Part shown: positions 1 through 64,000 of the stretch, piece after piece
How positions within the stretch are numbered: the stretch's first letter is position 1
Layout of the letters: each line of letters starts with the position of its first letter
Assembly: GCF_030053395.1 (NCBI RefSeq)
Contig: NZ_JASGBH010000001.1
Location: 310,001 to 374,000 of the forward strand
DNA length: 64,000 bases
Direction: 5' to 3'
Source: Limnohabitans lacus
Lineage (GTDB): Bacteria; Pseudomonadota; Gammaproteobacteria; Burkholderiales; Burkholderiaceae_C
The notes under the pieces: model-generated
Told to the model about the DNA's origin: nothing
Database searches by the model: none
What the model saw: only the letters and a program-made list of their open reading frames with translations
Program-made: the position numbers and the translations under genes

Positions 1-147
1 ATCCCAGGTCTTGCGGCCCATGATGACCGGCTGGCCCAGCGTGGTGCGCTTGAAGTGCGCCAGGTCTTCGGGCAGGTGCCAGGGCAAGGTGTTGTGGACG
101 CCGATCACGCCATTGCGGGCGCGGGCATAGATCAGGTGAAGTTTCAT
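1..147 (-). CDS. folA: Dihydrofolate reductase, N-terminal part (cut by window edge)
   Basis: The first 49 codons of dihydrofolate reductase, which reduces dihydrofolate to tetrahydrofolate with NADPH in the cytoplasm. The start ATG is at 147 and the frame runs open off the left edge. Visible family features are the NGVIG loop near residue 12, the [13 protein letters not shown] segment (Met20-loop region and the acidic residue that contacts folate) and the VIMGRKTW strand near residues 41-48. It lies 31 bases downstream of thyA on the same strand. ThyA oxidises methylenetetrahydrofolate to dihydrofolate and FolA regenerates it, so the thyA-folA order is a classic functional pair. Only the C-terminal two thirds is missing, through the window boundary and not through damage. 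Confidence 0.93.
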
Positions 148-178
148 CTCAGGCAGGCGCCAAGGCCTCAGCAATGTG

Positions 179-1018
179 TCAAACAGCCACGGGCGCTTTG
201 ATGGCCGGATGGCACTCGTAGCCCAAGACCTCGAAGTCTTCGAATTCGTAGTCAAAGATGGAAGCGGGCTTGCGCTTGATGTTCAGCGTGGGGTAGGCCA
301 TGGGCGAGCGGCTCAGCTGCAGCTCGACCTGTTCGTGGTGATTTGAGTAAATGTGGCAATCGCCACCGGTCCAGATGAAGTCGCCCACGTCCATGTCGCA
401 TTGCTGCGCGATCATGTGGGTCAGCAGTGCATAGCTGGCGATGTTGAAGGGCACACCCAAAAAGATGTCGGCGCTGCGCTGGTAAAGCTGGCAGCTGAGT
501 TTGGGCTTGTCGCCCGCCTTTTGGGGCGGCGCCACATAGAACTGAAAGAAAGCGTGGCAAGGCATCAGCGCCATTTGGTCCAGCTCGGCCACGTTCCAGG
601 CGCTCACGATGATGCGGCGCGAGTCGGGGTTGCTTTTCAGCGTGTCCATCACCTGCTGGATCTGGTCGATGTGCCCGCCGCTGGGCGTGGGCCAATTGCG
701 CCACTGCACGCCATACACCGGGCCGAGGTCACCGTCTTCGCGGGCCCACTCGTCCCAGATGGTGCAGCCGCGCTCTTGCAGCCATTTCACATTGCTGTCG
801 CCGCGCAAAAACCACAGCAGCTCCACGATGATGGCCCGCAAAAATACCTTCTTGGTGGTGATCAGCGGGAAACCTTCGTTCAGGTCAAACCGCATTTGGT
901 GGCCAAACACGCTGCGCGTGCCGGTGCCGGTGCGGTCGCCTTTTTGCACGCCGGTCGTGTAGACATGGCGCATGAAGTCTTCGTATTGGCTGCGGATGGG
1001 GCGTGCGGGCGTGTTCAT
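179..1018 (-). CDS. thyA: Thymidylate synthase
   Basis: Converts dUMP and methylenetetrahydrofolate to dTMP and dihydrofolate. The 279-residue protein carries the DRTGTGT phosphate-binding motif at residues 28-34, the catalytic [11 protein letters not shown] motif with the nucleophile Cys154, the arginine pair in PDSRRII (about 131-137) and the [13 protein letters not shown] segment that binds folate and dUMP. It is about 15 residues longer than the 264-residue E. coli enzyme, mostly from a short N-terminal extension and a charged insertion ([11 protein letters not shown]) after the catalytic strand. The ATG at 1018 is the only sensible start. It is followed by folA on the same strand, 31 bases away, and preceded by an FAD-linked oxidase gene 35 bases upstream. 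Confidence 0.97.
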
Positions 1019-1052
1019 GGGGTGGAGTGTAAATGCTGTCGAATTTGTCAGA

Positions 1053-2495
1053 TCACGGGCAGTTGATGACCCGTCCTGGGTTCAGCAGGTTCTGCGGGTC
1101 CAGCGCTTTTTTCACGGCCCGCATCATGGCCAGCGCGGTGGGATCTTTGTACAAGGGCAGCTTGCCCACTTTGAGTTCGCCCACGCCATGCTCGGCGCTG
1201 ATCGAGCCGTCGTATCGGGCCACTTGCTCAAACACCAAGGTGTTGACGCGTTCTTCGTTGTCGCGCAAAAAGACTTGGCCATCGACGCCTTCGGGGGCTT
1301 GCACGTTGTAGTGCAGGTTGCCGTCGCCCAAGTGGCCAAAGTCCACCATGCGCACGCCGGGCACTTCGCGCGCTAGCAGGGCATCGGTCTCGGCCACAAA
1401 GGCCGGGATGCGCGAGACCGGGATGCTGATGTCGTGCTTGATGTTCAGGCCTTCTTCGGCCTGCGCCAAGGTGATGCTTTCGCGGATGTGCCACAGGCCC
1501 CTGGCTTGCGTCAGGTTTTCGGCCACCACCGCGTCGCTCACGCAGCCAGCTTCCAGTGCGGCTTCGAGCAAGGCTTCAAATTGAGCACGCGCATGGGCTT
1601 CGTTCTCGCTGTCGGAGTTTTCGAGTAGCACGCACCAGGGCGTGTCTTGCCAAAGCGGCACGCGCAACTGCGGGTAATGCTTGTCCACCAGGCCGAGTGC
1701 AAACTGGTTCATGACTTCAAAGCCTGTCAGGCCCGGGCCCAGGCGCTGGTGGGCCAGGCCCAGCAGATCCACCGCCGCTTGCATGCTGGGCACTGCGGCC
1801 CAAGCGGTCAGCTGCGCGGCGGGCAGGGGGTAGAGCTTCATGGTGGCAGCGGTGATGATGCCCAGCGTGCCTTCGCTGCCGATCATCAGGTTGCGCAGGT
1901 CGTAGCCGGTGTTGTCTTTGCGCAGGCCTGTCAGGCCGTTCCAGACTTCGCCTTGGGCATTGACCACTTCCAGGCCCAGGCACAGCTCGCGCGTGTTGCC
2001 GTAGCGCACCACTTGGGTGCCGCCCGCGTTGGTGCCCAGGTTGCCGCCAATCGTGCAGCTGCCTTCGGCGCCCAGGCTCAGTGGGAACAAAAATCCAGCG
2101 TTTTCGGCCGCAGCCTGCAGGTTTTGCAGCACGCAACCGGCTTCCACGGTGATGGTCAAGTTGGCCGGGTCGATCGCGCGGACCGCGTTCATGCGGGTCA
2201 TGCTCAGCACAATCTGGGTGCCCGAGTTGTCGGGCACGCCGCCCACCACCAGGCCGGTGTTGCCACCTTGCGGCACGATGGACGCGCCCGCTGCGGCGCA
2301 GGCCTTGACCACGGCGGCCACCTCTGGGGTGTTGGCGGGGCGCACCACCGCCAGGGCATGGCCTCGCACGCGTTTGCGCCAGTCTTGCTCCCAGGGGCTG
2401 AGGTCGGCACCGGGGTCGTCGTGGGTGAGCACGTGGGCCGCGCCGCAAATCTGGCGCAGTTGGGCAATCAGGTCGTGGCTGGGCAGGTCGGTCAT
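1053..2495 (-). CDS. FAD-binding oxidoreductase (GlcD / D-2-hydroxyacid dehydrogenase type)
   Basis: A 480-residue flavoprotein of the VAO/PCMH family, the group that includes glycolate oxidase GlcD, D-lactate dehydrogenase and D-2-hydroxyglutarate dehydrogenase. The N-terminal half has the FAD pyrophosphate loop [12 protein letters not shown] at residues 75-86 and the later [18 protein letters not shown] signature. The C-terminal half has [10 protein letters not shown], the probable metal-binding histidine motif, and [15 protein letters not shown] near the end. It should oxidise a D-2-hydroxy acid to the keto acid, but the substrate cannot be read from sequence. The start at 2495 (MTDLPSH) is preferred: a 39-residue upstream extension would run into the neighbouring DUF2069 gene and looks non-coding. 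The gene is 34 bases from that neighbour and 34 bases upstream of thyA, so all may share a transcript. Confidence 0.9.
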
Positions 2496-2529
2496 GAGCA
2501 GGTCAGCCGGTGGCTGAAAACAAGAAAAC

Positions 2530-2937
2530 TCAATTCTTGGGCACGGGCACAAAGTTGCCCGTCGCCTTGGCGGCTTGGATGCGGATGCGCACGTGCAAGG
2601 CGCAAGCCACAAACAAGCTGGTGCACAAGATCACTTGCAGCAGGGCCAGGCCATTGGAGGGCCATTTGTCGCCCCAAGCGCGCACAACGCCTTCGGTGAA
2701 GTACAGCCAAACCAGCAGGCTCACCCAGCGGTAGGTGTACATGCGGTGTTTGAGCAAACCGGCCAGCGGCAGGCACAAAGGCAGCACCTTGATGGCCCAC
2801 CACGAGCCGCCCGGGCGCAGCGGCGCCAGCCACAACTCCCAGGCCAAGCCCACCAAAATCAGGCCGAGCAAGCTGCCCACGGCAAGCCAGCGCGTGAAAT
2901 TCACGCCAGAGGGGATGTTGTCAGTATTTGTGTTCAT
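2530..2937 (-). CDS. DUF2069 family integral membrane protein
   Basis: A 135-residue membrane protein of the DUF2069 group, common in beta- and gammaproteobacteria and without a known function. Four hydrophobic segments are visible: around residues 15-36 (LAVGSLLGLILVGLAW), 45-62, 70-90 (WVSLLVWLYFTEGVVRAW) and 98-120. The short C-terminus is basic. The start was set at the ATG at 2937; an upstream in-frame extension would cross the start of the divergent yihY gene at 2959, leaving no promoter room. It runs leftward toward the FAD oxidase and thyA. Confidence 0.8.
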   Translation of the reverse strand: MNTNTDNIPSGVNFTRWLAVGSLLGLILVGLAWELWLAPLRPGGSWWAIKVLPLCLPLAGLLKHRMYTYRWVSLLVWLYFTEGVVRAWGDKWPSNGLALLQVILCTSLFVACALHVRIRIQAAKATGNFVPVPKN

Positions 2938-2958
2938 GGCGGTGGCATCATACCGGTC

Positions 2959-4218
2959 ATGAAATCCCTTCCTCCCGTGCTGACTTGGCGCGAACATTTC
3001 AAAGCTTGGTGGCAAGAGCTGACCGAGTTGCCTTGGCGTCAGATGCTGGGTGTTCTGGCGCAGCGATTTCGCGATGCGCGTTTGGGCGTGAGCGCCAGTT
3101 CTTTGACCTTCACCACAGTGCTGGCCTTGGTGCCTTTGTTTGTCGTGGGTCTGTCGGTGTTTGCGGCCTTTCCGGTGTTTGGCAAGTTCCAGGACACCAT
3201 CCAGCGCTGGCTGATCGACAGCCTGGTGCCCGAGAGCATTTCGCGCCAGGTGCTGAACTACCTGACGCAGTTCTCACGCAAAGCCAGCCGCTTGGGCGCA
3301 GTGGGTTTGGTGGCGGTGGTCATGACGGCCGTGGCTTTGATGGTGACCATCGAGCGCACCTTGGGGCAAATTTGGCGCGTTGACCGGCAGCGGCCCCTGG
3401 CGCAACGGGTCTTGCTGTACTGGTCGGCCATCACTTTGGGCCCTTTGTTTCTGGGCGCCAGTCTGGCCATCACCTCGTATGTGGTGACCGCCTCGCAAGA
3501 TGTGGTGAACGTTTTGCCCGGCATCGTGCGCGGTTTGCTCGATGGGGTGGAGTTCTTCTTGTTGGTGGCGTGCCTGAGCGGCTTGTATTTTTATGTGCCC
3601 AACGCTCGGGTCCAGTGGCGCCATGCCCTGACGGCAGGCTTCTTGGTCGCTGGTGGCATCGAGATCGCCAAGAAACTGTTGGCGGTGTACCTGACGCAAT
3701 TTCCGACGTATTCGCTGATTTATGGCGCGTTTGCGGCGGTGCCGATCTTGCTGGTCTGGATTTATGTGACTTGGGTGATCGTGCTTTTGGGCGCCGTGAT
3801 CGCGGCCAGCATGCCCGAGGTGAGGCGCCAGCATTTGCGCCAGCCCGAGGGGGCCGGTTGGTCGTTCCGTGTGGCGCTGGAGGTGTTGGCCGCCTTGCAT
3901 GCCGCCCGCCAAACGGCACCCCACGGCATGACGGCCGATGCCATGAGCGTGCAGCTGCGCCTGGATGTGCGTGAGGTCAATGGGGTGCTCGAAGTCTTGC
4001 GCGGCTTGGACTGGGTGGGCTTGTTGCGCGACGACGGTGGGCCGCAGGCTTCACGCCATGTGCTGCTGATCAACCCCACCGAGACGCAGGCAGGGCCCTT
4101 GGTCAATCGATTGCTGTTGCGCCAAGAATCGGCGTCTTATCCCTTCTGGATGGCGACAGGCCTGGACCAAACGCCTTTGTCCAGCATGTTGCCTATCGCA
4201 TGGACCCCTCAGCATTGA
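2959..4218 (+). CDS. YihY/BrkB family inner-membrane protein
   Basis: A 419-residue polytopic membrane protein of the YihY/BrkB family, once misnamed ribonuclease BN. About six hydrophobic segments are visible, starting with the conserved SSLTFTTVLALVPLFVVGLS region near residue 48 and ending with AAVPILLVWIYVTWVIVLLG near residue 270. The last 130 residues are soluble; the stretch from HGMTADAMSVQL to LDWVGLLR resembles a winged-helix-like tail. The family has been linked to envelope functions, but no reaction is known. The start is the ATG at 2959, in frame with a 128-codon upstream open stretch that is antisense to DUF2069 and not coding. It is divergent from DUF2069, with only 21 bases between the starts. 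Confidence 0.9.
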   Translation: MKSLPPVLTWREHFKAWWQELTELPWRQMLGVLAQRFRDARLGVSASSLTFTTVLALVPLFVVGLSVFAAFPVFGKFQDTIQRWLIDSLVPESISRQVLNYLTQFSRKASRLGAVGLVAVVMTAVALMVTIERTLGQIWRVDRQRPLAQRVLLYWSAITLGPLFLGASLAITSYVVTASQDVVNVLPGIVRGLLDGVEFFLLVACLSGLYFYVPNARVQWRHALTAGFLVAGGIEIAKKLLAVYLTQFPTYSLIYGAFAAVPILLVWIYVTWVIVLLGAVIAASMPEVRRQHLRQPEGAGWSFRVALEVLAALHAARQTAPHGMTADAMSVQLRLDVREVNGVLEVLRGLDWVGLLRDDGGPQASRHVLLINPTETQAGPLVNRLLLRQESASYPFWMATGLDQTPLSSMLPIAWTPQH

Positions 4219-4222
4219 GGGG
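4205..4222. terminator. Hairpin at the yihY stop codon between convergent genes
   Basis: A perfect 7-bp stem (CCCCTCA / TGAGGGG) with loop GCAT spans the TGA stop of the yihY gene at 4216-4218. It lies between convergent genes. It has no clear U tract, so termination is only a guess. Confidence 0.35.
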
Positions 4223-4236
4223 ACCTGGATTCACCC

Positions 4237-4536
4237 TCAAAAGGGGATCTTGCCCTTCCAGATGTCCTTGTACATGACCCAGTCCCCCATGAAGCTGTAG
4301 AGGGGGCGCTTGAAGCTGGCGGGTTTGTTTTTCTCAAAGCCAAAGTGGCCGATCCACGCGCAGCCATAGCCACACAGCAGGCCATACAAAAAGTATTGCG
4401 GCTTGCCGGTGTAGGCGAGCATGGCCAAGCAGATCAGTGACAGCGTGCTGCCCACAAAGTGCAAACGGCGGCAGGTGCGGTTGTTGTGCTCGCTCAAATA
4501 AAAGGGGTAGAACTCGGCAAAGCTGCTGTGGGTCAT
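4237..4536 (-). CDS. Mpo1-like / DUF962 family small membrane protein
   Basis: A 99-residue protein matching the DUF962/Mpo1-like family. It begins with SFAEFYPFYLSEHNNRTCRRLHF, where the family's conserved YL.EH.....R..H pattern is clear, followed by two hydrophobic segments (residues 27-43 and 48-65) with GHFGFEKNKPA between them and the tail. Yeast Mpo1 is a Fe(II)-dependent dioxygenase for alpha-oxidation of 2-hydroxy fatty acids, and the conserved histidines here (in EHNNR, RLHF and IGHFGFE) match that. A lipid-related role is family inference. The ATG at 4536 is used. It sits 19 bases upstream of the end of the P450 gene on the same strand and is convergent with yihY. Confidence 0.85.
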   Translation of the reverse strand: MTHSSFAEFYPFYLSEHNNRTCRRLHFVGSTLSLICLAMLAYTGKPQYFLYGLLCGYGCAWIGHFGFEKNKPASFKRPLYSFMGDWVMYKDIWKGKIPF

Positions 4537-4555
4537 GGTTGTCTTCTCTTGTGTT

Positions 4556-5869
4556 TTAACGGGTGCTGAAGGGGGCGCTCAAAAAGCCTCTGAAACGGGC
4601 TCGCCCACCGCGCTCGGGTTCGCGGGTCAAGCGGTACTCGGGAAAGCGCCGCAAAAAGCGGCCAATCGCGATGCGGCCTTCCAGTCGCGCCAAGCTCAGG
4701 CCTGCGCACTGGTGCACGCCAAAGCCAAAAGCCAGGTGCTTGTTGCCGGTGCGGCGCAGGTCCAGCTGCTCGGGATTTTCATAAACCGCCGGGTCGCGGT
4801 TGGCCGCGCCAATGCACAGCGTGACCAAGGCGCCTGCGGGCAAATCCACCCCATTGACCTGCGTGGCTTGCAAGGCGCGGCGGTTGCCCAGTTGGTTGGA
4901 CGACTCAAAGCGCAGGAATTCGTCCACCGCCAAACCCAGGATCTGTTCCTCGGCTTCTTCGTCGGGGGCTTGCTGCAGGTCCGACAACAGGCGCATGCGC
5001 TGCTCGGGCCATTCTTGCAGGCTGATGAGTGCGTTGCCAATCAGGTTGGTGGTCGTTTCGTGTCCGGCGTTGAGCAGGAAGACACAGTTTTGCAAAAGCT
5101 CGACTTCGCTCAAGGCGTCGCCATTGTCCTCGCCTTGGATCAAGCGGGTCAGCACATCGTGCTCGGGGTCGCCCGGGTGCTGGCGACGCTGGGCCACCAG
5201 CTCGCGCAGGTAGGCCAAAAATTCATTCACGCTGCGGTTGCCCAAGGCTTCTTGTTCGGGCGTGAGCGAGGGCTCCAGTGCGCCCAGAATGGCCAGCGAC
5301 CAGGCACGCAAAGGTTCGCGGTCGGCATGCGGCACATCCAGCAAGTTGCCGATGATCTCCACCGGAATGGCCGAGGCAAAGTCCTCGATCAGGTCGCCGC
5401 CGCCTTGAGCCTCGATCTTGTCCAGCAGGCTGTCGACCAGACTGATCAGACCAGGCTCCATGGCCTCGATGGCGCGGCGGGTGAGGGCGCCCATGATCAG
5501 GCGGCGCACCCGGGTGTGCAGCGGCGGGTCGTTGAAGACCAGGCTGTGGGTGTGGTGCTCAAACAGCGGGGCTACACCGCCAGCGGCGGTGTAGGGCGGC
5601 TGGTTGAAGGGCGCGTGGTTGTATTTGGGGCCGAACTCGACTTGTTTGTCTGAGCTGAAGACCTTGGCGTCGCGGTACACCGCCACCAAGTCGGCATGGC
5701 GCGTGAGGAAGTACGAGCCATCGGGCATGCGCTTGAAGGGCTCGGTCTCGCGCAGCGCGGCATAGACCGGATAGGGGTTGTCCAAAAAATCGCGCGGCAG
5801 CGCACGCAAGTCCAGCGTTCGGGCAATGTCTTGCGCCCGCTTGGGCGACAAGGGTGGGGTGATGCTCAT
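4556..5869 (-). CDS. Cytochrome P450
   Basis: A soluble bacterial class P450 of 437 residues. The I-helix oxygen-activation motif AGHETTTNLI, the ExxR pair in EFLRFES and the heme-ligand loop FGFGVHQCAGLSLARLE with its cysteine thiolate are all visible, as is the meander region NRDPAVYENPEQLDLRR. It should hydroxylate an unknown substrate and needs a ferredoxin and reductase, neither of which is encoded nearby. Its ATG overlaps the stop of the upstream alpha/beta hydrolase (ATGA at 5866-5869), and that gene in turn overlaps metY, so the three genes appear translationally coupled. No signal or membrane anchor is present. Confidence 0.95.
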   Translation of the reverse strand: MSITPPLSPKRAQDIARTLDLRALPRDFLDNPYPVYAALRETEPFKRMPDGSYFLTRHADLVAVYRDAKVFSSDKQVEFGPKYNHAPFNQPPYTAAGGVAPLFEHHTHSLVFNDPPLHTRVRRLIMGALTRRAIEAMEPGLISLVDSLLDKIEAQGGGDLIEDFASAIPVEIIGNLLDVPHADREPLRAWSLAILGALEPSLTPEQEALGNRSVNEFLAYLRELVAQRRQHPGDPEHDVLTRLIQGEDNGDALSEVELLQNCVFLLNAGHETTTNLIGNALISLQEWPEQRMRLLSDLQQAPDEEAEEQILGLAVDEFLRFESSNQLGNRRALQATQVNGVDLPAGALVTLCIGAANRDPAVYENPEQLDLRRTGNKHLAFGFGVHQCAGLSLARLEGRIAIGRFLRRFPEYRLTREPERGGRARFRGFLSAPFSTR

Positions 5870-6684
5870 GGTTTCAGGAAATCTTTGAGGGCTTGCAGTA
5901 CGCCTTCAGGCGCTTCGGTCATCAGCGAATGACCTGCATGCAACTGCGCCACGGTGGGGTGGGCACACAGCTGGATCAGGCTTTGCGCGGCTTTGGGCGG
6001 CGTCATCTGATCGGCCTTGCCCAGCACAAACAAGGTGGGGCAAGTCACTTGTGGCATGGCCTTTTCGGCGCCGGCATAGCTGTCGCAGGCTTTGAAGCCG
6101 GTGTGGAACACATTGACCTGGGTGTTGCTGGCCAGCACGCGGCGCATGAGTGCCTTGCTGCCGCCATACAGCCAAGTGCCGGGGCCCAGGGCCGAAGGCG
6201 GTGGCGCCAATGTGGAGTGTGAAAAGCTGTTGACCATGTCGATAGCCTTGAACGGTGCGCTGACCGACAAGTCGAGCAGGGCGGGCGAGACGCGCATCGG
6301 GTAGGCCGTGCCGACCATGACCAGACGGCTGACCCGGCCAGGGGATTGGACGGCATCGCGTGCCGTGGCTTCCAGCGCAATCAGCGAGCCGAAGCTGTGG
6401 CCGATCAAGGCGGCCCGCTCAATCTTCAGGGCGTCGAGCAAAGCGATGACGGTGTCGGCCGCTTCTTCCACACTTTGCGGGGGAGTGCCTGCGCTTTTGC
6501 AGTGGCCCGGCAGGTCGATGGCCAACACGTTCCAGCCGTGGTGCGCCAGGTAGCGGGTTTGCAAAATCCAGACGCTGTGGTCGTTGAGCACACCGTGGAT
6601 GAAGACGGCCGTGGGTTGTGCGGGATTGAAGTCTTTGCCGCCGGTGTAGGCGTAGAGCTCGTGGCCTTGGACAGAAATTTTCAT
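5866..6684 (-). CDS. Alpha/beta fold hydrolase
   Basis: A 272-residue alpha/beta hydrolase. The oxyanion region AVFIHGVLNDHSVW lies near residue 27, the nucleophile elbow GHSFGSLIALEAT has its serine near residue 102, and the catalytic histidine is in LHAGHSLMTEAPEGV near residue 252. An acid lies in the FVLGKADQMTPP stretch. It is likely an esterase or C-C bond hydrolase; the substrate is unknown. Its start overlaps the metY stop and its stop overlaps the P450 start, both through ATGA, so it is the middle gene of a coupled three-gene chain. This hints at a shared pathway or simply shared transcription. Confidence 0.88.
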   Translation of the reverse strand: MKISVQGHELYAYTGGKDFNPAQPTAVFIHGVLNDHSVWILQTRYLAHHGWNVLAIDLPGHCKSAGTPPQSVEEAADTVIALLDALKIERAALIGHSFGSLIALEATARDAVQSPGRVSRLVMVGTAYPMRVSPALLDLSVSAPFKAIDMVNSFSHSTLAPPPSALGPGTWLYGGSKALMRRVLASNTQVNVFHTGFKACDSYAGAEKAMPQVTCPTLFVLGKADQMTPPKAAQSLIQLCAHPTVAQLHAGHSLMTEAPEGVLQALKDFLKP

Positions 6685-7979
6685 GCGGCTTTCTCCGCAG
6701 CCTTCAGGGCTTTTTTCAGGTCATCGATCAAATCGTCGGGGTCTTCCAGGCCAATCGACAGGCGGATCGTGCCGGGGCCAATGCCGCTGGCGGCCAAGGC
6801 TTCATCGCTCATGCGAAAGTGCGTGGTGCTGGCCGGGTGGATCACCAGGCTGCGGCAGTCGCCCACATTGGCCAGGTGGCTGAAGACCTTGAGGGTTTCG
6901 ATGAACTTTTGCCCTTGGGTACGGCTGCCCTGGATGTCGAAGCTGAACACCGAGCCAGCGCCGCGAGGCAACAGCTTTTGCGCGAGCTGATGCGAAGGGT
7001 GTGTCTCCAACATGGGGTGGCCCACGCGGCTGACCAGCGGGTGTGCTGCCAAAAAGGCCACCACCTTTTCGGTGTTGCCCATGTGGCGGGCCATGCGCAA
7101 GGGCAAGGTCTCGATGCCTTGCAAGATCAGCCAGGCGGTGTGCGGGCTCATACAGGCCCCAAAGTCGCGCAGGCCTTCGCGGCGGGCGCGCAACAAGAAG
7201 GCGCCCACGGTGCTTTCTTCGCTGAAGACCATGTTGTGAAAGCCCTCGTAGGCTTGGCTCAGCTCGGCAAATTTGCCGGACTTGTCCCAGTCAAAGCTGC
7301 CGCCATCGACCACCACGCCGCCCACCACGGTGCCGTGGCCCGACAAAAACTTGGTGGCCGAGTGGTAGACCAGATCGGCCCCGTGGTCAAAAGGCTTGAT
7401 CAGCCAGGGCGAGGTCAAGGTGGAGTCCACCAACAGGGGCACACCGGCTTCGTGCGCGATGGCGCTGATGGCCGGGATGTCCAGCACGTCCAAGCCCGGG
7501 TTGCCCACGGTCTCGCCAAAAAACAGCTTGGTGTTGGGCTGCACGGCGGCTTTCCACGCGTCCAGATCGCCCGGTTTGACAAAGGTGGTGCTGATGCCAA
7601 AACGGCTGAGCGTGTAGTGCAGCAAGTTGTGTGAGCCGCCATACAAAGCGGTGGACGCCACGATGTGCGAGCCCGCACCCATGAGGGTGGCAATGCTCAG
7701 GTGCAGCGCCGCTTGGCCGCTGGCGGTGGTGATGGCGCCAATGCCGCCTTCGAGGGCCGAGATGCGCTGCTCCAGCACCGCGTTGGTGGGGTTGCTGATG
7801 CGGCTGTAGACGTGGCCCGGGCGCTCCAGGTTGAACAGGGCGGCAGCCTGGTCGCTGGACTCGAACACAAACGAGGTGGTCAGGTGGATCGGCACAGCGC
7901 GGGCGCCGGTGCTGGGGTCGGGTTCGGCGCCTGCGTGCAGGGCGAGGGTGTCAAATCCGGGGTCGCTGTAACCAGCCAT
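6681..7979 (-). CDS. metY: O-acetylhomoserine aminocarboxypropyltransferase (sulfhydrylase)
   Basis: A 432-residue PLP enzyme of the Cys/Met metabolism family, which makes homocysteine from O-acetylhomoserine and sulfide. The N-terminus FDTLALHAGAEPDPSTGARAVP is typical of MetY, followed by YSRISNPTNAVLEQRISALEGG. The PLP lysine is in YHSATKFLSGHGTVVGG near residue 210. The length of about 430 residues distinguishes MetY from the shorter (about 390) MetB/MetZ enzymes. It is the first gene of a leftward chain with an alpha/beta hydrolase and a P450, with ATGA overlap at 6681-6684. It is divergent from the CBS-domain gene, with 114 bases between the starts. Confidence 0.92.
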   Translation of the reverse strand: MAGYSDPGFDTLALHAGAEPDPSTGARAVPIHLTTSFVFESSDQAAALFNLERPGHVYSRISNPTNAVLEQRISALEGGIGAITTASGQAALHLSIATLMGAGSHIVASTALYGGSHNLLHYTLSRFGISTTFVKPGDLDAWKAAVQPNTKLFFGETVGNPGLDVLDIPAISAIAHEAGVPLLVDSTLTSPWLIKPFDHGADLVYHSATKFLSGHGTVVGGVVVDGGSFDWDKSGKFAELSQAYEGFHNMVFSEESTVGAFLLRARREGLRDFGACMSPHTAWLILQGIETLPLRMARHMGNTEKVVAFLAAHPLVSRVGHPMLETHPSHQLAQKLLPRGAGSVFSFDIQGSRTQGQKFIETLKVFSHLANVGDCRSLVIHPASTTHFRMSDEALAASGIGPGTIRLSIGLEDPDDLIDDLKKALKAAEKAA

Positions 7980-8093
7980 GAAAAGTCTCCGAAAAAGAAA
8001 GTATGCGGCAAGCTTGTTTCGCTACGCTTTGCATCCATTGTGGGCTATATTGAGAACCAAATTCACCTCGGTTCGACCCTCAGGAGACACACC

Positions 8094-8558
8094 ATGAAAG
8101 TCAGCGACATCCTCCGCGTCAAAGGCAACACCTTGTTCACCGTGATGCCCGATGAACCCTTGGGCACGGCCATGAGTTTCATGGCTGAAAAAGACATCGG
8201 CTCCCTGGTGGTGATGGCCAAAGGCGAGCTGGCCGGCATGCTCACTTTCCGTGAGGTGATCCAGCGCATCGTCAAAAACGGCGGTCAGGTGGGCAACACC
8301 ACCGTCAACGATGCGATGGACAGCACGCCCATGACTTGCAGCAGCGAAACCGATCTGGACGAAGTGCGCCGCATGATGCTGGACCGCCATGCCCGTTACA
8401 TGCCCGTCATGGACGGCCGCATGCTCATGGGCGTGATCAGTTTCTACGACGTGGCCAAGGCCGTGGTCGATGGCCAGAACTTCGAAAACAAGATGCTCAA
8501 GGCCTACATCCGCGACTGGCCCGACGAAGCCAACGCCGAGCCTGCTGTCAAAATCTGA
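8094..8558 (+). CDS. CBS-domain pair protein
   Basis: A 154-residue protein made of two CBS domains (about residues 1-62 and 72-130), which as a pair usually bind adenine nucleotides. Visible features are VSDILRVKGNTLFTVMPDEPLGTA in the first repeat and VNDAMDSTPMTCSSETDLDEVRRMM in the second, each followed by a strand and helix. There is no enzymatic domain, so it is probably a stand-alone energy or ligand sensor. The start at 8094 is preceded by CAGGAGAC, a strong ribosome site; the in-frame stretch upstream belongs to the divergent promoter region. A strong intrinsic terminator follows. Confidence 0.88.
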   Translation: MKVSDILRVKGNTLFTVMPDEPLGTAMSFMAEKDIGSLVVMAKGELAGMLTFREVIQRIVKNGGQVGNTTVNDAMDSTPMTCSSETDLDEVRRMMLDRHARYMPVMDGRMLMGVISFYDVAKAVVDGQNFENKMLKAYIRDWPDEANAEPAVKI

Positions 8559-8574
8559 GCTCACCCACCCCTTC

Positions 8575-8610
8575 AAAGGGCCTGACGCAGCGCTTGCGTC
8601 AGGCCCTTTT
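8575..8610 (+). terminator. Strong intrinsic terminator after the CBS gene
   Basis: A perfect 15-bp stem (8575-8589 with 8595-8609), loop GCGCT, ending in a TTTT run. It separates the CBS gene from aroC. Confidence 0.85.
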
Positions 8611-8645
8611 CCATTGGGACGCCGCCATTCGGGGATAATCCACGC

Positions 8646-9743
8646 ATGAGCGGCAATACCTTCGGAACCCTATTCAACGTCACCAACTTTGGTGAATCCC
8701 ACGGCCCGGCCATCGGCTGCGTGATCGACGGCTGCCCACCGGGCTTGCCGCTGTCTGAGGCCGACATCCAGCCTGATCTGGACCGCCGCCGCCCAGGCAC
8801 CAGCAAATTCGTCACCCAGCGCAACGAACCCGACGCGGTGCAAATTGTCTCGGGCGTGTACCAAGGCCTGACCACCGGCACCCCGATTTGCCTGCTGATC
8901 CAGAACACCGACCAGCGCAGCAAGGACTATGGCGACATCTTGCAGACCTTCCGCCCGGGGCATGCCGATTACACCTACTGGCGCAAATACGGCCTGCGCG
9001 ATCCGCGTGGCGGTGGCCGTTCGTCGGCCCGCCTGACCGCGCCCATGGTGGCTGCGGGTGCGGTGGCCAAGAAGTGGCTCAAGGAGAAACTGGGCACCAC
9101 CTTTGTGGGCTGCATGACGCAAATCGGCGATGTGCCGATTGGCTTTGAGAGCTGGGACCATGTCCCGAACAACCCGTTTTTCGCCCCCGTGGCCGATGTG
9201 TCGGCCTTGGAGGACTACATGAACGCACTGCGCAAGTCGGGCGATTCGTGTGGTGCGCGTTTGCGTGTGGTGGCCCAGGGCGTACCCGTGGGCCTGGGCC
9301 AGCCGCTGTTTGACAAGATGGACGCCGACATCGCTTATGCCATGATGGGCATCAACGCCGTCAAGGGCGTGGAGATCGGCGCTGGCTTTGGCTGCGTCAC
9401 GCAAAAGGGCAGCACGGCCGGCGACGCCCTCACGCCCGAGGGCTTTGTGGGCAACAACGCCGGCGGCCTGTTGGGCGGCATCACCACCGGTCAAGACTTG
9501 GAAGTGTCGATCGCTGTCAAGCCGACCAGCTCGATTTTGATTGCACGCGAGTCGATCGACTCGAACGGCCAGCCGACCGAGGTCATCACCAAGGGCCGCC
9601 ACGACCCTTGCGTGGGCATCCGTGCCACGCCGATTGCCGAGGCCATGCTGGCCTTGGTGGTCATGGACCATGTTCTGCAACACCGAGCCCAATGCGGTGA
9701 TGTGGCGCATGCCGTGGCCCCGATCGCTGCCGTCAAACCCTGA
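8646..9743 (+). CDS. aroC: Chorismate synthase
   Basis: Last step of the shikimate pathway: EPSP to chorismate, with reduced FMN as cofactor. The 365-residue length is normal. Signatures present are [16 protein letters not shown] at residues 13-28, [14 protein letters not shown] near residue 101 and [13 protein letters not shown] with [10 protein letters not shown] near the C-terminus. It opens a run of eight rightward genes with minimal spacing. Its TGA overlaps the ATG of the MFS gene by one base (TGATG at 9741-9745), so downstream genes are likely co-translated. Confidence 0.97.
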
Positions 9744-10933
9744 TGCCCGACAGCCGCAAGCAGCTGTTGCCATTTGCGGCCATGTCGGCCGCGTACTTCG
9801 CCCACATCGGGTTTTTCAATCCCTACTTGCCGCTGTGGCTCAAAGAGATGGGCATGGGCCTGTTGGCCATCAGCGTGCTCACCTCGGTGCAAGCGGCCAC
9901 CCGTTTGTTTGCGCCCTATGCTTGGGGTGCTCTGAGCGACCGCACCGGTGAGCGGGTCAAGCTGCTGCGCCTGGGCGCGGCGGTGGCTTTTGCTTCTGCT
10001 TGCTTGCTGTGGCTGAACTGGGGTCCGGTGGGTCTGGGCGTGGTCTTGCTGGTCATGTTCACCCACACGAGTTCGATGATGCCCATGAGCGAAGCGGCCA
10101 TGGCGCATTTGGTCAGCCAAGGCGGTGGCTTTGATGCCAAGCGCTACGGGCGTGTGCGCCTGTGGGGCTCGCTCGGGTTTTTGGTGACGGTGTTTGTGGC
10201 CGGCGCCTGGTTCGAGGCCTTTGGCATGCACCATTTCCCGGGCTGGACGGTGTTCAGTTTGGGAGCGGTTTTGCTCAGCGCCTTGTGGCTGCCTGACCTC
10301 AAAGAAGCGGTGCACGCCGACCACACGCATTTGCCCGTGGGGCCGGTGCTTCGGCAAGAGCCTGTCCGTTGGTTTTTTGCGGCCGCGTTTTTCCATGTGC
10401 TCTCGCACATCGGCATTTATGTGTTTTTCTCGCTGTACCTCGATTCGCTGGGCTACAGCAAAACCATGATCGGTTTGCTGTGGGCGGTGTCGGTCGCGGT
10501 CGAGATCGTGTGGTTCTTCACCCAGTCACGCTGGCTGCCGCGCCTGCCTTTGACCGCTTGGCTGGTGGCCTGTTCGGCGGCCATGGTGCTGCGCATGACG
10601 CTCACCACCGTGTGGGCCGATGTCTTGTGGGTCTTGCTGCTGGCGCAAGCCATCCATGCGCTGACTTTTGCAGCGCACCACACCGCCTGCATTGCCTTGC
10701 TGTCGCACCACTTTCCGGGGCGTTTGCGGGGCCGCGGCCAAGCCTTGTATACCGTGATCGCATATGGCTTTCCGGGGGTGCTGGGCGGTTTGCTCGGTGG
10801 CGTGCTCAGTGAGCGTTGGGGTTTGCAATCGGTTTTTGCCATCAGCGTGCTGACCAGCTTGGTGGCCACCGCTTCGGCCTACAAGGTCTGGCGTTTGCAG
10901 CATCCGGCCAAGGCTCAGGATGCCCTGCCATGA
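9743..10933 (+). CDS. MFS transporter (3-phenylpropionate permease-like)
   Basis: A 396-residue major facilitator with about 12 hydrophobic segments. The N-terminus (YFAHIGFFNPYLPLWLKEMG) and the first cytoplasmic loop (WGALSDRTGERVKLLRLG) match the PP-permease/nucleoside:H+ symporter-like MFS_1-like group, as in HcaT. The substrate is unknown, though aromatic acids are a reasonable guess given the family and the adjacent aroC. The start overlaps the aroC stop (TGATG) and the stop overlaps the next start (ATGA at 10930), so it is the second gene of the aroC operon. Confidence 0.88.
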   Translation: MPDSRKQLLPFAAMSAAYFAHIGFFNPYLPLWLKEMGMGLLAISVLTSVQAATRLFAPYAWGALSDRTGERVKLLRLGAAVAFASACLLWLNWGPVGLGVVLLVMFTHTSSMMPMSEAAMAHLVSQGGGFDAKRYGRVRLWGSLGFLVTVFVAGAWFEAFGMHHFPGWTVFSLGAVLLSALWLPDLKEAVHADHTHLPVGPVLRQEPVRWFFAAAFFHVLSHIGIYVFFSLYLDSLGYSKTMIGLLWAVSVAVEIVWFFTQSRWLPRLPLTAWLVACSAAMVLRMTLTTVWADVLWVLLLAQAIHALTFAAHHTACIALLSHHFPGRLRGRGQALYTVIAYGFPGVLGGLLGGVLSERWGLQSVFAISVLTSLVATASAYKVWRLQHPAKAQDALP

Positions 10934-11802
10934 AGCTCTTGCCGAATTTTTTGCCCGCTGATTTGAAGCGCGATTTGGCCGGTGTGCAGCGGCATGTGAC
11001 GCAGTGTCAAGGCGCAGCCACCGTGTGGCACACATGGGGAGAGGCCGACCGGCCGGTGGTGGTTTTGTTGCACGGCGGCAGCGGCAGCTGGACGCATTGG
11101 GTGCGCAACATCGCGGCCTTGCGCGATGCCGGCTGGCGCGTTCTGGTGCCCGACTTGCCGGGGTTTGGCGATTCAGAATTGCCCTCAGGCTGCACCGATG
11201 TGGATGCTTTGCCTGTGCACCTGCACGAGGGCTTGCGCCAATTGAACCCGGTGGGTTCGGTGGCCTTGGTGGGCTTTTCCTTTGGCGGCATGGCGGCAGC
11301 GCTGTGGCTTGAGGCTTTTCCGCAGGATGCACAGCATTTGGTCTTGGTGGGCGCGCCCGGGATGGGCTTTGCATTGCCAGAGCGGATCCCGCTCAAGGGT
11401 TGGCGGCACCTGCCCACCCCCGAGGCGCAAACCGAAGTGCACCGGCACAACCTGATGGCCTTGATGCTGCAAGACCCCACAGCTTTGGATGGTTTGGCGC
11501 TGAGCCTGCATGCGGCCAATGTGCAGCGTGACCGCATGCCGCGAAGGCGCTTGTCTTCGACCGACATCGTGGCGCAAGCCTTGCCACGCCTGACCTGCCG
11601 CATCAGCGCCATGTACGGTGAGCACGACGCTTTGTACCGTTGGCGCTTGCCCGAAGTCCACTTGGCCATGCAGGCTTGGGCAAAAAATTGGGGGCAGTGG
11701 CACACTGTGCCGGGTGCTGGGCATTGGGTGCAGTTCGAAGCTGCCGCGCCATTCAACCTGGCCTTGTTGAACACCTTGGGCCTTGTGCCCCAAACGCTTT
11801 GA
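10930..11802 (+). CDS. Alpha/beta fold hydrolase (BchO-like)
   Basis: A 290-residue alpha/beta hydrolase with the oxyanion motif LLHGGSGSWTHWVRN near residue 44, the nucleophile elbow GFSFGGMAAAL near residue 116, an acid near YGEHDALYRW and the catalytic histidine in GAGHWVQFEA near residue 264. The GAGHWVQ ending is common among esterases and the BchO-like group. The start was set at the ATG at 10930, which overlaps the MFS stop. An upstream in-frame extension lies inside the MFS gene and was rejected. Substrate unknown. Confidence 0.87.
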   Translation: MKLLPNFLPADLKRDLAGVQRHVTQCQGAATVWHTWGEADRPVVVLLHGGSGSWTHWVRNIAALRDAGWRVLVPDLPGFGDSELPSGCTDVDALPVHLHEGLRQLNPVGSVALVGFSFGGMAAALWLEAFPQDAQHLVLVGAPGMGFALPERIPLKGWRHLPTPEAQTEVHRHNLMALMLQDPTALDGLALSLHAANVQRDRMPRRRLSSTDIVAQALPRLTCRISAMYGEHDALYRWRLPEVHLAMQAWAKNWGQWHTVPGAGHWVQFEAAAPFNLALLNTLGLVPQTL

Positions 11803-11811
11803 AGGATGGCC

Positions 11812-12471
11812 ATGACCGCCACGTTGAAAATCGATTTTGTTTCCGACATTGCTTGCCCCTGGTGCGCGGTGGGATTGGGTTCACTCGAAAAAGCCTTGGA
11901 GCGCCTGCAAGGCGAGGTCAAGGTTGAGTTGCATTTCCAGCCTTTTGAGCTGAACCCCCACATGCCGCCTGGCGGCCAGGACTTGGGCGAGCACCTGACC
12001 GAAAAGTACGGCTCCACGCCTGAGCAACAAGCCCAGATCCGCCAGACCATTTCCGCGCGGGGTGCCGAGGTGGGTTTTGAGTTTCACCCTGGCGGTCGTG
12101 GCCGTGTGTACAACACCTTTGAAGCGCACCGCTTGCTGCACTGGGCCGAGGGCCAAGGCGCAGGCCAGCAGCATGCCTTGAAAAAAGCCTTGCTGCGCGC
12201 CTACCAAGGCCGTGCGGAATGTGTGGAAGACCCCGAGGTCTTGCTGGCCGCGGTGGCCGATGCCGGTCTGGATGTGGCTGCTGCACGACAGGTGCTGTCC
12301 AACCAGGACAACGCTTTGGCGGTGCGCGAGCGTGAGCAGTATTACGTGCAAGCGGGCATCCGCTCGGTCCCTGCGGTCATCATCAACGACCGCCATCTGA
12401 TCTCGGGCGGTCAGCCCGTGGAAGTGTTTGAGCAGGCCTTGCGCCAGATCGCCGCAGGCCAGGTGTCTTGA
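11812..12471 (+). CDS. DsbA-family oxidoreductase, FrnE type
   Basis: A 219-residue thioredoxin-fold protein of the FrnE/2-hydroxychromene-2-carboxylate-isomerase-like DsbA group. The active site is DIACPWCAVG near residue 13. FrnE-like proteins lack signal peptides and act in the cytoplasm as disulfide isomerases or oxidoreductases. The C-terminal GIRSVPAVIINDRHLISGGQPVE carries the cis-proline loop. Two ATGs are possible (11806 and 11812); the second is chosen because GAAGGA at 11801-11806 is then correctly spaced. Only nine bases separate it from the hydrolase, so it belongs to the same operon. Confidence 0.9.
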   Translation: MTATLKIDFVSDIACPWCAVGLGSLEKALERLQGEVKVELHFQPFELNPHMPPGGQDLGEHLTEKYGSTPEQQAQIRQTISARGAEVGFEFHPGGRGRVYNTFEAHRLLHWAEGQGAGQQHALKKALLRAYQGRAECVEDPEVLLAAVADAGLDVAAARQVLSNQDNALAVREREQYYVQAGIRSVPAVIINDRHLISGGQPVEVFEQALRQIAAGQVS

Positions 12472-12488
12472 ACACCGGTCCCGCCGCC

Positions 12489-13286
12489 ATGCCCCGCACA
12501 CCGGTTTTGTTTGTCTCGCATGGCTCGCCCATGTTTGCGCTCGACCCGGGCACCACGGGCCCGGCCTTGAGCGCATGGGTGCAGGCCCACGCGCCAGCGC
12601 CAAGGCTCCAAGGGATCGTGATCATGTCGCCGCACTGGATGACGCGCGGCATCGGTGTCATGAGCACCCCTGAGCCTGAAACCTGGCACGACTTTGGCGG
12701 CTTTCCCGAGGCGCTGTACCAATTGCAGTACCCCGCCAAGGGCGATCCTGAATTGGCCCAACGCGTGTTGGCTTTGCTGCAGGCGGCCGACTTGCCTTGT
12801 GGTGAAGACCCCGAGCGCCCCTACGACCACGGGGCCTGGATTCCCATTCGCCAGATGTACCCGCAAGCGGATGTGCCGCTGGTGCAGCTGTCTTTGCCGG
12901 CCCATGTGCCGACCTCGGTGATTTACGCCATGGGTCAGGCCTTGGCGCCCCTGCGTGAGCAAGGCATTTTGCTGATCGGCTCAGGCAGCATGACACACAA
13001 CCTGCGTGAGTTGCGCCGCGAAGCGGGACCCACCGAGCCGTATGTCACCGCGTTTTGCGGCTGGGTGGAGAGCACCCTGCAAAGCCGCGACCTGAGCGCC
13101 ATGCTGGACTACCGCACCCGTGCGCCTAGCGCTGCGCGGGCACACCCCAGCGACGAACATTTTTTGCCGATTTACTTTGCGCTGGGCGCTGCAGGCTGGG
13201 GGCTCGGCAGCGAGGCCTTGCCGCAATACATCAGCCGCGAAGTGATTTACGGGTCGCTGTCCATGGACGCGTTCAGCTTCTCATGA
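12489..13286 (+). CDS. LigB/DODA-type extradiol ring-cleavage dioxygenase
   Basis: A class III extradiol dioxygenase-like protein of about 265 residues, similar to E. coli YgiD. Likely metal ligands are visible: the histidine in LFVSHGSPMF at the N-terminus, the one in MSPHWMTRGIG and the one in YDHGAWIPIRQMYP. HPSDEHFLPIYFALGAAG near residue 225 supplies another conserved histidine and glutamate. These enzymes use a non-heme metal to open catechol-type rings such as DOPA. The ATG at 12489 is used; a TTG at 12468 that overlaps the FrnE stop and has AGG upstream is a real alternative. The gene overlaps the next gene by four bases (ATGA). Confidence 0.88.
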   Translation: MPRTPVLFVSHGSPMFALDPGTTGPALSAWVQAHAPAPRLQGIVIMSPHWMTRGIGVMSTPEPETWHDFGGFPEALYQLQYPAKGDPELAQRVLALLQAADLPCGEDPERPYDHGAWIPIRQMYPQADVPLVQLSLPAHVPTSVIYAMGQALAPLREQGILLIGSGSMTHNLRELRREAGPTEPYVTAFCGWVESTLQSRDLSAMLDYRTRAPSAARAHPSDEHFLPIYFALGAAGWGLGSEALPQYISREVIYGSLSMDAFSFS

Positions 13287-13672
13287 CCACAGAAACCGAG
13301 CCACGTTTGACGGTCTACTTTGATGGCTCTTGCCCGCTGTGCAGGCGCGAGATCGCGCTGTACCGTCGCCTGCCGCAAGCGGCCTGCCTGGCTTGGCTGG
13401 ATGTGAGCGAAGGTCAGGCTTTGGGCGAAGACCTCAGTTGTGCGGCCGCCATGGCCCGTTTTCATGTGCGCGACCCCCAGGGCCGCTTGTTCAGTGGTGC
13501 GGCGGCGTTTTCTCAGATGTGGCGACAGTTTCCGGGTTGGCGCTGGCTGGGCTACTTGTCGGCTTGGCCGCCAATGTCCTGGCTTTTTGAGTTTGCGTAC
13601 CGTTTGTTTTTGCCCATTCGACCCCGCTTGCAACAGTGGGTTCGGCGCTGGTCGAGGGAGGAGCGGTCGTGA
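13283..13672 (+). CDS. DCC-family (DUF393) thiol-disulfide oxidoreductase
   Basis: A 129-residue protein of the DUF393/DCC family, named for its conserved DxxCxxC motif, here VYFDGSCPLCRREIALYRR near residue 12. The fold is thioredoxin-like and a redox function is presumed from the CPLC pair. Downstream are the usual WLDVSEG and MWRQFPGWRWLGYL segments. The start overlaps the dioxygenase stop (ATGA) and the end overlaps the GTG start of the next gene, so it is tightly embedded in the aroC operon. Its redox partner is unknown; FrnE two genes upstream is another thiol protein. Confidence 0.85.
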   Translation: MTTETEPRLTVYFDGSCPLCRREIALYRRLPQAACLAWLDVSEGQALGEDLSCAAAMARFHVRDPQGRLFSGAAAFSQMWRQFPGWRWLGYLSAWPPMSWLFEFAYRLFLPIRPRLQQWVRRWSREERS

Positions 13673-14418
13673 ACTTGTCGCGCTGCGTGTTCCGTGCAAG
13701 CGGCTGGGGCGCTGCGGCTTTGTGGGCCATCTCCGCCGCTTATGCGCAGGTGGGCGAGAAGGTGGCCTTGCCCTTTGTGACCATCGACCGCACCGAAGTC
13801 ACGATCGGGCAGTTTGAACGCTACGTGCGGGCCACCGGCACGGTCACGCGGGCCGAAAAAGAAGGTGGCGGTTTTGAATACGGCGCAGGCTGGGAGCGCC
13901 GCCCGGGCTGGTCCTGGCGACAACCCGATGGCCAAGCGACGCACAGCGATATGCCGGCTGTGCATCTGGATTTTGAGGAAGCCCAGGCCTATTGCCGTTG
14001 GGCGGGCGGTCGTTTGCCCACGGGCGCTGAATGGCAAAAGGCGGGCTTTACCGAATCGCGCGATGCGCCCCCTGCGCCTTGGGTCAAAGGTCGCACCTAT
14101 GCCTGGACGACCGGCGACAGCCCGCAAGGGGCCAACACCAGTGACGCCGACCCATGGCCCCGTGCAGCGCCTGCTGGCGCGACCCGTCAAGGCGTCAATG
14201 GCTTGTACGACATGGGGGCCAATGTTTGGGAATGGACCACCGATGCCCAAGGCCAAGAGCGCCGAACGGTGGGCGGCTCCTGGTGGTATGGCGCTTTCAA
14301 CATGAAGGCCGATGTGGTGGCCTTCAAACCCGCCAATTTCTACGCCGTGTACATCGGCTTTCGCTGTGTGTATGACCCGCAAGCTCAGCCCAGCAGCCAG
14401 CGCAAGGCGCAGCCATGA
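13669..14418 (+). CDS. SUMF1/formylglycine-generating-like exported protein
   Basis: A 249-residue protein with an N-terminal signal (about residues 1-26, ending in SAAYAQ) followed by an FGE-sulfatase (SUMF1-like) domain. Landmarks are TIDRTEVTIGQFERYVRATG, AVHLDFEEAQAYCRWAGGRLPTGAEWQ and a C-terminal GGSWWYGAF...IGFRCVYD. The two cysteines that perform formylglycine formation in true FGE are absent from the C-terminal core, where this protein has GAFNMKADVV instead. It is thus probably a binding or structural homologue and not a sulfatase-maturing enzyme. The GTG start at 13669 overlaps the previous stop, and a GGGAGGAG ribosome site lies upstream at 13656-13663. Confidence 0.83.
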   Translation: MNLSRCVFRASGWGAAALWAISAAYAQVGEKVALPFVTIDRTEVTIGQFERYVRATGTVTRAEKEGGGFEYGAGWERRPGWSWRQPDGQATHSDMPAVHLDFEEAQAYCRWAGGRLPTGAEWQKAGFTESRDAPPAPWVKGRTYAWTTGDSPQGANTSDADPWPRAAPAGATRQGVNGLYDMGANVWEWTTDAQGQERRTVGGSWWYGAFNMKADVVAFKPANFYAVYIGFRCVYDPQAQPSSQRKAQP

Positions 14419-15113
14419 TGCAGTCGTTGCCTCAGGGTTACCGCGCTGTGGTGTTCGGCGCCAGTGGCGCCATCGGTGGGGCCTTGGTGCAAAGGCTCAA
14501 GGCCGATCCGCGTTGCGAACAGGTGCTGGGCATTTCACGCGCCACGCAGCCTGGATTTGACCTGCTGGACGAGGCCAGCTTGGCCCGTTGCGCCGCTTCA
14601 ATGGCGCATGCCGGACCATTCCATTTGGTGATCGATGCCACCGGTGCGCTCACGCTGGGCGGACAGGGCCCCGAAAAGCGGCTCGATGAATTGGATGCCG
14701 ATCGCTTGCTGCGCGCCATGCACCTCAATGCGGTGGGACCAGCCTTGCTGCTCAAACATGTCGCGCCATTGCTGGCCTCGGGAGAGCGGGTGATCTGGGC
14801 CAAGTTGTCGGCGCGAGTGGGCAGCATCGACGACAACCACAAGGGCGGTTGGTACGGTTACCGCTCGGCCAAGGCCGCACTGAACATGTTGCTGCAAACG
14901 GCCAGCATTGAAATCGCACGCCGAAGACCCTTGGCGGTGGTGGCGGCGCTTCAGCCCGGCACGGTGCGCTCGGCCTTGAGCCAGCCTTTTGTGGGCGATG
15001 CGGCTTTGGATCCGCTGGACTCGGCCACGAACCTGCTGAAGGTCCTGGATGCCTTGCAGCCGACAGGCCGTGCCTGGTTCATGGACCACAAGGGGCAAAC
15101 CATCCCTTGGTGA
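14415..15113 (+). CDS. Short-chain dehydrogenase/reductase
   Basis: A 232-residue SDR with the nucleotide-binding GASGAIGGALVQRL motif near residue 15 and the catalytic YRSAK near residue 155, where Y and K are spaced as usual. The WAKLSARVGSI strand supplies the serine. It resembles C-factor-like or CsgA-like SDRs of about 230-250 residues. It ends the eight-gene aroC run; its ATG overlaps the SUMF1-like stop (14415-14418). The substrate cannot be inferred. Confidence 0.88.
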   Translation: MMQSLPQGYRAVVFGASGAIGGALVQRLKADPRCEQVLGISRATQPGFDLLDEASLARCAASMAHAGPFHLVIDATGALTLGGQGPEKRLDELDADRLLRAMHLNAVGPALLLKHVAPLLASGERVIWAKLSARVGSIDDNHKGGWYGYRSAKAALNMLLQTASIEIARRRPLAVVAALQPGTVRSALSQPFVGDAALDPLDSATNLLKVLDALQPTGRAWFMDHKGQTIPW

Positions 15114-15147
15114 TGTGTTTGTTCAGGCGGGTGTAGGGTCCATGGTT

Positions 15148-15573
15148 TCAGGGCACACAACTGCGCACGGCATTGGTCAGCTGGGCATGCGACAACGCTT
15201 GTGTTGTCACGATCGTGCACGCTTGCTGCATTTGCAAAAAAACGCAGCCTTGCTGAGGCAACACCAGCATGCGCCGCCCCAATGGCGTTTGGCTTGTTTG
15301 GCATAAGGTCAGAGCGTCAGCGCTTTGCATCCAACGCACTCTGGACGGGAGTTTTTGGCGCCAACTCGGATCAATTTCGACTTGGGCAGCGCTGGAATCT
15401 GTACAGTCTTCGGGGCCTGTTTTGACGGGGGTGATGAAGCGAATGTCCCCGGTCTTTGCATCCACTTCGAGGTTGCGGTATTCGCACAAAGGCTCGGCGG
15501 CATGGAGGGAGGGCACTGCGAAAAAGGCCATCAGACACATCAGTGTCCAAAGATTCTTGTCAGACATCATCAT
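15148..15573 (-). CDS. Small secreted protein of unknown function
   Basis: A 141-residue protein not recognised as a named family. An N-terminal signal peptide is clear: SDKNLWTLMCLMAFFAVPSLHA, with cleavage likely after HAA. The mature part begins EPLCEYRNLEVDAKTGDIRF and contains five cysteines, the last four residues being SCVP, so disulfides in the periplasm are likely. Three consecutive ATG codons (15573, 15570, 15567) overlap the last codons and stop of the upstream hybrid kinase gene, so it is translationally coupled to that gene. It may be a sensor accessory or simply a co-transcribed protein. It is convergent with the SDR gene. Confidence 0.65.
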   Translation of the reverse strand: MMMSDKNLWTLMCLMAFFAVPSLHAAEPLCEYRNLEVDAKTGDIRFITPVKTGPEDCTDSSAAQVEIDPSWRQKLPSRVRWMQSADALTLCQTSQTPLGRRMLVLPQQGCVFLQMQQACTIVTTQALSHAQLTNAVRSCVP

Positions 15574-17383
15574 TTTTTCGGGTACTGCGTCGCGCATATT
15601 GAAGGATTTTTTTGCCGAGCAATTCGCGGTCAAATGGCTTGGCAATCGCCTCGTTCATGCCCACGGCCATACAGCGCTCGTATTCGCGTGGATCGTTGCA
15701 GGCCGTCAGTGCAATGATGGGAATCTCACACAGAGGTTTGGCCAATTCAAGGCGTATTTTTTGGGTGGTTTCGAAGCCATCCATACCAGGCATCAACAGG
15801 TCCAGCAGCACCACATCGAAGGGGCGGTCTTGAATTTTCTCAAGGGCTTCTTGACCACTTGCGGCCTCTTCGATCACGGCTTCCAGGAGCTGGCGTCGCA
15901 GTTGTAGAGAGGCAATCTGACGATTGAGGGGGTTGTCATCCACGATCAGGATTCGGATGGGGCCTTGCTCTTGCAAAGGCACCTCACTGTCGATCGGGGT
16001 ATGGGGCGCTGTCGTGCTCTGGCAGGGCAGACTGATGAAAAAGCGGCTGCCTTGCCCTGAAGTGCTGTCAACACCGATCTTGCCCGCCATGGCCTCGACC
16101 AGGTCGCGCGTGATGGAAAGGCCAAGACCGCTGCCACCGAAGCGACGGGAAATGCTGTCATCGGCTTGTACGAAGTGCTCAAAAAGCTTGGCCAAATTTT
16201 CAGAGGGGATGCCAATTCCACTGTCACGAACTTCGATGTGCAAGGTGCCGTGCTGAGCATCTTCGATGCTTTCCTCGTATTGGCATCTGAGGCTGACAAA
16301 ACCTTCGTGGGTGAACTTGACGGCGTTGCCCAACAGATTCACCAGGATCTGTGTCAACCTGTGCGCATCGCCCACAATCCATCGCGGCACACCATGGCCC
16401 ATGTTGAGCGTGTAGCGAATGGCTTTCGTGTGGGCTCGCGATTGCAAGATCATGTAAGCCGTTTTCAGTGTGTCGTGCAGGTCAAAAGGCTCGTGGACGA
16501 TGCGCAAGGCACCTGCCGATATCTGGGAATAATCGAGCAGGTCGTTGATGATGGTCAGCAGGTGTTCAGAGGATTTTTGGATGTTCCCGACTTTGATCTT
16601 GATGTCTTCAGGCAAGCGCTTGTCGTTTTCAATCAGATCGGCCAGGCCCAAGATGGCATTCATCGGGGTGCGCAGCTCATGGCTGACCGATGCGACAAAA
16701 ATATCCTTTTGTTTTTGAGCGTGAACCAGATCGTTTCGCATGCGTTGCAGCAGGCGTGTGTGACGATGCAGACGTTCCAGTCTTTTGATGCGCAATCGCT
16801 GCAAACGATGCAACAAGCCCATTTGGAATGCCAAGACCAGCAGTGCCACCAACAGGTGCCAGTGCACCAGCATTTTGGGCTCCACCCCCAGCATGACCTC
16901 GCCACCTTGCAGGGCATAAAGGTACATGGCCAAAATGAGGAGTGTGTTCGCGCCGATCCACCAGTGACCGTGCCGTACCGATCGCTCAATCACCGAAGGC
17001 AAACAAGCCCAGGAAAGCCAGATCAGCATAGGGGAAAAAATGCCTCCACTGGTCCAAGCCAATGCCAGCGCCTGTAACAGCAATGTCCATTGCGTGAAGA
17101 TCACCAAGCCCGGCAGGGTATTGCCGCGCCATCGCCATGCGATCACCAAGCCATTGATCAGCAGCCCGATAAGGTGTAACCATGCGCCTTCTGTATAGCC
17201 CAGCCGCCACGACACCAGCCCAAATGCAAGATTGGCCAAGGCCAGGATGCTCAGGTAAGTCAGGAAGAGCTGACCGCGTTCACCCCGCATCGCCACGGGC
17301 ACCCAAGGTCGACGAACCGCATGGGTTGGCTCACGTGATTTGGGGATTGTGTTCACACGGTTTGTATTGGGCTCGCGCTCCAT
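15560..17383 (-). CDS. Hybrid sensor histidine kinase / response regulator
   Basis: A 607-residue hybrid sensor kinase. The N-terminal region has about six hydrophobic segments between residues 40 and 195 and a short coiled coil, with no recognisable periplasmic sensing domain. HisKA carries the phosphoacceptor His235 in SHELRTPMNAILGLADL. HATPase_c shows NLLGNAVKFT, DSGIGIP and FGGSGLGLSIT. The C-terminal receiver domain has ILIVDDNPLNRQ and VVLLDLLMPGMDG, where the aspartate accepts phosphate. The ATG at 17383 is preferred over 17398 because GGAG lies just upstream. The next gene overlaps its stop. No partner regulator is adjacent, so the output target is unknown. Confidence 0.93.
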   Translation of the reverse strand: MEREPNTNRVNTIPKSREPTHAVRRPWVPVAMRGERGQLFLTYLSILALANLAFGLVSWRLGYTEGAWLHLIGLLINGLVIAWRWRGNTLPGLVIFTQWTLLLQALALAWTSGGIFSPMLIWLSWACLPSVIERSVRHGHWWIGANTLLILAMYLYALQGGEVMLGVEPKMLVHWHLLVALLVLAFQMGLLHRLQRLRIKRLERLHRHTRLLQRMRNDLVHAQKQKDIFVASVSHELRTPMNAILGLADLIENDKRLPEDIKIKVGNIQKSSEHLLTIINDLLDYSQISAGALRIVHEPFDLHDTLKTAYMILQSRAHTKAIRYTLNMGHGVPRWIVGDAHRLTQILVNLLGNAVKFTHEGFVSLRCQYEESIEDAQHGTLHIEVRDSGIGIPSENLAKLFEHFVQADDSISRRFGGSGLGLSITRDLVEAMAGKIGVDSTSGQGSRFFISLPCQSTTAPHTPIDSEVPLQEQGPIRILIVDDNPLNRQIASLQLRRQLLEAVIEEAASGQEALEKIQDRPFDVVLLDLLMPGMDGFETTQKIRLELAKPLCEIPIIALTACNDPREYERCMAVGMNEAIAKPFDRELLGKKILQYARRSTRKNDDV

Positions 17384-17430
17384 AGGATCTCCAAACACAA
17401 ACCTTGATTATGATTAAAAATAAATTGTAA

Positions 17431-19362
17431 TCAATTAATGGTAAATGATTGAGAGATCTTATTGCGTTTGACGGTGGGCTTGGGGCAGACGCCCCGTGGC
17501 AGATCAAACCACCCCCGCACATCCTGATCGAGCCCCACGCCGTGCATGAAGTTGTAGATGGCTTTTTTGAGGCCTTGGCCCAGCAAGTCATGGTCCACAC
17601 CTGGCGGCATCGGGGTCGGATCGACAAAGCCCACATCGTTTTTGGCAAAGCTGCCTTCGGGTAGGGGCAGCAGCGTCACGCCATAGGCATCAGGATTCAG
17701 CCCCACGGGCGAATGCACGGTGCAGACAAAGCGGTGGAAAAAGCCGCTGTGGATGCAGCCGTTTTCAAACAGCTGGCGCACGTATTCGAGCGCGTCCACC
17801 GTGTCTTGCACGGTCTGCGTGGGAAAGCCATACATCAGGTAGGCATGCACCAGCACGCCCGCATCGGCAAAGCCTTTGGTCACTTGCGCCACCTGCTCGA
17901 CCGAGACGCCTTTTTTCATCAGCGCAAGCAAGCGGTCAGAAGCGACCTCGAGACCGCCCGACATGGCAATGCAGCCGCTTTGGGCCAACAGCTCGCACAG
18001 CTCGGGGGTGAAGGTTTTCTCAAATCGGATGTTCCCCCACCAAGAGATTTGCACGCCCCGGCGCAGGATTTCCTCGGCCAGGGCCTTGAGGGCTTTGGGT
18101 GGCGCCGCTTCGTCCACAAAGTGAAAGCCGGTCTGGCCCGTTTCGGCCACGATCTGTTCGATGCGGTCCACCAAGGTGCTGGCCTGCGCGGTTTCGTAGC
18201 GGCTGATGTAGTCCAAGCTCACATCGCAAAAGCTGCACTTCTTCCAGTAGCAGCCGTGCGCCACGGTGAGCTTGTTCCAGCGCCCGTCGCTCCACAGCCG
18301 GTTCATCGGGTTGAGCATGTCCAGCAGCGACAAGTACTTGTGCAGAGGCAAGCCATCCCAAGTCGGTGTGCCCACGTCATCAAATGCGATGTCGGGCTCT
18401 TGCAGGTTGATGTATTGCACTTGGCCTGCACCGTTGCGCACAAAGGTGCGTTGCAATCTTTGCAAGCTGCGCTGGCCTTGCAGGTGCTCGATCAAGCTCA
18501 GCAAAGGCCGCTCGCCGCCGTCGAGCGTGACGAAATCCACATGGTCGAAAACGCGGGCGTCTTTCAGCTCACGCAACTCGGTGTTGACAAAGCCGCCGCC
18601 CAATCCGATGCGTATGTGCGGGTGAGCCCGCTTGATGCACTGGGCGATGCGAAACGCCGCATAGACCGAACCGGGAAAGGGCACGGACAGCAAGACCAGC
18701 TGTGGCTGGTAGCGCTTGATGGCCTCAAGCGCCAGACGCTCGAGCGTGCTGTCGATCAGGTTGGGGGGCTGCGCCAATGCATCGGCCAAGGCATCAAAGC
18801 TGGGCTGACTCGCGGCCAGTCGTTCGGCATAGCGGACAAATTCAAAGCCTTCGTCCACCGCATCGCGCAGCACATCGGCCAGATCGTTCAGGTACAGCGT
18901 GGCCAAGTGCCGAGCACGGTCGGTCTGGCCCAAAGCACCAAAGGCCCAGCCGATCGGATCGCCCGTGCCGTCGTCGTCGTACGCATCCAACGCTGCAAAG
19001 CGCTCGCCTTCGGGCAAAAAGCCTCGGCCTGCGATGCGGTGGCTGAGTGTGCTGTCACGGCCTTGCAAGAACGCGATCACCGGGTCGATGCTGACGGCGT
19101 AATCGTGGAAATGGTCGAGAAAAAAGTTCACCGGCCCCGAGCGTTCTTCGACGGGCAAGTCCAGCGCCGCATCGCGCAGCGCCGCGATGCCTTGTCGGTT
19201 GAGCAAGGCCAGCACCGTGGCCAAGGCCAGGTCTTCTTGCACCGCCTCGATGCCCCGCGAACGCAGAAAACCCGTCAGGTAAGCGGTGGACGGGTAGGGC
19301 GTGTTGAGTTGCGTCATCGGAGGGATGAGGCTCAGCACTTTGAAAGGGGTGGGGCTGGACAT
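17431..19362 (-). CDS. B12-binding-domain radical SAM protein
   Basis: A 643-residue protein. The N-terminal 60 residues (SLIPPMTQLNTPYPSTAYLTGFLR) and the region near residue 220-290 (LVLLSVPFPGSVYAAFRIAQ, IGLGGGFVNTELRELKD) form a B12-binding-like module. The radical SAM core begins at HGCYWKKCSFCDVS, with cysteines at 371, 376 and 379. The spacing is CX4CX2C, one residue longer than the canonical CX3CX2C. FHFVDEAAPP, WWGNIRFEKTF and LMYGFPTQTVQDT follow, as expected for the TIM barrel. The substrate is unknown. The ATG at 19362 is preferred to a TTG 15 bases upstream. It lies 47 AT-rich bases upstream of the hybrid kinase, same strand. Confidence 0.86.
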   Translation of the reverse strand: MSSPTPFKVLSLIPPMTQLNTPYPSTAYLTGFLRSRGIEAVQEDLALATVLALLNRQGIAALRDAALDLPVEERSGPVNFFLDHFHDYAVSIDPVIAFLQGRDSTLSHRIAGRGFLPEGERFAALDAYDDDGTGDPIGWAFGALGQTDRARHLATLYLNDLADVLRDAVDEGFEFVRYAERLAASQPSFDALADALAQPPNLIDSTLERLALEAIKRYQPQLVLLSVPFPGSVYAAFRIAQCIKRAHPHIRIGLGGGFVNTELRELKDARVFDHVDFVTLDGGERPLLSLIEHLQGQRSLQRLQRTFVRNGAGQVQYINLQEPDIAFDDVGTPTWDGLPLHKYLSLLDMLNPMNRLWSDGRWNKLTVAHGCYWKKCSFCDVSLDYISRYETAQASTLVDRIEQIVAETGQTGFHFVDEAAPPKALKALAEEILRRGVQISWWGNIRFEKTFTPELCELLAQSGCIAMSGGLEVASDRLLALMKKGVSVEQVAQVTKGFADAGVLVHAYLMYGFPTQTVQDTVDALEYVRQLFENGCIHSGFFHRFVCTVHSPVGLNPDAYGVTLLPLPEGSFAKNDVGFVDPTPMPPGVDHDLLGQGLKKAIYNFMHGVGLDQDVRGWFDLPRGVCPKPTVKRNKISQSFTIN

Positions 19363-19475
19363 GGGCGGCAGGGACAAACGTATGCCTGATTATCGGTGCA
19401 CAGGCTTTAACATCGGGGCCACCCCAGTGGGTAAGCCTTGTCCGGCCCCACCCCATCTGCCCTATTGAGATCGCC

Positions 19476-20630
19476 TTGTCCGAAACCCCAGTCTCCCATG
19501 CCTTGCCTTTGACCGATTTTTCGGGTCTGGTCCTGCGTGCCCCTGAACAAGTCCAACTGAGCCCGGCCCAAAAGCGTTTCAATGAATTGTTGGCGCGTAT
19601 TGAGCGGCTGACCCACAACCTGCAGCGCTTGCAGGCATGGTCCGACCGCCACCGGCATGCGCACGTGCAGGCGCTGCACACCGCTGCGCAGCAGATGCGC
19701 GCATTGCGCAAAAGCCTTTTGCTGTTCTTGCATGACCAGTTGCACAGCGCCGACTTGACTGCACAGCAGCAGCGCATGGCCCGCAACAAGTTGCGCAGCT
19801 TGCTCGACGTGTTGTCCCCCTTGGCCGATCCGCAAGTTCAAGCCTTGGCCGATTTGTACGGCGACGATGGGCTTGATCAGGAAGAAGCCGCCGAATTGGC
19901 CGAAGCCGCCGAGCGGGTGCGTGCCAAGATCGAGGCGGCTTTGGGCCAGCCCATCGACAACCCCAGCCAATACAAGACGCCCGAGGCCATGGTGGCTGCC
20001 GGCATGCGCCAGTGGCAGCGCCAGCAGCAAGCCGATGACGAGCGCAAAGCCCACAAGCGCGCGGCCCGCAAAGCCAAGAATAAACCGGTGGCCGACCAAG
20101 CCGAGGCACCCCAAGCCGACGCCAAAACGACTTTGCGCACCATTTACCGTCAGTTGGCCAGCGCCTTGCACCCCGACCGCGAGCCCGATGCGCAAGCGCG
20201 TGAACACAAAACAGCGCTGATGAGCGAGGTCAATGCCGCCTACGAAAAAGCCGACCTCACCACCTTGATGCGCTTGCAGATGCAGGTCACGCAAGTCGAT
20301 GCCAAGGCCAGCTCACGCTTGGCCGATGACAAATTGACCGCCATGTGCGCTTTGCTCAAGGAGCAGGTCGCTGCGCTGGAAGATGATTTGGAGCAGTTGC
20401 AAATTCGCCTGTCTCGGGAGCTGTGCATCGCGGTGCGGGCCGATGCCGACGAGGCCCTGATGACCCAGGCCTTGCAGCGCATGCAGGCCGATCAACGCCA
20501 TGAGGTGGACACTTTGGAGGCGGATTTGAGGCGGATTGCCCATGAAGCCGAGCTCAAACGCTGGCTCAAAGAGCAGGCACAAATGGCCAAAGAAAAAGCC
20601 CGTCAGGAGCCTGCGGGCTGGTGGGACTGA
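19476..20630 (+). CDS. J-domain (DnaJ-like) coiled-coil protein
   Basis: A 384-residue cytoplasmic protein with a divergent J domain in the middle (about residues 220-270): TTLRTIYRQLASALHPDRE with the HPD tripeptide that stimulates DnaK ATPase. The N-terminal part is helical (residues 25-110), and a Lys/Arg-rich coiled coil (residues 185-205) precedes the J domain; the C-terminus is again coiled coil and ends in WWD. No DnaJ zinc-finger or C-terminal substrate domain is present, so it is a class III J protein, probably recruiting Hsp70 to a specific client. The start is a TTG at 19476, since no in-frame ATG is available near the N-terminus, so the exact start is uncertain. Confidence 0.75.
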   Translation: MSETPVSHALPLTDFSGLVLRAPEQVQLSPAQKRFNELLARIERLTHNLQRLQAWSDRHRHAHVQALHTAAQQMRALRKSLLLFLHDQLHSADLTAQQQRMARNKLRSLLDVLSPLADPQVQALADLYGDDGLDQEEAAELAEAAERVRAKIEAALGQPIDNPSQYKTPEAMVAAGMRQWQRQQQADDERKAHKRAARKAKNKPVADQAEAPQADAKTTLRTIYRQLASALHPDREPDAQAREHKTALMSEVNAAYEKADLTTLMRLQMQVTQVDAKASSRLADDKLTAMCALLKEQVAALEDDLEQLQIRLSRELCIAVRADADEALMTQALQRMQADQRHEVDTLEADLRRIAHEAELKRWLKEQAQMAKEKARQEPAGWWD

Positions 20631-20659
20631 GCGCAGGCCATGGCGGCCTTGCGCGGTCT

Positions 20660-21022
20660 TCAGGTGATTTTTTGGTAGGCCGCTTCGTCGAGCAGGCTGT
20701 CCAAATCGCCCAGGTTGGTCAAGCGGGCCTTGAAGAACCAGCCTTGGCCCAAGGGGTCTGAGTTGGCCAAAGAGGGGTCGGCGCGCAAGGCTTCGTTGAC
20801 CTCGATGATCTCGCCGCCTGCAGGCATGTGCACATCGGCGGCGGCTTTGACCGATTCGACCACACCGGCCACGGCCTTAGCCTTGAATGTGGCGCCGATG
20901 GCCGGCAGGTCCACAAAAACAATGTCACCCAGCGTGTCTTGCGCATGGACGGTGATGCCCATCACGGCGATGTCGCTATCGCGTTGCAACCAGGTGTGTT
21001 CGTCTGAAAAAAGGAAGGACAT
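20660..21022 (-). CDS. gcvH: Glycine cleavage system H protein
   Basis: A 120-residue lipoyl-carrier protein. The lipoylated lysine sits in VVESVKAAADVHMPAGGEI near residue 60 and the N-terminus SFLFSDEHTWLQRDSD matches GcvH. It shuttles the aminomethyl group between the P and T proteins. No gcvT or gcvP is in the window, so here it is an orphan; such stand-alone GcvH proteins may work with distant P/T genes or in lipoyl relay. The ATG at 21022 is preferred: a 22-codon upstream extension is not conserved in style and GGAAGG lies just upstream of the ATG. It is convergent with the J-domain gene. Confidence 0.93.
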   Translation of the reverse strand: MSFLFSDEHTWLQRDSDIAVMGITVHAQDTLGDIVFVDLPAIGATFKAKAVAGVVESVKAAADVHMPAGGEIIEVNEALRADPSLANSDPLGQGWFFKARLTNLGDLDSLLDEAAYQKIT

Positions 21023-21097
21023 TGTGAAGCTTGTTGAGGCTTGGCCCTTGATTCGCTCAAGGGCCAAGCCAGGTGGGAAGTGGCGCAAATTCTAGCT

Positions 21098-22375
21098 TTA
21101 TTTGGCGTACACCAAGTCTCGCAGCGTCAAGGACAGAGCGGGTACATAGCTCACCACCATCAGGCAAACCAGGATCACCAGCACGAAGGGGATCAGGTCC
21201 TTGATCATCCGGTCCAGCGAGATTCGGGCCACTGTACATGCTGCGAACAGGTTCACACCAAAAGGCGGGGTGATCATGCCCAGGGCCAGGTTGACCACCA
21301 TGACCAGGCCGAAGTGCACTGGATCGATCCCGAAGTGCATGGCCACTGGGGCCAAGATGGGGGCCAGCACGATGATGGCGGCGCTGGTCTCGATGAACAT
21401 GCCAATGAAGAACAAGGCGGCGTTGACGCCCAACAAGAAGTAAGCGGGTGACTTGAGCACATCTTGCAACCAGTGTCCAATCGCTTCGGGCACGCCCGCA
21501 CGGGTGATCAGGAAGGCGAACAAACCGGCGTTGGCAATGATGAACATGATCACAGCGCTGGACAACACCGACTTGCGCATGATGATGGCCAAGTCTTTCA
21601 GCTTGATCTCGCGGTAAATCACGGTGCCCACGATCAGCGCGTAAAACACCGCCACGGCAGACGCTTCGGTGGGGGTAAACACCCCGCCGTAGATGCCGCC
21701 CAAAATGATCACGGGCATCATGAGCGCCCAACCGGCTTGCCACGAGGCTTTGCCAAAGCTCAGACGTCCTTCACCATCGTTCTTGCCCCAGCCTTTGTAT
21801 TTGCAATACACCCAAACCCAGAACATCAAAGCCGCGCCAATGAACAGGCCTGGACCAAAACCAGCGATGAACAATTCACCAATGGAGACTTCGGCGCTCA
21901 CGCCGTAAAGGATCATGGGAATCGATGGGGGGATGATCACCCCCAATTCGGCCGATGTGGCTTGCAAAGACGCCGCATAGGTGGTGGGGTAGCCGTGCTT
22001 GATGAGCGCGGGGATCAAGATGGTGCCGATGGCAAATGTGGTGGCCACCGACGAGCCCGAGACGGCTGCAAAGATCATGCAAGTCAGCACGCAGGTCATG
22101 GGCAAGCCACCTTGCACGCCACCCACGATGCTCTTGGCGAATTCCACCAAGCGGCGCGAGATGCCGCCGGTTTCCATGATGTTGCCCGCCAAAATGAAGA
22201 AGGGGATGGCGGCCAGCGGGAATTTGTTGATCGAATTGAACATCTCTTTGACCGAGATGAGCATGTTGGCGTTGCCGATTTGGATGCCGACGATGGCCGA
22301 CAAACCGATCGAAACAGCCACGGAAATGGTGAGTGCAAAGCACAGCACCATGGTGCAAAGCATGACGACGCTCAT
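21098..22375 (-). CDS. dctM: TRAP transporter large permease (DctM)
   Basis: A 425-residue integral membrane protein with about 12 hydrophobic segments, the DctM subunit of a tripartite ATP-independent periplasmic transporter. It uses an ion gradient to drive uptake of a carboxylate-type solute. Typical regions are AIPFFILAGNIMETGGISRRLVEFA, VSGSSVATTFAIGTILIP and ITPPFGVNLFAACTVARIS. Its ATG overlaps the stop of dctQ (ATGA at 22372-22375), so the two permease subunits are translationally coupled. Third gene of the dctP-dctQ-dctM operon. Confidence 0.95.
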   Translation of the reverse strand: MSVVMLCTMVLCFALTISVAVSIGLSAIVGIQIGNANMLISVKEMFNSINKFPLAAIPFFILAGNIMETGGISRRLVEFAKSIVGGVQGGLPMTCVLTCMIFAAVSGSSVATTFAIGTILIPALIKHGYPTTYAASLQATSAELGVIIPPSIPMILYGVSAEVSIGELFIAGFGPGLFIGAALMFWVWVYCKYKGWGKNDGEGRLSFGKASWQAGWALMMPVIILGGIYGGVFTPTEASAVAVFYALIVGTVIYREIKLKDLAIIMRKSVLSSAVIMFIIANAGLFAFLITRAGVPEAIGHWLQDVLKSPAYFLLGVNAALFFIGMFIETSAAIIVLAPILAPVAMHFGIDPVHFGLVMVVNLALGMITPPFGVNLFAACTVARISLDRMIKDLIPFVLVILVCLMVVSYVPALSLTLRDLVYAK

Positions 22376-22866
22376 TGTGCGGTCTCCAATTCAAGGCGCT
22401 GTGGATCGAGCCAGTTGCCGATGATGCTGATCACGCTGAAACATGCGCCCACAGGCAAAGCCATGTAAGCCCAAAACATGGACACGTCTTCCAAGCCAAT
22501 CATGGACTGGACCTTACCGCGATTGGCGTAGTCCCAGCCCCACCAAATGATGATGCAGACCAAAGTCAGTGCAGCCAAGGCCACGGCGGTGTCGAGGACT
22601 TTCTTCATGCGGGGGCCGCTCCAGCGGTAAAGCACGTCGACGCTGACCATTGCGCCTTGACGAAAGGCCATGGGGATGCCCATGAAGACCATCCAGATCA
22701 GGCTGAAGCGGATGAGAACTTCGGTCCATTCAATCGGCACTTCCAACACAAAACGGGTAAAAATTTGCAGCATGCCGAGACTGGCGGCCACAAACAGCAT
22801 GAAACAGGCCACGAACATGGAAAAGGTGGTGGTCCACTTTTCAATGCTCAGGTAGAGGGAGCGCAT
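22372..22866 (-). CDS. dctQ: TRAP transporter small permease (DctQ)
   Basis: A 164-residue membrane protein with four hydrophobic segments, typical of DctQ. The VLIRFSLIWMVFMGIPMAFR stretch (residues 50-69) and the RWSGPRMKKVLDTAVALAAL stretch are characteristic. It forms the membrane complex with DctM. It is separated from dctP by a strong hairpin (22894-22925) and overlaps dctM by four bases. The gene is on the minus strand in the order P, Q, M. Confidence 0.93.
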   Translation of the reverse strand: MRSLYLSIEKWTTTFSMFVACFMLFVAASLGMLQIFTRFVLEVPIEWTEVLIRFSLIWMVFMGIPMAFRQGAMVSVDVLYRWSGPRMKKVLDTAVALAALTLVCIIIWWGWDYANRGKVQSMIGLEDVSMFWAYMALPVGACFSVISIIGNWLDPQRLELETAQ

Positions 22867-22893
22867 AAAGAATCCTTCAAGACAAAATCAAAA

Positions 22894-22925
22894 AACGCCC
22901 GCCAATCCTGGATTGGTCGGGCGTT
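22894..22925 (-). terminator. Terminator-like hairpin between dctP and dctQ
   Basis: A 15-bp stem with one bulge (22894-22908 with 22910-22925), followed on the transcript by a TTTTTTGATTTTG run. It lies inside the TRAP operon, after the receptor gene and before the permease genes. It probably terminates or stabilises most transcripts, giving more receptor than permease. Confidence 0.7.
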
Positions 22926-22940
22926 TCCACATGCTTCAAA

Positions 22941-23912
22941 TCACTTGTAGTTGCGGATGCGGTCCAGGTTGGCTTTGCCGAACTGCTTTTCAAATTCGGC
23001 CATGGCGGTGCCCATGGTGGCGACGAATTTGGTTTTGTCCACGTTCTCGATCACGTTCATGCCTTTTTTGCGCAATTCAGCCACGCCATTGGCATCGTCT
23101 TTGTCCACGCGGGCGCGGTTGACTTTGACGGCCTCTTTGGCGGCATCCAAGAAGATTTGCTTGTCAGCGGCGCTGAGATTGTCGAACGAGCCTTTGTTCA
23201 TCAGGATCACCACGGGTGAATAAACGTGGCCAGTGAGTGTCAGGTGCTTTTGCACTTGGTCAAAGTTGGCGGCCATGATGACGGACAGTGGGTTTTCCTG
23301 GCCGTCCACGGTGCCTTGTTGCAAAGCCGTGAACACTTCTGGGAAGGCCATTGGTGTGGTCACAATGCCCAAGCTCTTGTAGGCTGCGACGTGCACTGGG
23401 TTTTCCATGGTGCGCATCTTCAGACCCTTCAGGTCACCGGGTTCGTTGACCGCACGTTTGCTGTTGGTCATGTGACGCACGCCGTTTTCACCCCAAGCCA
23501 AAGCCTTGAAACCCTTGGCGTCGAATTTGGACAGCAGCTCTTGGCCGATGGGGCCATCGAGCACGGCGCGTGCGTGCGCTTTGTCGCGGAACAAAAAGGG
23601 CACGTCCAGAATTCGCGCTTCAGGCACAAAGTTGGGTACAGGGCCGGTGGAGGTGGTGGCCAATTCTTGGGTGCCCAGTTGCACCGATTCGATGGACTCG
23701 CGCTCGCCGCCCAAAGAGCCGGAGTAGAAGTTTTGGATCTTGATGCGACCGTTGGTGCGTTTTTCCACTTCTTTGGAAAGTGTGTCGATGGCTTCGCCTT
23801 GGTGGGAGTTTTGCGCCACCGAAATGCTGTTGCGCATGACCGTTTGTGCGGAGACTGCGGTCATCACACCGATGGCCAAACTCAGGCCCAACATCAATTT
23901 GCTCAATTTCAT
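22941..23912 (-). CDS. dctP: TRAP transporter solute-binding protein (DctP)
   Basis: A 323-residue periplasmic receptor. The signal peptide is about residues 1-23, ending in TAVSAQ. The mature domain carries VAQNSHQGEAIDTLSKEVEKR, then FLFRDKAHARAVLDGPIGQ, and RTMENPVHVAAYKSLG with the conserved arginine that grips a carboxylate. The FDQVQKHLTLTGH segment is typical of DctP. The ligand is probably an organic acid, but is unknown. A strong AGGAG site lies upstream of the ATG at 23912. A pair of overlapping palindromes 32-60 bases upstream suggests GntR-type regulation. Confidence 0.95.
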   Translation of the reverse strand: MKLSKLMLGLSLAIGVMTAVSAQTVMRNSISVAQNSHQGEAIDTLSKEVEKRTNGRIKIQNFYSGSLGGERESIESVQLGTQELATTSTGPVPNFVPEARILDVPFLFRDKAHARAVLDGPIGQELLSKFDAKGFKALAWGENGVRHMTNSKRAVNEPGDLKGLKMRTMENPVHVAAYKSLGIVTTPMAFPEVFTALQQGTVDGQENPLSVIMAANFDQVQKHLTLTGHVYSPVVILMNKGSFDNLSAADKQIFLDAAKEAVKVNRARVDKDDANGVAELRKKGMNVIENVDKTKFVATMGTAMAEFEKQFGKANLDRIRNYK

Positions 23913-23943
23913 TCAATCACTCCTCGTGGATCAGGGGACAAGA

Positions 23944-23974
23944 ACAAGTTGACCATCAACTTGTCATACAAGTT
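23944..23974. promoter_or_regulatory. Overlapping palindromes upstream of dctP (candidate operators)
   Basis: Two perfect inverted repeats share a half site. The first is ACAAGTTGA-CCA-TCAACTTGT (23944-23964) and the second AACTTGT-CAT-ACAAGTT (23958-23974). Three half sites in alternating orientation are thus packed into 31 bp, 32 bases upstream of the dctP ATG. The TTGT/ACAA core resembles GntR/FadR-family operators. No GntR gene is in the window, so the regulator would be encoded elsewhere. Confidence 0.55.
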
Positions 23975-24062
23975 CATTATGGTGTGATCATTGACTTGGT
24001 GATCTAGGGTTTTCGCGGGGATGGTGATGCCAAGGTGACGCGGCGAATCAAGTGGGCCAAAA

Positions 24063-24086
24063 AAAAGGCCCTTCGCAGGGCCTTTT
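24063..24086 (-). terminator. Intrinsic terminator of the ETF-QO gene
   Basis: A perfect 10-bp stem AAAAGGCCCT / AGGGCCTTTT with loop TCGC, followed on the minus strand by a long T run. It ends the ETF-QO transcript. Confidence 0.85.
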
Positions 24087-24103
24087 GCTTGGAGGTGAAT
24101 GCT

Positions 24104-25795
24104 TCACATGCCCGAATAGTTCGGACCGCCGCCGCCTTCGGGCGTGACCCAGACGATGTTTTGTGTCGGGTCCTTGATGTCGCAGGTTTTGCAGTGCACG
24201 CAGTTTTGCGCGTTGATTTGCAAGCGGTCGGAGTTGTCTTCGTTTTTCACAAACTCGTACACGCCGGCAGGGCAATAGCGCGACTCAGGGCCTGCAAACT
24301 TGGCCAGGTTGACATTGACCGGCACCGAGGCGTCTTTCAGCGTCAGGTGGGCGGGCTGGTTTTCTTCGTGGTTGGTGTTGCTGATGAACACGCTGCTCAA
24401 ACGGTCGAAGGTCAACTTGCCATCGGGCTTGGGGTAGTCGATCTTGGGGCAATCGGCCGCAGGCTTGAGGTAGGTGTGGTCGGCCTTGTCGCGGCGCAGT
24501 GTCCATGGGATGTGGCCGCGCAGCACGAACTGCTCGAAGCCGTTCATGAGTGTGGCCACCGTCAAGCCCTTCTTGAACCAGGTCTTGAAGTTGCGCGACT
24601 TGTTGAGCTCGGTGTGCAGCCAGCTGGCTTCAAAGGCCTCAGGGTAGGCGCTCAACTCGTCGTGTTGACGGCCTGCCACCAGGGCGTCGTAAGCGGCTTC
24701 AGCGGCCAGCATGCCGGTCTTGATGGCGGCATGGCTGCCCTTGATGCGGCTGACGTTGAGGTAGCCAGCATCGCAACCGACCAAGGCACCGCCAGGAAAT
24801 ACGGTCTTGGGCAGGCTCATCAAACCGCCCGCCGTGATGGCGCGGGCGCCATAGCCCAGGCGCTTGGCGTTGACCTTGCCTTTGTCGTTGGTGAAATACC
24901 ACTGGATGTTGTTGTGGGTTTTCCAGCGCTGGAACTCTTCAAAGGGGCTGAGCCAGGGGTTGGCGTAGTCCAGACCGACCACATAACCGATGGCGATCTT
25001 GTTGTCTTCCATGTGGTACATGAACGCGCCACCGTAGGTGTCGTTGTTCATGGGCCAGCCAGCGGTGTGCATCACAAATCCGGGCGTGTGGCGTGAGGGG
25101 TCGATTTCCCAGACTTCCTTGATGCCGATGCCGTAGGTCTGCGGGTCGCGGCCTTCGTCCAATTTGTACTTGGCGATGAGTTGCTTGCCCAGGTGGCCGC
25201 GTGCGCCTTCGGCAAACACGGTGTATTTGCCGTGCAATTCCATGCCCAGTTGGAAGTTTTCGGTGGGCTCGCCGTCTTTGCCAATGCCCAGATTGCCGGT
25301 GGCCACACCTTTGACGGAGCCGTCGTCGTTGTAGAGCACTTCAGCGGCTGTGAAGCCGGGGAAGATTTCCACGCCCAGGTTTTCAGCCTGCTGGGCCAAC
25401 CAGCGGGTGAAGTTGCTCAGGCTGATGATGTAGTTGCCGTGGTTTTGTGCACACTCGGGCAAGAAGATGCCGGGGGTGCGGGTGGCACCCGTTTCAGACA
25501 AAAAGCTCCAAGCGTCGTCGGTGACGGGCTGGTTCAGCGGGGCGCCCAGTTCTTTCCAGTTGGGGAAAAGTTCGGTCAAGGCCTTGGGATCCATGATGGC
25601 GCCGCTCAAGATGTGCGCGCCGGGCTCGCCCCCTTTTTCAAGCACCACAACCGACACGTCCTGGCCTTTTTCAGTGGCCAGTTGCTTCAGGCGAATGGCC
25701 GTGGACAGGCCGCCAGGGCCGCCGCCGACAACGACCACGTCGTATTCCATGGATTCGCGGGGGCCGTAGGTGCTCAGGATTTCTTCGGGGCTCAT
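24104..25795 (-). CDS. Electron transfer flavoprotein-ubiquinone oxidoreductase
   Basis: A 563-residue FAD and iron-sulfur protein that passes electrons from ETF to ubiquinone, downstream of acyl-CoA dehydrogenases. The FAD Rossmann motif VVVVGGGPGGLSTAIRL is near residue 18. The C-terminus holds the 4Fe-4S cysteines: CPAGVYEF, then NCVHCKTCDIKDPTQNI. The start is set at the ATG at 25795 (MSPEEILSTYG), with AGAG upstream; a longer in-frame stretch of 33 codons was rejected as it lacks similarity to the family. It sits next to genes for an SDR and acyl-CoA metabolism, which fits its role in beta-oxidation electron flow. Confidence 0.95.
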   Translation of the reverse strand: MSPEEILSTYGPRESMEYDVVVVGGGPGGLSTAIRLKQLATEKGQDVSVVVLEKGGEPGAHILSGAIMDPKALTELFPNWKELGAPLNQPVTDDAWSFLSETGATRTPGIFLPECAQNHGNYIISLSNFTRWLAQQAENLGVEIFPGFTAAEVLYNDDGSVKGVATGNLGIGKDGEPTENFQLGMELHGKYTVFAEGARGHLGKQLIAKYKLDEGRDPQTYGIGIKEVWEIDPSRHTPGFVMHTAGWPMNNDTYGGAFMYHMEDNKIAIGYVVGLDYANPWLSPFEEFQRWKTHNNIQWYFTNDKGKVNAKRLGYGARAITAGGLMSLPKTVFPGGALVGCDAGYLNVSRIKGSHAAIKTGMLAAEAAYDALVAGRQHDELSAYPEAFEASWLHTELNKSRNFKTWFKKGLTVATLMNGFEQFVLRGHIPWTLRRDKADHTYLKPAADCPKIDYPKPDGKLTFDRLSSVFISNTNHEENQPAHLTLKDASVPVNVNLAKFAGPESRYCPAGVYEFVKNEDNSDRLQINAQNCVHCKTCDIKDPTQNIVWVTPEGGGGPNYSGM

Positions 25796-25935
25796 GAACG
25801 TCTCTTGATGAAGTTGCAAAGGTCTCGACCGGTTGTCGAGCGAGTGACTCATTTTATGCGGCGAGACCAGCGTTCCCCGCCACAATGGCGTCAACCGTGG
25901 GTTTCCACTGAGTTCAGCAGTTCAAAGGAGTTGTC

Positions 25936-26718
25936 ATGGCGTATGAAATCGATTTGTCGGGCCGCGTGGCCCTGGTGACGGGCGCATCCAGCGGCCTGGG
26001 TGCGCAATTTGCCAAAACACTGGCCGCCGCGGGCGCGGGCGTGGTGCTGGCCAGTCGCCGGGTGGACAAGCTCAAGGATTTGCGTGCCGAGATCGAGGCT
26101 GCTGGCGGCAACGCCCATGTGGTGGCGATGGACGTGACCGACCAGCACAGCATTGCGGCGGCCGTGGCGCATGCCGAAACCGAGATGGGCAGCATCGACA
26201 TTCTGGTCAACAACTCGGGCGTGAGCACCACCCAGCGCATCCAGGACGTCACCGAGGCCGATTACGACTTCATCATGGACACCAATGTGCGCGGTGCTTT
26301 CTTTGTGGCCCAAGAGGTGGGCAAGCGCATGCTGGCCCGCGCCAAGGGCGCGGCGCCGGGCAGTTTCACCGGCGGGCGCATCATCAACATCGCGTCCATG
26401 GCGGGCTTGAAGGTCTTGCCTCAAATCGGCGTTTACTGCATGAGCAAGGCAGCGGTCATTCAGATGACCAAAGCTTTTGCGGTGGAGTGGGGGCGTTTTG
26501 GCATCAACGTCAACGCGATTTGCCCTGGCTACATCGACACCGAAATCAACCACCACCATTGGGAGACCGAGCAAGGCCAAAAGCTCATCAGCATGCTGCC
26601 GCGCAAGCGGGTGGGCCAGCCGCAAGACCTGGACGCCTTGTTGGTCATGCTGGCCAGCGACCAAAGCCACTTCATCAACGGCGCGGTGATCGCGGCCGAC
26701 GATGGCTTTGCGGTGTGA
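25936..26718 (+). CDS. Short-chain dehydrogenase/reductase
   Basis: A 260-residue classical SDR. The NAD(P)-binding motif VTGASSGLGAQFAKTLA is at residues 14-30, ILVNNSGVST near residue 91, and the catalytic YCMSKAAV near residue 172 with the serine in IINIASMAG. SDRs of this type act on 3-hydroxyacyl or steroid-like substrates. It has a clean AAAGGAG ribosome site before 25936. The thioesterase gene follows by 9 bases, so the two are likely co-transcribed. Confidence 0.92.
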   Translation: MAYEIDLSGRVALVTGASSGLGAQFAKTLAAAGAGVVLASRRVDKLKDLRAEIEAAGGNAHVVAMDVTDQHSIAAAVAHAETEMGSIDILVNNSGVSTTQRIQDVTEADYDFIMDTNVRGAFFVAQEVGKRMLARAKGAAPGSFTGGRIINIASMAGLKVLPQIGVYCMSKAAVIQMTKAFAVEWGRFGINVNAICPGYIDTEINHHHWETEQGQKLISMLPRKRVGQPQDLDALLVMLASDQSHFINGAVIAADDGFAV

Positions 26719-26727
26719 GGTGAGGCG

Positions 26728-27150
26728 ATGAAATTTGAATTGCCGGCCCACAAAAAATTCGTGCACAAGCTGGTGATCCCGATCCGCTGGGGCGATATGG
26801 ACGCGATGGGTCACGTCAACAACACCGTGTATTTCCGTTACCTCGAGACCATCCGCATCGATTGGTTTGAAGCCATCGGCTGCCAGGTCAACCCCCAAGG
26901 GCAGGGGCCGGTGATCGTGAACGCGTTTTGCAATTTCTACAAACAGTTCGAGTACCCAGGCGACATCCTGGCCAAGCTGTATGTGAGCGACCCGGGACGC
27001 ACCACTTTTGAAAGCTGGTGCACGCTGGAGCGCACCGATCAGCCTGGTGTGGTGTTTGCCGCAGGTGGGGCCACCACCATCTGGGTGGACTTTCCGCAGC
27101 AAAAAGCCGTGACTTTGCCCGATTGGGTCAAGGACTTGGTCACGCCCTGA
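26728..27150 (+). CDS. Acyl-CoA thioesterase (hotdog fold, 4HBT type)
   Basis: A 140-residue hotdog-fold thioesterase. The region RWGDMDAMGHVNNTVYFRYLET at residues 22-43 is the conserved signature, with the catalytic Asp in WGDMDAMGHVNN. It hydrolyses acyl- or aroyl-CoA thioesters; the substrate is unknown. Spaced 9 bases behind the SDR and convergent with the following hydrolase gene, which ends 23 bases away. A role in trimming CoA intermediates of the local acyl-CoA pathway is inferred from context. Confidence 0.9.
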   Translation: MKFELPAHKKFVHKLVIPIRWGDMDAMGHVNNTVYFRYLETIRIDWFEAIGCQVNPQGQGPVIVNAFCNFYKQFEYPGDILAKLYVSDPGRTTFESWCTLERTDQPGVVFAAGGATTIWVDFPQQKAVTLPDWVKDLVTP

Positions 27151-27173
27151 GCGCTCAGCCCAGGCGCGGCGCC

Positions 27174-28064
27174 TCAGGCTTTGGCGCCCACGGCGGTCCA
27201 TTGGTCGGCATGGTTGGCCAACCAGTCTGTGGCTTGGGTGGGGTGGCCTAACTGCATGGGGTGAAAGTCTTTGCGGGTGTATTCCCAAACGGGTTTGGCC
27301 ACGCGCCAGACCAGGCCATGGCGACCGAACAGGAATCGACTGGCCGACCACCAGGTGCTCGGTTTGAACAAGGTCTTGTCATGCCAGAGGTTGTTGACCG
27401 TTTGGCGCATCACATCGGTGCTGAACTGCACTGTCACGTACCAAAACCAGCGCATGCGCCAGGCGTGGTTGCCGCCCAAACGTTGGTACAGGTCAAAAGC
27501 CACGCACTTGTGCTCGGACTCTTCGGCGGCATGCCAGCGCCACAGGGTCTTGAGGGGTTCTTCGGCGCCTGCAAACCAGTCGCCAGGCTGGTCCAGACTT
27601 TCCAAGGTCAAGTCGCCAAAAATCGAGGTGTAGTGCTCGAAGGCGGCGGTGATCGCCAATTCATGCAGGTGGCCCTTGGCACTTTTGCTGAAAAACTCCT
27701 CACGGCCTTTTTTCAGGCGGCGCTCGGCGCGTGGGCCCCAGTGGTTGACCAAGCCTTGCTTCTCAAGGTGGGCGTTGTACAAGCCGTGCAGGTGGCGGTG
27801 CGTGGCCTCTTGGCCGATGAACCCTTTGGCCACACTTTTGAGGTCGGCGTTTTCGGGGGTGTCGGGCAGGGCCTTGGCGCCGTTTTTCACCGCGTCAATG
27901 AACGATTGCTCGCCCACTGGGAAACTCATGGACAGGGCATTGGCATACGCCGTCATGAAGGCATCACCGCCATTCCAGTGGCGTGAAAAGCCTTTGGACA
28001 AGTCCACCGACAGGCGGCGCACGGTCAGGTCGGTGGGGCTGGGCAATGTGGTGGGGGTGTTCAT
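27174..28064 (-). CDS. Metal-dependent hydrolase (PF10118-like)
   Basis: A 296-residue protein matching the predicted metal-dependent hydrolase family. Likely metal-binding motifs are the repeated E/H clusters: GQEATHRHLHGLYNAHLEK near residue 96, HELAITAAFEHYTSIFGD near residue 145 and WRWHAAEESEHKCVAFDLY near residue 190. The pattern is a helical-bundle di-metal protein (ferritin-like architecture). The ATG at 28064 is used. It is divergent from the TetR gene, with a 100-bp promoter region between them that carries a short palindrome. The function is not established. Confidence 0.85.
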   Translation of the reverse strand: MNTPTTLPSPTDLTVRRLSVDLSKGFSRHWNGGDAFMTAYANALSMSFPVGEQSFIDAVKNGAKALPDTPENADLKSVAKGFIGQEATHRHLHGLYNAHLEKQGLVNHWGPRAERRLKKGREEFFSKSAKGHLHELAITAAFEHYTSIFGDLTLESLDQPGDWFAGAEEPLKTLWRWHAAEESEHKCVAFDLYQRLGGNHAWRMRWFWYVTVQFSTDVMRQTVNNLWHDKTLFKPSTWWSASRFLFGRHGLVWRVAKPVWEYTRKDFHPMQLGHPTQATDWLANHADQWTAVGAKA

Positions 28065-28090
28065 GGCGGATTGCTTTGCAAAAACATTCG

Positions 28091-28107
28091 GAATATGAGC
28101 ATTATTC
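28091..28107. promoter_or_regulatory. Short inverted repeat in the hydrolase/TetR promoter region
   Basis: GAATA-N7-TATTC, a 17-bp inverted repeat between divergent genes, 27 bases from the hydrolase start. It is a weak candidate for the TetR operator. Confidence 0.3.
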
Positions 28108-28164
28108 AGATTTAATAGGGGCCTGACAACTCGCGAACTGCTCAGATTTGAAAGTGTCCCCCAA

Positions 28165-28866
28165 ATGTCCAAAGCAACTGCTCCCAAAATGCCGTCAGCC
28201 CCGAAAACAGGCCGTCGCCAGCCCATGCAGGTGCGTTCGCAGCAAACCATCCAGACCTTGTTCAAGGCCGCTGCTCAGATTTTGGACAAGGAGGGCGAGG
28301 CGGGTTTGAGCACCAACAAAGTCGCCGCAGCGGCGGGTTTTTCGATCGGCACCCTGTACCAGTACTTTCCCAGCAAGGAGGTGTTGGTGCGGGCCATGGC
28401 CGCCAAAGGGCAGGGCTTGGTGCTGGAGGCGCTCGAGGCGTATTTGGCGGCACTGGAAGGCCGGGCCGATGTGGCGCAAATGGATGCCAAAGAGCTGCTG
28501 CGGCAAGCGATCCGGATTTTGCTGAAAGGTTTTGCCGGTGGCAAAGGCTTTACCCCAAGCTTGATCCGTTTGGGTTGGGCCAGCGAGCAACCGCAAGAAA
28601 CCGCCAGCGTGGTGCGCCAAGTCTCGGACCGGCTGGCCATCTTTTTGGAGCGCATCGAGCATCCCCAGTTGCCCCCGCCTTCGGCCGCTGTTTTGTTTGT
28701 GCTGACCCGTTCTGTGATTGGCACCTTGCGAAGTGCCAGCCTGGAAAAGTCGCCCTTGCTGGGCGGTGCGGCGTTGGAGGATGCCTTGGTGCAATTGGCC
28801 TGGGCCTTGCTGGCCCCGCCCCATCAGGCGGAGGGCTTGGCCTTGGGCAAGCGGCCCATCACATAA
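28165..28866 (+). CDS. TetR family transcriptional regulator
   Basis: A 233-residue TetR protein. The N-terminal helix-turn-helix reads QTLFKAAAQILDKEGEAGLS, then NKVAAAAGFSIGTLYQYFPSKEVLV (residues 50-74), as in the family. A basic linker (SAPKTGRRQPMQVRS) precedes it. The C-terminal domain is helical and of unknown ligand. It is divergent from the PF10118-like hydrolase and likely controls it. Its 3' end overlaps the 3' end of the convergent AhpD-like gene by 43 bases. Confidence 0.9.
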   Translation: MSKATAPKMPSAPKTGRRQPMQVRSQQTIQTLFKAAAQILDKEGEAGLSTNKVAAAAGFSIGTLYQYFPSKEVLVRAMAAKGQGLVLEALEAYLAALEGRADVAQMDAKELLRQAIRILLKGFAGGKGFTPSLIRLGWASEQPQETASVVRQVSDRLAIFLERIEHPQLPPPSAAVLFVLTRSVIGTLRSASLEKSPLLGGAALEDALVQLAWALLAPPHQAEGLALGKRPIT

Positions 28867-29420
28867 AACTCGGGGTTGGGCATCATGCCGCTGAAGCTGG
28901 CCATGCGGTTGCTCAGGCCAAAGAAGGCGGTGATGGCCGCGATGTCCCAGATGTCCTCGTCGTTGAAGCCGTGCGCGTGCAGGGCGGCAAAGTCAGCGTC
29001 GTTCACTTCGTCAGAGTGCTGGCAAACCTTCATGGCGAAGTCCAGCATGGCGCGCTGGCGTGGGCTGATGTCGGCCTTGCGGTAATTGATGGCCACCTGA
29101 TCGGCCACCAGCGGTTTCTTTTCATAAATGCGCAAGATCGCACCATGGGCCACCACGCAATACAGGCAGTTGTTGGCCGAGCTGGTGGTGGTCACGATCA
29201 TCTCGCGCTCACCCTTGGTGAGGCCACTCTCGCGCCCTGCGGACTCGGGCACCATCAGGGCATCGTGGTAGGCAAAAAAGGCGCGCCATTCGGCTGGGCG
29301 ACGGGCAAAAGCCAGAAACACATTGGGCACGAAACCGGCTTTTTCCTGGACTTCGAGGACCTTGGCTTTGATGTCTTCGGGCAGGTCAATGATTTCGGGG
29401 GCGGGGTAGCGTGTGCTCAT
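28824..29420 (-). CDS. Peroxidase-related AhpD/CMD-fold protein
   Basis: A 198-residue protein of the alkylhydroperoxidase-related family. The CxxC active-site pair is in SSANNCLYCVVAHGA near residue 86, with the following histidine as in AhpD. The residues before it (LTKGEREMIVTTTS) and after it match uncharacterised peroxidase-related proteins. It should have peroxidase or thiol-redox activity, though this is inferred. It overlaps the TetR gene tail-to-tail by 43 bases. The start at 29420 is 57 bases from the divergent CMD gene, so they may share a regulatory region. Confidence 0.88.
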   Translation of the reverse strand: MSTRYPAPEIIDLPEDIKAKVLEVQEKAGFVPNVFLAFARRPAEWRAFFAYHDALMVPESAGRESGLTKGEREMIVTTTSSANNCLYCVVAHGAILRIYEKKPLVADQVAINYRKADISPRQRAMLDFAMKVCQHSDEVNDADFAALHAHGFNDEDIWDIAAITAFFGLSNRMASFSGMMPNPEFYVMGRLPKAKPSA

Positions 29421-29477
29421 GGTTTCTCCAGGTTCGTTTGCATTTGATTATGCTCAACACACTTAAAGGAGCCTGTC

Positions 29478-29897
29478 ATGTCCAACACACCCACACCTTC
29501 TCAACAAGCGCGCCAAGCGCGTCCCGACGATGCCGCATTTCAGGCAGGCATTGACACCCGCACCCAAGTCATGGGGGTGGAGTTTGTGGACCGCGCCTTT
29601 GGCAACGCCAACGACTACACAATGCCCATGCAGGAGTTCATCACCCGCAATGCCTGGGGCAACGTCTGGCAACGCCCCGGCCTGGACCTGAAAACACGCA
29701 GCTTGATCACCGTGGCCATGCTCGCTGCCCTGGGCAAACAACAAGAGCTCAAGGGCCATGTGCGTGGGGCGCTCAACAACGGTGCCACGCCCGAAGAGCT
29801 GCGCGAAGTCATGCTGCACGCCACCGTGTACTGTGGTTTTCCAGCGGCCATCGACGCGTTTCGCTCGGTCACCGAGGTGGTCCAGTCCCAAGGCTGA
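29478..29897 (+). CDS. Carboxymuconolactone decarboxylase family protein
   Basis: A 139-residue CMD-family protein, related to PcaC (4-carboxymuconolactone decarboxylase) and to AhpD. The core RNAWGNVWQRPGLDLKTRSLITVAMLAALG (split here across residues 54-83) and HVRGALNNGATPEELREV are typical PcaC-like features, with HATVYCGFPAAIDAF near the end. No CxxC pair is present, which favours the PcaC side over AhpD. No other protocatechuate-pathway genes are adjacent. It has a good AAAGGA site upstream. Confidence 0.87.
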   Translation: MSNTPTPSQQARQARPDDAAFQAGIDTRTQVMGVEFVDRAFGNANDYTMPMQEFITRNAWGNVWQRPGLDLKTRSLITVAMLAALGKQQELKGHVRGALNNGATPEELREVMLHATVYCGFPAAIDAFRSVTEVVQSQG

Positions 29898-29976
29898 AGA
29901 TCGAGTAACCAAGGCAACAAGCGCGCATTGACGGGCTGCGTCTTTTCACCGATTCTCGGCAGAGGAGACAAAAACC

Positions 29977-30648
29977 ATGGAATTTTCAGAACTCATCAAG
30001 GCCCGAAAAAGCGTTCGCGGCTACCTGCCCAAACCCGTGCCACGCGCGGTGATCGAAGAGATCATCGAGGTGGCCAAGTGGGCGCCTTCGTCGATGAACA
30101 CCCAGCCTTGGCATGTGCATGTGGTCACGGGCGAGCCCTTGGACCGTATTCGACGGGGCAACACCGAGAACATGCTCAAGGGCGTGCCGCCCAAGCGCGA
30201 CTTCCCAATGAAAGAGTCCTACGAGGGCATTCATCGTAAACGCCAGGTCGACATCGCGATTCAGCTGTTCGACGCCATGGGCATCGCCCGCGACGACAAA
30301 GAGCGGCGCACCGATTGGGTCATGCGCGGATTTCGGCAGTTCGATGCCCCTGTGTCGCTGGTGCTGACCTATGACAAATACCTCGAACCTGCGGCCATCA
30401 GCCAGTTTGACTTGGGCGCTTTGTCGCATGCGCTGGTGTTGGCGGCGTGGGAGCGCGGCCTGGGCAGCGTGATCAACGGCCAAGGCATCATGCAGTCGGC
30501 CGTGGTGCGTGAGCACGCGGGCATCCCCGACGATCAGAACATCATGATTTGCATCGCTATGGGCTACCCGGACGAAGACTTTGTGGCCAACAGCGTGAAG
30601 TCGGTGCGCGAGGACGCCGCCAACTTTGTGCGTTACGTCGGCTTCTGA
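29977..30648 (+). CDS. Nitroreductase family flavoprotein
   Basis: A 223-residue FMN-dependent nitroreductase-fold protein. The N-terminal MEFSELIKARKSVRGYLPKP and the FMN-phosphate-contacting arginine in KSVRG, then WAPSSMNTQPWHVHVVTG, then GLGSVINGQG and ICIAMGYPDEDF near the C-terminus are hallmark segments. It reduces nitro or quinone substrates with NAD(P)H; the natural substrate is unknown. An AGAGGAG site precedes the ATG. It is the gene before the fused acyl-CoA dehydrogenase, 60 bases away. Confidence 0.92.
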   Translation: MEFSELIKARKSVRGYLPKPVPRAVIEEIIEVAKWAPSSMNTQPWHVHVVTGEPLDRIRRGNTENMLKGVPPKRDFPMKESYEGIHRKRQVDIAIQLFDAMGIARDDKERRTDWVMRGFRQFDAPVSLVLTYDKYLEPAAISQFDLGALSHALVLAAWERGLGSVINGQGIMQSAVVREHAGIPDDQNIMICIAMGYPDEDFVANSVKSVREDAANFVRYVGF

Positions 30649-30708
30649 GCCCACTTTTGACCCAGGCGCCATCGGGCGATGGCGGCCGCCTCTGAGAGTG
30701 AAGACCCC

Positions 30709-33027
30709 ATGAACTTGAGTAAAGACGAGCTGGCTTTTCGTAACGAAGTGCGCGCCTTTGTGGCCGCCGAGTTGACCGATGAAATCCGCCTGGGCGGGCA
30801 CCGCACCTCGGGCATTTTTTCGGACTACGAGGTCGGCATCCCTTGGCAGCGTGTTCTGGCCAAGCGCGGCTGGGCTGCGCCGCACTGGCCGGTGGAGTGG
30901 GGCGGCTGCGGCTGGTCGCCCAGGCAACACGATATTTTTGCCAGCGAGATGTCGGCGGCCGACGCCCCCAAAGTTTCGCCTCTGGGGCTGGTGATGGCCG
31001 CGCCCGTGCTGGTGGCGTTTGGCACGCAGGCCCAAAAAGAGCGTTGGCTCGCGGACATCCGCAACGGTGTGAGTTACTGGTGCCAGGGCTACAGCGAGCC
31101 GGGTTCGGGTTCCGACTTGGCCTCGCTGCAGTGCCGCGCCCGCCGCGATGGCAACGAGTGGGTCATCAACGGCTCCAAAATCTGGACCACCCACGCCCAC
31201 CGCGCCACGCACATGTTTTGCTTGGTGCGCACCGACAACAGTGGCAAACCGCAGCAAGGCATCAGCTTTTTGATGTTCGAGCTGAACAACCCGGGCATCC
31301 AGATCCGGCCGATCATCAGCATCTCGGGCGATCACGAATTTAACCAGGTCTTTTTTGACGAAGCCCGCGTGCCTGCTGACGCGCTGATCGGAGAAGAAAA
31401 CCAGGGCTGGACGATTGCCAAGTTTTTGCTGGAGCACGAGCGGGGCGGCTCATCTGCGCCGTTCTTGCGGGGCCGCCTGGCCCGCTTGCGCGAGTCCTTG
31501 CAAGAAGCCTTTGCGCAAGGCGCGCCGGGCACCGAGCACGAAGACATCGCCTTGAGCTTGGCCAATGCACAGTGCCGCATCGACGCCTTGCACGCTTGGG
31601 AACAAGAGGTGCTGACCGCTCGCATTGGCGGCGGCACGCAGCCTGCCTGGATGCCGGCTGCGCCGTCCATGGGCAAAGTGCTGGCGACCGAGCTCAAGCA
31701 GCACCTGACCGAGCTGGGTCTGGACATTGCAGGCGCCTATGGGGCTACCAGCCTCACCATCGAAGAGGCCAACGCCCACGCGCTGCCTGTGCCTGAAGAG
31801 TCGGTGTTTGCGACGCGGGCATACCTGAACGACCGAGCCGCGTCGATTTATGGCGGCACCAACGAAGTGCAGCGCAACCTGATTGCCCGCCACGTTCTGG
31901 GGGCCGAGGTGGTGGAGCCCGTGTTGCCACTGGACGAGACGCAGGCCATGCTCGTGGCCAGTCTGCAAGGCTGGCTGCAAGACAAGTTGCCGTTTGACAA
32001 ACGCGCAAAGATGATCGCCACGCCTGAGGCGATCGCACCGCTGTGGCGCGGTCTGGCGCACGAGCTGGGCCTCTTAGGCGCTGCGCTGCCTGAACACTTG
32101 GGTGGCATGGGCGGTGGATTGCCCGAGCATTTGCTGATCTGCCAGGCCCTGGGTGCTGCTTTGGTAACCGAGCCCTACAGCAGCTCGGCCGTGCTAAGTG
32201 CCAACTTGCTGCAGGCGCTGGGTGACCCGGCGTTTGACGTTTTGCTGCAAGGCCTGGCCGAAGGCCAAGTGCGCTTGGCCGTGGCGGCCTTGGAGCCTGC
32301 CGGGCGCACGGATCTGAGCCGGGTGCAGACGCGTTTGCACAATTCAAACGGCCAGTGGCAGATCACCGGGCGCAAAGCCCTGGTGCGCGGCGCGCCCGGG
32401 GCCACACATTGGCTGGTCAGCGCACGAGACGACGCGGGCCAGCTGCGCATCTGCCTGATCGACCCCGCAGCTAGCGGGGTGCAGCGGCGTGATGTGCGCT
32501 TGATCGACGGCGCTTGGGCGTCTGAGCTGGCGTTTGACCAAACGCCTGTGCAAGCCCTCATCGGCCAAGGCGATGCACTGGACGCACTCTCTCAAGCGTG
32601 GGACACGGCCACCTTGGCCGCCGGCGCTGAGGCCGTGGGCGTCATGCAGGCCTTGATGCGCGACACGCTGAACTACACCAGCCAGCGCAAACAGTTTGGC
32701 CTGCCGCTGGCGGCCTTTCAGGCTTTGCAACACCGCATGGCCGACATGTACATGGCCCTGGTGCAGGCCGCAGCGGCAGTGGGCGCTTGTGCCCATGTGC
32801 TGGGCGACAGCCCCGAGCGCCGCGCTGAGCGGGTGTCATCGGCCCATGTGACGGTGCTGCGTGCGGCGCGTTTGGTGGGGCAGGGCGCGGTGCAGTTGCA
32901 CGGCGGCATGGGCATGACCGACGAGCTGGCTGTGGGCCATGGCTTCAAACGGCTGACAGTGATCGAGCAGCAGTTTGGCGGGATGGCGCAGCATTTGCGG
33001 CGTGTGGCAGGTTTGACCCGCGCCTGA
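30709..33027 (+). CDS. Two-domain (fused) acyl-CoA dehydrogenase
   Basis: A 772-residue protein built from two acyl-CoA dehydrogenase domains in tandem. The first (about 1-395) has WCQGYSEPGSGSDLASLQ, FLLEHERGG and IYGGTNEVQRNLIARHVLG. The second (about 400-772) has PLWRGLAHELGLLGAALPEH, LNYTSQRKQFGLPLAAFQ and QLHGGMGMTDEL. Single ACADs are about 380-400 residues, so this is a covalent pair. Such pairs resemble fused alpha-beta heterodimeric ACADs such as mycobacterial FadE34 of steroid side-chain degradation. Substrate unknown. The ATG at 30709 is used because GAAG lies upstream; the ATG at 30679 is possible. ETF and ETF-QO would receive its electrons. Confidence 0.9.
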   Translation: MNLSKDELAFRNEVRAFVAAELTDEIRLGGHRTSGIFSDYEVGIPWQRVLAKRGWAAPHWPVEWGGCGWSPRQHDIFASEMSAADAPKVSPLGLVMAAPVLVAFGTQAQKERWLADIRNGVSYWCQGYSEPGSGSDLASLQCRARRDGNEWVINGSKIWTTHAHRATHMFCLVRTDNSGKPQQGISFLMFELNNPGIQIRPIISISGDHEFNQVFFDEARVPADALIGEENQGWTIAKFLLEHERGGSSAPFLRGRLARLRESLQEAFAQGAPGTEHEDIALSLANAQCRIDALHAWEQEVLTARIGGGTQPAWMPAAPSMGKVLATELKQHLTELGLDIAGAYGATSLTIEEANAHALPVPEESVFATRAYLNDRAASIYGGTNEVQRNLIARHVLGAEVVEPVLPLDETQAMLVASLQGWLQDKLPFDKRAKMIATPEAIAPLWRGLAHELGLLGAALPEHLGGMGGGLPEHLLICQALGAALVTEPYSSSAVLSANLLQALGDPAFDVLLQGLAEGQVRLAVAALEPAGRTDLSRVQTRLHNSNGQWQITGRKALVRGAPGATHWLVSARDDAGQLRICLIDPAASGVQRRDVRLIDGAWASELAFDQTPVQALIGQGDALDALSQAWDTATLAAGAEAVGVMQALMRDTLNYTSQRKQFGLPLAAFQALQHRMADMYMALVQAAAAVGACAHVLGDSPERRAERVSSAHVTVLRAARLVGQGAVQLHGGMGMTDELAVGHGFKRLTVIEQQFGGMAQHLRRVAGLTRA

Positions 33028-33039
33028 GCTTTTGTATGC

Positions 33040-33609
33040 TCAACCCCGCATGAGCTTCTGGATGAGATCTGCCGCCCCTGAGGCTTGGTATTTGCGCATC
33101 AGCTTGACGCGGTAAATCTCGACGGTTCGGTGGCTGATGCCCAGAGATTTGCCAATCTCTTTGCTGGTCAGGCCATCCATCAGGTGGGCAGCGACTTCGC
33201 GTTCGCGGGCGGTGAGTTCGGCCTTCACGGGTTTGCGGGCCGAGAGGTCTTCAAAGGTCCAGATGCCGGCTTCGTGCGGGGCGTCGCGGTTCAGGGCCCG
33301 TCCGGTCACATGGCACCAAAAAGTCTCGCCTTTGAAGCGGCCGTCCACGCGTTTCATCACCCGGTCGTCGGCGTACACGCCCTTGGCGTTCAAGATGGGG
33401 GTGATGCGCTGGCCGGTGCGTTCGTACTCGTCAGCGCTGGGGTAAAGCAGCTGGAAGGTTTGGCCGATCAGTTGTTCACGCGGCACGCCAAACATCTCGC
33501 ACACGCGTTGATTGCAATCAACCATGGTGCGGTTGCGCGAAAGCACCATGCCGATGGGGGCCAGGTCAAATGCCAGGCGGTAATCGATGTCGTGGACGCT
33601 TGCAGTCAT
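33040..33609 (-). CDS. PAS-domain LuxR-type transcriptional regulator
   Basis: A 189-residue one-component regulator. The N-terminal PAS domain (residues 8-125) has AFDLAPIGMVLSRNRTMVDCNQ and EMFGVPREQLIGQTFQLLY. The C-terminal LuxR-type HTH has LTAREREVAAHLMDGLTSKE, then SHRTVEIYRVKLMRKYQA, as in FixJ/NarL-type DNA-binding domains. No receiver domain is present, so the PAS domain is probably the ligand or redox sensor. It is divergent from the CoA-transferase genes, with a perfect 20-bp palindrome between the two starts, which likely is its binding site. Confidence 0.92.
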   Translation of the reverse strand: MTASVHDIDYRLAFDLAPIGMVLSRNRTMVDCNQRVCEMFGVPREQLIGQTFQLLYPSADEYERTGQRITPILNAKGVYADDRVMKRVDGRFKGETFWCHVTGRALNRDAPHEAGIWTFEDLSARKPVKAELTAREREVAAHLMDGLTSKEIGKSLGISHRTVEIYRVKLMRKYQASGAADLIQKLMRG

Positions 33610-33631
33610 CAGGGCTCACCATTACGAAAAA

Positions 33632-33651
33632 CTACGTATCTGAATACGTAG
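33632..33651. promoter_or_regulatory. Perfect 20-bp palindrome in the LuxR/CoA-transferase promoter
   Basis: CTACGTAT-CTGA-ATACGTAG, perfectly symmetrical with 8-bp arms, lies between the divergent starts at 33609 and 33688. A third half-like copy (TATCGTAG) follows at 33652-33659. The TACGTA core resembles sites of FixJ/NarL-type regulators, in line with the adjacent PAS-LuxR gene. Confidence 0.6.
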
Positions 33652-33687
33652 TATCGTAGCGTTTTCATCCACTGTCTGGAGTTTGGT

Positions 33688-34395
33688 GTGAACAAGATTT
33701 TTCCTTCCGCAGCCGAGGCCTTGAAGGGCATCGTCGCTGACGGTCAACTCATCGGTGTCGGCGGTTTCGGCCTGTGCGGCATCCCTGAAGCCCTGATCGC
33801 TGCGTTGCGCGACAGCGGTGTGCAAAACTTGACCGCGATTTCCAACAACGCGGGTGTGGACGATTTCGGTCTGGGCTTGCTTCTACAAACCCGCCAAATC
33901 AAGAAAATGATTTCGTCTTATGTGGGTGAGAACAAAGAGTTCGAGCGCCAGTACTTGGCGGGCGAGTTGGCTTTGGAGTTCACCCCCCAAGGCACGCTGG
34001 CTGAAAAGCTGCGTGCAGGCGGTGCGGGCATCCCAGCTTTCTTCACCAAGACCGGTGTGGGCACCCTGGTGGCCGAAGGCAAAGAGTTGCGCGAGTTCGA
34101 TGGCGAGACCTATGTGATGGAGCGCTCGCTGGTGCCCGATGTCTCGTTGGTCAAAGCGCACCGCGCCGACAAATCCGGCAACCTTCAGTTTCGCTATACC
34201 TCGCGCAACTTCAACCCGGCTGTGGCGATGGCCGGCAAGATCTGTGTGGTCGAGGTCGAGGAGATCGTCGAGACCGGCGACATGCACCCCGACAGCGTGC
34301 ACTTGCCCGGCATTTATGTGCACCGCATCGTGCTCAACACGAAGCCGGAAAAGCGCATCGAGAAACGCACCATTACAGAAAAGGCGGGAGTCTGA
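33688..34395 (+). CDS. scoA: 3-oxoacid CoA-transferase, subunit A
   Basis: A 235-residue alpha subunit that, with the beta subunit, transfers CoA from succinyl-CoA to acetoacetate or a related 3-oxoacid. Signatures are [20 protein letters not shown] near residue 22, [22 protein letters not shown] near residue 76 and [16 protein letters not shown] near residue 111. The start is GTG at 33688 with GGAG upstream. The B subunit starts two bases after its stop. It is divergent from a PAS-LuxR regulator and shares a palindromic promoter region with it. Confidence 0.93.
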
Positions 34396-34396
34396 T

Positions 34397-35038
34397 ATGA
34401 GCTGGAGTCAAGACCAAATGGCCGCCCGTGCGGCCCACGAACTGGAAGATGGTTTTTATGTGAACCTGGGCATTGGCATCCCCACGCTGGTGGCCAACTT
34501 TGTGCCCGCCGACAAGGAAGTCTGGTTGCAAAGCGAAAACGGCATGCTGGGCATTGGCCCCTTCCCAACCGAAGACGAGGTCGATGCCGACCTGATCAAC
34601 GCGGGCAAGCAGACCGTCACGACCATCAAGGGCTCGTCGATTTTTGGCAGCGAGCAGTCGTTTGCCATGATCCGCGGCGGCAAGATCAACCTGTCCATCC
34701 TGGGCGCGATGCAAGTGACCGACAAGGGCGACTTGGCCAACTGGATGATCCCCGGCAAGATGGTCAAGGGCATGGGCGGCGCGATGGACTTGGTCGCTGG
34801 CGTCAAGCGCGTGATCATCTTGATGGAGCACGTCGCCAAGAAGAAAGACGGCACCGAAGACATGAAGATCCTCCCCGAGTGCACATTGCCGCTCACCGGC
34901 AAGGGCGTGGTCGACCGCATCATCACCGACTTGGCTGTGATGGACGTCACCGACGCGGGCCTCAAAGTGGTCGAGTTGGCGCCGGGCGTGACGCCTGAGG
35001 CGCTGCAGGCCAAGACGGGTGTGAAGCTGATCTTTTGA
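34397..35038 (+). CDS. scoB: 3-oxoacid CoA-transferase, subunit B
   Basis: A 213-residue beta subunit. The catalytic glutamate is in [15 protein letters not shown] near residue 43 of the chain, the classic SENG motif that forms the glutamyl-CoA thioester. Other landmarks are [15 protein letters not shown] at residues 21-35 and [19 protein letters not shown]. The ATG at 34397 lies one base after the A-subunit stop, so the pair is coupled. A clear terminator follows at 35062-35086. Confidence 0.95.
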
Positions 35039-35061
35039 TCTGGTGTTCACATGAATCGTTC

Positions 35062-35088
35062 AAAAGCCGCGTACAACGCGGCTTTTTT
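35062..35088 (+). terminator. Intrinsic terminator after scoB
   Basis: A perfect 10-bp stem AAAAGCCGCG / CGCGGCTTTT with loop TACAA, followed by T6. Confidence 0.88.
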
Positions 35089-35106
35089 GATGGTTTGAAG
35101 CTACCG

Positions 35107-35120
35107 GTTAACTGTTAACT
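35107..35120. repeat. Tandem GTTAACT repeat upstream of the RodZ-like gene
   Basis: Two adjacent copies of GTTAACT occur in an AT-rich stretch (35093-35197) upstream of the RodZ-like gene. Each carries the palindrome GTTAAC. It may be a regulatory site; this is speculative. Confidence 0.35.
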
Positions 35121-35197
35121 ACCTATTGAGATAAATTTTCAGATCACATATATTAAAAAAGTAATACAAAATAAATTTTGAATTGTTCTTTTTTGGT

Positions 35198-36121
35198 ATG
35201 AATGAATCTTTTTCTGATCTGACTCGCGCTGATTTTCTGTACAAATCGCGTGAAGCCCAAAACATCGGTGTTCATGAATTGGCCAAACGGGTGAATTTGT
35301 CACCAGCACAAATTCATCAATTGGAGTCGGGTACTTTGGCCCCCGGACAGCGGTCATTGTTTTACACACCGGCCATTGAGCAAAAAGCAGCCATCAAGTG
35401 TGCCCATGCATTGGGTGTGGATATTCAAACCCTGTGGTCAGGTTCGGAGAAGGCCGCAGCGCCCCATGCAACCTTTCTTCCAGACCTGAAAATCCTGGAT
35501 GACCTCGTGGTCTTGCTGAAAAAGCAATCCATGGCGCAAGAAATGGGTGAAAGCGATCGTCGCATTTCGTGGAAGTGGTTGTTCATTGCGCTGGTGGGCT
35601 TGTGGATGGCAGGGGCGATGGGCTTCTATGGTCAGCAAGTGCTCGAGTGGTCTCAAGAACGACATGGTCAGAATGCTGCGCCGCTATCTTTGGCCCACGC
35701 ACTCGCACCCACTGAGAGTACGCAGGCTTCGGCGCAGCCAGAACCCACGGTGGACATGCTCTCTGCTGCTGTGGCTGAAACCCCTGCCGCATCGGTGGTG
35801 TCTCAGGCCGATGCCCTTTGCGACAGCCCATCTCCCCAGTCCACCATGCGCGCGAGCCAAGCCTCCAAAGCTGGCAACAGCGTGCATGTGGTCGCCATCG
35901 CCGACCTCGTCATGTGCGTGCGAGATGGCTTGGGCAAGCAAACCGCCTTGACCCTCAAAGCGCAAGAATCACGCACGCTGCTGGGCCAAGCGCCGTGGAG
36001 TGTGCGTGTAGATAAGCCCTTGCCCACCAAGCTTCACATGTATTTTCAGGGCCAAAAGATTTATTGGCCCGAAGGCGAGTTGAGTGGCGTGATCTTGAAA
36101 GAAGTCGCTGGCGACTTCTAA
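35198..36121 (+). CDS. RodZ-like protein: HTH, one membrane segment, C-terminal DUF4115-like domain
   Basis: A 307-residue protein with RodZ-style architecture. Residues 10-80 form a helix-turn-helix of the HTH_25 type (REAQNIGVHELAKRVNLSPAQIHQLESG). A membrane span follows near residues 125-146 (WLFIALVGLWMAGAMGFYG). A low-complexity periplasmic linker rich in Ala/Thr/Pro follows, and the C-terminal part (VCMCVRDGLGKQ-like, then YFQGQKIYWPEGELSG) resembles DUF4115. RodZ links MreB to the envelope, but true RodZ usually lies next to ispG, absent here. The gene may be a paralogue. The 105 bases upstream are AT-rich, with a tandem GTTAACT repeat. A terminator follows. Confidence 0.7.
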   Translation: MNESFSDLTRADFLYKSREAQNIGVHELAKRVNLSPAQIHQLESGTLAPGQRSLFYTPAIEQKAAIKCAHALGVDIQTLWSGSEKAAAPHATFLPDLKILDDLVVLLKKQSMAQEMGESDRRISWKWLFIALVGLWMAGAMGFYGQQVLEWSQERHGQNAAPLSLAHALAPTESTQASAQPEPTVDMLSAAVAETPAASVVSQADALCDSPSPQSTMRASQASKAGNSVHVVAIADLVMCVRDGLGKQTALTLKAQESRTLLGQAPWSVRVDKPLPTKLHMYFQGQKIYWPEGELSGVILKEVAGDF

Positions 36122-36144
36122 GGCTCCAAAAAGTTCAGCACCCC

Positions 36145-36169
36145 AAGCCCCTTTTTGAGGGGCTTTTTT
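36145..36169. terminator. Terminator between convergent RodZ-like and ParB-like genes
   Basis: 8-bp stem AAGCCCCT / AGGGGCTT, loop TTTTG, then T6 on the plus strand. It overlaps the last codon of the ParB-like gene at 36168. Confidence 0.75.
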
Positions 36170-36944
36170 ACGCGGTGATTTGTGCTTGCAATCGAGCCAC
36201 TTGCTGGCGAAGTTGTTCGTTTTCGGCACGCAGCCGCAGCACCTCTTGCTGCAGACTTTCATTGCTGCTGTCTTGAGGCTGTGAGGCCTCGGTTTCGGCT
36301 GCGTTGATTGAAGACTTTTCTGCCAATGTGCGGATGCTTTCTCTCACCCGCTTGGCCGCTTGTTTCAGCTCGACTTTGCCGCCCAGGGCGGCGCTGGCTT
36401 GCTCTTGCACGGGCAGCGTGGCCACGGCCGCGGCCGCATTGATGGAGATGTCCCCGGCTTTGACGGCTGCCACCAGTTCTGGGGCGGCTTGCTTTTGGAT
36501 CTTTTCAATTTGCAGGACTTGGCTGCTGCTCAGGCGTGCCGCCTTGGCAATGTCCGAGCGGCTTTTCAGTGCAGGCTTTTCGGCGGTGGCGGTGTCCGTT
36601 TTTTCATGCACCGATGCTTGGCGCGCCGCCAAAATGTCGCGTTTGCGCAGGGCCAGCACGCCACGCTGAAAGTCGGACACGCTGCGCCGGCCCAAGTGCT
36701 GGTCGATCATCCACAGGTGCACATCTTCCATCGACTGAAAGCGCGTGTTCTGCACGGTCTGAAAGGGCAGGCCGTGTTTTTCGCAGATGCCGTAACGGTT
36801 GTGCCCGTCCACCAGCACATCGCCCCACAACACCAAGGCATCGCGGCAGCCTTCGGCCAGGATACTGCGCTCCAGCGCCAAGTGCTCGTCGGGTGTCAAG
36901 GGATCGATGTAGGCCTTGAGTTCTGGGTTGACAGTGATCTTCAT
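36168..36944 (-). CDS. ParB-like nuclease-domain protein with C-terminal coiled coil
   Basis: A 258-residue protein with a ParB/sulfiredoxin-like N-terminal domain (residues 1-90). Landmarks are LTPDEHLALERSILAEGCRDALVLWGDVLVDGHNRYGI, where the segment before DGHNRY matches the ParB motif, shown here in part as LVDGHNRYGICEKHGLPF. A second region (DIAKAARLSSSQVLQIEKIQ, residues 140-160) resembles an HTH. The last 50 residues form a leucine-zipper coiled coil (LRLRAENEQLRQQVARLQ). It lacks the chromosomal ParA/ParB context. It may be a regulator or plasmid-derived. The ATG at 36944 is used, and it is downstream of tRNA-Gly on the same strand. Confidence 0.75.
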   Translation of the reverse strand: MKITVNPELKAYIDPLTPDEHLALERSILAEGCRDALVLWGDVLVDGHNRYGICEKHGLPFQTVQNTRFQSMEDVHLWMIDQHLGRRSVSDFQRGVLALRKRDILAARQASVHEKTDTATAEKPALKSRSDIAKAARLSSSQVLQIEKIQKQAAPELVAAVKAGDISINAAAAVATLPVQEQASAALGGKVELKQAAKRVRESIRTLAEKSSINAAETEASQPQDSSNESLQQEVLRLRAENEQLRQQVARLQAQITA

Positions 36945-36965
36945 GTGCAAGGGGATGAAATGCCG

Positions 36966-36985
36966 AAGGCCCCTTGCGGGGCCTT
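36966..36985 (-). terminator. Hairpin downstream of tRNA-Gly
   Basis: 8-bp stem AAGGCCCC / GGGGCCTT with loop TTGC, just downstream of the tRNA on the minus strand. The U run is weak, so read-through into the ParB-like gene is possible. Confidence 0.6.
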
Positions 36986-36995
36986 CTGTGTGTGC

Positions 36996-37069
36996 TGGAG
37001 CGGGTGATGGGAATCGAACCCACGTTATTTGCTTGGGAAGCAAGAGTCCTACCATTGAACGACACCCGC
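36996..37069 (-). tRNA. tRNA-Gly (anticodon CCC), CCA encoded
   Basis: A 74-nt tRNA on the minus strand. The acceptor stem GCGGGTG (37063-37069) pairs with CACCCGC (37000-37006); the D arm includes GTTCAATGGTAGGAC, the T arm GGGTTCGATTCCC. The anticodon loop is TTCCCAA, giving CCC, which reads GGG codons. The discriminator is T and the 3' CCA is encoded (36996-36998). It is followed by a short terminator and then the ParB-like gene. Confidence 0.95.
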
Positions 37070-37224
37070 AATGGGGTTGATTGTACGTTGCCTGCGGCTG
37101 CAGTTCGGGGCACAAGCAAGTCTCACGTGTGACGATTTTCCACTTGGGCTATGGCTTACCCCGTGGACGAAGCGGCCGCGATGGCTTAACTTGCAGTTTT
37201 ACTGTTCAACTGGCATTTTTCAAC

Positions 37225-38253
37225 ATGAGCATTGACCACACACCCATCGAAAACATTTCCGCCAATCAGGCCGATTCGCAGCGCCGCAAAACCTTGCAAG
37301 GCATGGCGGGCATCTTGGCGGGCATGACCGCACCCGCATGGATCAGCTCCGCATGGGCGCAGGACAAATTCCCCAGCAAACCGATCACCTTGATCGCCCC
37401 CTGGCCCCCCGGCGGCAGCAGCGATGCCGTCATGCGGGCGTTTGCCGAGAGCGCTTCGCGGTCCTTGGGCGTTTCCGTCATCGTGGACAACCGGCCTGGC
37501 GCTGGCGGCACCTTGGGGGCCACGGCCATGGTCAATGCCCGGCCCGACGGCTACATGCTCACCCAGTTGCCTCTGGGCGTGTACCGCTTGCCGCACATGC
37601 AAAAAATGCCTTTTGACCCGGTCAAGGATCTGACGCACATCGCCTGCCTGACCGGCTACACCTTTGGCTTGGTGGCCACCATGGATGCGCCGTTCAAGAC
37701 GCTCAAGGAAATGGTGGCCTATGCCAAGGCCAACCCCGGCAAAGTGGAATACGGCAGCACTGGCACCGGCACCACGCCCCACCTGGCCATTGAAGAGTTT
37801 TCGCAAAAGGCCGGCATTGAGCTCAACCACATCCCCTACAAAGGTTCGGCCGAATTGATGCAAGCGATTTTGGGTGGCCACATTCGCGTGATGAGTGGCA
37901 CCACCGAATTCGCCCCCTTGGTCAAAGAAGGCAAACTGCGCCTATTGGCCACCTTGGGCCGCAACCGCACCAAAGCCTTTCCCGATGTGCCCACCGTCAA
38001 AGAAAGCGGTTGGGACACGATCACCGAGTCGCCCTTTGGCATCGGTGGCCCCAAAGGCATGGACCCTGCCGTGGTGCGGGTGCTGCACGATGCGTTCAAG
38101 AAAACCTTGGAAGACCCCAAAGTGCTGGAGACGCTGGACCGCTTCTTCCAGCCCGTGATCTACATGGGCACCGAGGAATACACCCGATACGGCGCACGCA
38201 CCTTTGAAGCGGAGCGTTCCACCATCGAGCGGCTGGGCCTGGCCAAGAAATGA
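37225..38253 (+). CDS. Bug/TctC-family solute receptor
   Basis: A 342-residue tripartite tricarboxylate-type periplasmic receptor, a family hugely expanded in Burkholderiales. The signal is about residues 1-48: a short N-region, then RRKTLQGMAGILAGMTAP and cleavage after AWAQ; the RR pair makes Tat export possible. The mature protein starts DKFPSKPITLIAPWPPGGSSD, the classic Bug start, with VDNRPGAGGTLGATAM and IPYKGSAELMQAILGGHI. It binds a carboxylate or aromatic acid. No TctA/TctB genes are adjacent, so it is an orphan receptor. Two hairpins separate it from the convergent aldehyde dehydrogenase. Confidence 0.93.
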   Translation: MSIDHTPIENISANQADSQRRKTLQGMAGILAGMTAPAWISSAWAQDKFPSKPITLIAPWPPGGSSDAVMRAFAESASRSLGVSVIVDNRPGAGGTLGATAMVNARPDGYMLTQLPLGVYRLPHMQKMPFDPVKDLTHIACLTGYTFGLVATMDAPFKTLKEMVAYAKANPGKVEYGSTGTGTTPHLAIEEFSQKAGIELNHIPYKGSAELMQAILGGHIRVMSGTTEFAPLVKEGKLRLLATLGRNRTKAFPDVPTVKESGWDTITESPFGIGGPKGMDPAVVRVLHDAFKKTLEDPKVLETLDRFFQPVIYMGTEEYTRYGARTFEAERSTIERLGLAKK

Positions 38254-38254
38254 C

Positions 38255-38276
38255 GAAGGCACCCGCAGGTGCCTTC
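38255..38276 (+). terminator. Hairpin after the Bug receptor
   Basis: Perfect 9-bp stem GAAGGCACC / GGTGCCTTC with loop CGCA, two bases after the stop codon. There is no U tract directly after it. Confidence 0.6.
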
Positions 38277-38288
38277 CGAAGCATTTGA

Positions 38289-38313
38289 AAGAGCCGCCAA
38301 ATGGGCGGCTCTT
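38289..38313. terminator. Second hairpin between convergent genes
   Basis: Perfect 10-bp stem AAGAGCCGCC / GGCGGCTCTT with loop AAATG, one base from the gabD stop at 38315. It probably serves as terminator for the dehydrogenase gene. Confidence 0.65.
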
Positions 38314-38314
38314 G

Positions 38315-39787
38315 TTATTTCAGGATGTCGCCCACGCAGAGGTACTTGATCTCCACATAGTCGTCGATGCCGTGGCTGGAGCCCTCGCGGCCCAAGCCCG
38401 ACTGCTTGACGCCGCCAAAGGGCACGTGCTCGGTGGCCAAAATGCCCACGTTGATGCCGACCATGCCGTATTCGAGCGCTTCACTCACGCGGAAGATGCG
38501 GCCCACATCGCGGCTGTAGAAGTAGCTGGCCAGACCAAACTCGGTGTTGTTTGCGGCGTCCACCGCTTCTTGCTCGGTCTTGAACTTGAAAATCGGCGCG
38601 AACGGACCAAAGGTTTCTTCTCGGGCGCAGACCATGTCGGCCGTCGCGTCGGCGATCACGGTGGGCTCAAAGAACTGACCGTCCAGGCGCTTGCCGCCGG
38701 TCAACACGCGGCCGCCTTTGGCAATTGCGTCCTTCACATGGCGTTCCACCTTGTCGAGGGCCGAGGGCTCGATCAGCGGGCCTTGGTTCACGCCGTCTTC
38801 AAAGCCATTGCCCACCTTGGCGGTTTTGACTTTGGCCGCGAACTTGGTGGCGAACTCTTCGTACACCGACTCCTGCACATAAAAGCGGTTGGAGCACACG
38901 CAGGTCTGACCCGCATTGCGGTATTTGCTGGCGAATGCGCCTTCCACAGCGCTGTCAATGTCGGCGTCTTCAAACACGATGAAGGGCGCGTTGCCGCCCA
39001 GCTCCAGCGACATCTTTTTGACTGTGGGGGCCGACTGCGCCATCAGGATGCGGCCCACTTCGGTGGAGCCGGTGAAGCTGATGTGGCGCACCACGTCGCT
39101 GGCGCACAGCACTTTGCCGATGGCGATGCTTTGCGGGCCGTCGGCTGTGATGATGTTGATCACCCCGGCCGGGATACCCGCGCGGATCGCCAGCTCGGCC
39201 GCAGCCAAGGCCGTGAGCGGGGTTTGCTCAGCGGGTTTGATGACGACGGGGCAACCGGCTGCAAGCGCTGGGGCCACTTTGCGGGTGATCATGGCCAGGG
39301 GAAAGTTCCAGGGCGTGATGGCCGCGCACACGCCAATGGGCTGCTTGAGCACCAACAAACGGCGGTTGTTGTCGAACTGGGGCAGGGTCTCGCCGTTCAC
39401 GCGCTTGGCTTCTTCGGCAAACCATTCCACAAAACTTGCGCCATAGGCCACTTCGCCACGCGACTCGGCCAGCGGCTTGCCGTTTTCTGCGGTCATGAGG
39501 CGGGCCAGGTCTTCGGTGTTGGCAATCAGCAGGTCAAACCAGTTGCGCAAGATGGTGCTGCGCTCTTTGGCGGTCTTGGTTTTCCAGGGGCCCCAGGCGG
39601 CGTTGGCGGCGGCAATGGCAGCTTCGGCTTCGACCGCGCCCAGGTTGGCCACGCTGGCCAAGTGCCCGCCCGTGGCCGGGTCGGTCACGTCAAAACGCTG
39701 GCGACCCACCACCCATTGGCCATTGATCAGGGCGTCGGTTTTGAGCAAAGTCGGGTCGTTGAGCAGGGCGAGGGGGGAGGTGTTCAT
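38315..39787 (-). CDS. gabD: NAD(P)-dependent succinate-semialdehyde dehydrogenase type
   Basis: A 490-residue aldehyde dehydrogenase. It matches the GabD-type family: FINGQWV-like start, then AAITPWNFPLAMITRKVAPALAAG, GSTEVGRILM, ELGGNAPFIVFEDADID with the glutamate, and the active cysteine in NAGQTCVCSNRFYV near residue 285. The protein is 490 residues, as expected. It oxidises succinate semialdehyde to succinate; SSADH and glutarate-semialdehyde enzymes are hard to tell apart. No gabT is adjacent. It runs leftward and ends in a hairpin shared with the Bug gene. The divergent gene is a WYL regulator at 39945. Confidence 0.9.
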   Translation of the reverse strand: MNTSPLALLNDPTLLKTDALINGQWVVGRQRFDVTDPATGGHLASVANLGAVEAEAAIAAANAAWGPWKTKTAKERSTILRNWFDLLIANTEDLARLMTAENGKPLAESRGEVAYGASFVEWFAEEAKRVNGETLPQFDNNRRLLVLKQPIGVCAAITPWNFPLAMITRKVAPALAAGCPVVIKPAEQTPLTALAAAELAIRAGIPAGVINIITADGPQSIAIGKVLCASDVVRHISFTGSTEVGRILMAQSAPTVKKMSLELGGNAPFIVFEDADIDSAVEGAFASKYRNAGQTCVCSNRFYVQESVYEEFATKFAAKVKTAKVGNGFEDGVNQGPLIEPSALDKVERHVKDAIAKGGRVLTGGKRLDGQFFEPTVIADATADMVCAREETFGPFAPIFKFKTEQEAVDAANNTEFGLASYFYSRDVGRIFRVSEALEYGMVGINVGILATEHVPFGGVKQSGLGREGSSHGIDDYVEIKYLCVGDILK

Positions 39788-39944
39788 GGTGATTGGATTT
39801 TCGTGAAGTCAGTGAATTGGGCATGGCCTAAGAAACAGAGCATACCGACCCCGCAATTTCGCAGATGTCACCTGTGCACACTGAATGCGCAGCCAAACAA
39901 GAGCCAAGCATCAAAGCCGTGTTGCGCTCGCTTATATTGCACCA

Positions 39945-40922
39945 ATGGACCACAACTTCACCCGGCTGCTGGACACGCTGGCGGCTTTGCCAGCGCACCC
40001 CATCAAACTCAGCACCCCCCAAATTTTGCAACGCTTGCAGGGCAAGGGGCACAACGCAACGCTGCGCACGCTGCAGCGCGACCTCAATGCCCTGAGCGGC
40101 CATTACCCGGACATCGTCAAGCTGGAAGGCAAACCCGCGCAATGGGGCTGGCGCGAGGGTGCGCCCGTGTTGTTCTTGTCACAAATGGGCCTGCCGCAAG
40201 CCTTGGCGTTTGACTTGTTTGCACGCGAGTTTGCACCCGTCATGCCCGATGAGTTGCAAGCCCTGCTCAAACCCTGGCTGCAAGAAGCCGGGCGCAAACT
40301 GGCCAGCGCGCCGCGCGAACATGCCAGCCAGTGGGCCAAGAAAATCGCCATTCACCACGACGGCCCCCCTTTGTTGCCTGCACGACCATTGCCCGCCACA
40401 TGGGCGCAAGTCTCTAAAGCCCTGTTTGAAGGCAAACAAATCAAGGCGCAGTACCGCGCTGCCCAAAAACCAGATGCCAAGACCTATGTATTGAACCCGC
40501 TGGGCCTGTTGCGCCGCAGCTTGGTCAGTTATTTGGTGGCTACATTTGACGGGCACCACGACCCGCGCCTGCTGGCCCTGCACCGCTTGGACAAAGTGCA
40601 GTTGCTCGATGACCCTGCCCAAGTACCCATCGGGTTTGATTTGAACACCTACCTGAGCCAAGACCGACTGAACATAGCCAGCGGCCAAACCTTGGCGCTG
40701 GAGCTGCACCTGACCCGTGGCGCTGCCGAGCATCTGCAAGACACACCCTTGTCACAAGACCAAACCATTGAAGACCTGCCCGAACAAGCCCATTGGGTGT
40801 GTGTGCGGGCGACTGTGAGCGAGTCGCCGCGCTTGGTGTGGTGGATTTTGGGGTTTGGCAAACGAGCCCGAGTGATCGGGCCAGAGCGCTTGGTCAAGCA
40901 GGTGCAAGAGCTGCGCGGGTGA
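39945..40922 (+). CDS. WYL-domain transcriptional regulator
   Basis: A 325-residue YafY/WYL-type regulator. The N-terminal HTH (residues 1-65) includes FTRLLDTLAALPAHPIKL, TPQILQRLQGKGHNATLRTLQRDL. The WYL domain lies in residues 150-240 (IKAQYRAAQKPDAKTYVLNP, then LVSYLVATFDGHHDPRLLAL), and a C-terminal WCX region ends in LVKQVQELRG. WYL regulators bind small nucleic-acid or nucleotide ligands, and are often near phage defence or DNA repair genes. The ATG at 39945 is preferred. It is divergent from gabD, with about 157 bases between them, and is a few hundred bases from the accessory gene group at 41.2-44.8 kb. Confidence 0.88.
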   Translation: MDHNFTRLLDTLAALPAHPIKLSTPQILQRLQGKGHNATLRTLQRDLNALSGHYPDIVKLEGKPAQWGWREGAPVLFLSQMGLPQALAFDLFAREFAPVMPDELQALLKPWLQEAGRKLASAPREHASQWAKKIAIHHDGPPLLPARPLPATWAQVSKALFEGKQIKAQYRAAQKPDAKTYVLNPLGLLRRSLVSYLVATFDGHHDPRLLALHRLDKVQLLDDPAQVPIGFDLNTYLSQDRLNIASGQTLALELHLTRGAAEHLQDTPLSQDQTIEDLPEQAHWVCVRATVSESPRLVWWILGFGKRARVIGPERLVKQVQELRG

Positions 40923-41200
40923 GGCTTGACAGTCTGCGCCACTGCGCGTGAAGACCCAGCCCGTATTGCGCCCCCCAAAATCATCCAGCTCACACACCGC
41001 GTAGCGCACCTTGTCGTCCATTTATTCTCCGAGCCGGTACTTGCTCACGCACCAATACCGTGACGGGTTCAAAGCGCGTCACGGTCAAGGCGATGCTGAC
41101 CGCTCTTGGCAATGACGGTCAGTCATTGCGGGTCTTTTTCACGAATGACGCGGATGGTGCCAAAAGGCGGGGTAGGTGGTGGGCATGGGTTGAGGTCTCT
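40923..41200. other. Intergenic stretch with a possible gene remnant
   Basis: This 278-base stretch lies between the WYL regulator and the AT-rich UDG-like gene and holds no confident gene. On the minus strand, an ATG at 41021 follows GGAGAATAA and opens a frame starting MDDKVRYAVCELDDFGG. It stays open to 40752, but beyond about 35 codons it runs antisense to the WYL gene. It may be the start of a truncated gene or a short overlapping one. A few other in-frame bits upstream (such as TIRVIREKDPQ then stop) look like fragments, which would fit decay at an island boundary. Confidence 0.25.
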
Positions 41201-42121
41201 TTAACGGTTAAGGCTGGCGCGTTCTTCTATTAGCCTTCTGAGCAATTTTTGGGATGCAGTCAATGCTCTTTGCGCGTCAGGCTTTCGTGCTGAGGGATGA
41301 TGGGTGCGAATGCAATGAATATGACGCTCCACCTCATCCGTCACATCCACCCTGAACTCCCATAAATAGGCCGTTTTTTGACAGTGATTTTGTTTTGGCA
41401 GGGCAACGCACTTGAGGAATTCATTGCGAGTTTTCGCAGCAGATATGCCACTCAAAAACACGATGAAATCAGGCTTCAAGATCTCAATTTGTTTTTGCAG
41501 CAATGCTTTTGAGACTGGCTTGATGAAGGATTCGTAGGGTTCTTTTTTAAAAATAGGGGACTTCCCGTTCCAATCAAAACAGTGCAAATTGCTCCAAACC
41601 CATCCACCGCTGTCATAACCCGAGCCAATTTGAGAGAGTTCTTTATCTAAGCCGCGTAGGTAGTTGTAAAACGTCCTGCCTTTATCATTTTTCGGTTTCT
41701 TCATGCCATTTCCGAAAACCTGCGCATGTCGGTGCATCGTTTTTTCAATGTAATCCTCAAGTGATTGATACTGATACCATAAGGACTCTGCAGGTAGGTC
41801 GTTTGGCCCCCGTTGATGCGTGGGTTTAGCAATAACTTCGGTCGCAGTCAAAGCTTGGCCTTCCTTGTCTCGCTTCAGCAGTGGATACCAGCCAGCAGTT
41901 TCAGCGCCGACCAGCATGATTTTTGTTTTCGAGTTTTCGTAGTTTGCAGAAACAGAAGGCAGAAACAAGCCAGACAATTTATTCAGTTCTGTTTCTTTTT
42001 TCTTTGCTGGATCAAGCTTTTCAGCCCAAAAACCTTCTTGTTTTTTGGGCTCTTTCGTGGCGTCTGCGGCATGCTTTTGAAGCACCTCTAAAAATATTTT
42101 TTTGAGTTCTTCGTTGGTCAT
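41201..42121 (-). CDS. AT-rich gene, uracil-DNA glycosylase-superfamily-like protein
   Basis: A 306-residue protein not firmly recognised. Its motif order resembles the uracil-DNA glycosylase superfamily: KIMLVGAETAGWYPL near residue 67 (like the first glycosylase motif), WSNLHCFDWNGKSP near 181, LQKQIEILKPDFIVFLSG near 208 and IRTHHPSARKPDAQ near 270, where HPS matches the second motif. Similarity is distant and the catalytic residues cannot be assigned. The base composition is clearly more AT-rich than neighbours, so it was probably acquired. It lies 107 bases downstream of the small beta protein of the accessory group on the same strand, so it may be the fifth gene of that group. Confidence 0.6.
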   Translation of the reverse strand: MTNEELKKIFLEVLQKHAADATKEPKKQEGFWAEKLDPAKKKETELNKLSGLFLPSVSANYENSKTKIMLVGAETAGWYPLLKRDKEGQALTATEVIAKPTHQRGPNDLPAESLWYQYQSLEDYIEKTMHRHAQVFGNGMKKPKNDKGRTFYNYLRGLDKELSQIGSGYDSGGWVWSNLHCFDWNGKSPIFKKEPYESFIKPVSKALLQKQIEILKPDFIVFLSGISAAKTRNEFLKCVALPKQNHCQKTAYLWEFRVDVTDEVERHIHCIRTHHPSARKPDAQRALTASQKLLRRLIEERASLNR

Positions 42122-42228
42122 TTAAAAAATCTCCATAGCTGTATGAGTTGGACAAAGTCGCCCAGCGATGCAAGGCGCGGTGAATCTATCACAGATGCCC
42201 GTCTGTATAGATGGCGAAACATCCAACT

Positions 42229-42435
42229 TCACCGCGCCGGTGTCGTCCCCGTTTGCGCCCCTTTTTCGTTGTAGGTGTAGATCCAGCCGCTGCGTTGGAT
42301 GTTGACGCTATGGCTGGTGTAGCCCTTGAGTCCGTCGTTTGGACCATTGCCGCACGGCTTTACAAAAAGCTCTCGGTTTTGGTTGTCATAAACGTGAACC
42401 CAAGATCCGCGTTGGACGGCGTTGGCGATGCTCAT
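42229..42435 (-). CDS. Small two-repeat beta protein
   Basis: A 68-residue protein of unknown function. It has two similar stretches, GSWVHVYDNQNREL (residues 10-23) and SGWIYTYNEKGAQTG (49-63), each with an aromatic/hydrophobic strand followed by a turn with Asn/Asp/Gly; this suggests a small beta-sheet protein. An AGGACATCACC ribosome site precedes the ATG at 42435. The ATG overlaps the stop of the cREC gene (ATGA at 42432-42435), so it is translationally coupled to it. There are many small proteins with this N-terminal style in related bacteria as far as I recall, but I cannot name one. Confidence 0.6.
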   Translation of the reverse strand: MSIANAVQRGSWVHVYDNQNRELFVKPCGNGPNDGLKGYTSHSVNIQRSGWIYTYNEKGAQTGTTPAR

Positions 42436-43574
42436 GGTGATGTCCTTTCAGGAGTGGCGAGCGAGAAACGAGGCTGAAGCAGTCTGCCCCAGCCCGAGAA
42501 AAACAAGTATTTCAGGTCAATGTCCACATACCGTGCATCTCGGCTGTAGTGCAATTCGTGGGCCAGTTCGGTGCACATGCGCAGTGCTGATTGATGCAAT
42601 GCTTCATTGGCTTCGGCATGCGGGCGCTCAGGGGGAACTTCCAGCAATTGATTCAGCACCCAGCACAACGCTTGCAGCCTGCGCTTGGCAGCGGGGTCTT
42701 GGGTGGGCAGTGTGACGCGTAGCGCCCAAGCCATGACGGTGCTGTCACCGGTGGTTTGCAGGTCCTCTACGGTCACATAGGCGGCACGGCGGGCATACAA
42801 ACCATCGATCAGCTGTTGCGCGGCTTGTTTGGGCAGTGGGCCATCGCTATGGCCCAAGGCGCGTGGCTGCTGCGCCGTGCTGGCGGCTAACCAAGCACGG
42901 GCTTCTTCGTGTGCCAGCCAGGGCAGCATCTCGCTGGTCAGGCACAGGGTCAGCGTGTTTGCGTCATGGTCGATGCAGCTTGCGCTGGCCCATTGGGCCA
43001 GGGTTTGGTGGATGCAGGCTTGCGCTTGCGGGTTGTCAATGGGCAGTTCGACTTGCAAGAACGCTGTCAAGGCGTTGTCTTCGTCCATCAGGTGCGTTTC
43101 GTCCAGCATCACCTGGGTCGCACCTGCGGCATAGATGGATTCGATCCACCGCCGCGCCTGTTCGCTGCTGCCCGTGTAGTCGTACCAGATGGGCCAGCGT
43201 GCGGGGTGTTTGGCCCCGGGCTGCAGGGCGGCCAATGCCTCTGGCAGTCCTTGCCGTCGTTTGTTGGGTTGCCGTGGGGGACGGGCTTTTGCCAATTTTT
43301 CTATCTGCGCCACTGCCGCCAGCATGCGAGGGCGTGCGGCGCTGTTGGCGGTGTGAATGTGAATCACCGGCAGCTCAAAGCAGTGGCGGGTCACAGTGCC
43401 CTCTAGCCAAACCAACACGTCATAGCCCGTGCCAACGGTGTCGTCGCCCAAGTCGTGGTCCAAGCTGATTTCGGTGACCTGCTCGGTTTGCAGTGCGGTA
43501 ATCACTTCGTGCGGCCAGCGCATCAAGGTCCAGCCATTGGGGGCGGGGCGAGTGTCATCAAGGAAGATTTTCAT
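42432..43574 (-). CDS. cREC-domain protein with an internally duplicated module
   Basis: A 380-residue protein. Residues 1-90 match the cyclic-phosphate-processing receiver (cREC) domain: MKIFLDDTRPAPNGW, SLDHDLGDDTVGTGYDVL and IHIHTANSAARPRM, with acidic residues as in phosphoacceptor or metal sites. Families of this domain are predicted to act on cyclic phosphates at RNA ends. A basic linker follows (residues 95-108). Residues 136-197 and 246-310 then look like a duplicated domain of about 63 residues (compare SIYAAGATQVMLDE with GLYARRAAYVTVED). The C-terminus has HELHYSRDARYVDIDLK. It overlaps both neighbours by four bases. Confidence 0.7.
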   Translation of the reverse strand: MKIFLDDTRPAPNGWTLMRWPHEVITALQTEQVTEISLDHDLGDDTVGTGYDVLVWLEGTVTRHCFELPVIHIHTANSAARPRMLAAVAQIEKLAKARPPRQPNKRRQGLPEALAALQPGAKHPARWPIWYDYTGSSEQARRWIESIYAAGATQVMLDETHLMDEDNALTAFLQVELPIDNPQAQACIHQTLAQWASASCIDHDANTLTLCLTSEMLPWLAHEEARAWLAASTAQQPRALGHSDGPLPKQAAQQLIDGLYARRAAYVTVEDLQTTGDSTVMAWALRVTLPTQDPAAKRRLQALCWVLNQLLEVPPERPHAEANEALHQSALRMCTELAHELHYSRDARYVDIDLKYLFFSGWGRLLQPRFSLATPERTSP

Positions 43575-43966
43575 GGTGTATCCATGGCGTCAAAGGTAGA
43601 TGGATGTGGCAAGGTGCCCTGTGCGTGCAGGGCGCATAAAGTTCGGCACCCACTGGCGCCCACCCGCAGTTGGGCGTCTTGCCCGCACAGTTCGCAAACA
43701 CTGCGCGAGGCCGTGAGGGCCTGTGCGGCCAAAAGCGCTATCGCGGTCCGCTGCGGCTCAGACATGCCTGAGGTGTCGATGTGGATGCGCAAGCTGCCCA
43801 GTTTTTGCTTGATTTGCAGCACACGGGGTTGCTGCAAGTTCAGGCCCGCTTTTGCCATTTGGGCCAAGCAGTGCACGACCAGCGGCAACCAGCCTGCGTT
43901 GTGCTGCAGTGGTGGCAGGGCGGGGAAGAGCTGGCGCAGTTCGGCCTCGGTCATGTTTGCCCACAT
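43571..43966 (-). CDS. Small protein with Cys-rich zinc-finger-like C-terminus
   Basis: A 131-residue protein. The pattern GWLPLVVHCLAQM (residue 24 on), VLQIKQKLGSLRIHID and CELCGQDAQLRVGASGCRT then LCALH fits a recurring small bacterial and phage domain of unknown function, in which a QIKEKFGGLRFY-like strand precedes a CxxC...CxxxC zinc site. The exact name is not known to me. Two starts are possible: 43966 (used) and 43954, which overlaps the exonuclease stop as ATGA. The 3' end overlaps the cREC gene. Nucleic-acid binding is a guess from the Cys pairs. Confidence 0.65.
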   Translation of the reverse strand: MWANMTEAELRQLFPALPPLQHNAGWLPLVVHCLAQMAKAGLNLQQPRVLQIKQKLGSLRIHIDTSGMSEPQRTAIALLAAQALTASRSVCELCGQDAQLRVGASGCRTLCALHAQGTLPHPSTFDAMDTP

Positions 43967-44790
43967 GGTGCATCCCCCCCAAAGGCGTTGATGTGGATGA
44001 GCCTGCACTGGGAGGCGGGCATGCTGCTGAGCGCTACGTCCAAGGCGCATACACGGTAGCTGTAGCGCTGTGGCGTGTGCTGGTGAGGGTTGGCTTTTGC
44101 AGTGGCGGCGTAATGCAGCACCAGCGTGACCTCCATTCGGGCATCGGTGGGCAGGCAGCCGGTCAAATGGGTCAACCAGTCGCCGTGGTGGGTCAGCGGG
44201 CAGGGTGCTTTGGGGTGGTTCAGCTTGGCCAGCAGTTCACGTTCGGCGGCTTGTTTGTGCAGTCGTTGATACACCTCGGCCAGCAGCTGCGCGTCCAGCA
44301 GTGCGCCATGAAAGTGACGCGCTGACCGGTCCACCCCAAAACGCGCACACAAAGCATCCAAGCTGTTGCGCTGGTTGGGAAAGTTTTTGCGGGCGATGGC
44401 CAGGGTGTCCACCACGCCAGCGATTTGTTTTTGCAGCGCAGGGCGTTTCAGGTGCAGGAGTTCGGCGTTCAAAAAGCCCAGGTCAAAAGGGGCGTTGTGG
44501 ATCACGAGTGTGGCCCCTGCCACAAAAGCCAAGATGTCGTCGGCCAGTTCGGCAAAAGTGGGCTTGTCTTGCAAAAACGCGTCGGTGATGCCGTGAACTT
44601 GTGTGGCCTCTGGGTGGCAACGGCGCTGGGGGTTGATGTAATGGTGCAGAGTGCGGCCCGTGGGCTTGAAGTCAATCAACTCCAAGCAGGCAATTTCGAT
44701 GATCCGTTCGCCATGTTTGGCCGATAGGCCGGTGGTTTCCGTGTCCAAAACGATTTGACGAAGGGGTGTGTGGGCTGGCTGGTGTGTCAT
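43951..44790 (-). CDS. DnaQ/epsilon-like DEDDh 3'-5' exonuclease with C-terminal extension
   Basis: A 279-residue protein. Residues 10-177 match DNA polymerase III epsilon closely. The DEDDh residues are D16 and E18 (LDTETTGLS), D103 (HNAPFDLGFLNAEL), H161 and D166 (FHGALLDAQLL), at the spacing of E. coli DnaQ (12, 14, 103, 162, 167). Residues 178-279 form an extension absent from E. coli epsilon; it includes THHGDWLTHLTGCLPT and YSYRVCALDVALSSMPA. It is either the main epsilon subunit or a paralogue. The usual epsilon neighbour rnhA is absent. It leads the accessory operon; its end overlaps the next gene. It is divergent from alaS. Confidence 0.85.
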   Translation of the reverse strand: MTHQPAHTPLRQIVLDTETTGLSAKHGERIIEIACLELIDFKPTGRTLHHYINPQRRCHPEATQVHGITDAFLQDKPTFAELADDILAFVAGATLVIHNAPFDLGFLNAELLHLKRPALQKQIAGVVDTLAIARKNFPNQRNSLDALCARFGVDRSARHFHGALLDAQLLAEVYQRLHKQAAERELLAKLNHPKAPCPLTHHGDWLTHLTGCLPTDARMEVTLVLHYAATAKANPHQHTPQRYSYRVCALDVALSSMPASQCRLIHINAFGGDAPCGQT

Positions 44791-44811
44791 GTTTTGGAGT
44801 GTGAAGCCGAT

Positions 44812-44832
44812 ATGCGACGTATGTTGTCGCAT
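44812..44832. promoter_or_regulatory. Perfect inverted repeat upstream of the epsilon-like gene
   Basis: ATGCGAC-GTATGTT-GTCGCAT, 7-bp arms and 7-bp spacer, 21 bases upstream of the epsilon-like ATG at 44790. It lies in the divergent region shared with alaS. No adjacent regulator is known. Confidence 0.45.
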
Positions 44833-44885
44833 GTGAACCGCAGAAGCTGACGCCGGCTTCATACCAGAGCCTAAGGCCCCAAACT

Positions 44886-44891
44886 TATAAT
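44886..44891 (+). promoter_or_regulatory. Consensus -10 box for alaS
   Basis: TATAAT at 44886-44891, 29 bases upstream of the alaS ATG at 44921. No clean -35 box was seen at the ideal spacing. Confidence 0.45.
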
Positions 44892-44920
44892 GACCGGCTG
44901 CATCTAAAGCAAAGAACACC

Positions 44921-47644
<2,724 letters not shown>

Positions 47645-47659
47645 ACGTCACCTTCACCG

Positions 47660-47694
47660 AAAGGCGCACCTGCTTGAGCGGGCGCGCCTTTTTT
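47660..47694 (+). terminator. Intrinsic terminator after alaS
   Basis: 8-bp outer stem AAAGGCGC / GCGCCTTT with an internal partly paired 16-base loop, followed by T6 at 47689-47694. Confidence 0.75.
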
Positions 47695-47723
47695 CTTGAA
47701 CCATTGAAACCATCCGCTAGACC

Positions 47724-48248
47724 ATGAACCCCTCGTTCGTGAACTTGGCCCGAAGAGGCTTTTTGGCGGCGGTGTTCACGCTGGTGCCCCTGTGCGCTGT
47801 GGCCCAGTTCGACAAACAAGCCTGGCCTGCCAAGACACCGACGCCGGTCTTGAACCTGCAAGACCTGCAAGGCCACACATGGACGACGGCCGCTTTGAAA
47901 GGCCGTGTGGTGGTGCTCAATTTTTGGGCCACTTGGTGCGCGCCTTGCAAAGAGGAAATGCCCACCTTGCAAGATTTGCACGATTCGCCTCAGGCGCCGG
48001 TGGTGATCGCCGTCAACGTCAAAGAGCCCAAAAGCCGCGTGCAGACTTTTTTGAACCAACGCCAGTTGAGCTTGCCGGTGGTGCTCGATGAGCGGGGCGA
48101 TTTGGCCCGGCAGTGGGGCGTGCGCGTGTACCCCACCACGGTGCTGATCGCGCCCGATGGTCAGGCCCGTTGGCGGGTGTTGGGCGATCTGGACTGGGAC
48201 GGCTTGCAGGCCGAGGCCTGGATCAAGGACTTGCAGCGCCTGCGCTGA
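47724..48248 (+). CDS. TlpA/ResA-type periplasmic thioredoxin
   Basis: A 174-residue exported thioredoxin-fold protein. The signal is about residues 1-28, ending in CAVAQ. The active site is NFWATWCAPCKEEMPTL near residue 66, and the cis-proline is in RVYPTTVLIAPDG. These proteins reduce disulfides in the periplasm, often in cytochrome c or copper-protein maturation. No such genes are adjacent. It follows alaS after a terminator, so it probably has its own promoter. Confidence 0.92.
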   Translation: MNPSFVNLARRGFLAAVFTLVPLCAVAQFDKQAWPAKTPTPVLNLQDLQGHTWTTAALKGRVVVLNFWATWCAPCKEEMPTLQDLHDSPQAPVVIAVNVKEPKSRVQTFLNQRQLSLPVVLDERGDLARQWGVRVYPTTVLIAPDGQARWRVLGDLDWDGLQAEAWIKDLQRLR

Positions 48249-48406
48249 AACGCCCTGAGCAGCCTCAGCGGGACGCATCAAGGATAATCGCCGCAGCTGT
48301 GCGCGCTGTGCGCCAGCTGACCTGCTTTCGGGGCATTGGCGTTCCACCTCCACAGGTGGCGCCTCGTGTGTGCCGACAGGTCTTGCCCCCACACCGGAGT
48401 TTCTTC

Positions 48407-49516
48407 ATGACGACCGCTCGCCGTTCCTTGCTCAAAGGCGGTGCCGCCTTGGGCGCGCTTTTCGCGACCCCCACTTGGCTGCACGCCCAAACCCCCGACG
48501 CACAACGACGCTTTGCGCCCGAAGTTGGCACTTGGCGCACCTTTGACGTGACCACCCGCGTGGAGATCGCCGAGCCCCAAGGCGCCACCCGCATTTGGTT
48601 GCCCGTGCCCAGCGTGGACAGTGCTTGGCAACAGTCCTTGGACACCCGCATCAGCAGCAATGGCCAGGCCCGCATGGCCAGCGATGGCCAAGAAGGCACC
48701 CGTTTCGTGTCCGCTGAATTCGCCCCTGGCGTGCGCCCCGTGATCGAGATCACCAGCCGCGTGCAAACCCAAAACCGCGCCGCTGAGCTCAGCGCCCGCA
48801 ACACCGCACCCGAAGCGGCCGACACACTGCGCTACTTTACCCGTGCCACGCAGATGCTGCCGCTCGATGGCATCGTGCGCACCACCGCCTTGAAAGCCAC
48901 CCAAGGCGCCAAAACCGACGAACAAAAAGCCCGCGCCATTTACGACTGGGTGGTGCGCAACGCTTACCGCGAGCCCAAGGTGCGCGGTTGCGGCGAAGGC
49001 GACATCAAGACCATGCTGGAGACCGGCAACCTGGGCGGCAAATGCGCCGACCTGAACGCCTTGTTTGTGGGCCTGTGCCGCGCGGTGGGTCTGCCCGCCC
49101 GCGATGTGTACGGACTGCGATTGGTGCCTTCGGCTTTTGGCTACAAAGAGCTCTCGGGCAACCCGGCCAGTCTCAAAGGCGCACAGCACTGCCGCGCCGA
49201 GGTGTACTTGCAAGCCCACGGCTGGGTGGCCGCCGATCCGGCCGATGTGGCCAAGGTCATGCGCCTGGAAACCGCGCAGTGGCTCAAGACCACCGACCAC
49301 CCCGTGGTGGCGCCTGTGTACAAGCACTTGTTGGGCGGCTGGGAAGGCAACTGGTTGGCTTGGAACACCGCGCACGATCTGCGCCTGCCTGGCTCCAAAG
49401 GCGACAAGCTCAACTTCTTGATGTACCCGATTGCTGAAACCGAGGAGGGCCGCTTGGACTCTTACGCACCCGATGCCTTCAAGTACACGATCACGGCCTC
49501 TGAAGTGAAGGCCTGA
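48407..49516 (+). CDS. Exported transglutaminase-like cysteine protease-fold protein
   Basis: A 369-residue protein with a Tat-like signal (RRSLLKGGAALGALFATPTWLHAQ) and a C-terminal transglutaminase-like domain. The Cys-His-Asp triad is visible: GNLGGKCADLNALFVGLCRA near residue 211, then HCRAEVYLQAHGWVAADPADV near residue 262. The N-terminal half, with VEIAEPQGATRIWLPVPSVD, is a beta-domain typical of transglutaminase-like proteins. It may act as a peptidase or amide hydrolase in the periplasm. The ATG at 48407 is preferred, with CCGGAG upstream, over an earlier in-frame stretch overlapping TlpA. A strong terminator follows. Confidence 0.87.
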   Translation: MTTARRSLLKGGAALGALFATPTWLHAQTPDAQRRFAPEVGTWRTFDVTTRVEIAEPQGATRIWLPVPSVDSAWQQSLDTRISSNGQARMASDGQEGTRFVSAEFAPGVRPVIEITSRVQTQNRAAELSARNTAPEAADTLRYFTRATQMLPLDGIVRTTALKATQGAKTDEQKARAIYDWVVRNAYREPKVRGCGEGDIKTMLETGNLGGKCADLNALFVGLCRAVGLPARDVYGLRLVPSAFGYKELSGNPASLKGAQHCRAEVYLQAHGWVAADPADVAKVMRLETAQWLKTTDHPVVAPVYKHLLGGWEGNWLAWNTAHDLRLPGSKGDKLNFLMYPIAETEEGRLDSYAPDAFKYTITASEVKA

Positions 49517-49536
49517 TGGCTGCTTGAGGCCCATAG

Positions 49537-49573
49537 AAAAAGCCCCTGCATGGTTGGCGTGCAGGGGCTTTTT
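49537..49573. terminator. Strong bidirectional terminator between transglutaminase and SDR genes
   Basis: Perfect 14-bp stem (49537-49550 with 49560-49573) with a 9-base loop and A/T runs on both sides, between convergent genes. Confidence 0.88.
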
Positions 49574-49585
49574 GCTGGCACTTCT

Positions 49586-50380
49586 TCAGACTTTGATGGC
49601 TTTGCTCATCATTATCTTGAACATGCGGCCTGCCATTCCTCGGGACATGAGGCGGCTCATCATGAACGCCATCATTTTGTTGCGCGCGCCGGGCACGGCA
49701 TCGAGCTGGCGGCCCAAGGCGTTCAGGCCACAACGGGCCACGTCTTGCGGGCTCATGATGCTCATGCCCATGGACGCAAAGTCGATGCCGGTGGCTTTGG
49801 CCATGGGGGTGTCGGTAGGGCCTGGCGAGAGCACCGAGACATCCACGCCTTGGTCTTTCATCTCAAAGTGCAGGCCCGCTGCCAAGCCCATGATGTAGGA
49901 CTTGGTGGCCCCGTACTGCGCCATATAGGGTTGCGGCATCCAACCGGAGAGGCTGGATACAAACAGGATGGCCCCGCGCTGGCGTTGTGACATGCCTTGG
50001 CCAAAGTGCCGTGCCAGCCGCATGGGGGTGATGACGTTCATTTGCACCATCTGCTGGTGACGCTCGGCAGAAGACGCCACAAAAAGCCCCAGGGTTTCGA
50101 TGGCCGCGCAGGGAACCAGCACATCGATGGTCAGATCTTGTGTGGCCGCCATCACCTGGTCCAGTCCGTCTGCGGTCATCAAATCTGCAGACACGGTGCG
50201 CACCTGCACGCCCGTGCTCTCTTGCAAGGCTTTGGCGTGTGCCTTCAGTGCGTTTTCGTCGCGGGCTACCATCACCACATTCAGGCCATCTTGGGCCAGT
50301 TGCTGCACGATGGCGGCTCCAATGCCGGATGTGCCGCCAGTGACCAAGGCCCATTGGCCATAACGCTTCAAGCTGTTCAT
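49586..50380 (-). CDS. Short-chain dehydrogenase/reductase
   Basis: A 264-residue classical SDR. The cofactor motif VTGGTSGIGAAIVQQLA is near residue 14, and the catalytic YGATKSY near residue 159, with the serine in ILFVSSLSGWM. A C-terminal Met/Lys-rich tail (MAGRMFKIMMSKAIKV) may associate with the membrane. The divergent TetR gene lies 64 bases away with a perfect palindrome between, so the SDR is probably its target. Substrate unknown. Confidence 0.9.
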   Translation of the reverse strand: MNSLKRYGQWALVTGGTSGIGAAIVQQLAQDGLNVVMVARDENALKAHAKALQESTGVQVRTVSADLMTADGLDQVMAATQDLTIDVLVPCAAIETLGLFVASSAERHQQMVQMNVITPMRLARHFGQGMSQRQRGAILFVSSLSGWMPQPYMAQYGATKSYIMGLAAGLHFEMKDQGVDVSVLSPGPTDTPMAKATGIDFASMGMSIMSPQDVARCGLNALGRQLDAVPGARNKMMAFMMSRLMSRGMAGRMFKIMMSKAIKV

Positions 50381-50393
50381 GAAAACTCCTTTT

Positions 50394-50413
50394 TTCTAAC
50401 CGATCAGTTAGAA
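50394..50413. promoter_or_regulatory. Perfect palindrome in the SDR/TetR promoter (candidate operator)
   Basis: TTCTAAC-CGATCA-GTTAGAA, 7-bp arms and 6-bp spacer, lies between the divergent starts. The TAACCGATCAGTTA core is typical of TetR-family operators. A TATAAT at 50416-50421 on the plus strand lies right next to it, so binding would block the tetR promoter. Confidence 0.65.
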
Positions 50414-50444
50414 ATTATAATCACAAAGAACACACCAAGAAAAA

Positions 50445-51038
50445 ATGGGACGCCATAAGAATTACGACCGCAGCACGATTGCCCAAAAAGCCATGGAGGT
50501 TTTTTGGCGTGATGGCTTTCATGGCACGTCCACACAAGCTTTGGTGGACGCCATGGGGGTGAACCGTTTCAGTGTGTATGCCGAATTCGGCAACAAGCAA
50601 AACCTGTACGAAGCAGCGTTAGCGGCTTATGACCAGGATGTGGTGACCAACCATTTCCAGGCCCTGGAGTCTGATCGTGCCGGTTTGTCAGATGTGGAGG
50701 CCATGCTGTTGGGTTTTGCTGGTGCCGCAGGGCAGCCGGGCTCTGAGCTGGGCTGCTTCATGTGCAATTGCGCCACCGAGCGTGCGCCCTATGACTCAGG
50801 CAGCCAACAATTTGTGCATCAGCACGTCGAGCGCATCAGCGCGGCCCTGTCAAACGCATTGGCCAATGCGCAACAGGCGCAGCACATACGTGCCGATGTC
50901 GATGTGAAGCAGCAAGGCCAATTCTTGGCGACTTTGATTTTGGGGGTGTTTGTGCTGCTGCGGGCGCAAGTCTCGGCCCCGGTTGTTCAGGCCACCGCAC
51001 AGACGGCGCTGCAACATTTGCATCAGCTGCAGGCCTGA
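50445..51038 (+). CDS. TetR/AcrR family regulator
   Basis: A 197-residue TetR protein. The DNA-binding domain includes AQKAMEVFWRDGFHGTSTQALVDAMGVNRFSVYAEF (split; residues 13-48), with the helix-turn-helix at residues 29-48. The C-terminal domain has ELGCFMCNCATERA, which contains two cysteines that could sense redox or electrophiles. It lies next to a divergent SDR and a perfect operator-like palindrome, so autoregulation and control of the SDR is likely. Confidence 0.93.
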   Translation: MGRHKNYDRSTIAQKAMEVFWRDGFHGTSTQALVDAMGVNRFSVYAEFGNKQNLYEAALAAYDQDVVTNHFQALESDRAGLSDVEAMLLGFAGAAGQPGSELGCFMCNCATERAPYDSGSQQFVHQHVERISAALSNALANAQQAQHIRADVDVKQQGQFLATLILGVFVLLRAQVSAPVVQATAQTALQHLHQLQA

Positions 51039-51048
51039 AGTCGCAAAT

Positions 51049-51981
51049 TCACACGGCGTTGCTGTACGGCACACTCAGTGACCATTGGCTGGTCCAGTGG
51101 CGCTGTACGCCTGTGACGGGGTCCACAAATTCCACCGCATAGGCCAGCAGTTGCAGCGGCTGGCTGAAGTCCTCGGCTTCATCGGGGCCACGCAGCACAT
51201 GCGGGTAGAACTGGTCACCCTCGATCGGGATGCCCAAGGCGTTCATGTGCACCCGCAATTGGTGGCGCTTGCCGGTCACTGGTTCGAGTTCGTACAGGGC
51301 ACGCTGCCCCTCAGGGTGCAACAAACGGATGCGGGTCTCGCTGTTGGGCTCGCCCGGCACTTCACACATTTTGAAAAACTGGGTTGGGTCTTCGGCCATG
51401 CGGCTGGTGTGGGTCAGCGGCAGCCCAAGTTTAGGGCGATGTGCGGCCACGGCCCGGTACACCTTGTGGATGGTTTTGTCGCGAAACAAAGCTTGGTAAG
51501 CATTACGGTCTTGTGGGCGTTTGCTCAGCAAAACCAGTCCGGCGGTCTCCCGGTCGATGCGGTGGATGGGCGTGAGTTCTTCACAAGCCGTCTGGCGTTT
51601 GAGCTGTACCAGCAGGCTTTGCTGCACATAGGGCCCCGAGGGGGTGACCGGCATGAAGTGGGGCTTGTCAGCCACCAACAGGTGGTCATCTTCAAAGACG
51701 ATGTGGGCGGTGAATGGCAACACCGCCTCGGCAGGCCGGTGGCGGTAGTAGTACAGCCGTTGGCTGTGCCGATAAGCTTGCTGGAGGCTCACCTTTTGGC
51801 CGTCTTCCAACAAGACCAAACCTTGTTCAATCCGCTCAGCCCATGTGCTGCGAGGCACATTGGGCAGCCGCTCGCAGAGAAAATCCAGCACCGTGCCCCA
51901 CGGACCGGGAGGCAGGGCAACACAGCTGGGGCTGACGCCATCGCGCATGCCAATGAGCGGGTTGCGGGGAGGGCGCGCCAT
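51049..51981 (-). CDS. RluA-family pseudouridine synthase
   Basis: A 310-residue pseudouridine synthase of the RluA group. The catalytic aspartate lies in PIHRIDRETAGLVLLSK near residue 142, and TGKRHQLRVHMNALG near residue 237 is the second signature. It should modify a uridine in 23S rRNA or tRNA; the exact target (for example tRNA U32 / 23S U746) cannot be fixed. It is convergent with the tetR gene, ending 11 bases from its stop, and lies 29 bases downstream of trmB on the same strand, perhaps making an RNA-modification pair. Confidence 0.9.
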   Translation of the reverse strand: MARPPRNPLIGMRDGVSPSCVALPPGPWGTVLDFLCERLPNVPRSTWAERIEQGLVLLEDGQKVSLQQAYRHSQRLYYYRHRPAEAVLPFTAHIVFEDDHLLVADKPHFMPVTPSGPYVQQSLLVQLKRQTACEELTPIHRIDRETAGLVLLSKRPQDRNAYQALFRDKTIHKVYRAVAAHRPKLGLPLTHTSRMAEDPTQFFKMCEVPGEPNSETRIRLLHPEGQRALYELEPVTGKRHQLRVHMNALGIPIEGDQFYPHVLRGPDEAEDFSQPLQLLAYAVEFVDPVTGVQRHWTSQWSLSVPYSNAV

Positions 51982-52010
51982 GGCCGCAGATTTTCAGAGG
52001 AGGCGGGGTG

Positions 52011-52733
52011 TCAGACCCGGCGAAACACCAGGTCCCACACACCATGGCCAAGTTGGATGCCACGATTTTCAAACTTGGTCAGAGGCCGGTAGTCGGGCTT
52101 GTTGGCGTAGCCACCTGCGCCGGGTTCGGCGGTGTTGGCCAAGAGGGGTTCGGCGCTGACCACGACCAACATCTGTTCGGCATAGGGCTGCCAGTCGGTG
52201 GCCAGGTGCAGGTAGCCGCCGGGCTTGATGTGCTGCGCCAAGCGTTGCACAAAAGGCGATTGGATCAGGCGGCGCTTGTGGTGGCGGCTTTTGTGCCAAG
52301 GGTCTGGAAAGAAGATGTGAACGCCGTCCAGGCTGTCCTTGCCCAGCATGTGGTCCATCACCTCGACAGCGTCGTGCTGCACGATGCGGATGTTGTCAAT
52401 ACTTTCTTCGCCGCAGCGCTTGAGCAGGGCACCCACACCGGGTTCGTGCACTTCGCAGCACAGGAAGTTGTCGTCAGGGCGCTCCTGCGCGATCTTGGCG
52501 GTGGCGTCACCCATGCCAAAACCGATTTCCAAAATCAGGGGGGCGCTGCGGCCAAAGGCGGCCTGCACATCCAGACGCTCGGCCTTGTAGGGCACCAGGA
52601 ACTGCGGCCCAAACTGATCAAAAGCCCGCACTTGGCCCGAGCCCATGCGGCCAGCGCGCAGCACATAGGTTTTGATGGTGCGCATGAAAGGGGCGTCGGC
52701 CTGTGCTTCTGGGGTAGGTTCGGGTGTGGTCAT
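52011..52733 (-). CDS. trmB: tRNA (guanine-N7-)-methyltransferase
   Basis: A 240-residue SAM-dependent enzyme that makes m7G46 in tRNA. Features are the SAM motif [17 protein letters not shown] near residue 66 and the [20 protein letters not shown] signature near residue 134, plus the C-terminal TKFENRG. The ATG at 52733 is used; an alternative TTG lies 24 bases upstream. It precedes the pseudouridine synthase on the same strand (29-base gap), a plausible RNA-modification cluster. The PIN toxin gene lies immediately upstream, transcribed in the same direction. Confidence 0.95.
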
Positions 52734-52789
52734 GGAAGGGGCAAAGGTATTTCGCAAAACCTTGGATTATCGTGGTTCAGCTGCCTGAC

Positions 52790-53257
52790 TCAGGCCGCGG
52801 CGAACGGGTTCTCGAGCTTGACCCCGGCCAGCACCTCACCCGTGCTCATGTCTTCGGTCAGCAGCACAGCGCATCCCGCAATGTGGGCGCTGGCCAAGAT
52901 CAGGGCGTTCCAGTAGCTCAGGTTGTGTTTTTGGTGCAGGTCGAGTGCCATGTCGATGGTCTCCGGTGTCACTGCCGCCAGATCGAGTTGGCGGTAACAC
53001 TGCAGCTGTTCTCGAATGTGGGTGTGTGGCAGCCCCAGCTTTCGCAGCCCCACCTGGTTGTACTCGTTGAGCACTTGCGTGGACAGCACGCCCAGCCGCT
53101 CAAAGCGCAGGTGTCTGAGCAGGTCGATGGCGATGCGTTGTTTGCGGGGCTCGTCGGTACTGTCGGCGTAGACCAGCACGTTCGTGTCGATGAAGCAGCG
53201 GGTTTTGGGCAGGGTCAGCCGCTGCGACCAGGGCGGCGAGGGCTCAGCCGCGATCAT
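52790..53257 (-). CDS. PIN-domain toxin (VapC-like)
   Basis: A 155-residue PIN-domain protein, the toxin of a type II toxin-antitoxin pair. Visible acidic residues of the active site are in CFIDTNVLVYADS (Asp), then STQVLNEYNQVG (Glu), and SYWNALILASAH/TEDMSTGEVL (Asp). PIN toxins cleave RNA. The ATG at 53257 overlaps the antitoxin's end by 14 bases, so translation is coupled. The start is slightly uncertain, since an ATG at 53266 is also possible. Length is a bit longer than a typical VapC (about 130-140). Confidence 0.88.
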   Translation of the reverse strand: MIAAEPSPPWSQRLTLPKTRCFIDTNVLVYADSTDEPRKQRIAIDLLRHLRFERLGVLSTQVLNEYNQVGLRKLGLPHTHIREQLQCYRQLDLAAVTPETIDMALDLHQKHNLSYWNALILASAHIAGCAVLLTEDMSTGEVLAGVKLENPFAAA

Positions 53258-53471
53258 GCACGGCATCCCGGTCAAATTTCCAGCCCTGCAGGCGACCGCC
53301 GCCGCTCAGGCACCGCTGCTCCCACACCTGCCATTCGGCGGTTTGGCGCTCCTCGCCGGCCAGTTGCACCAGATAGTCGCGCACAGCTTGGTTCAGGCTT
53401 TTGCCCATTTTGCGTGCCGCTTCGCGGGCCGCTTCTGCCACGCGCTCGTCCACAGACAGGGTGATGTTCAT
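53244..53471 (-). CDS. Type II antitoxin (ribbon-helix-helix-like)
   Basis: A 75-residue antitoxin. MNITLSVDERVAEAAREAARKMGKSLNQAVRDYL (split across residues 1-34) is the ribbon-helix-helix-type DNA-binding domain: a beta strand, then two helices; it is followed by a short acidic and basic tail that should bind the toxin. A strong AGGAGGTCCAACC ribosome site precedes the ATG at 53471, and the toxin ATG overlaps the end. A 13-bp palindrome upstream is probably the autoregulatory operator. Confidence 0.85.
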   Translation of the reverse strand: MNITLSVDERVAEAAREAARKMGKSLNQAVRDYLVQLAGEERQTAEWQVWEQRCLSGGGRLQGWKFDRDAVHDRG

Positions 53472-53491
53472 GGTTGGACCTCCTTTGATCG

Positions 53492-53504
53492 CACATATTA
53501 TGTG
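53492..53504. promoter_or_regulatory. Palindrome upstream of the toxin-antitoxin operon
   Basis: CACATA-T-TATGTG, a perfect 13-bp palindrome, 20 bases upstream of the antitoxin ATG at 53471. It sits where an RHH antitoxin would bind to autoregulate. Confidence 0.55.
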
Positions 53505-53582
53505 TGAATTTCTAAAGGGGTGCAAACCTGCAGCTGATCTGGACAACACCTGGTGCACGTCCCAAGAACGCAGAAACGTTGA

Positions 53583-54485
53583 TCAGGGCCAGCGCTTGGC
53601 CCAGTCGTGCTGCCACTGTTGCAGAGCTTGATGGATGCTGCCTTTGGGTGCTGCTGACAAGCCCAGCGCTTGCGCAGCCGCTGTCAGCGAGGCCAGCGGA
53701 TTGCTGAGGTCCAGCGCTTGAGCGCCGTTTTGCTTGCTAAGCTTTTCGCCATTGGCGCCCAGCACCAGGGGCGTGTGCAGGTACTGCGGCGTGGGCAAGC
53801 CCAGGGCGTGCTGCAGCACGATTTGGCGTGCGGTGTTGTCGGCCAGGTCTTCGCCGCGCACCACATGGGTGATGCCTTGCGCCGCATCGTCCACCACCAC
53901 CGCCAGTTGGTAGGCCCACAGGCTGTCCGCCCGGCGCAGCACAAAGTCGCCCACGGCGTCGCTCACGTTTTGGCGCACCTTTGGGGTGTGTGCGCCAAGT
54001 CTGCGGTCTGTCCACGCGGTGAGGGCGGGCAGATTCAGGGCTTGTTGCACCGCCTGCACATTGAGGCGCCATGCCCGGGCCGTCTTGCCGTTCAGGCCGC
54101 TGCGGCATGTACCGGGATAGACGGCGGCTTGGTGTCGGGCCACGGCCTGGTTTTGGGCTGCTTCGATCTCTTTGCGCGAGCAGCCGCAGGGGTAGGCCCA
54201 ACCTTTGTCGATCAGTGCATCCAGCGCCACTTGGTAGGCATCACTGCGCTGGTGTTGCCAGAGTGAGGCTTCGTCGGGGATCAGTCCGCACAGGGCCAGT
54301 TGTTCCAGGATGCGGTGATCAGCGCCAGGAACGCAACGCGGTGTGTCGACGTCTTCGATGCGCACCAGCCAGCGGCCTTGGTGGGCGCGTGCATCGAGCC
54401 AACTGGCCAGCGCCGCCACCAAAGACCCTGCATGCAAAAGGCCGGTTGGCGAAGGCGCAAACCGGCCTGTGTACCTCACACCCAT
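53583..54485 (-). CDS. gluQ: Glutamyl-Q tRNA(Asp) synthetase
   Basis: A 300-residue paralogue of glutamyl-tRNA synthetase without an anticodon-binding domain. It attaches glutamate to queuosine at position 34 of tRNA(Asp). The ATP-site motif [18 protein letters not shown] is at residues 9-26 and [10 protein letters not shown] near residue 245. The zinc-site residues are in [10 protein letters not shown] and YPGTCRSG. The length of about 300 residues is typical. It lies on the minus strand next to the oxidoreductase gene and upstream of the TA module's promoter region. Confidence 0.93.
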
Positions 54486-54491
54486 GGGGGA

Positions 54492-55538
54492 TCAGCGTTT
54501 TTTCAGGACCGACAGCGCCAGCTCCAGTCCCGAGACAAAAGCGTCTTCGACCCGGTGGCCCAAGCACCAGTCACCGCACAATCCAATGCCCTGGTCCTTG
54601 AACCACAAGTGGCTCTGGCCCAGCGGCTGTGCGGTTTTGGCGTACAGCCAGCGGTGCACCTCGGCATGGGCCGGGGTGGCTCTGATGCCGGTGATTTCGG
54701 CAAAGGCCTTGAGCAGCTTGCCGCTGATGCGGTCGGGCGTGTCGTTGATGTGCTCGGCCGACCAAGGGGCGCTGGCTTGTACCGTCCAGCGTTCGATGCG
54801 TTCGCGCCCGGGTTTGGACGATTCGCGGGCCATCCAGGCGATGCGGTGGTGGGTGCTGCGGGCGGCATTCCATTGGGGGCCAATCGTGATGAGGCCCGGC
54901 TGCACCGCTTGGGGGTAAGCCAGCATCAGCGTCCAGCAAGGGTCCACGCGCACGTCTTTCAAGGGCTTTGCCAAGTCGGTCAGTTGCGAAGCCCGCAGCA
55001 GATCGGTCGCTTGCGCAGGCGGGATCGCCAGAATGACTTTGTCAAAACCGCCGTACACGTGTTGGGCGCCGTCTTCGGCATCGGTGTGCAGTTGCCAGGC
55101 GTTTTTGCGGAGGGGGTCGGCACTGATTTTGGTGACCCGGGTTTGCAGTTGCACATTGTTGTCTTCGACCAGCGGCGCTGCCCAAGCTTTGACCAAACCA
55201 TTCATGCCGGGCGTGGCCACCCAGTGGCGCTCTCCGCCGGGCAGGCCTGCTTCGATCACACGGCCATTGGGGTCCAGCACGCGCACGGCGTTGGCACTCC
55301 AAGGTTTGCACACGCCGGGCACGGTGCCCAGGGCCAGTTCAAAGCGGGGGTCACGCACCGTGAAGTATTGGGCGCCATGGTCAAAACTGCCGAAGGCGCT
55401 GGTGCGGGTCGACATGCGACCGCCGAGTCCTCGGCTTTTCTCAAACAAGGTGACGTTGTGTCCGGCTTGGCGCAACGTCCGTGCGCAAACCACGCCGGCC
55501 ATGCCGACACCGATGATGGCGATGTGTTGTGTGTTCAT
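54492..55538 (-). CDS. FAD-dependent oxidoreductase (renalase-like)
   Basis: A 348-residue flavoprotein of the renalase/amine-oxidase group. The N-terminal FAD motif IAIIGVGMAGVVCARTLRQAG is at residues 6-26, then LFEKSRGLGGRMSTRTS near residue 32. The next segment FDHGAQYFTVRDPRFE and the C-terminal GLCGDWCLGHRVEDAFVSGL are typical of this family. It may oxidise NAD(P)H-derived or amine substrates; the substrate is unknown. It is 6 bases upstream of gluQ on the same strand and divergent in function from it. Confidence 0.88.
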   Translation of the reverse strand: MNTQHIAIIGVGMAGVVCARTLRQAGHNVTLFEKSRGLGGRMSTRTSAFGSFDHGAQYFTVRDPRFELALGTVPGVCKPWSANAVRVLDPNGRVIEAGLPGGERHWVATPGMNGLVKAWAAPLVEDNNVQLQTRVTKISADPLRKNAWQLHTDAEDGAQHVYGGFDKVILAIPPAQATDLLRASQLTDLAKPLKDVRVDPCWTLMLAYPQAVQPGLITIGPQWNAARSTHHRIAWMARESSKPGRERIERWTVQASAPWSAEHINDTPDRISGKLLKAFAEITGIRATPAHAEVHRWLYAKTAQPLGQSHLWFKDQGIGLCGDWCLGHRVEDAFVSGLELALSVLKKR

Positions 55539-55548
55539 GGTTCACACT

Positions 55549-56487
55549 CTACACGCGATGGACGGGTTGGAGCAATGCATCGCGTGTGGTCGATCGCTCC
55601 AATTGCGACAGCCACCAACGCAAGGCTTGCCCAGCGGGCACTTGCTTGCTGTCGCGCCACACATATTGGCAGGTACTGATGCGCGGTTTTTGCACGGCCT
55701 TGGTCACCAGCATGCCGCTGTCGATGTAGGGCCTGGCCAGGCTTTCGGGCAAAAAACCACCGCCCAGACCGCGCAATTGCGCTTCAAGTTTGCTGGGCAT
55801 GTCGGGCACGGTGAACACGTCTTGTCCGCCCAACAAGCCAACGGTGATGCCGCTGCCTCGGCTGACCGAGTCGGCCACCGCCACGGCCCGGTGCTGCAAC
55901 AAGACCTCGTGGCTCAAAGGCTCAGCCGCCGTGGCCAGTGGGTGGTGGCTGGCCACCGCAAACACAAAAGGAATCAGCCCCAATTCGGCATGGTGGACGT
56001 CGGCGGGCAGGCCCTGCGCGGTCACCACGCCCAAGGCCAGATCCGCTTGCCCGGATGTGAGCGCGGCCAGTGTTCCCGACAAAGTTTCATAACGCAGTCG
56101 CAGTCGCGTGGGCGCGCCCAAGGCCAAAAAGCTGGCGCACAAGTCCATCACCACACTGCGAGAGACCACGCTGTCCACCGCCACGGTGAGCACCGCTTCC
56201 CAGCCTGTGGCGACACGGCGCACCCGGTTGGCCACGGCGTCCATGTCGTCCAGCAATCGTGTGGCTTCGCGCAGGAGTTCCTGGCCCGCCGCTGTGGGCT
56301 TGGCCTGGCGCGAACTGCGGTCGAACAGCAAGACGTCCAGCGCATCTTCGAGTTGGCGCACCCGGTAGGTCAGGGCGCTGGGCACCAAGTTGAGTGCCCG
56401 AGCCGCCGCCGCAAAACTGCCTTTTTGGGCAATGGTTTGCAGCATGGTCAAGGCTTCGGGGGTGAGCCAGTCGCGTGGGGTTTGCAT
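55549..56487 (-). CDS. LysR-family transcriptional regulator
   Basis: A 312-residue LysR-type regulator. The N-terminal HTH is PEALTMLQTIAQKGSFAAAARALNLVPSALTYRVRQLED (split; residues 10-48). The C-terminal effector-binding domain follows. The ATG at 56487 is used; a TTG 21 bases upstream is possible. It is divergent from a pirin-like gene with a perfect palindrome in the promoter, and probably controls pirin and the flavodoxin-like gene after it. Confidence 0.93.
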   Translation of the reverse strand: MQTPRDWLTPEALTMLQTIAQKGSFAAAARALNLVPSALTYRVRQLEDALDVLLFDRSSRQAKPTAAGQELLREATRLLDDMDAVANRVRRVATGWEAVLTVAVDSVVSRSVVMDLCASFLALGAPTRLRLRYETLSGTLAALTSGQADLALGVVTAQGLPADVHHAELGLIPFVFAVASHHPLATAAEPLSHEVLLQHRAVAVADSVSRGSGITVGLLGGQDVFTVPDMPSKLEAQLRGLGGGFLPESLARPYIDSGMLVTKAVQKPRISTCQYVWRDSKQVPAGQALRWWLSQLERSTTRDALLQPVHRV

Positions 56488-56502
56488 GGTGGGTGCTTCA
56501 AT

Positions 56503-56519
56503 ATTCAATTAAATTGAAT
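56503..56519. promoter_or_regulatory. Perfect palindrome between lysR and pirin genes
   Basis: ATTCAAT-TAA-ATTGAAT, a perfect 17-bp palindrome between the divergent genes. It fits the T-N11-A pattern of LysR sites (ATTCAATTAAATTGAAT). It lies 15 bases upstream of the lysR ATG. Confidence 0.6.
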
Positions 56520-56618
56520 GATGCCAGCAAACAAGCGCAACGGACAGGCGGCCTTGCATCGGTACAGTTGAGCCCTCGCTTGAGGCATGGGCCACGAGCA
56601 CACAAACAGGAACCCGCC

Positions 56619-57320
56619 ATGTTGACCCTCCGCAAATCTGCAGAACGGGGCTATGCCGACCACGGCTGGCTCAAGTCCTTCCACAGCTTTTCGTTTGCCA
56701 ATTACTTCGACCCGGCCCACATGGGCTTTGGCAATCTGCGTGTGATCAACGAAGACCGCATCGCCCCCGGCACCGGTTTTGGCACGCACGGCCACCGCGA
56801 CATGGAGATCATCAGCTACGTGCTGTCGGGCAATCTGGCCCACCAAGACAGCATGGGCAACGTCAAAGGCATCCCGCCTGGTGATGTGCAGCGCATGAGC
56901 GCCGGCTCGGGCGTGCGCCACAGCGAGTTCAACCACGCCAAGGGCGAGCAAACCCACTTTTTGCAAATCTGGATTGAGCCCAATGTGACCGGCATCGACC
57001 CTGGTTACGAACAAAAAACCGTGCCCGAAACGGCCAAACGCGGCCAACTGGCTTTGGTGGCGGCCCCCGAGGCTTCAGAGCATTCGGTCAAGATCCACGC
57101 CGACGCCCGCATGTACGCAGGCCTGTTCACTGGCGCAGAGTCCGCGCAGCTGGCGCTGGACGCCGCGCGCAAGGCCTATGTGTTTTTGATCCGAGGCACT
57201 TTGCAGGCCAACGGCCACACCTTGCAAGCCGGTGATGCCGCCATGCTCGAGGGCGAGACCTTGCTGGCGCTGAGTGCTGGCCAGGAAGCCGAAGTGCTGG
57301 TGTTTGATCTGGCCGCCTGA
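56619..57320 (+). CDS. Pirin family protein
   Basis: A 233-residue cupin-fold pirin. The metal-binding residues are in FGTHGHRDMEIISYVLSGNLAHQDSMG (split; residues 47-73) and GVRHSEFNHAKGEQTHFLQIW. Some pirins have quercetinase activity; others are regulatory. It is divergent from a LysR gene with a palindrome between, so it is a likely LysR target. The ATG at 56619 follows AGGA. A flavodoxin-like gene starts 34 bases downstream. Confidence 0.93.
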   Translation: MLTLRKSAERGYADHGWLKSFHSFSFANYFDPAHMGFGNLRVINEDRIAPGTGFGTHGHRDMEIISYVLSGNLAHQDSMGNVKGIPPGDVQRMSAGSGVRHSEFNHAKGEQTHFLQIWIEPNVTGIDPGYEQKTVPETAKRGQLALVAAPEASEHSVKIHADARMYAGLFTGAESAQLALDAARKAYVFLIRGTLQANGHTLQAGDAAMLEGETLLALSAGQEAEVLVFDLAA

Positions 57321-57354
57321 TTTTTTTCTCTTCACTTTTTTCAAGGAGCTTTTC

Positions 57355-57888
57355 ATGGCTAAAACCGTTGTTGTCTTCCATTCCGGCTACGGCCACACCC
57401 AGCGCGTGGCGCAATTCGTGGCCCAGGGCGCCAACGCCCAACTGGTGACCATCGATGCCGATGGCAACATCACCGATGCGGACTGGACCGCACTGGACGC
57501 GGCCGACGCCATCATCTTCGGCTCGCCCACCTACATGGGCATGGCTTCTTGGCAGTTCAAGAAATTTGCCGACGCCACCTCCAAGCGCTGGTTCACCAGT
57601 GCCTGGAAAGACAAGGTCGCTGGCGGTTTCACCATCTCGGCCAGCCCCAGCGGCGACAAACTGTCCACCATCCAGTACTTCATCACCTTGGCCATGCAGC
57701 AAGGCATGGTCTGGGTGGGCCAGCCATCCATGAACGACGGCACCATCAACCGCATCGGCTCCAACTCCGGCGTGATGGCGCAAGTGGGCCCGACCAGCCC
57801 TGCCGAAGACATCCCACAAGGTGACCTGGACACCGCCAAAGCCTACGGCGAGCGCGTGGCCGCTGTGGCCGCCAAGCTGCGCGGCTGA
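57355..57888 (+). CDS. Flavodoxin-fold NAD(P)H:quinone reductase-like protein
   Basis: A 177-residue flavodoxin-like protein. The FMN-phosphate loop is VVFHSGYGHTQRVAQFVA near residue 6, and GSPTYMGMASWQFKKFAD near residue 57 is the second FMN contact. The WrbA-like length and fold suggest quinone or flavin reduction. A strong AAGGAGC site precedes the ATG. It follows pirin on the same strand and is probably in the same LysR-controlled unit. A terminator ends it. Confidence 0.9.
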   Translation: MAKTVVVFHSGYGHTQRVAQFVAQGANAQLVTIDADGNITDADWTALDAADAIIFGSPTYMGMASWQFKKFADATSKRWFTSAWKDKVAGGFTISASPSGDKLSTIQYFITLAMQQGMVWVGQPSMNDGTINRIGSNSGVMAQVGPTSPAEDIPQGDLDTAKAYGERVAAVAAKLRG

Positions 57889-57948
57889 TTTTTGGGGGGG
57901 GAGTCGCCTGCCTGGCGTGCCCACTCACAAAAAAAAGCAAAGCCTGAG

Positions 57949-57977
57949 AAGCCAGACCGCCTCGGTCTGGCTTTTTT
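57949..57977 (+). terminator. Intrinsic terminator after the flavodoxin gene
   Basis: Perfect 11-bp stem AAGCCAGACCG / CGGTCTGGCTT, loop CCT, then T6. Confidence 0.85.
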
Positions 57978-58022
57978 CATGGCCGCGCGCGCATGGGGTG
58001 TGCCTCTTGCTAGGATGCAGGC

Positions 58023-58718
58023 ATGAAAATCCTCTCGATGATGCCTTGGGGTGACTGGCTGGCGCTGGTCTCCTTTTTCAGCCTGTGGGCTGGTTACGCC
58101 TGGTTTGCCCGGATGCGTGGACAACTGGACCAGAGCCTGATTGCCACGACCAATGCCTACCGTGTCAAATGGATGCTGCAGACCACCGCCCGCGATCCGC
58201 GCATGCTGGATGGTTTGATCACCCAGAACCTGTCGCACACCCCCTCGTTCTTTTCATCCACCACGATCATCATCATCGGCGGTCTGTTTGCCTTGCTGGG
58301 CACGACCGACAAGGCGGCTGAGTTGGTGCGTGAGATCCCGTTTGCACAGCCCACGCCCATGCTGGTGTTCGAGTTCAAGGTGCTGGTGCTGGTGGGCATC
58401 TTTGTGTATGCCTTTTTCAGGTTTTCGTGGTCCATGCGGCAGTACACCTTTGTGGCACTGGTGATTGGCGCCATGCCACCGCCTGAAACCTTTGACGAAG
58501 GCTTGCAGGACCGCCAGCAGGTGGCCGAACGGGCAGGGCGCTTGGTTGGGGCAGCGGCCGAAACCTTCAACGATGGCTTGCGGGCCTATTATTTTTCCTT
58601 TGCCGCCATGGCCTGGTTTTTCTCGCCACTGGCGCTGGTCTTGGCCACGGCCTTGGTGGTCATGATCCTTTACGGGCGTGAATTCCACTCGGAAGTCCTG
58701 CAGGTCTTGCGGGACTGA
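58023..58718 (+). CDS. DUF599 family membrane protein
   Basis: A 231-residue integral membrane protein of the DUF599 family. Hydrophobic segments are near residues 12-28 (WLALVSFFSLWAGYAW), 78-96 (FFSSTTIIIIGGLFALLG), 117-134 (VFEFKVLVLVGIFVYAFF) and 193-218. RMRGQLDQSLIATTNAYRVKWM near residue 30 is conserved. Function unknown. It is 54 bases upstream of dnaE on the same strand, so it may be co-transcribed. Confidence 0.87.
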   Translation: MKILSMMPWGDWLALVSFFSLWAGYAWFARMRGQLDQSLIATTNAYRVKWMLQTTARDPRMLDGLITQNLSHTPSFFSSTTIIIIGGLFALLGTTDKAAELVREIPFAQPTPMLVFEFKVLVLVGIFVYAFFRFSWSMRQYTFVALVIGAMPPPETFDEGLQDRQQVAERAGRLVGAAAETFNDGLRAYYFSFAAMAWFFSPLALVLATALVVMILYGREFHSEVLQVLRD

Positions 58719-58772
58719 AAACAGGCCTCAAATTTGTCAAATTGAAGCTCTTGGTCTCCTAGAATGGGGGCT

Positions 58773-61700
58773 ATGTTTGCCCACCTGCGCCTCCACTCTG
58801 AATTCTCGGTCGTTGACTCCACTTGCCGCATCGACGATGTGGTCAAAATGGCCGCCAAAGACGGGCAACCGGCCCTGGCCATCACCGATCTGAACAACCT
58901 GTTTGGCGGGGTCAAGTTCTACAAAGAAGGCCGCGGCAAGGGCGTCAAGCCGATTTTGGGCGCAGAAATCAACCTCGAAGGTTTGGGCGGCGACGCGGGC
59001 GCTTTGTCCCGTGTGATTTTGCTGGTGCAAAGCCACCAAGGCTATCTCAACATTTGCGAGCTGCTGGCACGGGCCTGGACACAAAACGTGCTCAAGGGTG
59101 TGGCGGTCGTCAAAGTCGACTGGCTCAAAGAGCTTTCCGAAGGCCTGATCCTGTTGTCGGGCGCACAAGCCGGGCCGGTGGGGCAAGCCATTGTGCAGGG
59201 CGACAACGACAAAGCAGCCGACTTGGCGCTGCAGCTGGGCTCGATCTTCCCGCACCGCTTTTACCTGGAGTTGCAACGCGCGGGCCGGCCCGAAGACGAA
59301 ACCCAGGTGGCCGGTGCGGTGGCGTTGGCTGCGCGCCTTCACTTGCCGGTGGTGGCCACGCACCCAGTGCAGTTCCATGCGGCTGAAGACTACGAAGCCC
59401 ACGAAGCCCGAGTCTGCATTTCCGAAGGCGAGATCCTGGCCAATCCGCGCCGGGTGCGCAAGTTCACGCGCGAGCAGTATTTCAAGTCGGCCCAAGAAAT
59501 GTGCGCCTTGTTTGCCGATGTGCCCAGTGCCATCGCCAACACGCTGGAGATCGCCAAGCGCTGCAACCTGAGCCTGGTGCTGGGCAAGCCGCAGTTGCCC
59601 AATTTCCCGATTCCGCCCGTCGATGGCGTGGTCATGTCGGTGGACGATTATTTCCGGCACGTTTCCCACGAGGGCCTCAAGGAACGCCTGATCCACCTCT
59701 ACCCCGACGAGGCCAAGCGCGAAGCCGAGCGTGCGCGCTATGTGGAACGGCTCGAGTTTGAGCTGGGCACCATTTTGAAGATGGGTTTTCCGGGCTACTT
59801 CCTGATCGTGGGTGACTTCATCCAGTGGGCCAAAACCCACGGTTGCCCGGTGGGCCCAGGCCGGGGTTCGGGTGCGGGTTCGCTGGTGGCCTATGCGCTC
59901 AAGATCACCGACCTCGACCCTTTGCAATACAGCTTGCTGTTCGAGCGCTTCTTGAACCCTGAGCGGGTCTCGATGCCCGACTTCGACATCGACTTTTGCC
60001 AGGGCAACCGCGACCGCGTGATTGACTACGTCAAGGAAAAGTATGGCCGCGATGCGGTCAGCCAGATCGCCACCTTTGGCACCATGGCCGCGCGTGCGGC
60101 CATCCGCGACGTGGGTCGTGTGCTCGACATGAGCTACACCTTTTGCGATGGCATCAGCAAGCTGATCCCCAACAAGCCGGGCATGTCGGTCACGCTGCAA
60201 TACCCACCGGCCACGCCCAAAGAGGGCGACAAGAACAATTACGCCATCGCCATGGAGCCCATCTTGGCCGAGCGCATCGAGCGTGAAGAGGATGTGAAGA
60301 CCCTGATCGAGTTGGCGCAAAAGCTCGAAGGCATGACGCGCAACATCGGCATGCACGCCGGGGGCGTGTTGATCGCACCGGGCAAGCTGACCGACTTTTG
60401 CCCGCTCTACCAGCAGCCCGGCAGCGAATCGGCTGTGAGCCAATACGACAAGGACGATGTGGAGGCCGCGGGTCTGGTGAAGTTCGACTTCTTGGGCTTG
60501 GCCACGCTGACGATCCTGGAGATTGCCCGCGAGTTCATCATGAAGCGGCACAAGGGCCAAGAGAACTTCGCCTTTGAGAACATCCCGATCGACGACGCAG
60601 CCACCTACAAACTGTTCTCCGATGGCAAGACCGAAGCCGTGTTCCAGTTTGAAAGCCGCGGCATGCAGGGCATGTTGCGCGACGCACGGCCCACACGGCT
60701 GGAAGACCTGATTGCCCTGAACGCCCTGTACCGTCCCGGCCCTATGGACCTGATCCCCAGCTTTGTGGCCCGCAAGCACGGCCGCGAAGTGGTGGAATAC
60801 CCGCACCCGGCGGTGGCAGAGATGCTCTCCGAGACCTACGGCATCATGGTCTACCAAGAGCAGGTGATGCAGACGGCGCAGATTTTGGGCGGTTATTCCC
60901 TCGGTGGCGCCGACTTGCTGCGCCGCGCCATGGGCAAGAAAAAAGCCGAAGAAATGGCCGAGCACCGCGAGAAGTTTCGCGCCGGTGCCCTGGCCACGCA
61001 CAACATCCCGCAGGACAAGGCCGACGAAGTCTTTGACTTGATGGAAAAGTTTGCGGGCTACGGTTTCAACAAGTCGCACGCGGCCGCTTATTCCCTGTTG
61101 GCGTACCACACCGGCTGGCTCAAGGTGCACTACACCGCCGAGTTCTTCTGCGCCAACATGACCGTGGAAATGGACGACACCGACAAGCTCAAGGTGCTTT
61201 ATGAAGACGCTTTGAAGTTCGGCATCACCTTCGACCCGCCCGATGTGAACCGGGGTCACTACCGCTTTGAGCCGGTCACCGACAAGGTCATCCGTTACGG
61301 TCTGGGCGCCATCAAGGGCACGGGCCAGCAGGCGATTGAAGCGATCGTGGCCGCCCGCAACGAAGGCGGCCCCTTCACCAGCTTGTTTGACTTTGCCGTG
61401 CGCGTGGACCGCACCCGTATCAACAAGCGCACGGTCGACGCGCTGATCAAGGCCGGGGCTTTTGACTCCTTGCACATGAACCGCGCCGCTTTGTCGGCCA
61501 GCATCGACCGGGCGTTTGAGTTCTCGAATGCCACCACGGCCAACGCCAACCAAGGCGGGCTGTTTGACATGCTGGGCGATGATTCGCACGGCTCGAGCAC
61601 GCAAGAGCCTGATTTGGTCGATGTGCTGCCCTGGGGCATCAAGGAGCGCTTGCTCCTGGAAAAAACCGCCGTGGGCTTTTACCTGTCGGGGCATTTGTTC

Positions 61701-62339
61701 GATGCGGTCGAGCGCGAGGTGCGCCAGTTCGCACGCCGCAAGATCGACGACCTGATCGACAGCCGAGAGTCCATGGTGCTGGCAGGCATCGTCAGCGATC
61801 TGCGCATCATCAACGGCCAGCGCGGCAAAGTGGCCATCTTCAAGCTCGACGACAAATCGGGCGTGATGGAAGCCACCGCCGACGAAGGCCTGATCAACTC
61901 GGCCAAAAACTTGCTCAAAGACGATGAGTTGATCATCGTCACCGCCAAGATGCAGGCGGACCGATTTTCAGGTGGTTTTCGCTTGAAGATGGAGCAAATC
62001 ATGGACCTGGGCGCGGCGCGTTGCCGCTATGGCAAGTTCCTGCGCGTGGCCGTCAATGGCCGTGCGCCCGACATTGCGCGTTTGGTCAGAGAGTTCCCGG
62101 CGCAACGCGAGCAAACCGAGCAGGGCGATCTGGTCCGCGGCTTGCCGGTGCGCCTGAAGCTCGAGCGTCGCGACGGCGAAGTCGGCGCCCGTGCCGAACT
62201 GGCGCTGGGCGAGCAAGCCCGTTTCTTCCCGTCCGATGCGGCACTGGCCAGCTGGATGGCGCAGGCCGATCAGGGGCAAGCGGTCATTGTGTACGAGGAC
62301 AACAACCCCATACTGACGCTGCGGACAGTGTCGCAGTAA
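58773..62339 (+). CDS. dnaE: DNA polymerase III alpha subunit
   Basis: A 1188-residue replicative polymerase subunit. The N-terminal PHP domain begins HLRLHSEFSVVDSTCRIDDVV; the polymerase catalytic region has GPGRGSGAGSLVAYALKI and MPDFDIDFCQGNRDRVIDYV, with the catalytic aspartates in PDFDID. Later come FAGYGFNKSHAAAYSLLAYHT, a helix-hairpin-helix and an OB-fold region near the C-terminus. The ATG at 58773 is preferred because family members start MF.HLRLHSEF; the ATG at 58764 adds three residues. It lies 54 bases downstream of DUF599 and is convergent with the tol genes. Confidence 0.96.
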   Translation: MFAHLRLHSEFSVVDSTCRIDDVVKMAAKDGQPALAITDLNNLFGGVKFYKEGRGKGVKPILGAEINLEGLGGDAGALSRVILLVQSHQGYLNICELLARAWTQNVLKGVAVVKVDWLKELSEGLILLSGAQAGPVGQAIVQGDNDKAADLALQLGSIFPHRFYLELQRAGRPEDETQVAGAVALAARLHLPVVATHPVQFHAAEDYEAHEARVCISEGEILANPRRVRKFTREQYFKSAQEMCALFADVPSAIANTLEIAKRCNLSLVLGKPQLPNFPIPPVDGVVMSVDDYFRHVSHEGLKERLIHLYPDEAKREAERARYVERLEFELGTILKMGFPGYFLIVGDFIQWAKTHGCPVGPGRGSGAGSLVAYALKITDLDPLQYSLLFERFLNPERVSMPDFDIDFCQGNRDRVIDYVKEKYGRDAVSQIATFGTMAARAAIRDVGRVLDMSYTFCDGISKLIPNKPGMSVTLQYPPATPKEGDKNNYAIAMEPILAERIEREEDVKTLIELAQKLEGMTRNIGMHAGGVLIAPGKLTDFCPLYQQPGSESAVSQYDKDDVEAAGLVKFDFLGLATLTILEIAREFIMKRHKGQENFAFENIPIDDAATYKLFSDGKTEAVFQFESRGMQGMLRDARPTRLEDLIALNALYRPGPMDLIPSFVARKHGREVVEYPHPAVAEMLSETYGIMVYQEQVMQTAQILGGYSLGGADLLRRAMGKKKAEEMAEHREKFRAGALATHNIPQDKADEVFDLMEKFAGYGFNKSHAAAYSLLAYHTGWLKVHYTAEFFCANMTVEMDDTDKLKVLYEDALKFGITFDPPDVNRGHYRFEPVTDKVIRYGLGAIKGTGQQAIEAIVAARNEGGPFTSLFDFAVRVDRTRINKRTVDALIKAGAFDSLHMNRAALSASIDRAFEFSNATTANANQGGLFDMLGDDSHGSSTQEPDLVDVLPWGIKERLLLEKTAVGFYLSGHLFDAVEREVRQFARRKIDDLIDSRESMVLAGIVSDLRIINGQRGKVAIFKLDDKSGVMEATADEGLINSAKNLLKDDELIIVTAKMQADRFSGGFRLKMEQIMDLGAARCRYGKFLRVAVNGRAPDIARLVREFPAQREQTEQGDLVRGLPVRLKLERRDGEVGARAELALGEQARFFPSDAALASWMAQADQGQAVIVYEDNNPILTLRTVSQ

Positions 62340-62365
62340 GGCTTTTGGGAATCCTCTACCGAGGG

Positions 62366-62401
62366 GCCCTGAGGCATCAGGGCGTGGGGCTTTCGAAGCC
62401 C
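62366..62401. terminator. Twin hairpins between convergent dnaE and tolA
   Basis: Two neighbouring hairpins: GCCCTGA / TCAGGGC with loop GGCA (62366-62383), and GGGCTT / AAGCCC with loop TCG (62387-62401). There is no clear U tract, so the call is tentative. Confidence 0.45.
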
Positions 62402-62411
62402 TGTGCGTGGG

Positions 62412-63371
62412 TCAGTCCTGCGGCCTGAAACCCAACACAATGACGGACGGCACGCGGCCATCGGTGTCTTTGGGGAACACTTCAGTCTTGTCGATCGCGC
62501 GCAGCACGGCGTCGTCCCAGGCGCGGTTGCCGCTGGACTGCACGATGCGTCGGCTGAGGATGGTGCCGTCGGGGCTGACTTTGACTTCGACTTCGGCCCG
62601 TGGATTGCCCACCACATCGCCGGGGTAGGTGATGTTGGGTTTGATGCGGCCCACCAAGCGACCCGCATAACTGGACGAGGGGCCCGCTGACTTGAGGGCG
62701 CTGCCCGTGGCGTTTTCGCCGCCCGAAGCCCCGGCCAGGCCTTGCATGCGTTTGAGGTTTTCACTGCGCAGTGCGTCCATGCGGGCAGCATCGGCTTTGG
62801 CCTCTGCCGCTTTTTTGGCTTCTGCTTTTTCGGCGGCCTTTTTCTTTTCAAGCTCTTTGTCGGCCTTTTCTTTGGCCAGCTTGTCCTTCTCGGCTTTTTC
62901 CTTGGCGGCTTTTTCTTCTTTCTCGCGCTCTTTGCGCTTGAGCTCGGCCTTGTCTTTTTCGGCTCTCTCTTTTTCGAGCTTCTCGGCTTCTTTTTTCTTC
63001 TCGAGCTGCTTTTTCTTTTCCAGCGCAATTTGCGCATCGCGCTGCTCGATCCGTGGATCGGGGGCAGGGGGCGCGGGCTTGGCTTTGGGTTCTGGCTTGG
63101 GCTCGGGTTTTGGAGGTTCAGGTTCGGGCTGAGGTGCAGGTGGCGGCTCTTGCAGGCGGGGCGCAGCGGCCTGCGGTGTGGCGGACCATAACTCGGCTTC
63201 GGCCTGCACGGTCTGAGGCTGGGTGCGCCACTGGGTGGCCAGCGTCAACGCCAAGAACAACACCGCATGCGCCACGATGGCGATCAGCAAGGAGCCTTGC
63301 CGTCCCTCGGGTGCGGGCGGCGCAAACTCCAGATGCGGTGCGGGGCGTGGACTCACAGCCGAATTCCTCAT
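62412..63371 (-). CDS. tolA: TolA-like cell envelope integrity protein
   Basis: A 319-residue TolA-type protein. A short cytoplasmic N-terminus precedes one membrane span near residues 28-45 (LLIAIVAHAVLFLALTLA). A Pro-rich stretch (residues 72-107) and then a long helical Lys/Glu/Ala-rich region (residues 110-210) follow; the C-terminal TonB/TolA domain ends in GRVPSVIVLGFRPQD. TolA links the inner-membrane TolQR motor to Pal and the outer membrane. The ATG at 63371 is used. It is downstream of tolR by seven bases, as expected for tolQ-tolR-tolA. Confidence 0.92.
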   Translation of the reverse strand: MRNSAVSPRPAPHLEFAPPAPEGRQGSLLIAIVAHAVLFLALTLATQWRTQPQTVQAEAELWSATPQAAAPRLQEPPPAPQPEPEPPKPEPKPEPKAKPAPPAPDPRIEQRDAQIALEKKKQLEKKKEAEKLEKERAEKDKAELKRKEREKEEKAAKEKAEKDKLAKEKADKELEKKKAAEKAEAKKAAEAKADAARMDALRSENLKRMQGLAGASGGENATGSALKSAGPSSSYAGRLVGRIKPNITYPGDVVGNPRAEVEVKVSPDGTILSRRIVQSSGNRAWDDAVLRAIDKTEVFPKDTDGRVPSVIVLGFRPQD

Positions 63372-63378
63372 GCGGTGC

Positions 63379-63798
63379 TCAGGGCGCCAATTGCACCGAC
63401 AAGCCCACGCGGGCAACACCTGCGCGTTGCAGGCTGTCCATGACCTTGACCACGGTTTCGTATTTCACGGTGCGGTCGGCGCTGATGACCACGGCGGTGT
63501 TGTCGCTCGGGCCGATGGCGGTTTTCACGCTGGCCGCCACATTGGCCAGACTGGCCGTGATGGTCTTGCCCTCGATGACCAACTCCAGCTGTTCGTCTTT
63601 TTGGATCACGACTTGGATGACCTTGTCGGGTTGTTTGGCGGCTTTGCCCACGCTGGGCAAGTCCACCATGCTGGGCGTGATCATGGGGGCGGTGACCATG
63701 AAGATGATCAGCAGCACCAACATCACGTCGATGAAGGGCACCATGTTGATTTCAGCGATGGTGCGGCGACCGCGACCCCGGGATGAAACGGCGGGCAT
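63379..63798 (-). CDS. tolR: TolR (ExbD family)
   Basis: A 139-residue inner-membrane protein of the ExbD/TolR family. The single membrane span MVPFIDVMLVLLIIFMVTAP lies at residues 19-38, with the proton-channel aspartate in FIDVMLV. The periplasmic domain follows. The ATG at 63798 has GAAGGAAG upstream; the longer frame runs into tolQ. It sits between tolQ and tolA; the tolQ stop is 10 bases before its start. Confidence 0.93.
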   Translation of the reverse strand: MPAVSSRGRGRRTIAEINMVPFIDVMLVLLIIFMVTAPMITPSMVDLPSVGKAAKQPDKVIQVVIQKDEQLELVIEGKTITASLANVAASVKTAIGPSDNTAVVISADRTVKYETVVKVMDSLQRAGVARVGLSVQLAP

Positions 63799-63808
63799 GC
63801 TGCTTCCT

Positions 63809-64000
63809 TCAGTGGCCAGAAGCCGAGTTGCTGCCACCGGCCGAGCCCAGGCTGCGCTGCAGGATGTTGGAGAACTCTTCGATGAACGTTTCCATCTTGA
63901 TGGCGATGCGGTCCACGTCGTGCGAGAAACGGTTGTAAGCCAGCACAGCTGGAATGGCCGCAAACAGGCCAATGGCGGTGGCCACCAAGGCTTCGGCAAT
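63809..64000 (-). CDS. tolQ: TolQ, C-terminal part (cut by window edge)
   Basis: The last 63 codons of the MotA/TolQ/ExbB-type proton-channel subunit. The visible end begins [20 protein letters not shown], the conserved last membrane span with the typical [15 protein letters not shown] signature, then [19 protein letters not shown]. The stop is TGA at 63809-63811. The rest lies beyond the right edge of the window. The order tolQ-tolR-tolA is standard. Confidence 0.93.

Follow-up and report, generated by a model that had tools for sequence, protein, structure and literature searches.

In the genome of Limnohabitans lacus, the window (the whole stretch of 64,000 nucleotides that was analysed) holds six genes, namely five leftward genes and a WYL gene, in a 5.1-kb insert that separates alaS from an aldehyde dehydrogenase gene. 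On the whole, the insert is likely an accessory, mobile module for RNA or nucleic-acid end repair or for antiviral defence, since in relatives the small Cys-rich protein CysR is fused to the cREC protein, and since in phages CysR recurs beside a gene of a predicted RNA-repair family. The explanation we favour, though tentatively and at somewhat short of an even chance, is that a CysR-cREC pair opens cyclic phosphates at the ends of RNA or on ADP-ribose derivatives, with a second epsilon-like exonuclease (DnaQ2) and the WYL protein as auxiliaries, and with the small-beta and UDG-like genes as a second cassette.

The insert and its genomic site

The insert (39789..44879) is delimited by the break in homology to one relative (L092), which ends at 39788 and restarts at 44880. 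Fourteen alaS regions, chosen from among the better alaS matches in a set of 60 genomes, were compared with it, and in all 14 relatives alaS and the aldehyde dehydrogenase gene are adjacent and divergently oriented. The start-to-start space between the two is 152-198 bases in seven of them and 991-5039 bases, with other cargo, in seven, compared with 5133 bases in this genome. The alternative cargo includes PIN-domain genes (L095 and L105), an RHS protein with a Tle1-like domain (L100) and NAD-binding epimerase-like genes (L093, L101 and L103), and one frame at the same spot in L098 has no match. In the 14 alaS loci, no retained frame of 60 aa or longer is matched best by any of the six genes (E 1e-5), and PADLOC returned nothing useful for 10 frames near alaS in the relatives, some of them outside the gap. 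Given this varied cargo, the site is an insertion hotspot. The insert was likely acquired horizontally. The accessory status that a sequence-only reading had given to the genes is well founded, as all of them lie in one insert that is missing or replaced in the 14 relatives.

Within the insert, five frames on the minus strand are found exactly where the sequence-only reading had placed them. The chaining that it had described for four of the genes is seen directly as overlaps of 16, 4 (ATGA) and 4 (ATGA) bases, and the UDG-like gene follows as the fifth after a gap of 107 bases. The start of CysR at 43966 is the same as in its relatives, and the start of cREC likewise matches those of its own. 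Short overlaps of such kind are common in bacteria. Between 39700 and 45000, a promoter scan gave 0 hits versus 1.8 in shuffles, none scoring above the shuffles, and a terminator scan gave 9 versus 7.4, which is no excess.

Such a site might also gather genes that have nothing to do with each other, so that the insert would be a pile-up of unrelated accessory genes, in which the CysR-cREC pair, a spare dnaQ and a small-beta/UDG-like/WYL cassette share no pathway. The unrelated cargo taken by the alaS site in seven of the 14 relatives speaks for such a pile-up; the three coupled overlaps and the CysR-cREC fusion speak against it, and we consider it somewhat unlikely.

CysR and cREC

The cREC gene (42432..43574, minus strand, 380 aa) has a 4-base overlap with each neighbour. 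Its receiver domain, residues 1-88 (43311..43574), matches Pfam cREC_REC (PF20274) with E 2.1e-24 and 86.4 bits versus a cut-off of 27, which is in accordance with the cREC-type receiver recognised earlier, and D6, D7, D39, H40 and D41 are invariant in all seven diverse aligned proteins, this one included. Past the receiver domain, the protein has two C-terminal repeats at residues 137-189 (43008..43166) and 249-301 (42672..42830), aligned by hhalign with a probability of 93% and E 3.6e-7 and having an alpha-beta-beta-alpha order in a low-confidence model; this duplicated region had escaped the sequence-only reading. A PDB search by sequence with the cREC protein gave nothing useful, and a PDB fold search with a low-confidence model of the fusion returned mostly receiver domains, none at E 0.001.

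A search of 5.8 billion proteins found 21, nine of which are long relatives. These nine include a P0012-type fragment (P0014) and one protein that a source labels Limnohabitans sp. The long form is present in none of 89 other genomes of the genus, where the receiver part alone occurs in five, in none of 99 other genomes of the family, where the receiver part alone occurs in one, and in none of the species contigs scanned. Pattern searches for this form gave 38 matches in genome contigs and 53 in viral contigs, with no relative among them.

In the available part of PMC9503650, cREC is called experimentally uncharacterised and mostly phage- or prophage-borne, and from this paper and PMC7824862, likewise available in part, the domain is predicted to open cyclic phosphates, either at the ends of RNA or on derivatives of ADP-ribose; WYL and RNA-ligase genes are named among its contexts. 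The insert shares with these cREC-centred NAD/ADP-ribose and RNA-repair neighbourhoods the same receiver-like domain with its conserved aspartates, and likewise the WYL context, having a WYL gene of its own. Unlike them, it is without an RNA ligase, KptA, sirtuin, 2H or Nudix gene, and Pfam finds no RNA ligase and no end-healing kinase or phosphatase among its six proteins; moreover, the duplicated C-terminal region and the CysR partner are not mentioned in the available parts of PMC7824862 and PMC9503650.

CysR (43571..43966, minus strand, 131 aa) has, as does the small-beta protein, no match in Pfam, NCBIfam, PADLOC or PHROGs at E up to 1. Across 66 aligned proteins, W26, Q51, K53, K55, G57, L59, R60, C91 and C111 are invariant and C94 is nearly so, and these cysteines, together with H114, suggest a zinc site of the form C-x2-C ... 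C-x2-H built from C91, C94, C111 and H114. The structure model of CysR is confident (pLDDT 89.6, pTM 0.81). Its best match in the PDB has E 1.3, five viral models match it at E 0.001 or better, none of them with an RNA-repair name, and a PDB search by sequence with the CysR alignment gave no match. Relatives are found in 15 of 249 other genomes of the family and 12 of 299 other genomes of the order (overlapping samples).

The two proteins are joined in other genomes as well. In two of the nine long cREC relatives, CysR is fused as the N-terminal part of the cREC protein, and two CysR relatives and two cREC relatives have longest contigs of equal size (6564 and 3160), as expected if they lie together. 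In addition, in genome G318 CysR follows a cREC-domain gene at a distance of 82 bases and is itself followed by two GmrSD restriction genes, and in a virus (L282) CysR starts 748 bases after cREC. That CysR and cREC form a unit is supported by the fusion in two relatives and by adjacency in a second genus. Among viral loci, cREC is present in three of the best 80 of at least 114 CysR loci, and CysR in one of the best 80 of 214 cREC loci; in bacteria, 25 CysR loci, many of them with a flank of just 1.5 kb, include one with cREC (L132).

CysR is also the recurrent neighbour of the HAD Swiss-army-knife RNA-repair genes (Pfam PF18143); the insert differs from those loci in having no HAD_SAK gene, with cREC in its place. 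In the best 80 viral CysR loci, HAD_SAK_2 is the commonest Pfam family beside CysR, with 14 of 136 immediate neighbours, the next family having 3. Among 135 genes at least four places away from viral CysR, it is not one of the 25 families listed out of 53, so a single distant HAD_SAK member may exist. A local HAD_SAK model, built from the 14 viral neighbours and two domains of locus L138, which for this reason match it by construction, has matches within 224 bases of CysR in 18 of the best 80 viral CysR loci, compared with 0 of the best 80 viral cREC loci. The tree shows that the viral cases belong mostly to one phage clade, plus L207 with reversed gene order. Outside viruses, the bacterium G199 has the CysR-HAD_SAK pair at two loci, along with calcineurin-like phosphoesterase genes, and at one of these loci (L138) the families are Pfam-confirmed. 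The HAD_SAK matches in L137, L140, L141 and L238 come from local models alone and are not counted as proof.

The position of CysR beside either cREC or HAD_SAK would fit an end-binding adaptor. A bolder version of this would make CysR an undescribed family and fold, a zinc-bearing RNA-end adaptor alternating between cREC and the HAD Swiss-army-knife enzyme, with a captured proofreading exonuclease wired in as an antiviral end trimmer; we hold this to be unlikely. Since CysR (at least 114 stretches) and cREC (214 stretches) are abundant in viral contigs, and since cREC is mostly phage- or prophage-borne by the available part of PMC9503650, the two could instead have come from phages, as a counter-defence or RNA-repair pair that the host has retained and that is now either of use to the cell or in decay. 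This is very improbable in our judgement. The CysR rows linked to this cREC group lie with mostly bacterial rows, in a weakly resolved tree, the long cREC form is in no viral contig scanned, and Pfam assigns none of the six proteins to phage structure or replication.

The epsilon-like exonuclease DnaQ2

DnaQ2 (43951..44790, minus strand, 279 aa), the first gene of the chain, had been read as a DEDDh nuclease, and this agrees with its match to Pfam RNase_T (E 3.2e-36, 125.8 bits) and with exonuclease motifs that are intact in an alignment with eight canonical proteins. It lies above the NCBIfam cut-off for the Pol III epsilon subunit, with about 250.5 versus 222.7 bits, covering just 172 of the 231 positions of the model. 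The sequence-only reading had considered that it might be the only epsilon subunit in the genome; this is ruled out by a normal, full-length copy at G000:C1:194213, which scores 299.6 bits over the full model. The exonuclease domain of DnaQ2 is 55% identical to that of the genome's own epsilon. Compared with DNA polymerase III epsilon, it is alike in the exonuclease motifs, unlike in the tail, and the second epsilon in the genome.

The C-terminal tail of a normal epsilon binds Pol III alpha. In DnaQ2 this tail is replaced by about 100 unrelated residues (residues 180-279, 43954..44253), and a tail of the DnaQ2 type was found in two other proteins. The conserved C-terminal end is present in all eight normal epsilon proteins shown and absent from DnaQ2 and both relatives, and among the matches listed from 89 other genomes of the genus and 199 other genomes of the order, none reaches beyond residue 223 of the 279. 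The three DnaQ2 proteins form one clade (support 100/100), set off by a branch of 1.36 changes per column, and this clade adjoins epsilon proteins of the same family. Judged from these comparisons, DnaQ2 is a second copy of Pol III epsilon that evolves fast, and its motifs, lost end and clade position together point to a duplicated epsilon released from the polymerase rather than a foreign nuclease.

As to its partners, DnaQ2 has been seen beside other insert genes in this genome only, in a comparison that left out the two tail relatives, which lie on contigs of 1188 and 3916 bases; its link to the CysR-cREC pair only here counts in favour of a pile-up of unrelated genes. DnaQ-like genes are present in two of the best 80 viral cREC loci and in 0 of the best 80 viral CysR loci, which is too weak to support a linkage. 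With PADLOC at E 0.001 or better, DnaQ2 matches only generic DEDDh and PDC-S48 models.

The remaining genes and a proposed mechanism

The UDG-like gene (41201..42121, minus strand, 306 aa) has a marginal Pfam UDG match, just over the cut-off (E 1.8e-5; 25.3 versus 24.3 bits). None of five plasmid relatives matches Pfam UDG at E 0.01, and PDB searches by sequence with the protein and its alignment or profile gave no match. The gene has a G+C content of 44.5% (third positions 45.9%), compared with 56-62% (third positions 68-72%) for the insert's remaining five genes, and this divergent composition suggests that it probably arrived separately. Its relatives are rare, being found in one of 249 other genomes of the family, one of 299 other genomes of the order and seven of 72,556 plasmid records, and searches of phage records and viral contigs found none. 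One homologue, on a Paraburkholderia plasmid, starts 30 bases after the end of a cREC gene, and another, on an Acetobacter plasmid, starts 62 bases after the end of a small-beta gene and has a WYL gene opposite; these are two of the 11 homologues scanned, the other nine having neither neighbour. The small-beta gene itself (42229..42435, minus strand, 68 aa) has relatives on 10 plasmid records, several in other settings.

For the view that the genes have merely piled up, the deviating G+C content of the UDG-like gene is a further argument, as is the usual lack of other insert genes near it. The cREC-UDG and small-beta-UDG adjacencies on two plasmids argue the opposite, as the chance of either is ~1e-5 by rough arithmetic, based on about 11-12 places against 7 in 7.3 billion bases and ignoring the clustering of accessory genes. 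Another explanation is a DNA-repair cassette, in which the UDG-like protein removes damaged or modified bases, DnaQ2 trims DNA ends, and cREC and CysR are accessory. In line with this, DnaQ2 derives from a DNA proofreader, and the UDG-like relative on a Cupriavidus plasmid lies among ImuA, error-prone polymerase, NucS-domain, LigD and Ku genes. We regard it as improbable: the Pfam UDG match is marginal and missing in the plasmid relatives, and the published cREC contexts concern RNA ends and NAD derivatives, as far as the available parts of PMC9503650 and PMC7824862 go. The antiphage DNA glycosylases Brig1 and Brig3 are also UDG-like and lie in defence islands, according to the available parts of PMC11078745 and the preprint PMC13160076; the accessory locus here has a UDG-superfamily-like protein too, and the parallel, drawn by description, is a lead and not a membership.

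The sixth gene (39945..40922, plus strand; an alternative start at 39885 is possible), which the sequence-only reading did not include, lies in the same insert. It encodes a protein with Pfam WYL (E 4e-11) and WCX (E 1.1e-12) in the same order as in WYL+WCX transcription factors, and a PDB sequence search matches it to solved WYL-domain proteins. Relatives occur in nine of 59 other genomes of the genus, at most 33% identical. A WYL relative is also present in four of six cREC loci of the relatives, 3.2 to 9.1 kb away; these are two pairs of alike loci with varying cargo, e.g. GmrSD and DUF2779 genes, and the apparent linkage of WYL to cREC is weakened.

The insert does not correspond to any defence system listed by PADLOC. 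The scan covered the five leftward proteins, and at E 0.001 or better CysR, cREC, small-beta and UDG-like had no match. Literature searches gave no title on the gene set or on a CysR-like family; the RNA-repair survey doi 10.1093/nar/gkw722 could describe CysR. The proposal of one nucleic-acid processing or defence module stands in part. The single insert, the CysR-cREC unit and the presence of UDG-like genes beside cREC and beside small-beta agree with it; the linkage of DnaQ2 only here, the different G+C content of the UDG-like gene and the lack of a PADLOC system do not, and the defence role is one that we infer.

For the tentative reading that we favour, the steps would be as follows, each activity and the joint action of the set being conjectural. 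CysR, by its basic hairpin and predicted zinc site, would hold a cut end, and the 2',3'-cyclic phosphate would be opened by the receiver domain of cREC, which retains its conserved aspartates. As an epsilon copy no longer tied to DNA polymerase III, DnaQ2 would shorten the 3' end or clear away molecules beyond repair. Control of the set may fall to the WYL protein, which may sense a nucleotide signal, and the small-beta and UDG-like genes may be a second, separately mobile cassette against odd bases in invading DNA.

If its proposed origin is true, DnaQ2 is a clear case of a replication subunit turned accessory enzyme. CysR, in turn, represents a family widespread in phages, with a model that is confident and has no match in the PDB, and, being fused to cREC or placed beside another predicted RNA-end enzyme, it gives a direct handle on the substrate and the complex of cREC.

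A hotspot beside alaS

The gap between alaS and the aldehyde dehydrogenase gene, which in the window spans 39789-44879 and in relatives corresponds to the alaS regions L092-L105, is an insertion hotspot within the genus. It is almost empty in seven of the 14 relatives examined, while the cargo in the other seven is PIN, RHS/Tle1-like, epimerase-like or unknown.

Surroundings of UDG-like and short cREC genes

At 41109-41129, between the convergent UDG-like and WYL genes, a stem resembling a terminator is found; in a scan of 39700-45000, terminator-like sites are no more frequent than in shuffled sequences (9 versus 7.4). In locus L142 a UDG-like gene is followed by a gene (L142:6852-7136) whose 94-aa product consists of short repeats rich in W, and the small-beta protein of the insert gives no match to this product at E 0.01. 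Relatives of the WYL gene share loci with short cREC genes of the genus (L086, L087, L088 and L089), where L086 additionally contains AAA and GmrSD genes and L087 a DUF2779 gene.

CysR and HAD_SAK in bacteria and viruses

The bacterial genome G199 carries twice a cluster of CysR, the Cys-rich protein, with a calcineurin-like phosphoesterase and a protein of two HAD_SAK domains, the latter being a predicted RNA-repair family. The two copies are located at L133:5733-8184 and L138:947-4558, and in the L138 copy CysR itself is present in duplicate. Among viruses, the CysR and HAD_SAK genes overlap by 8 bases in eight loci (L151, L154, L155, L157, L159, L167, L169 and L184), HAD_SAK there being matched with a local model, and this overlap is a pattern typical of coupled genes.
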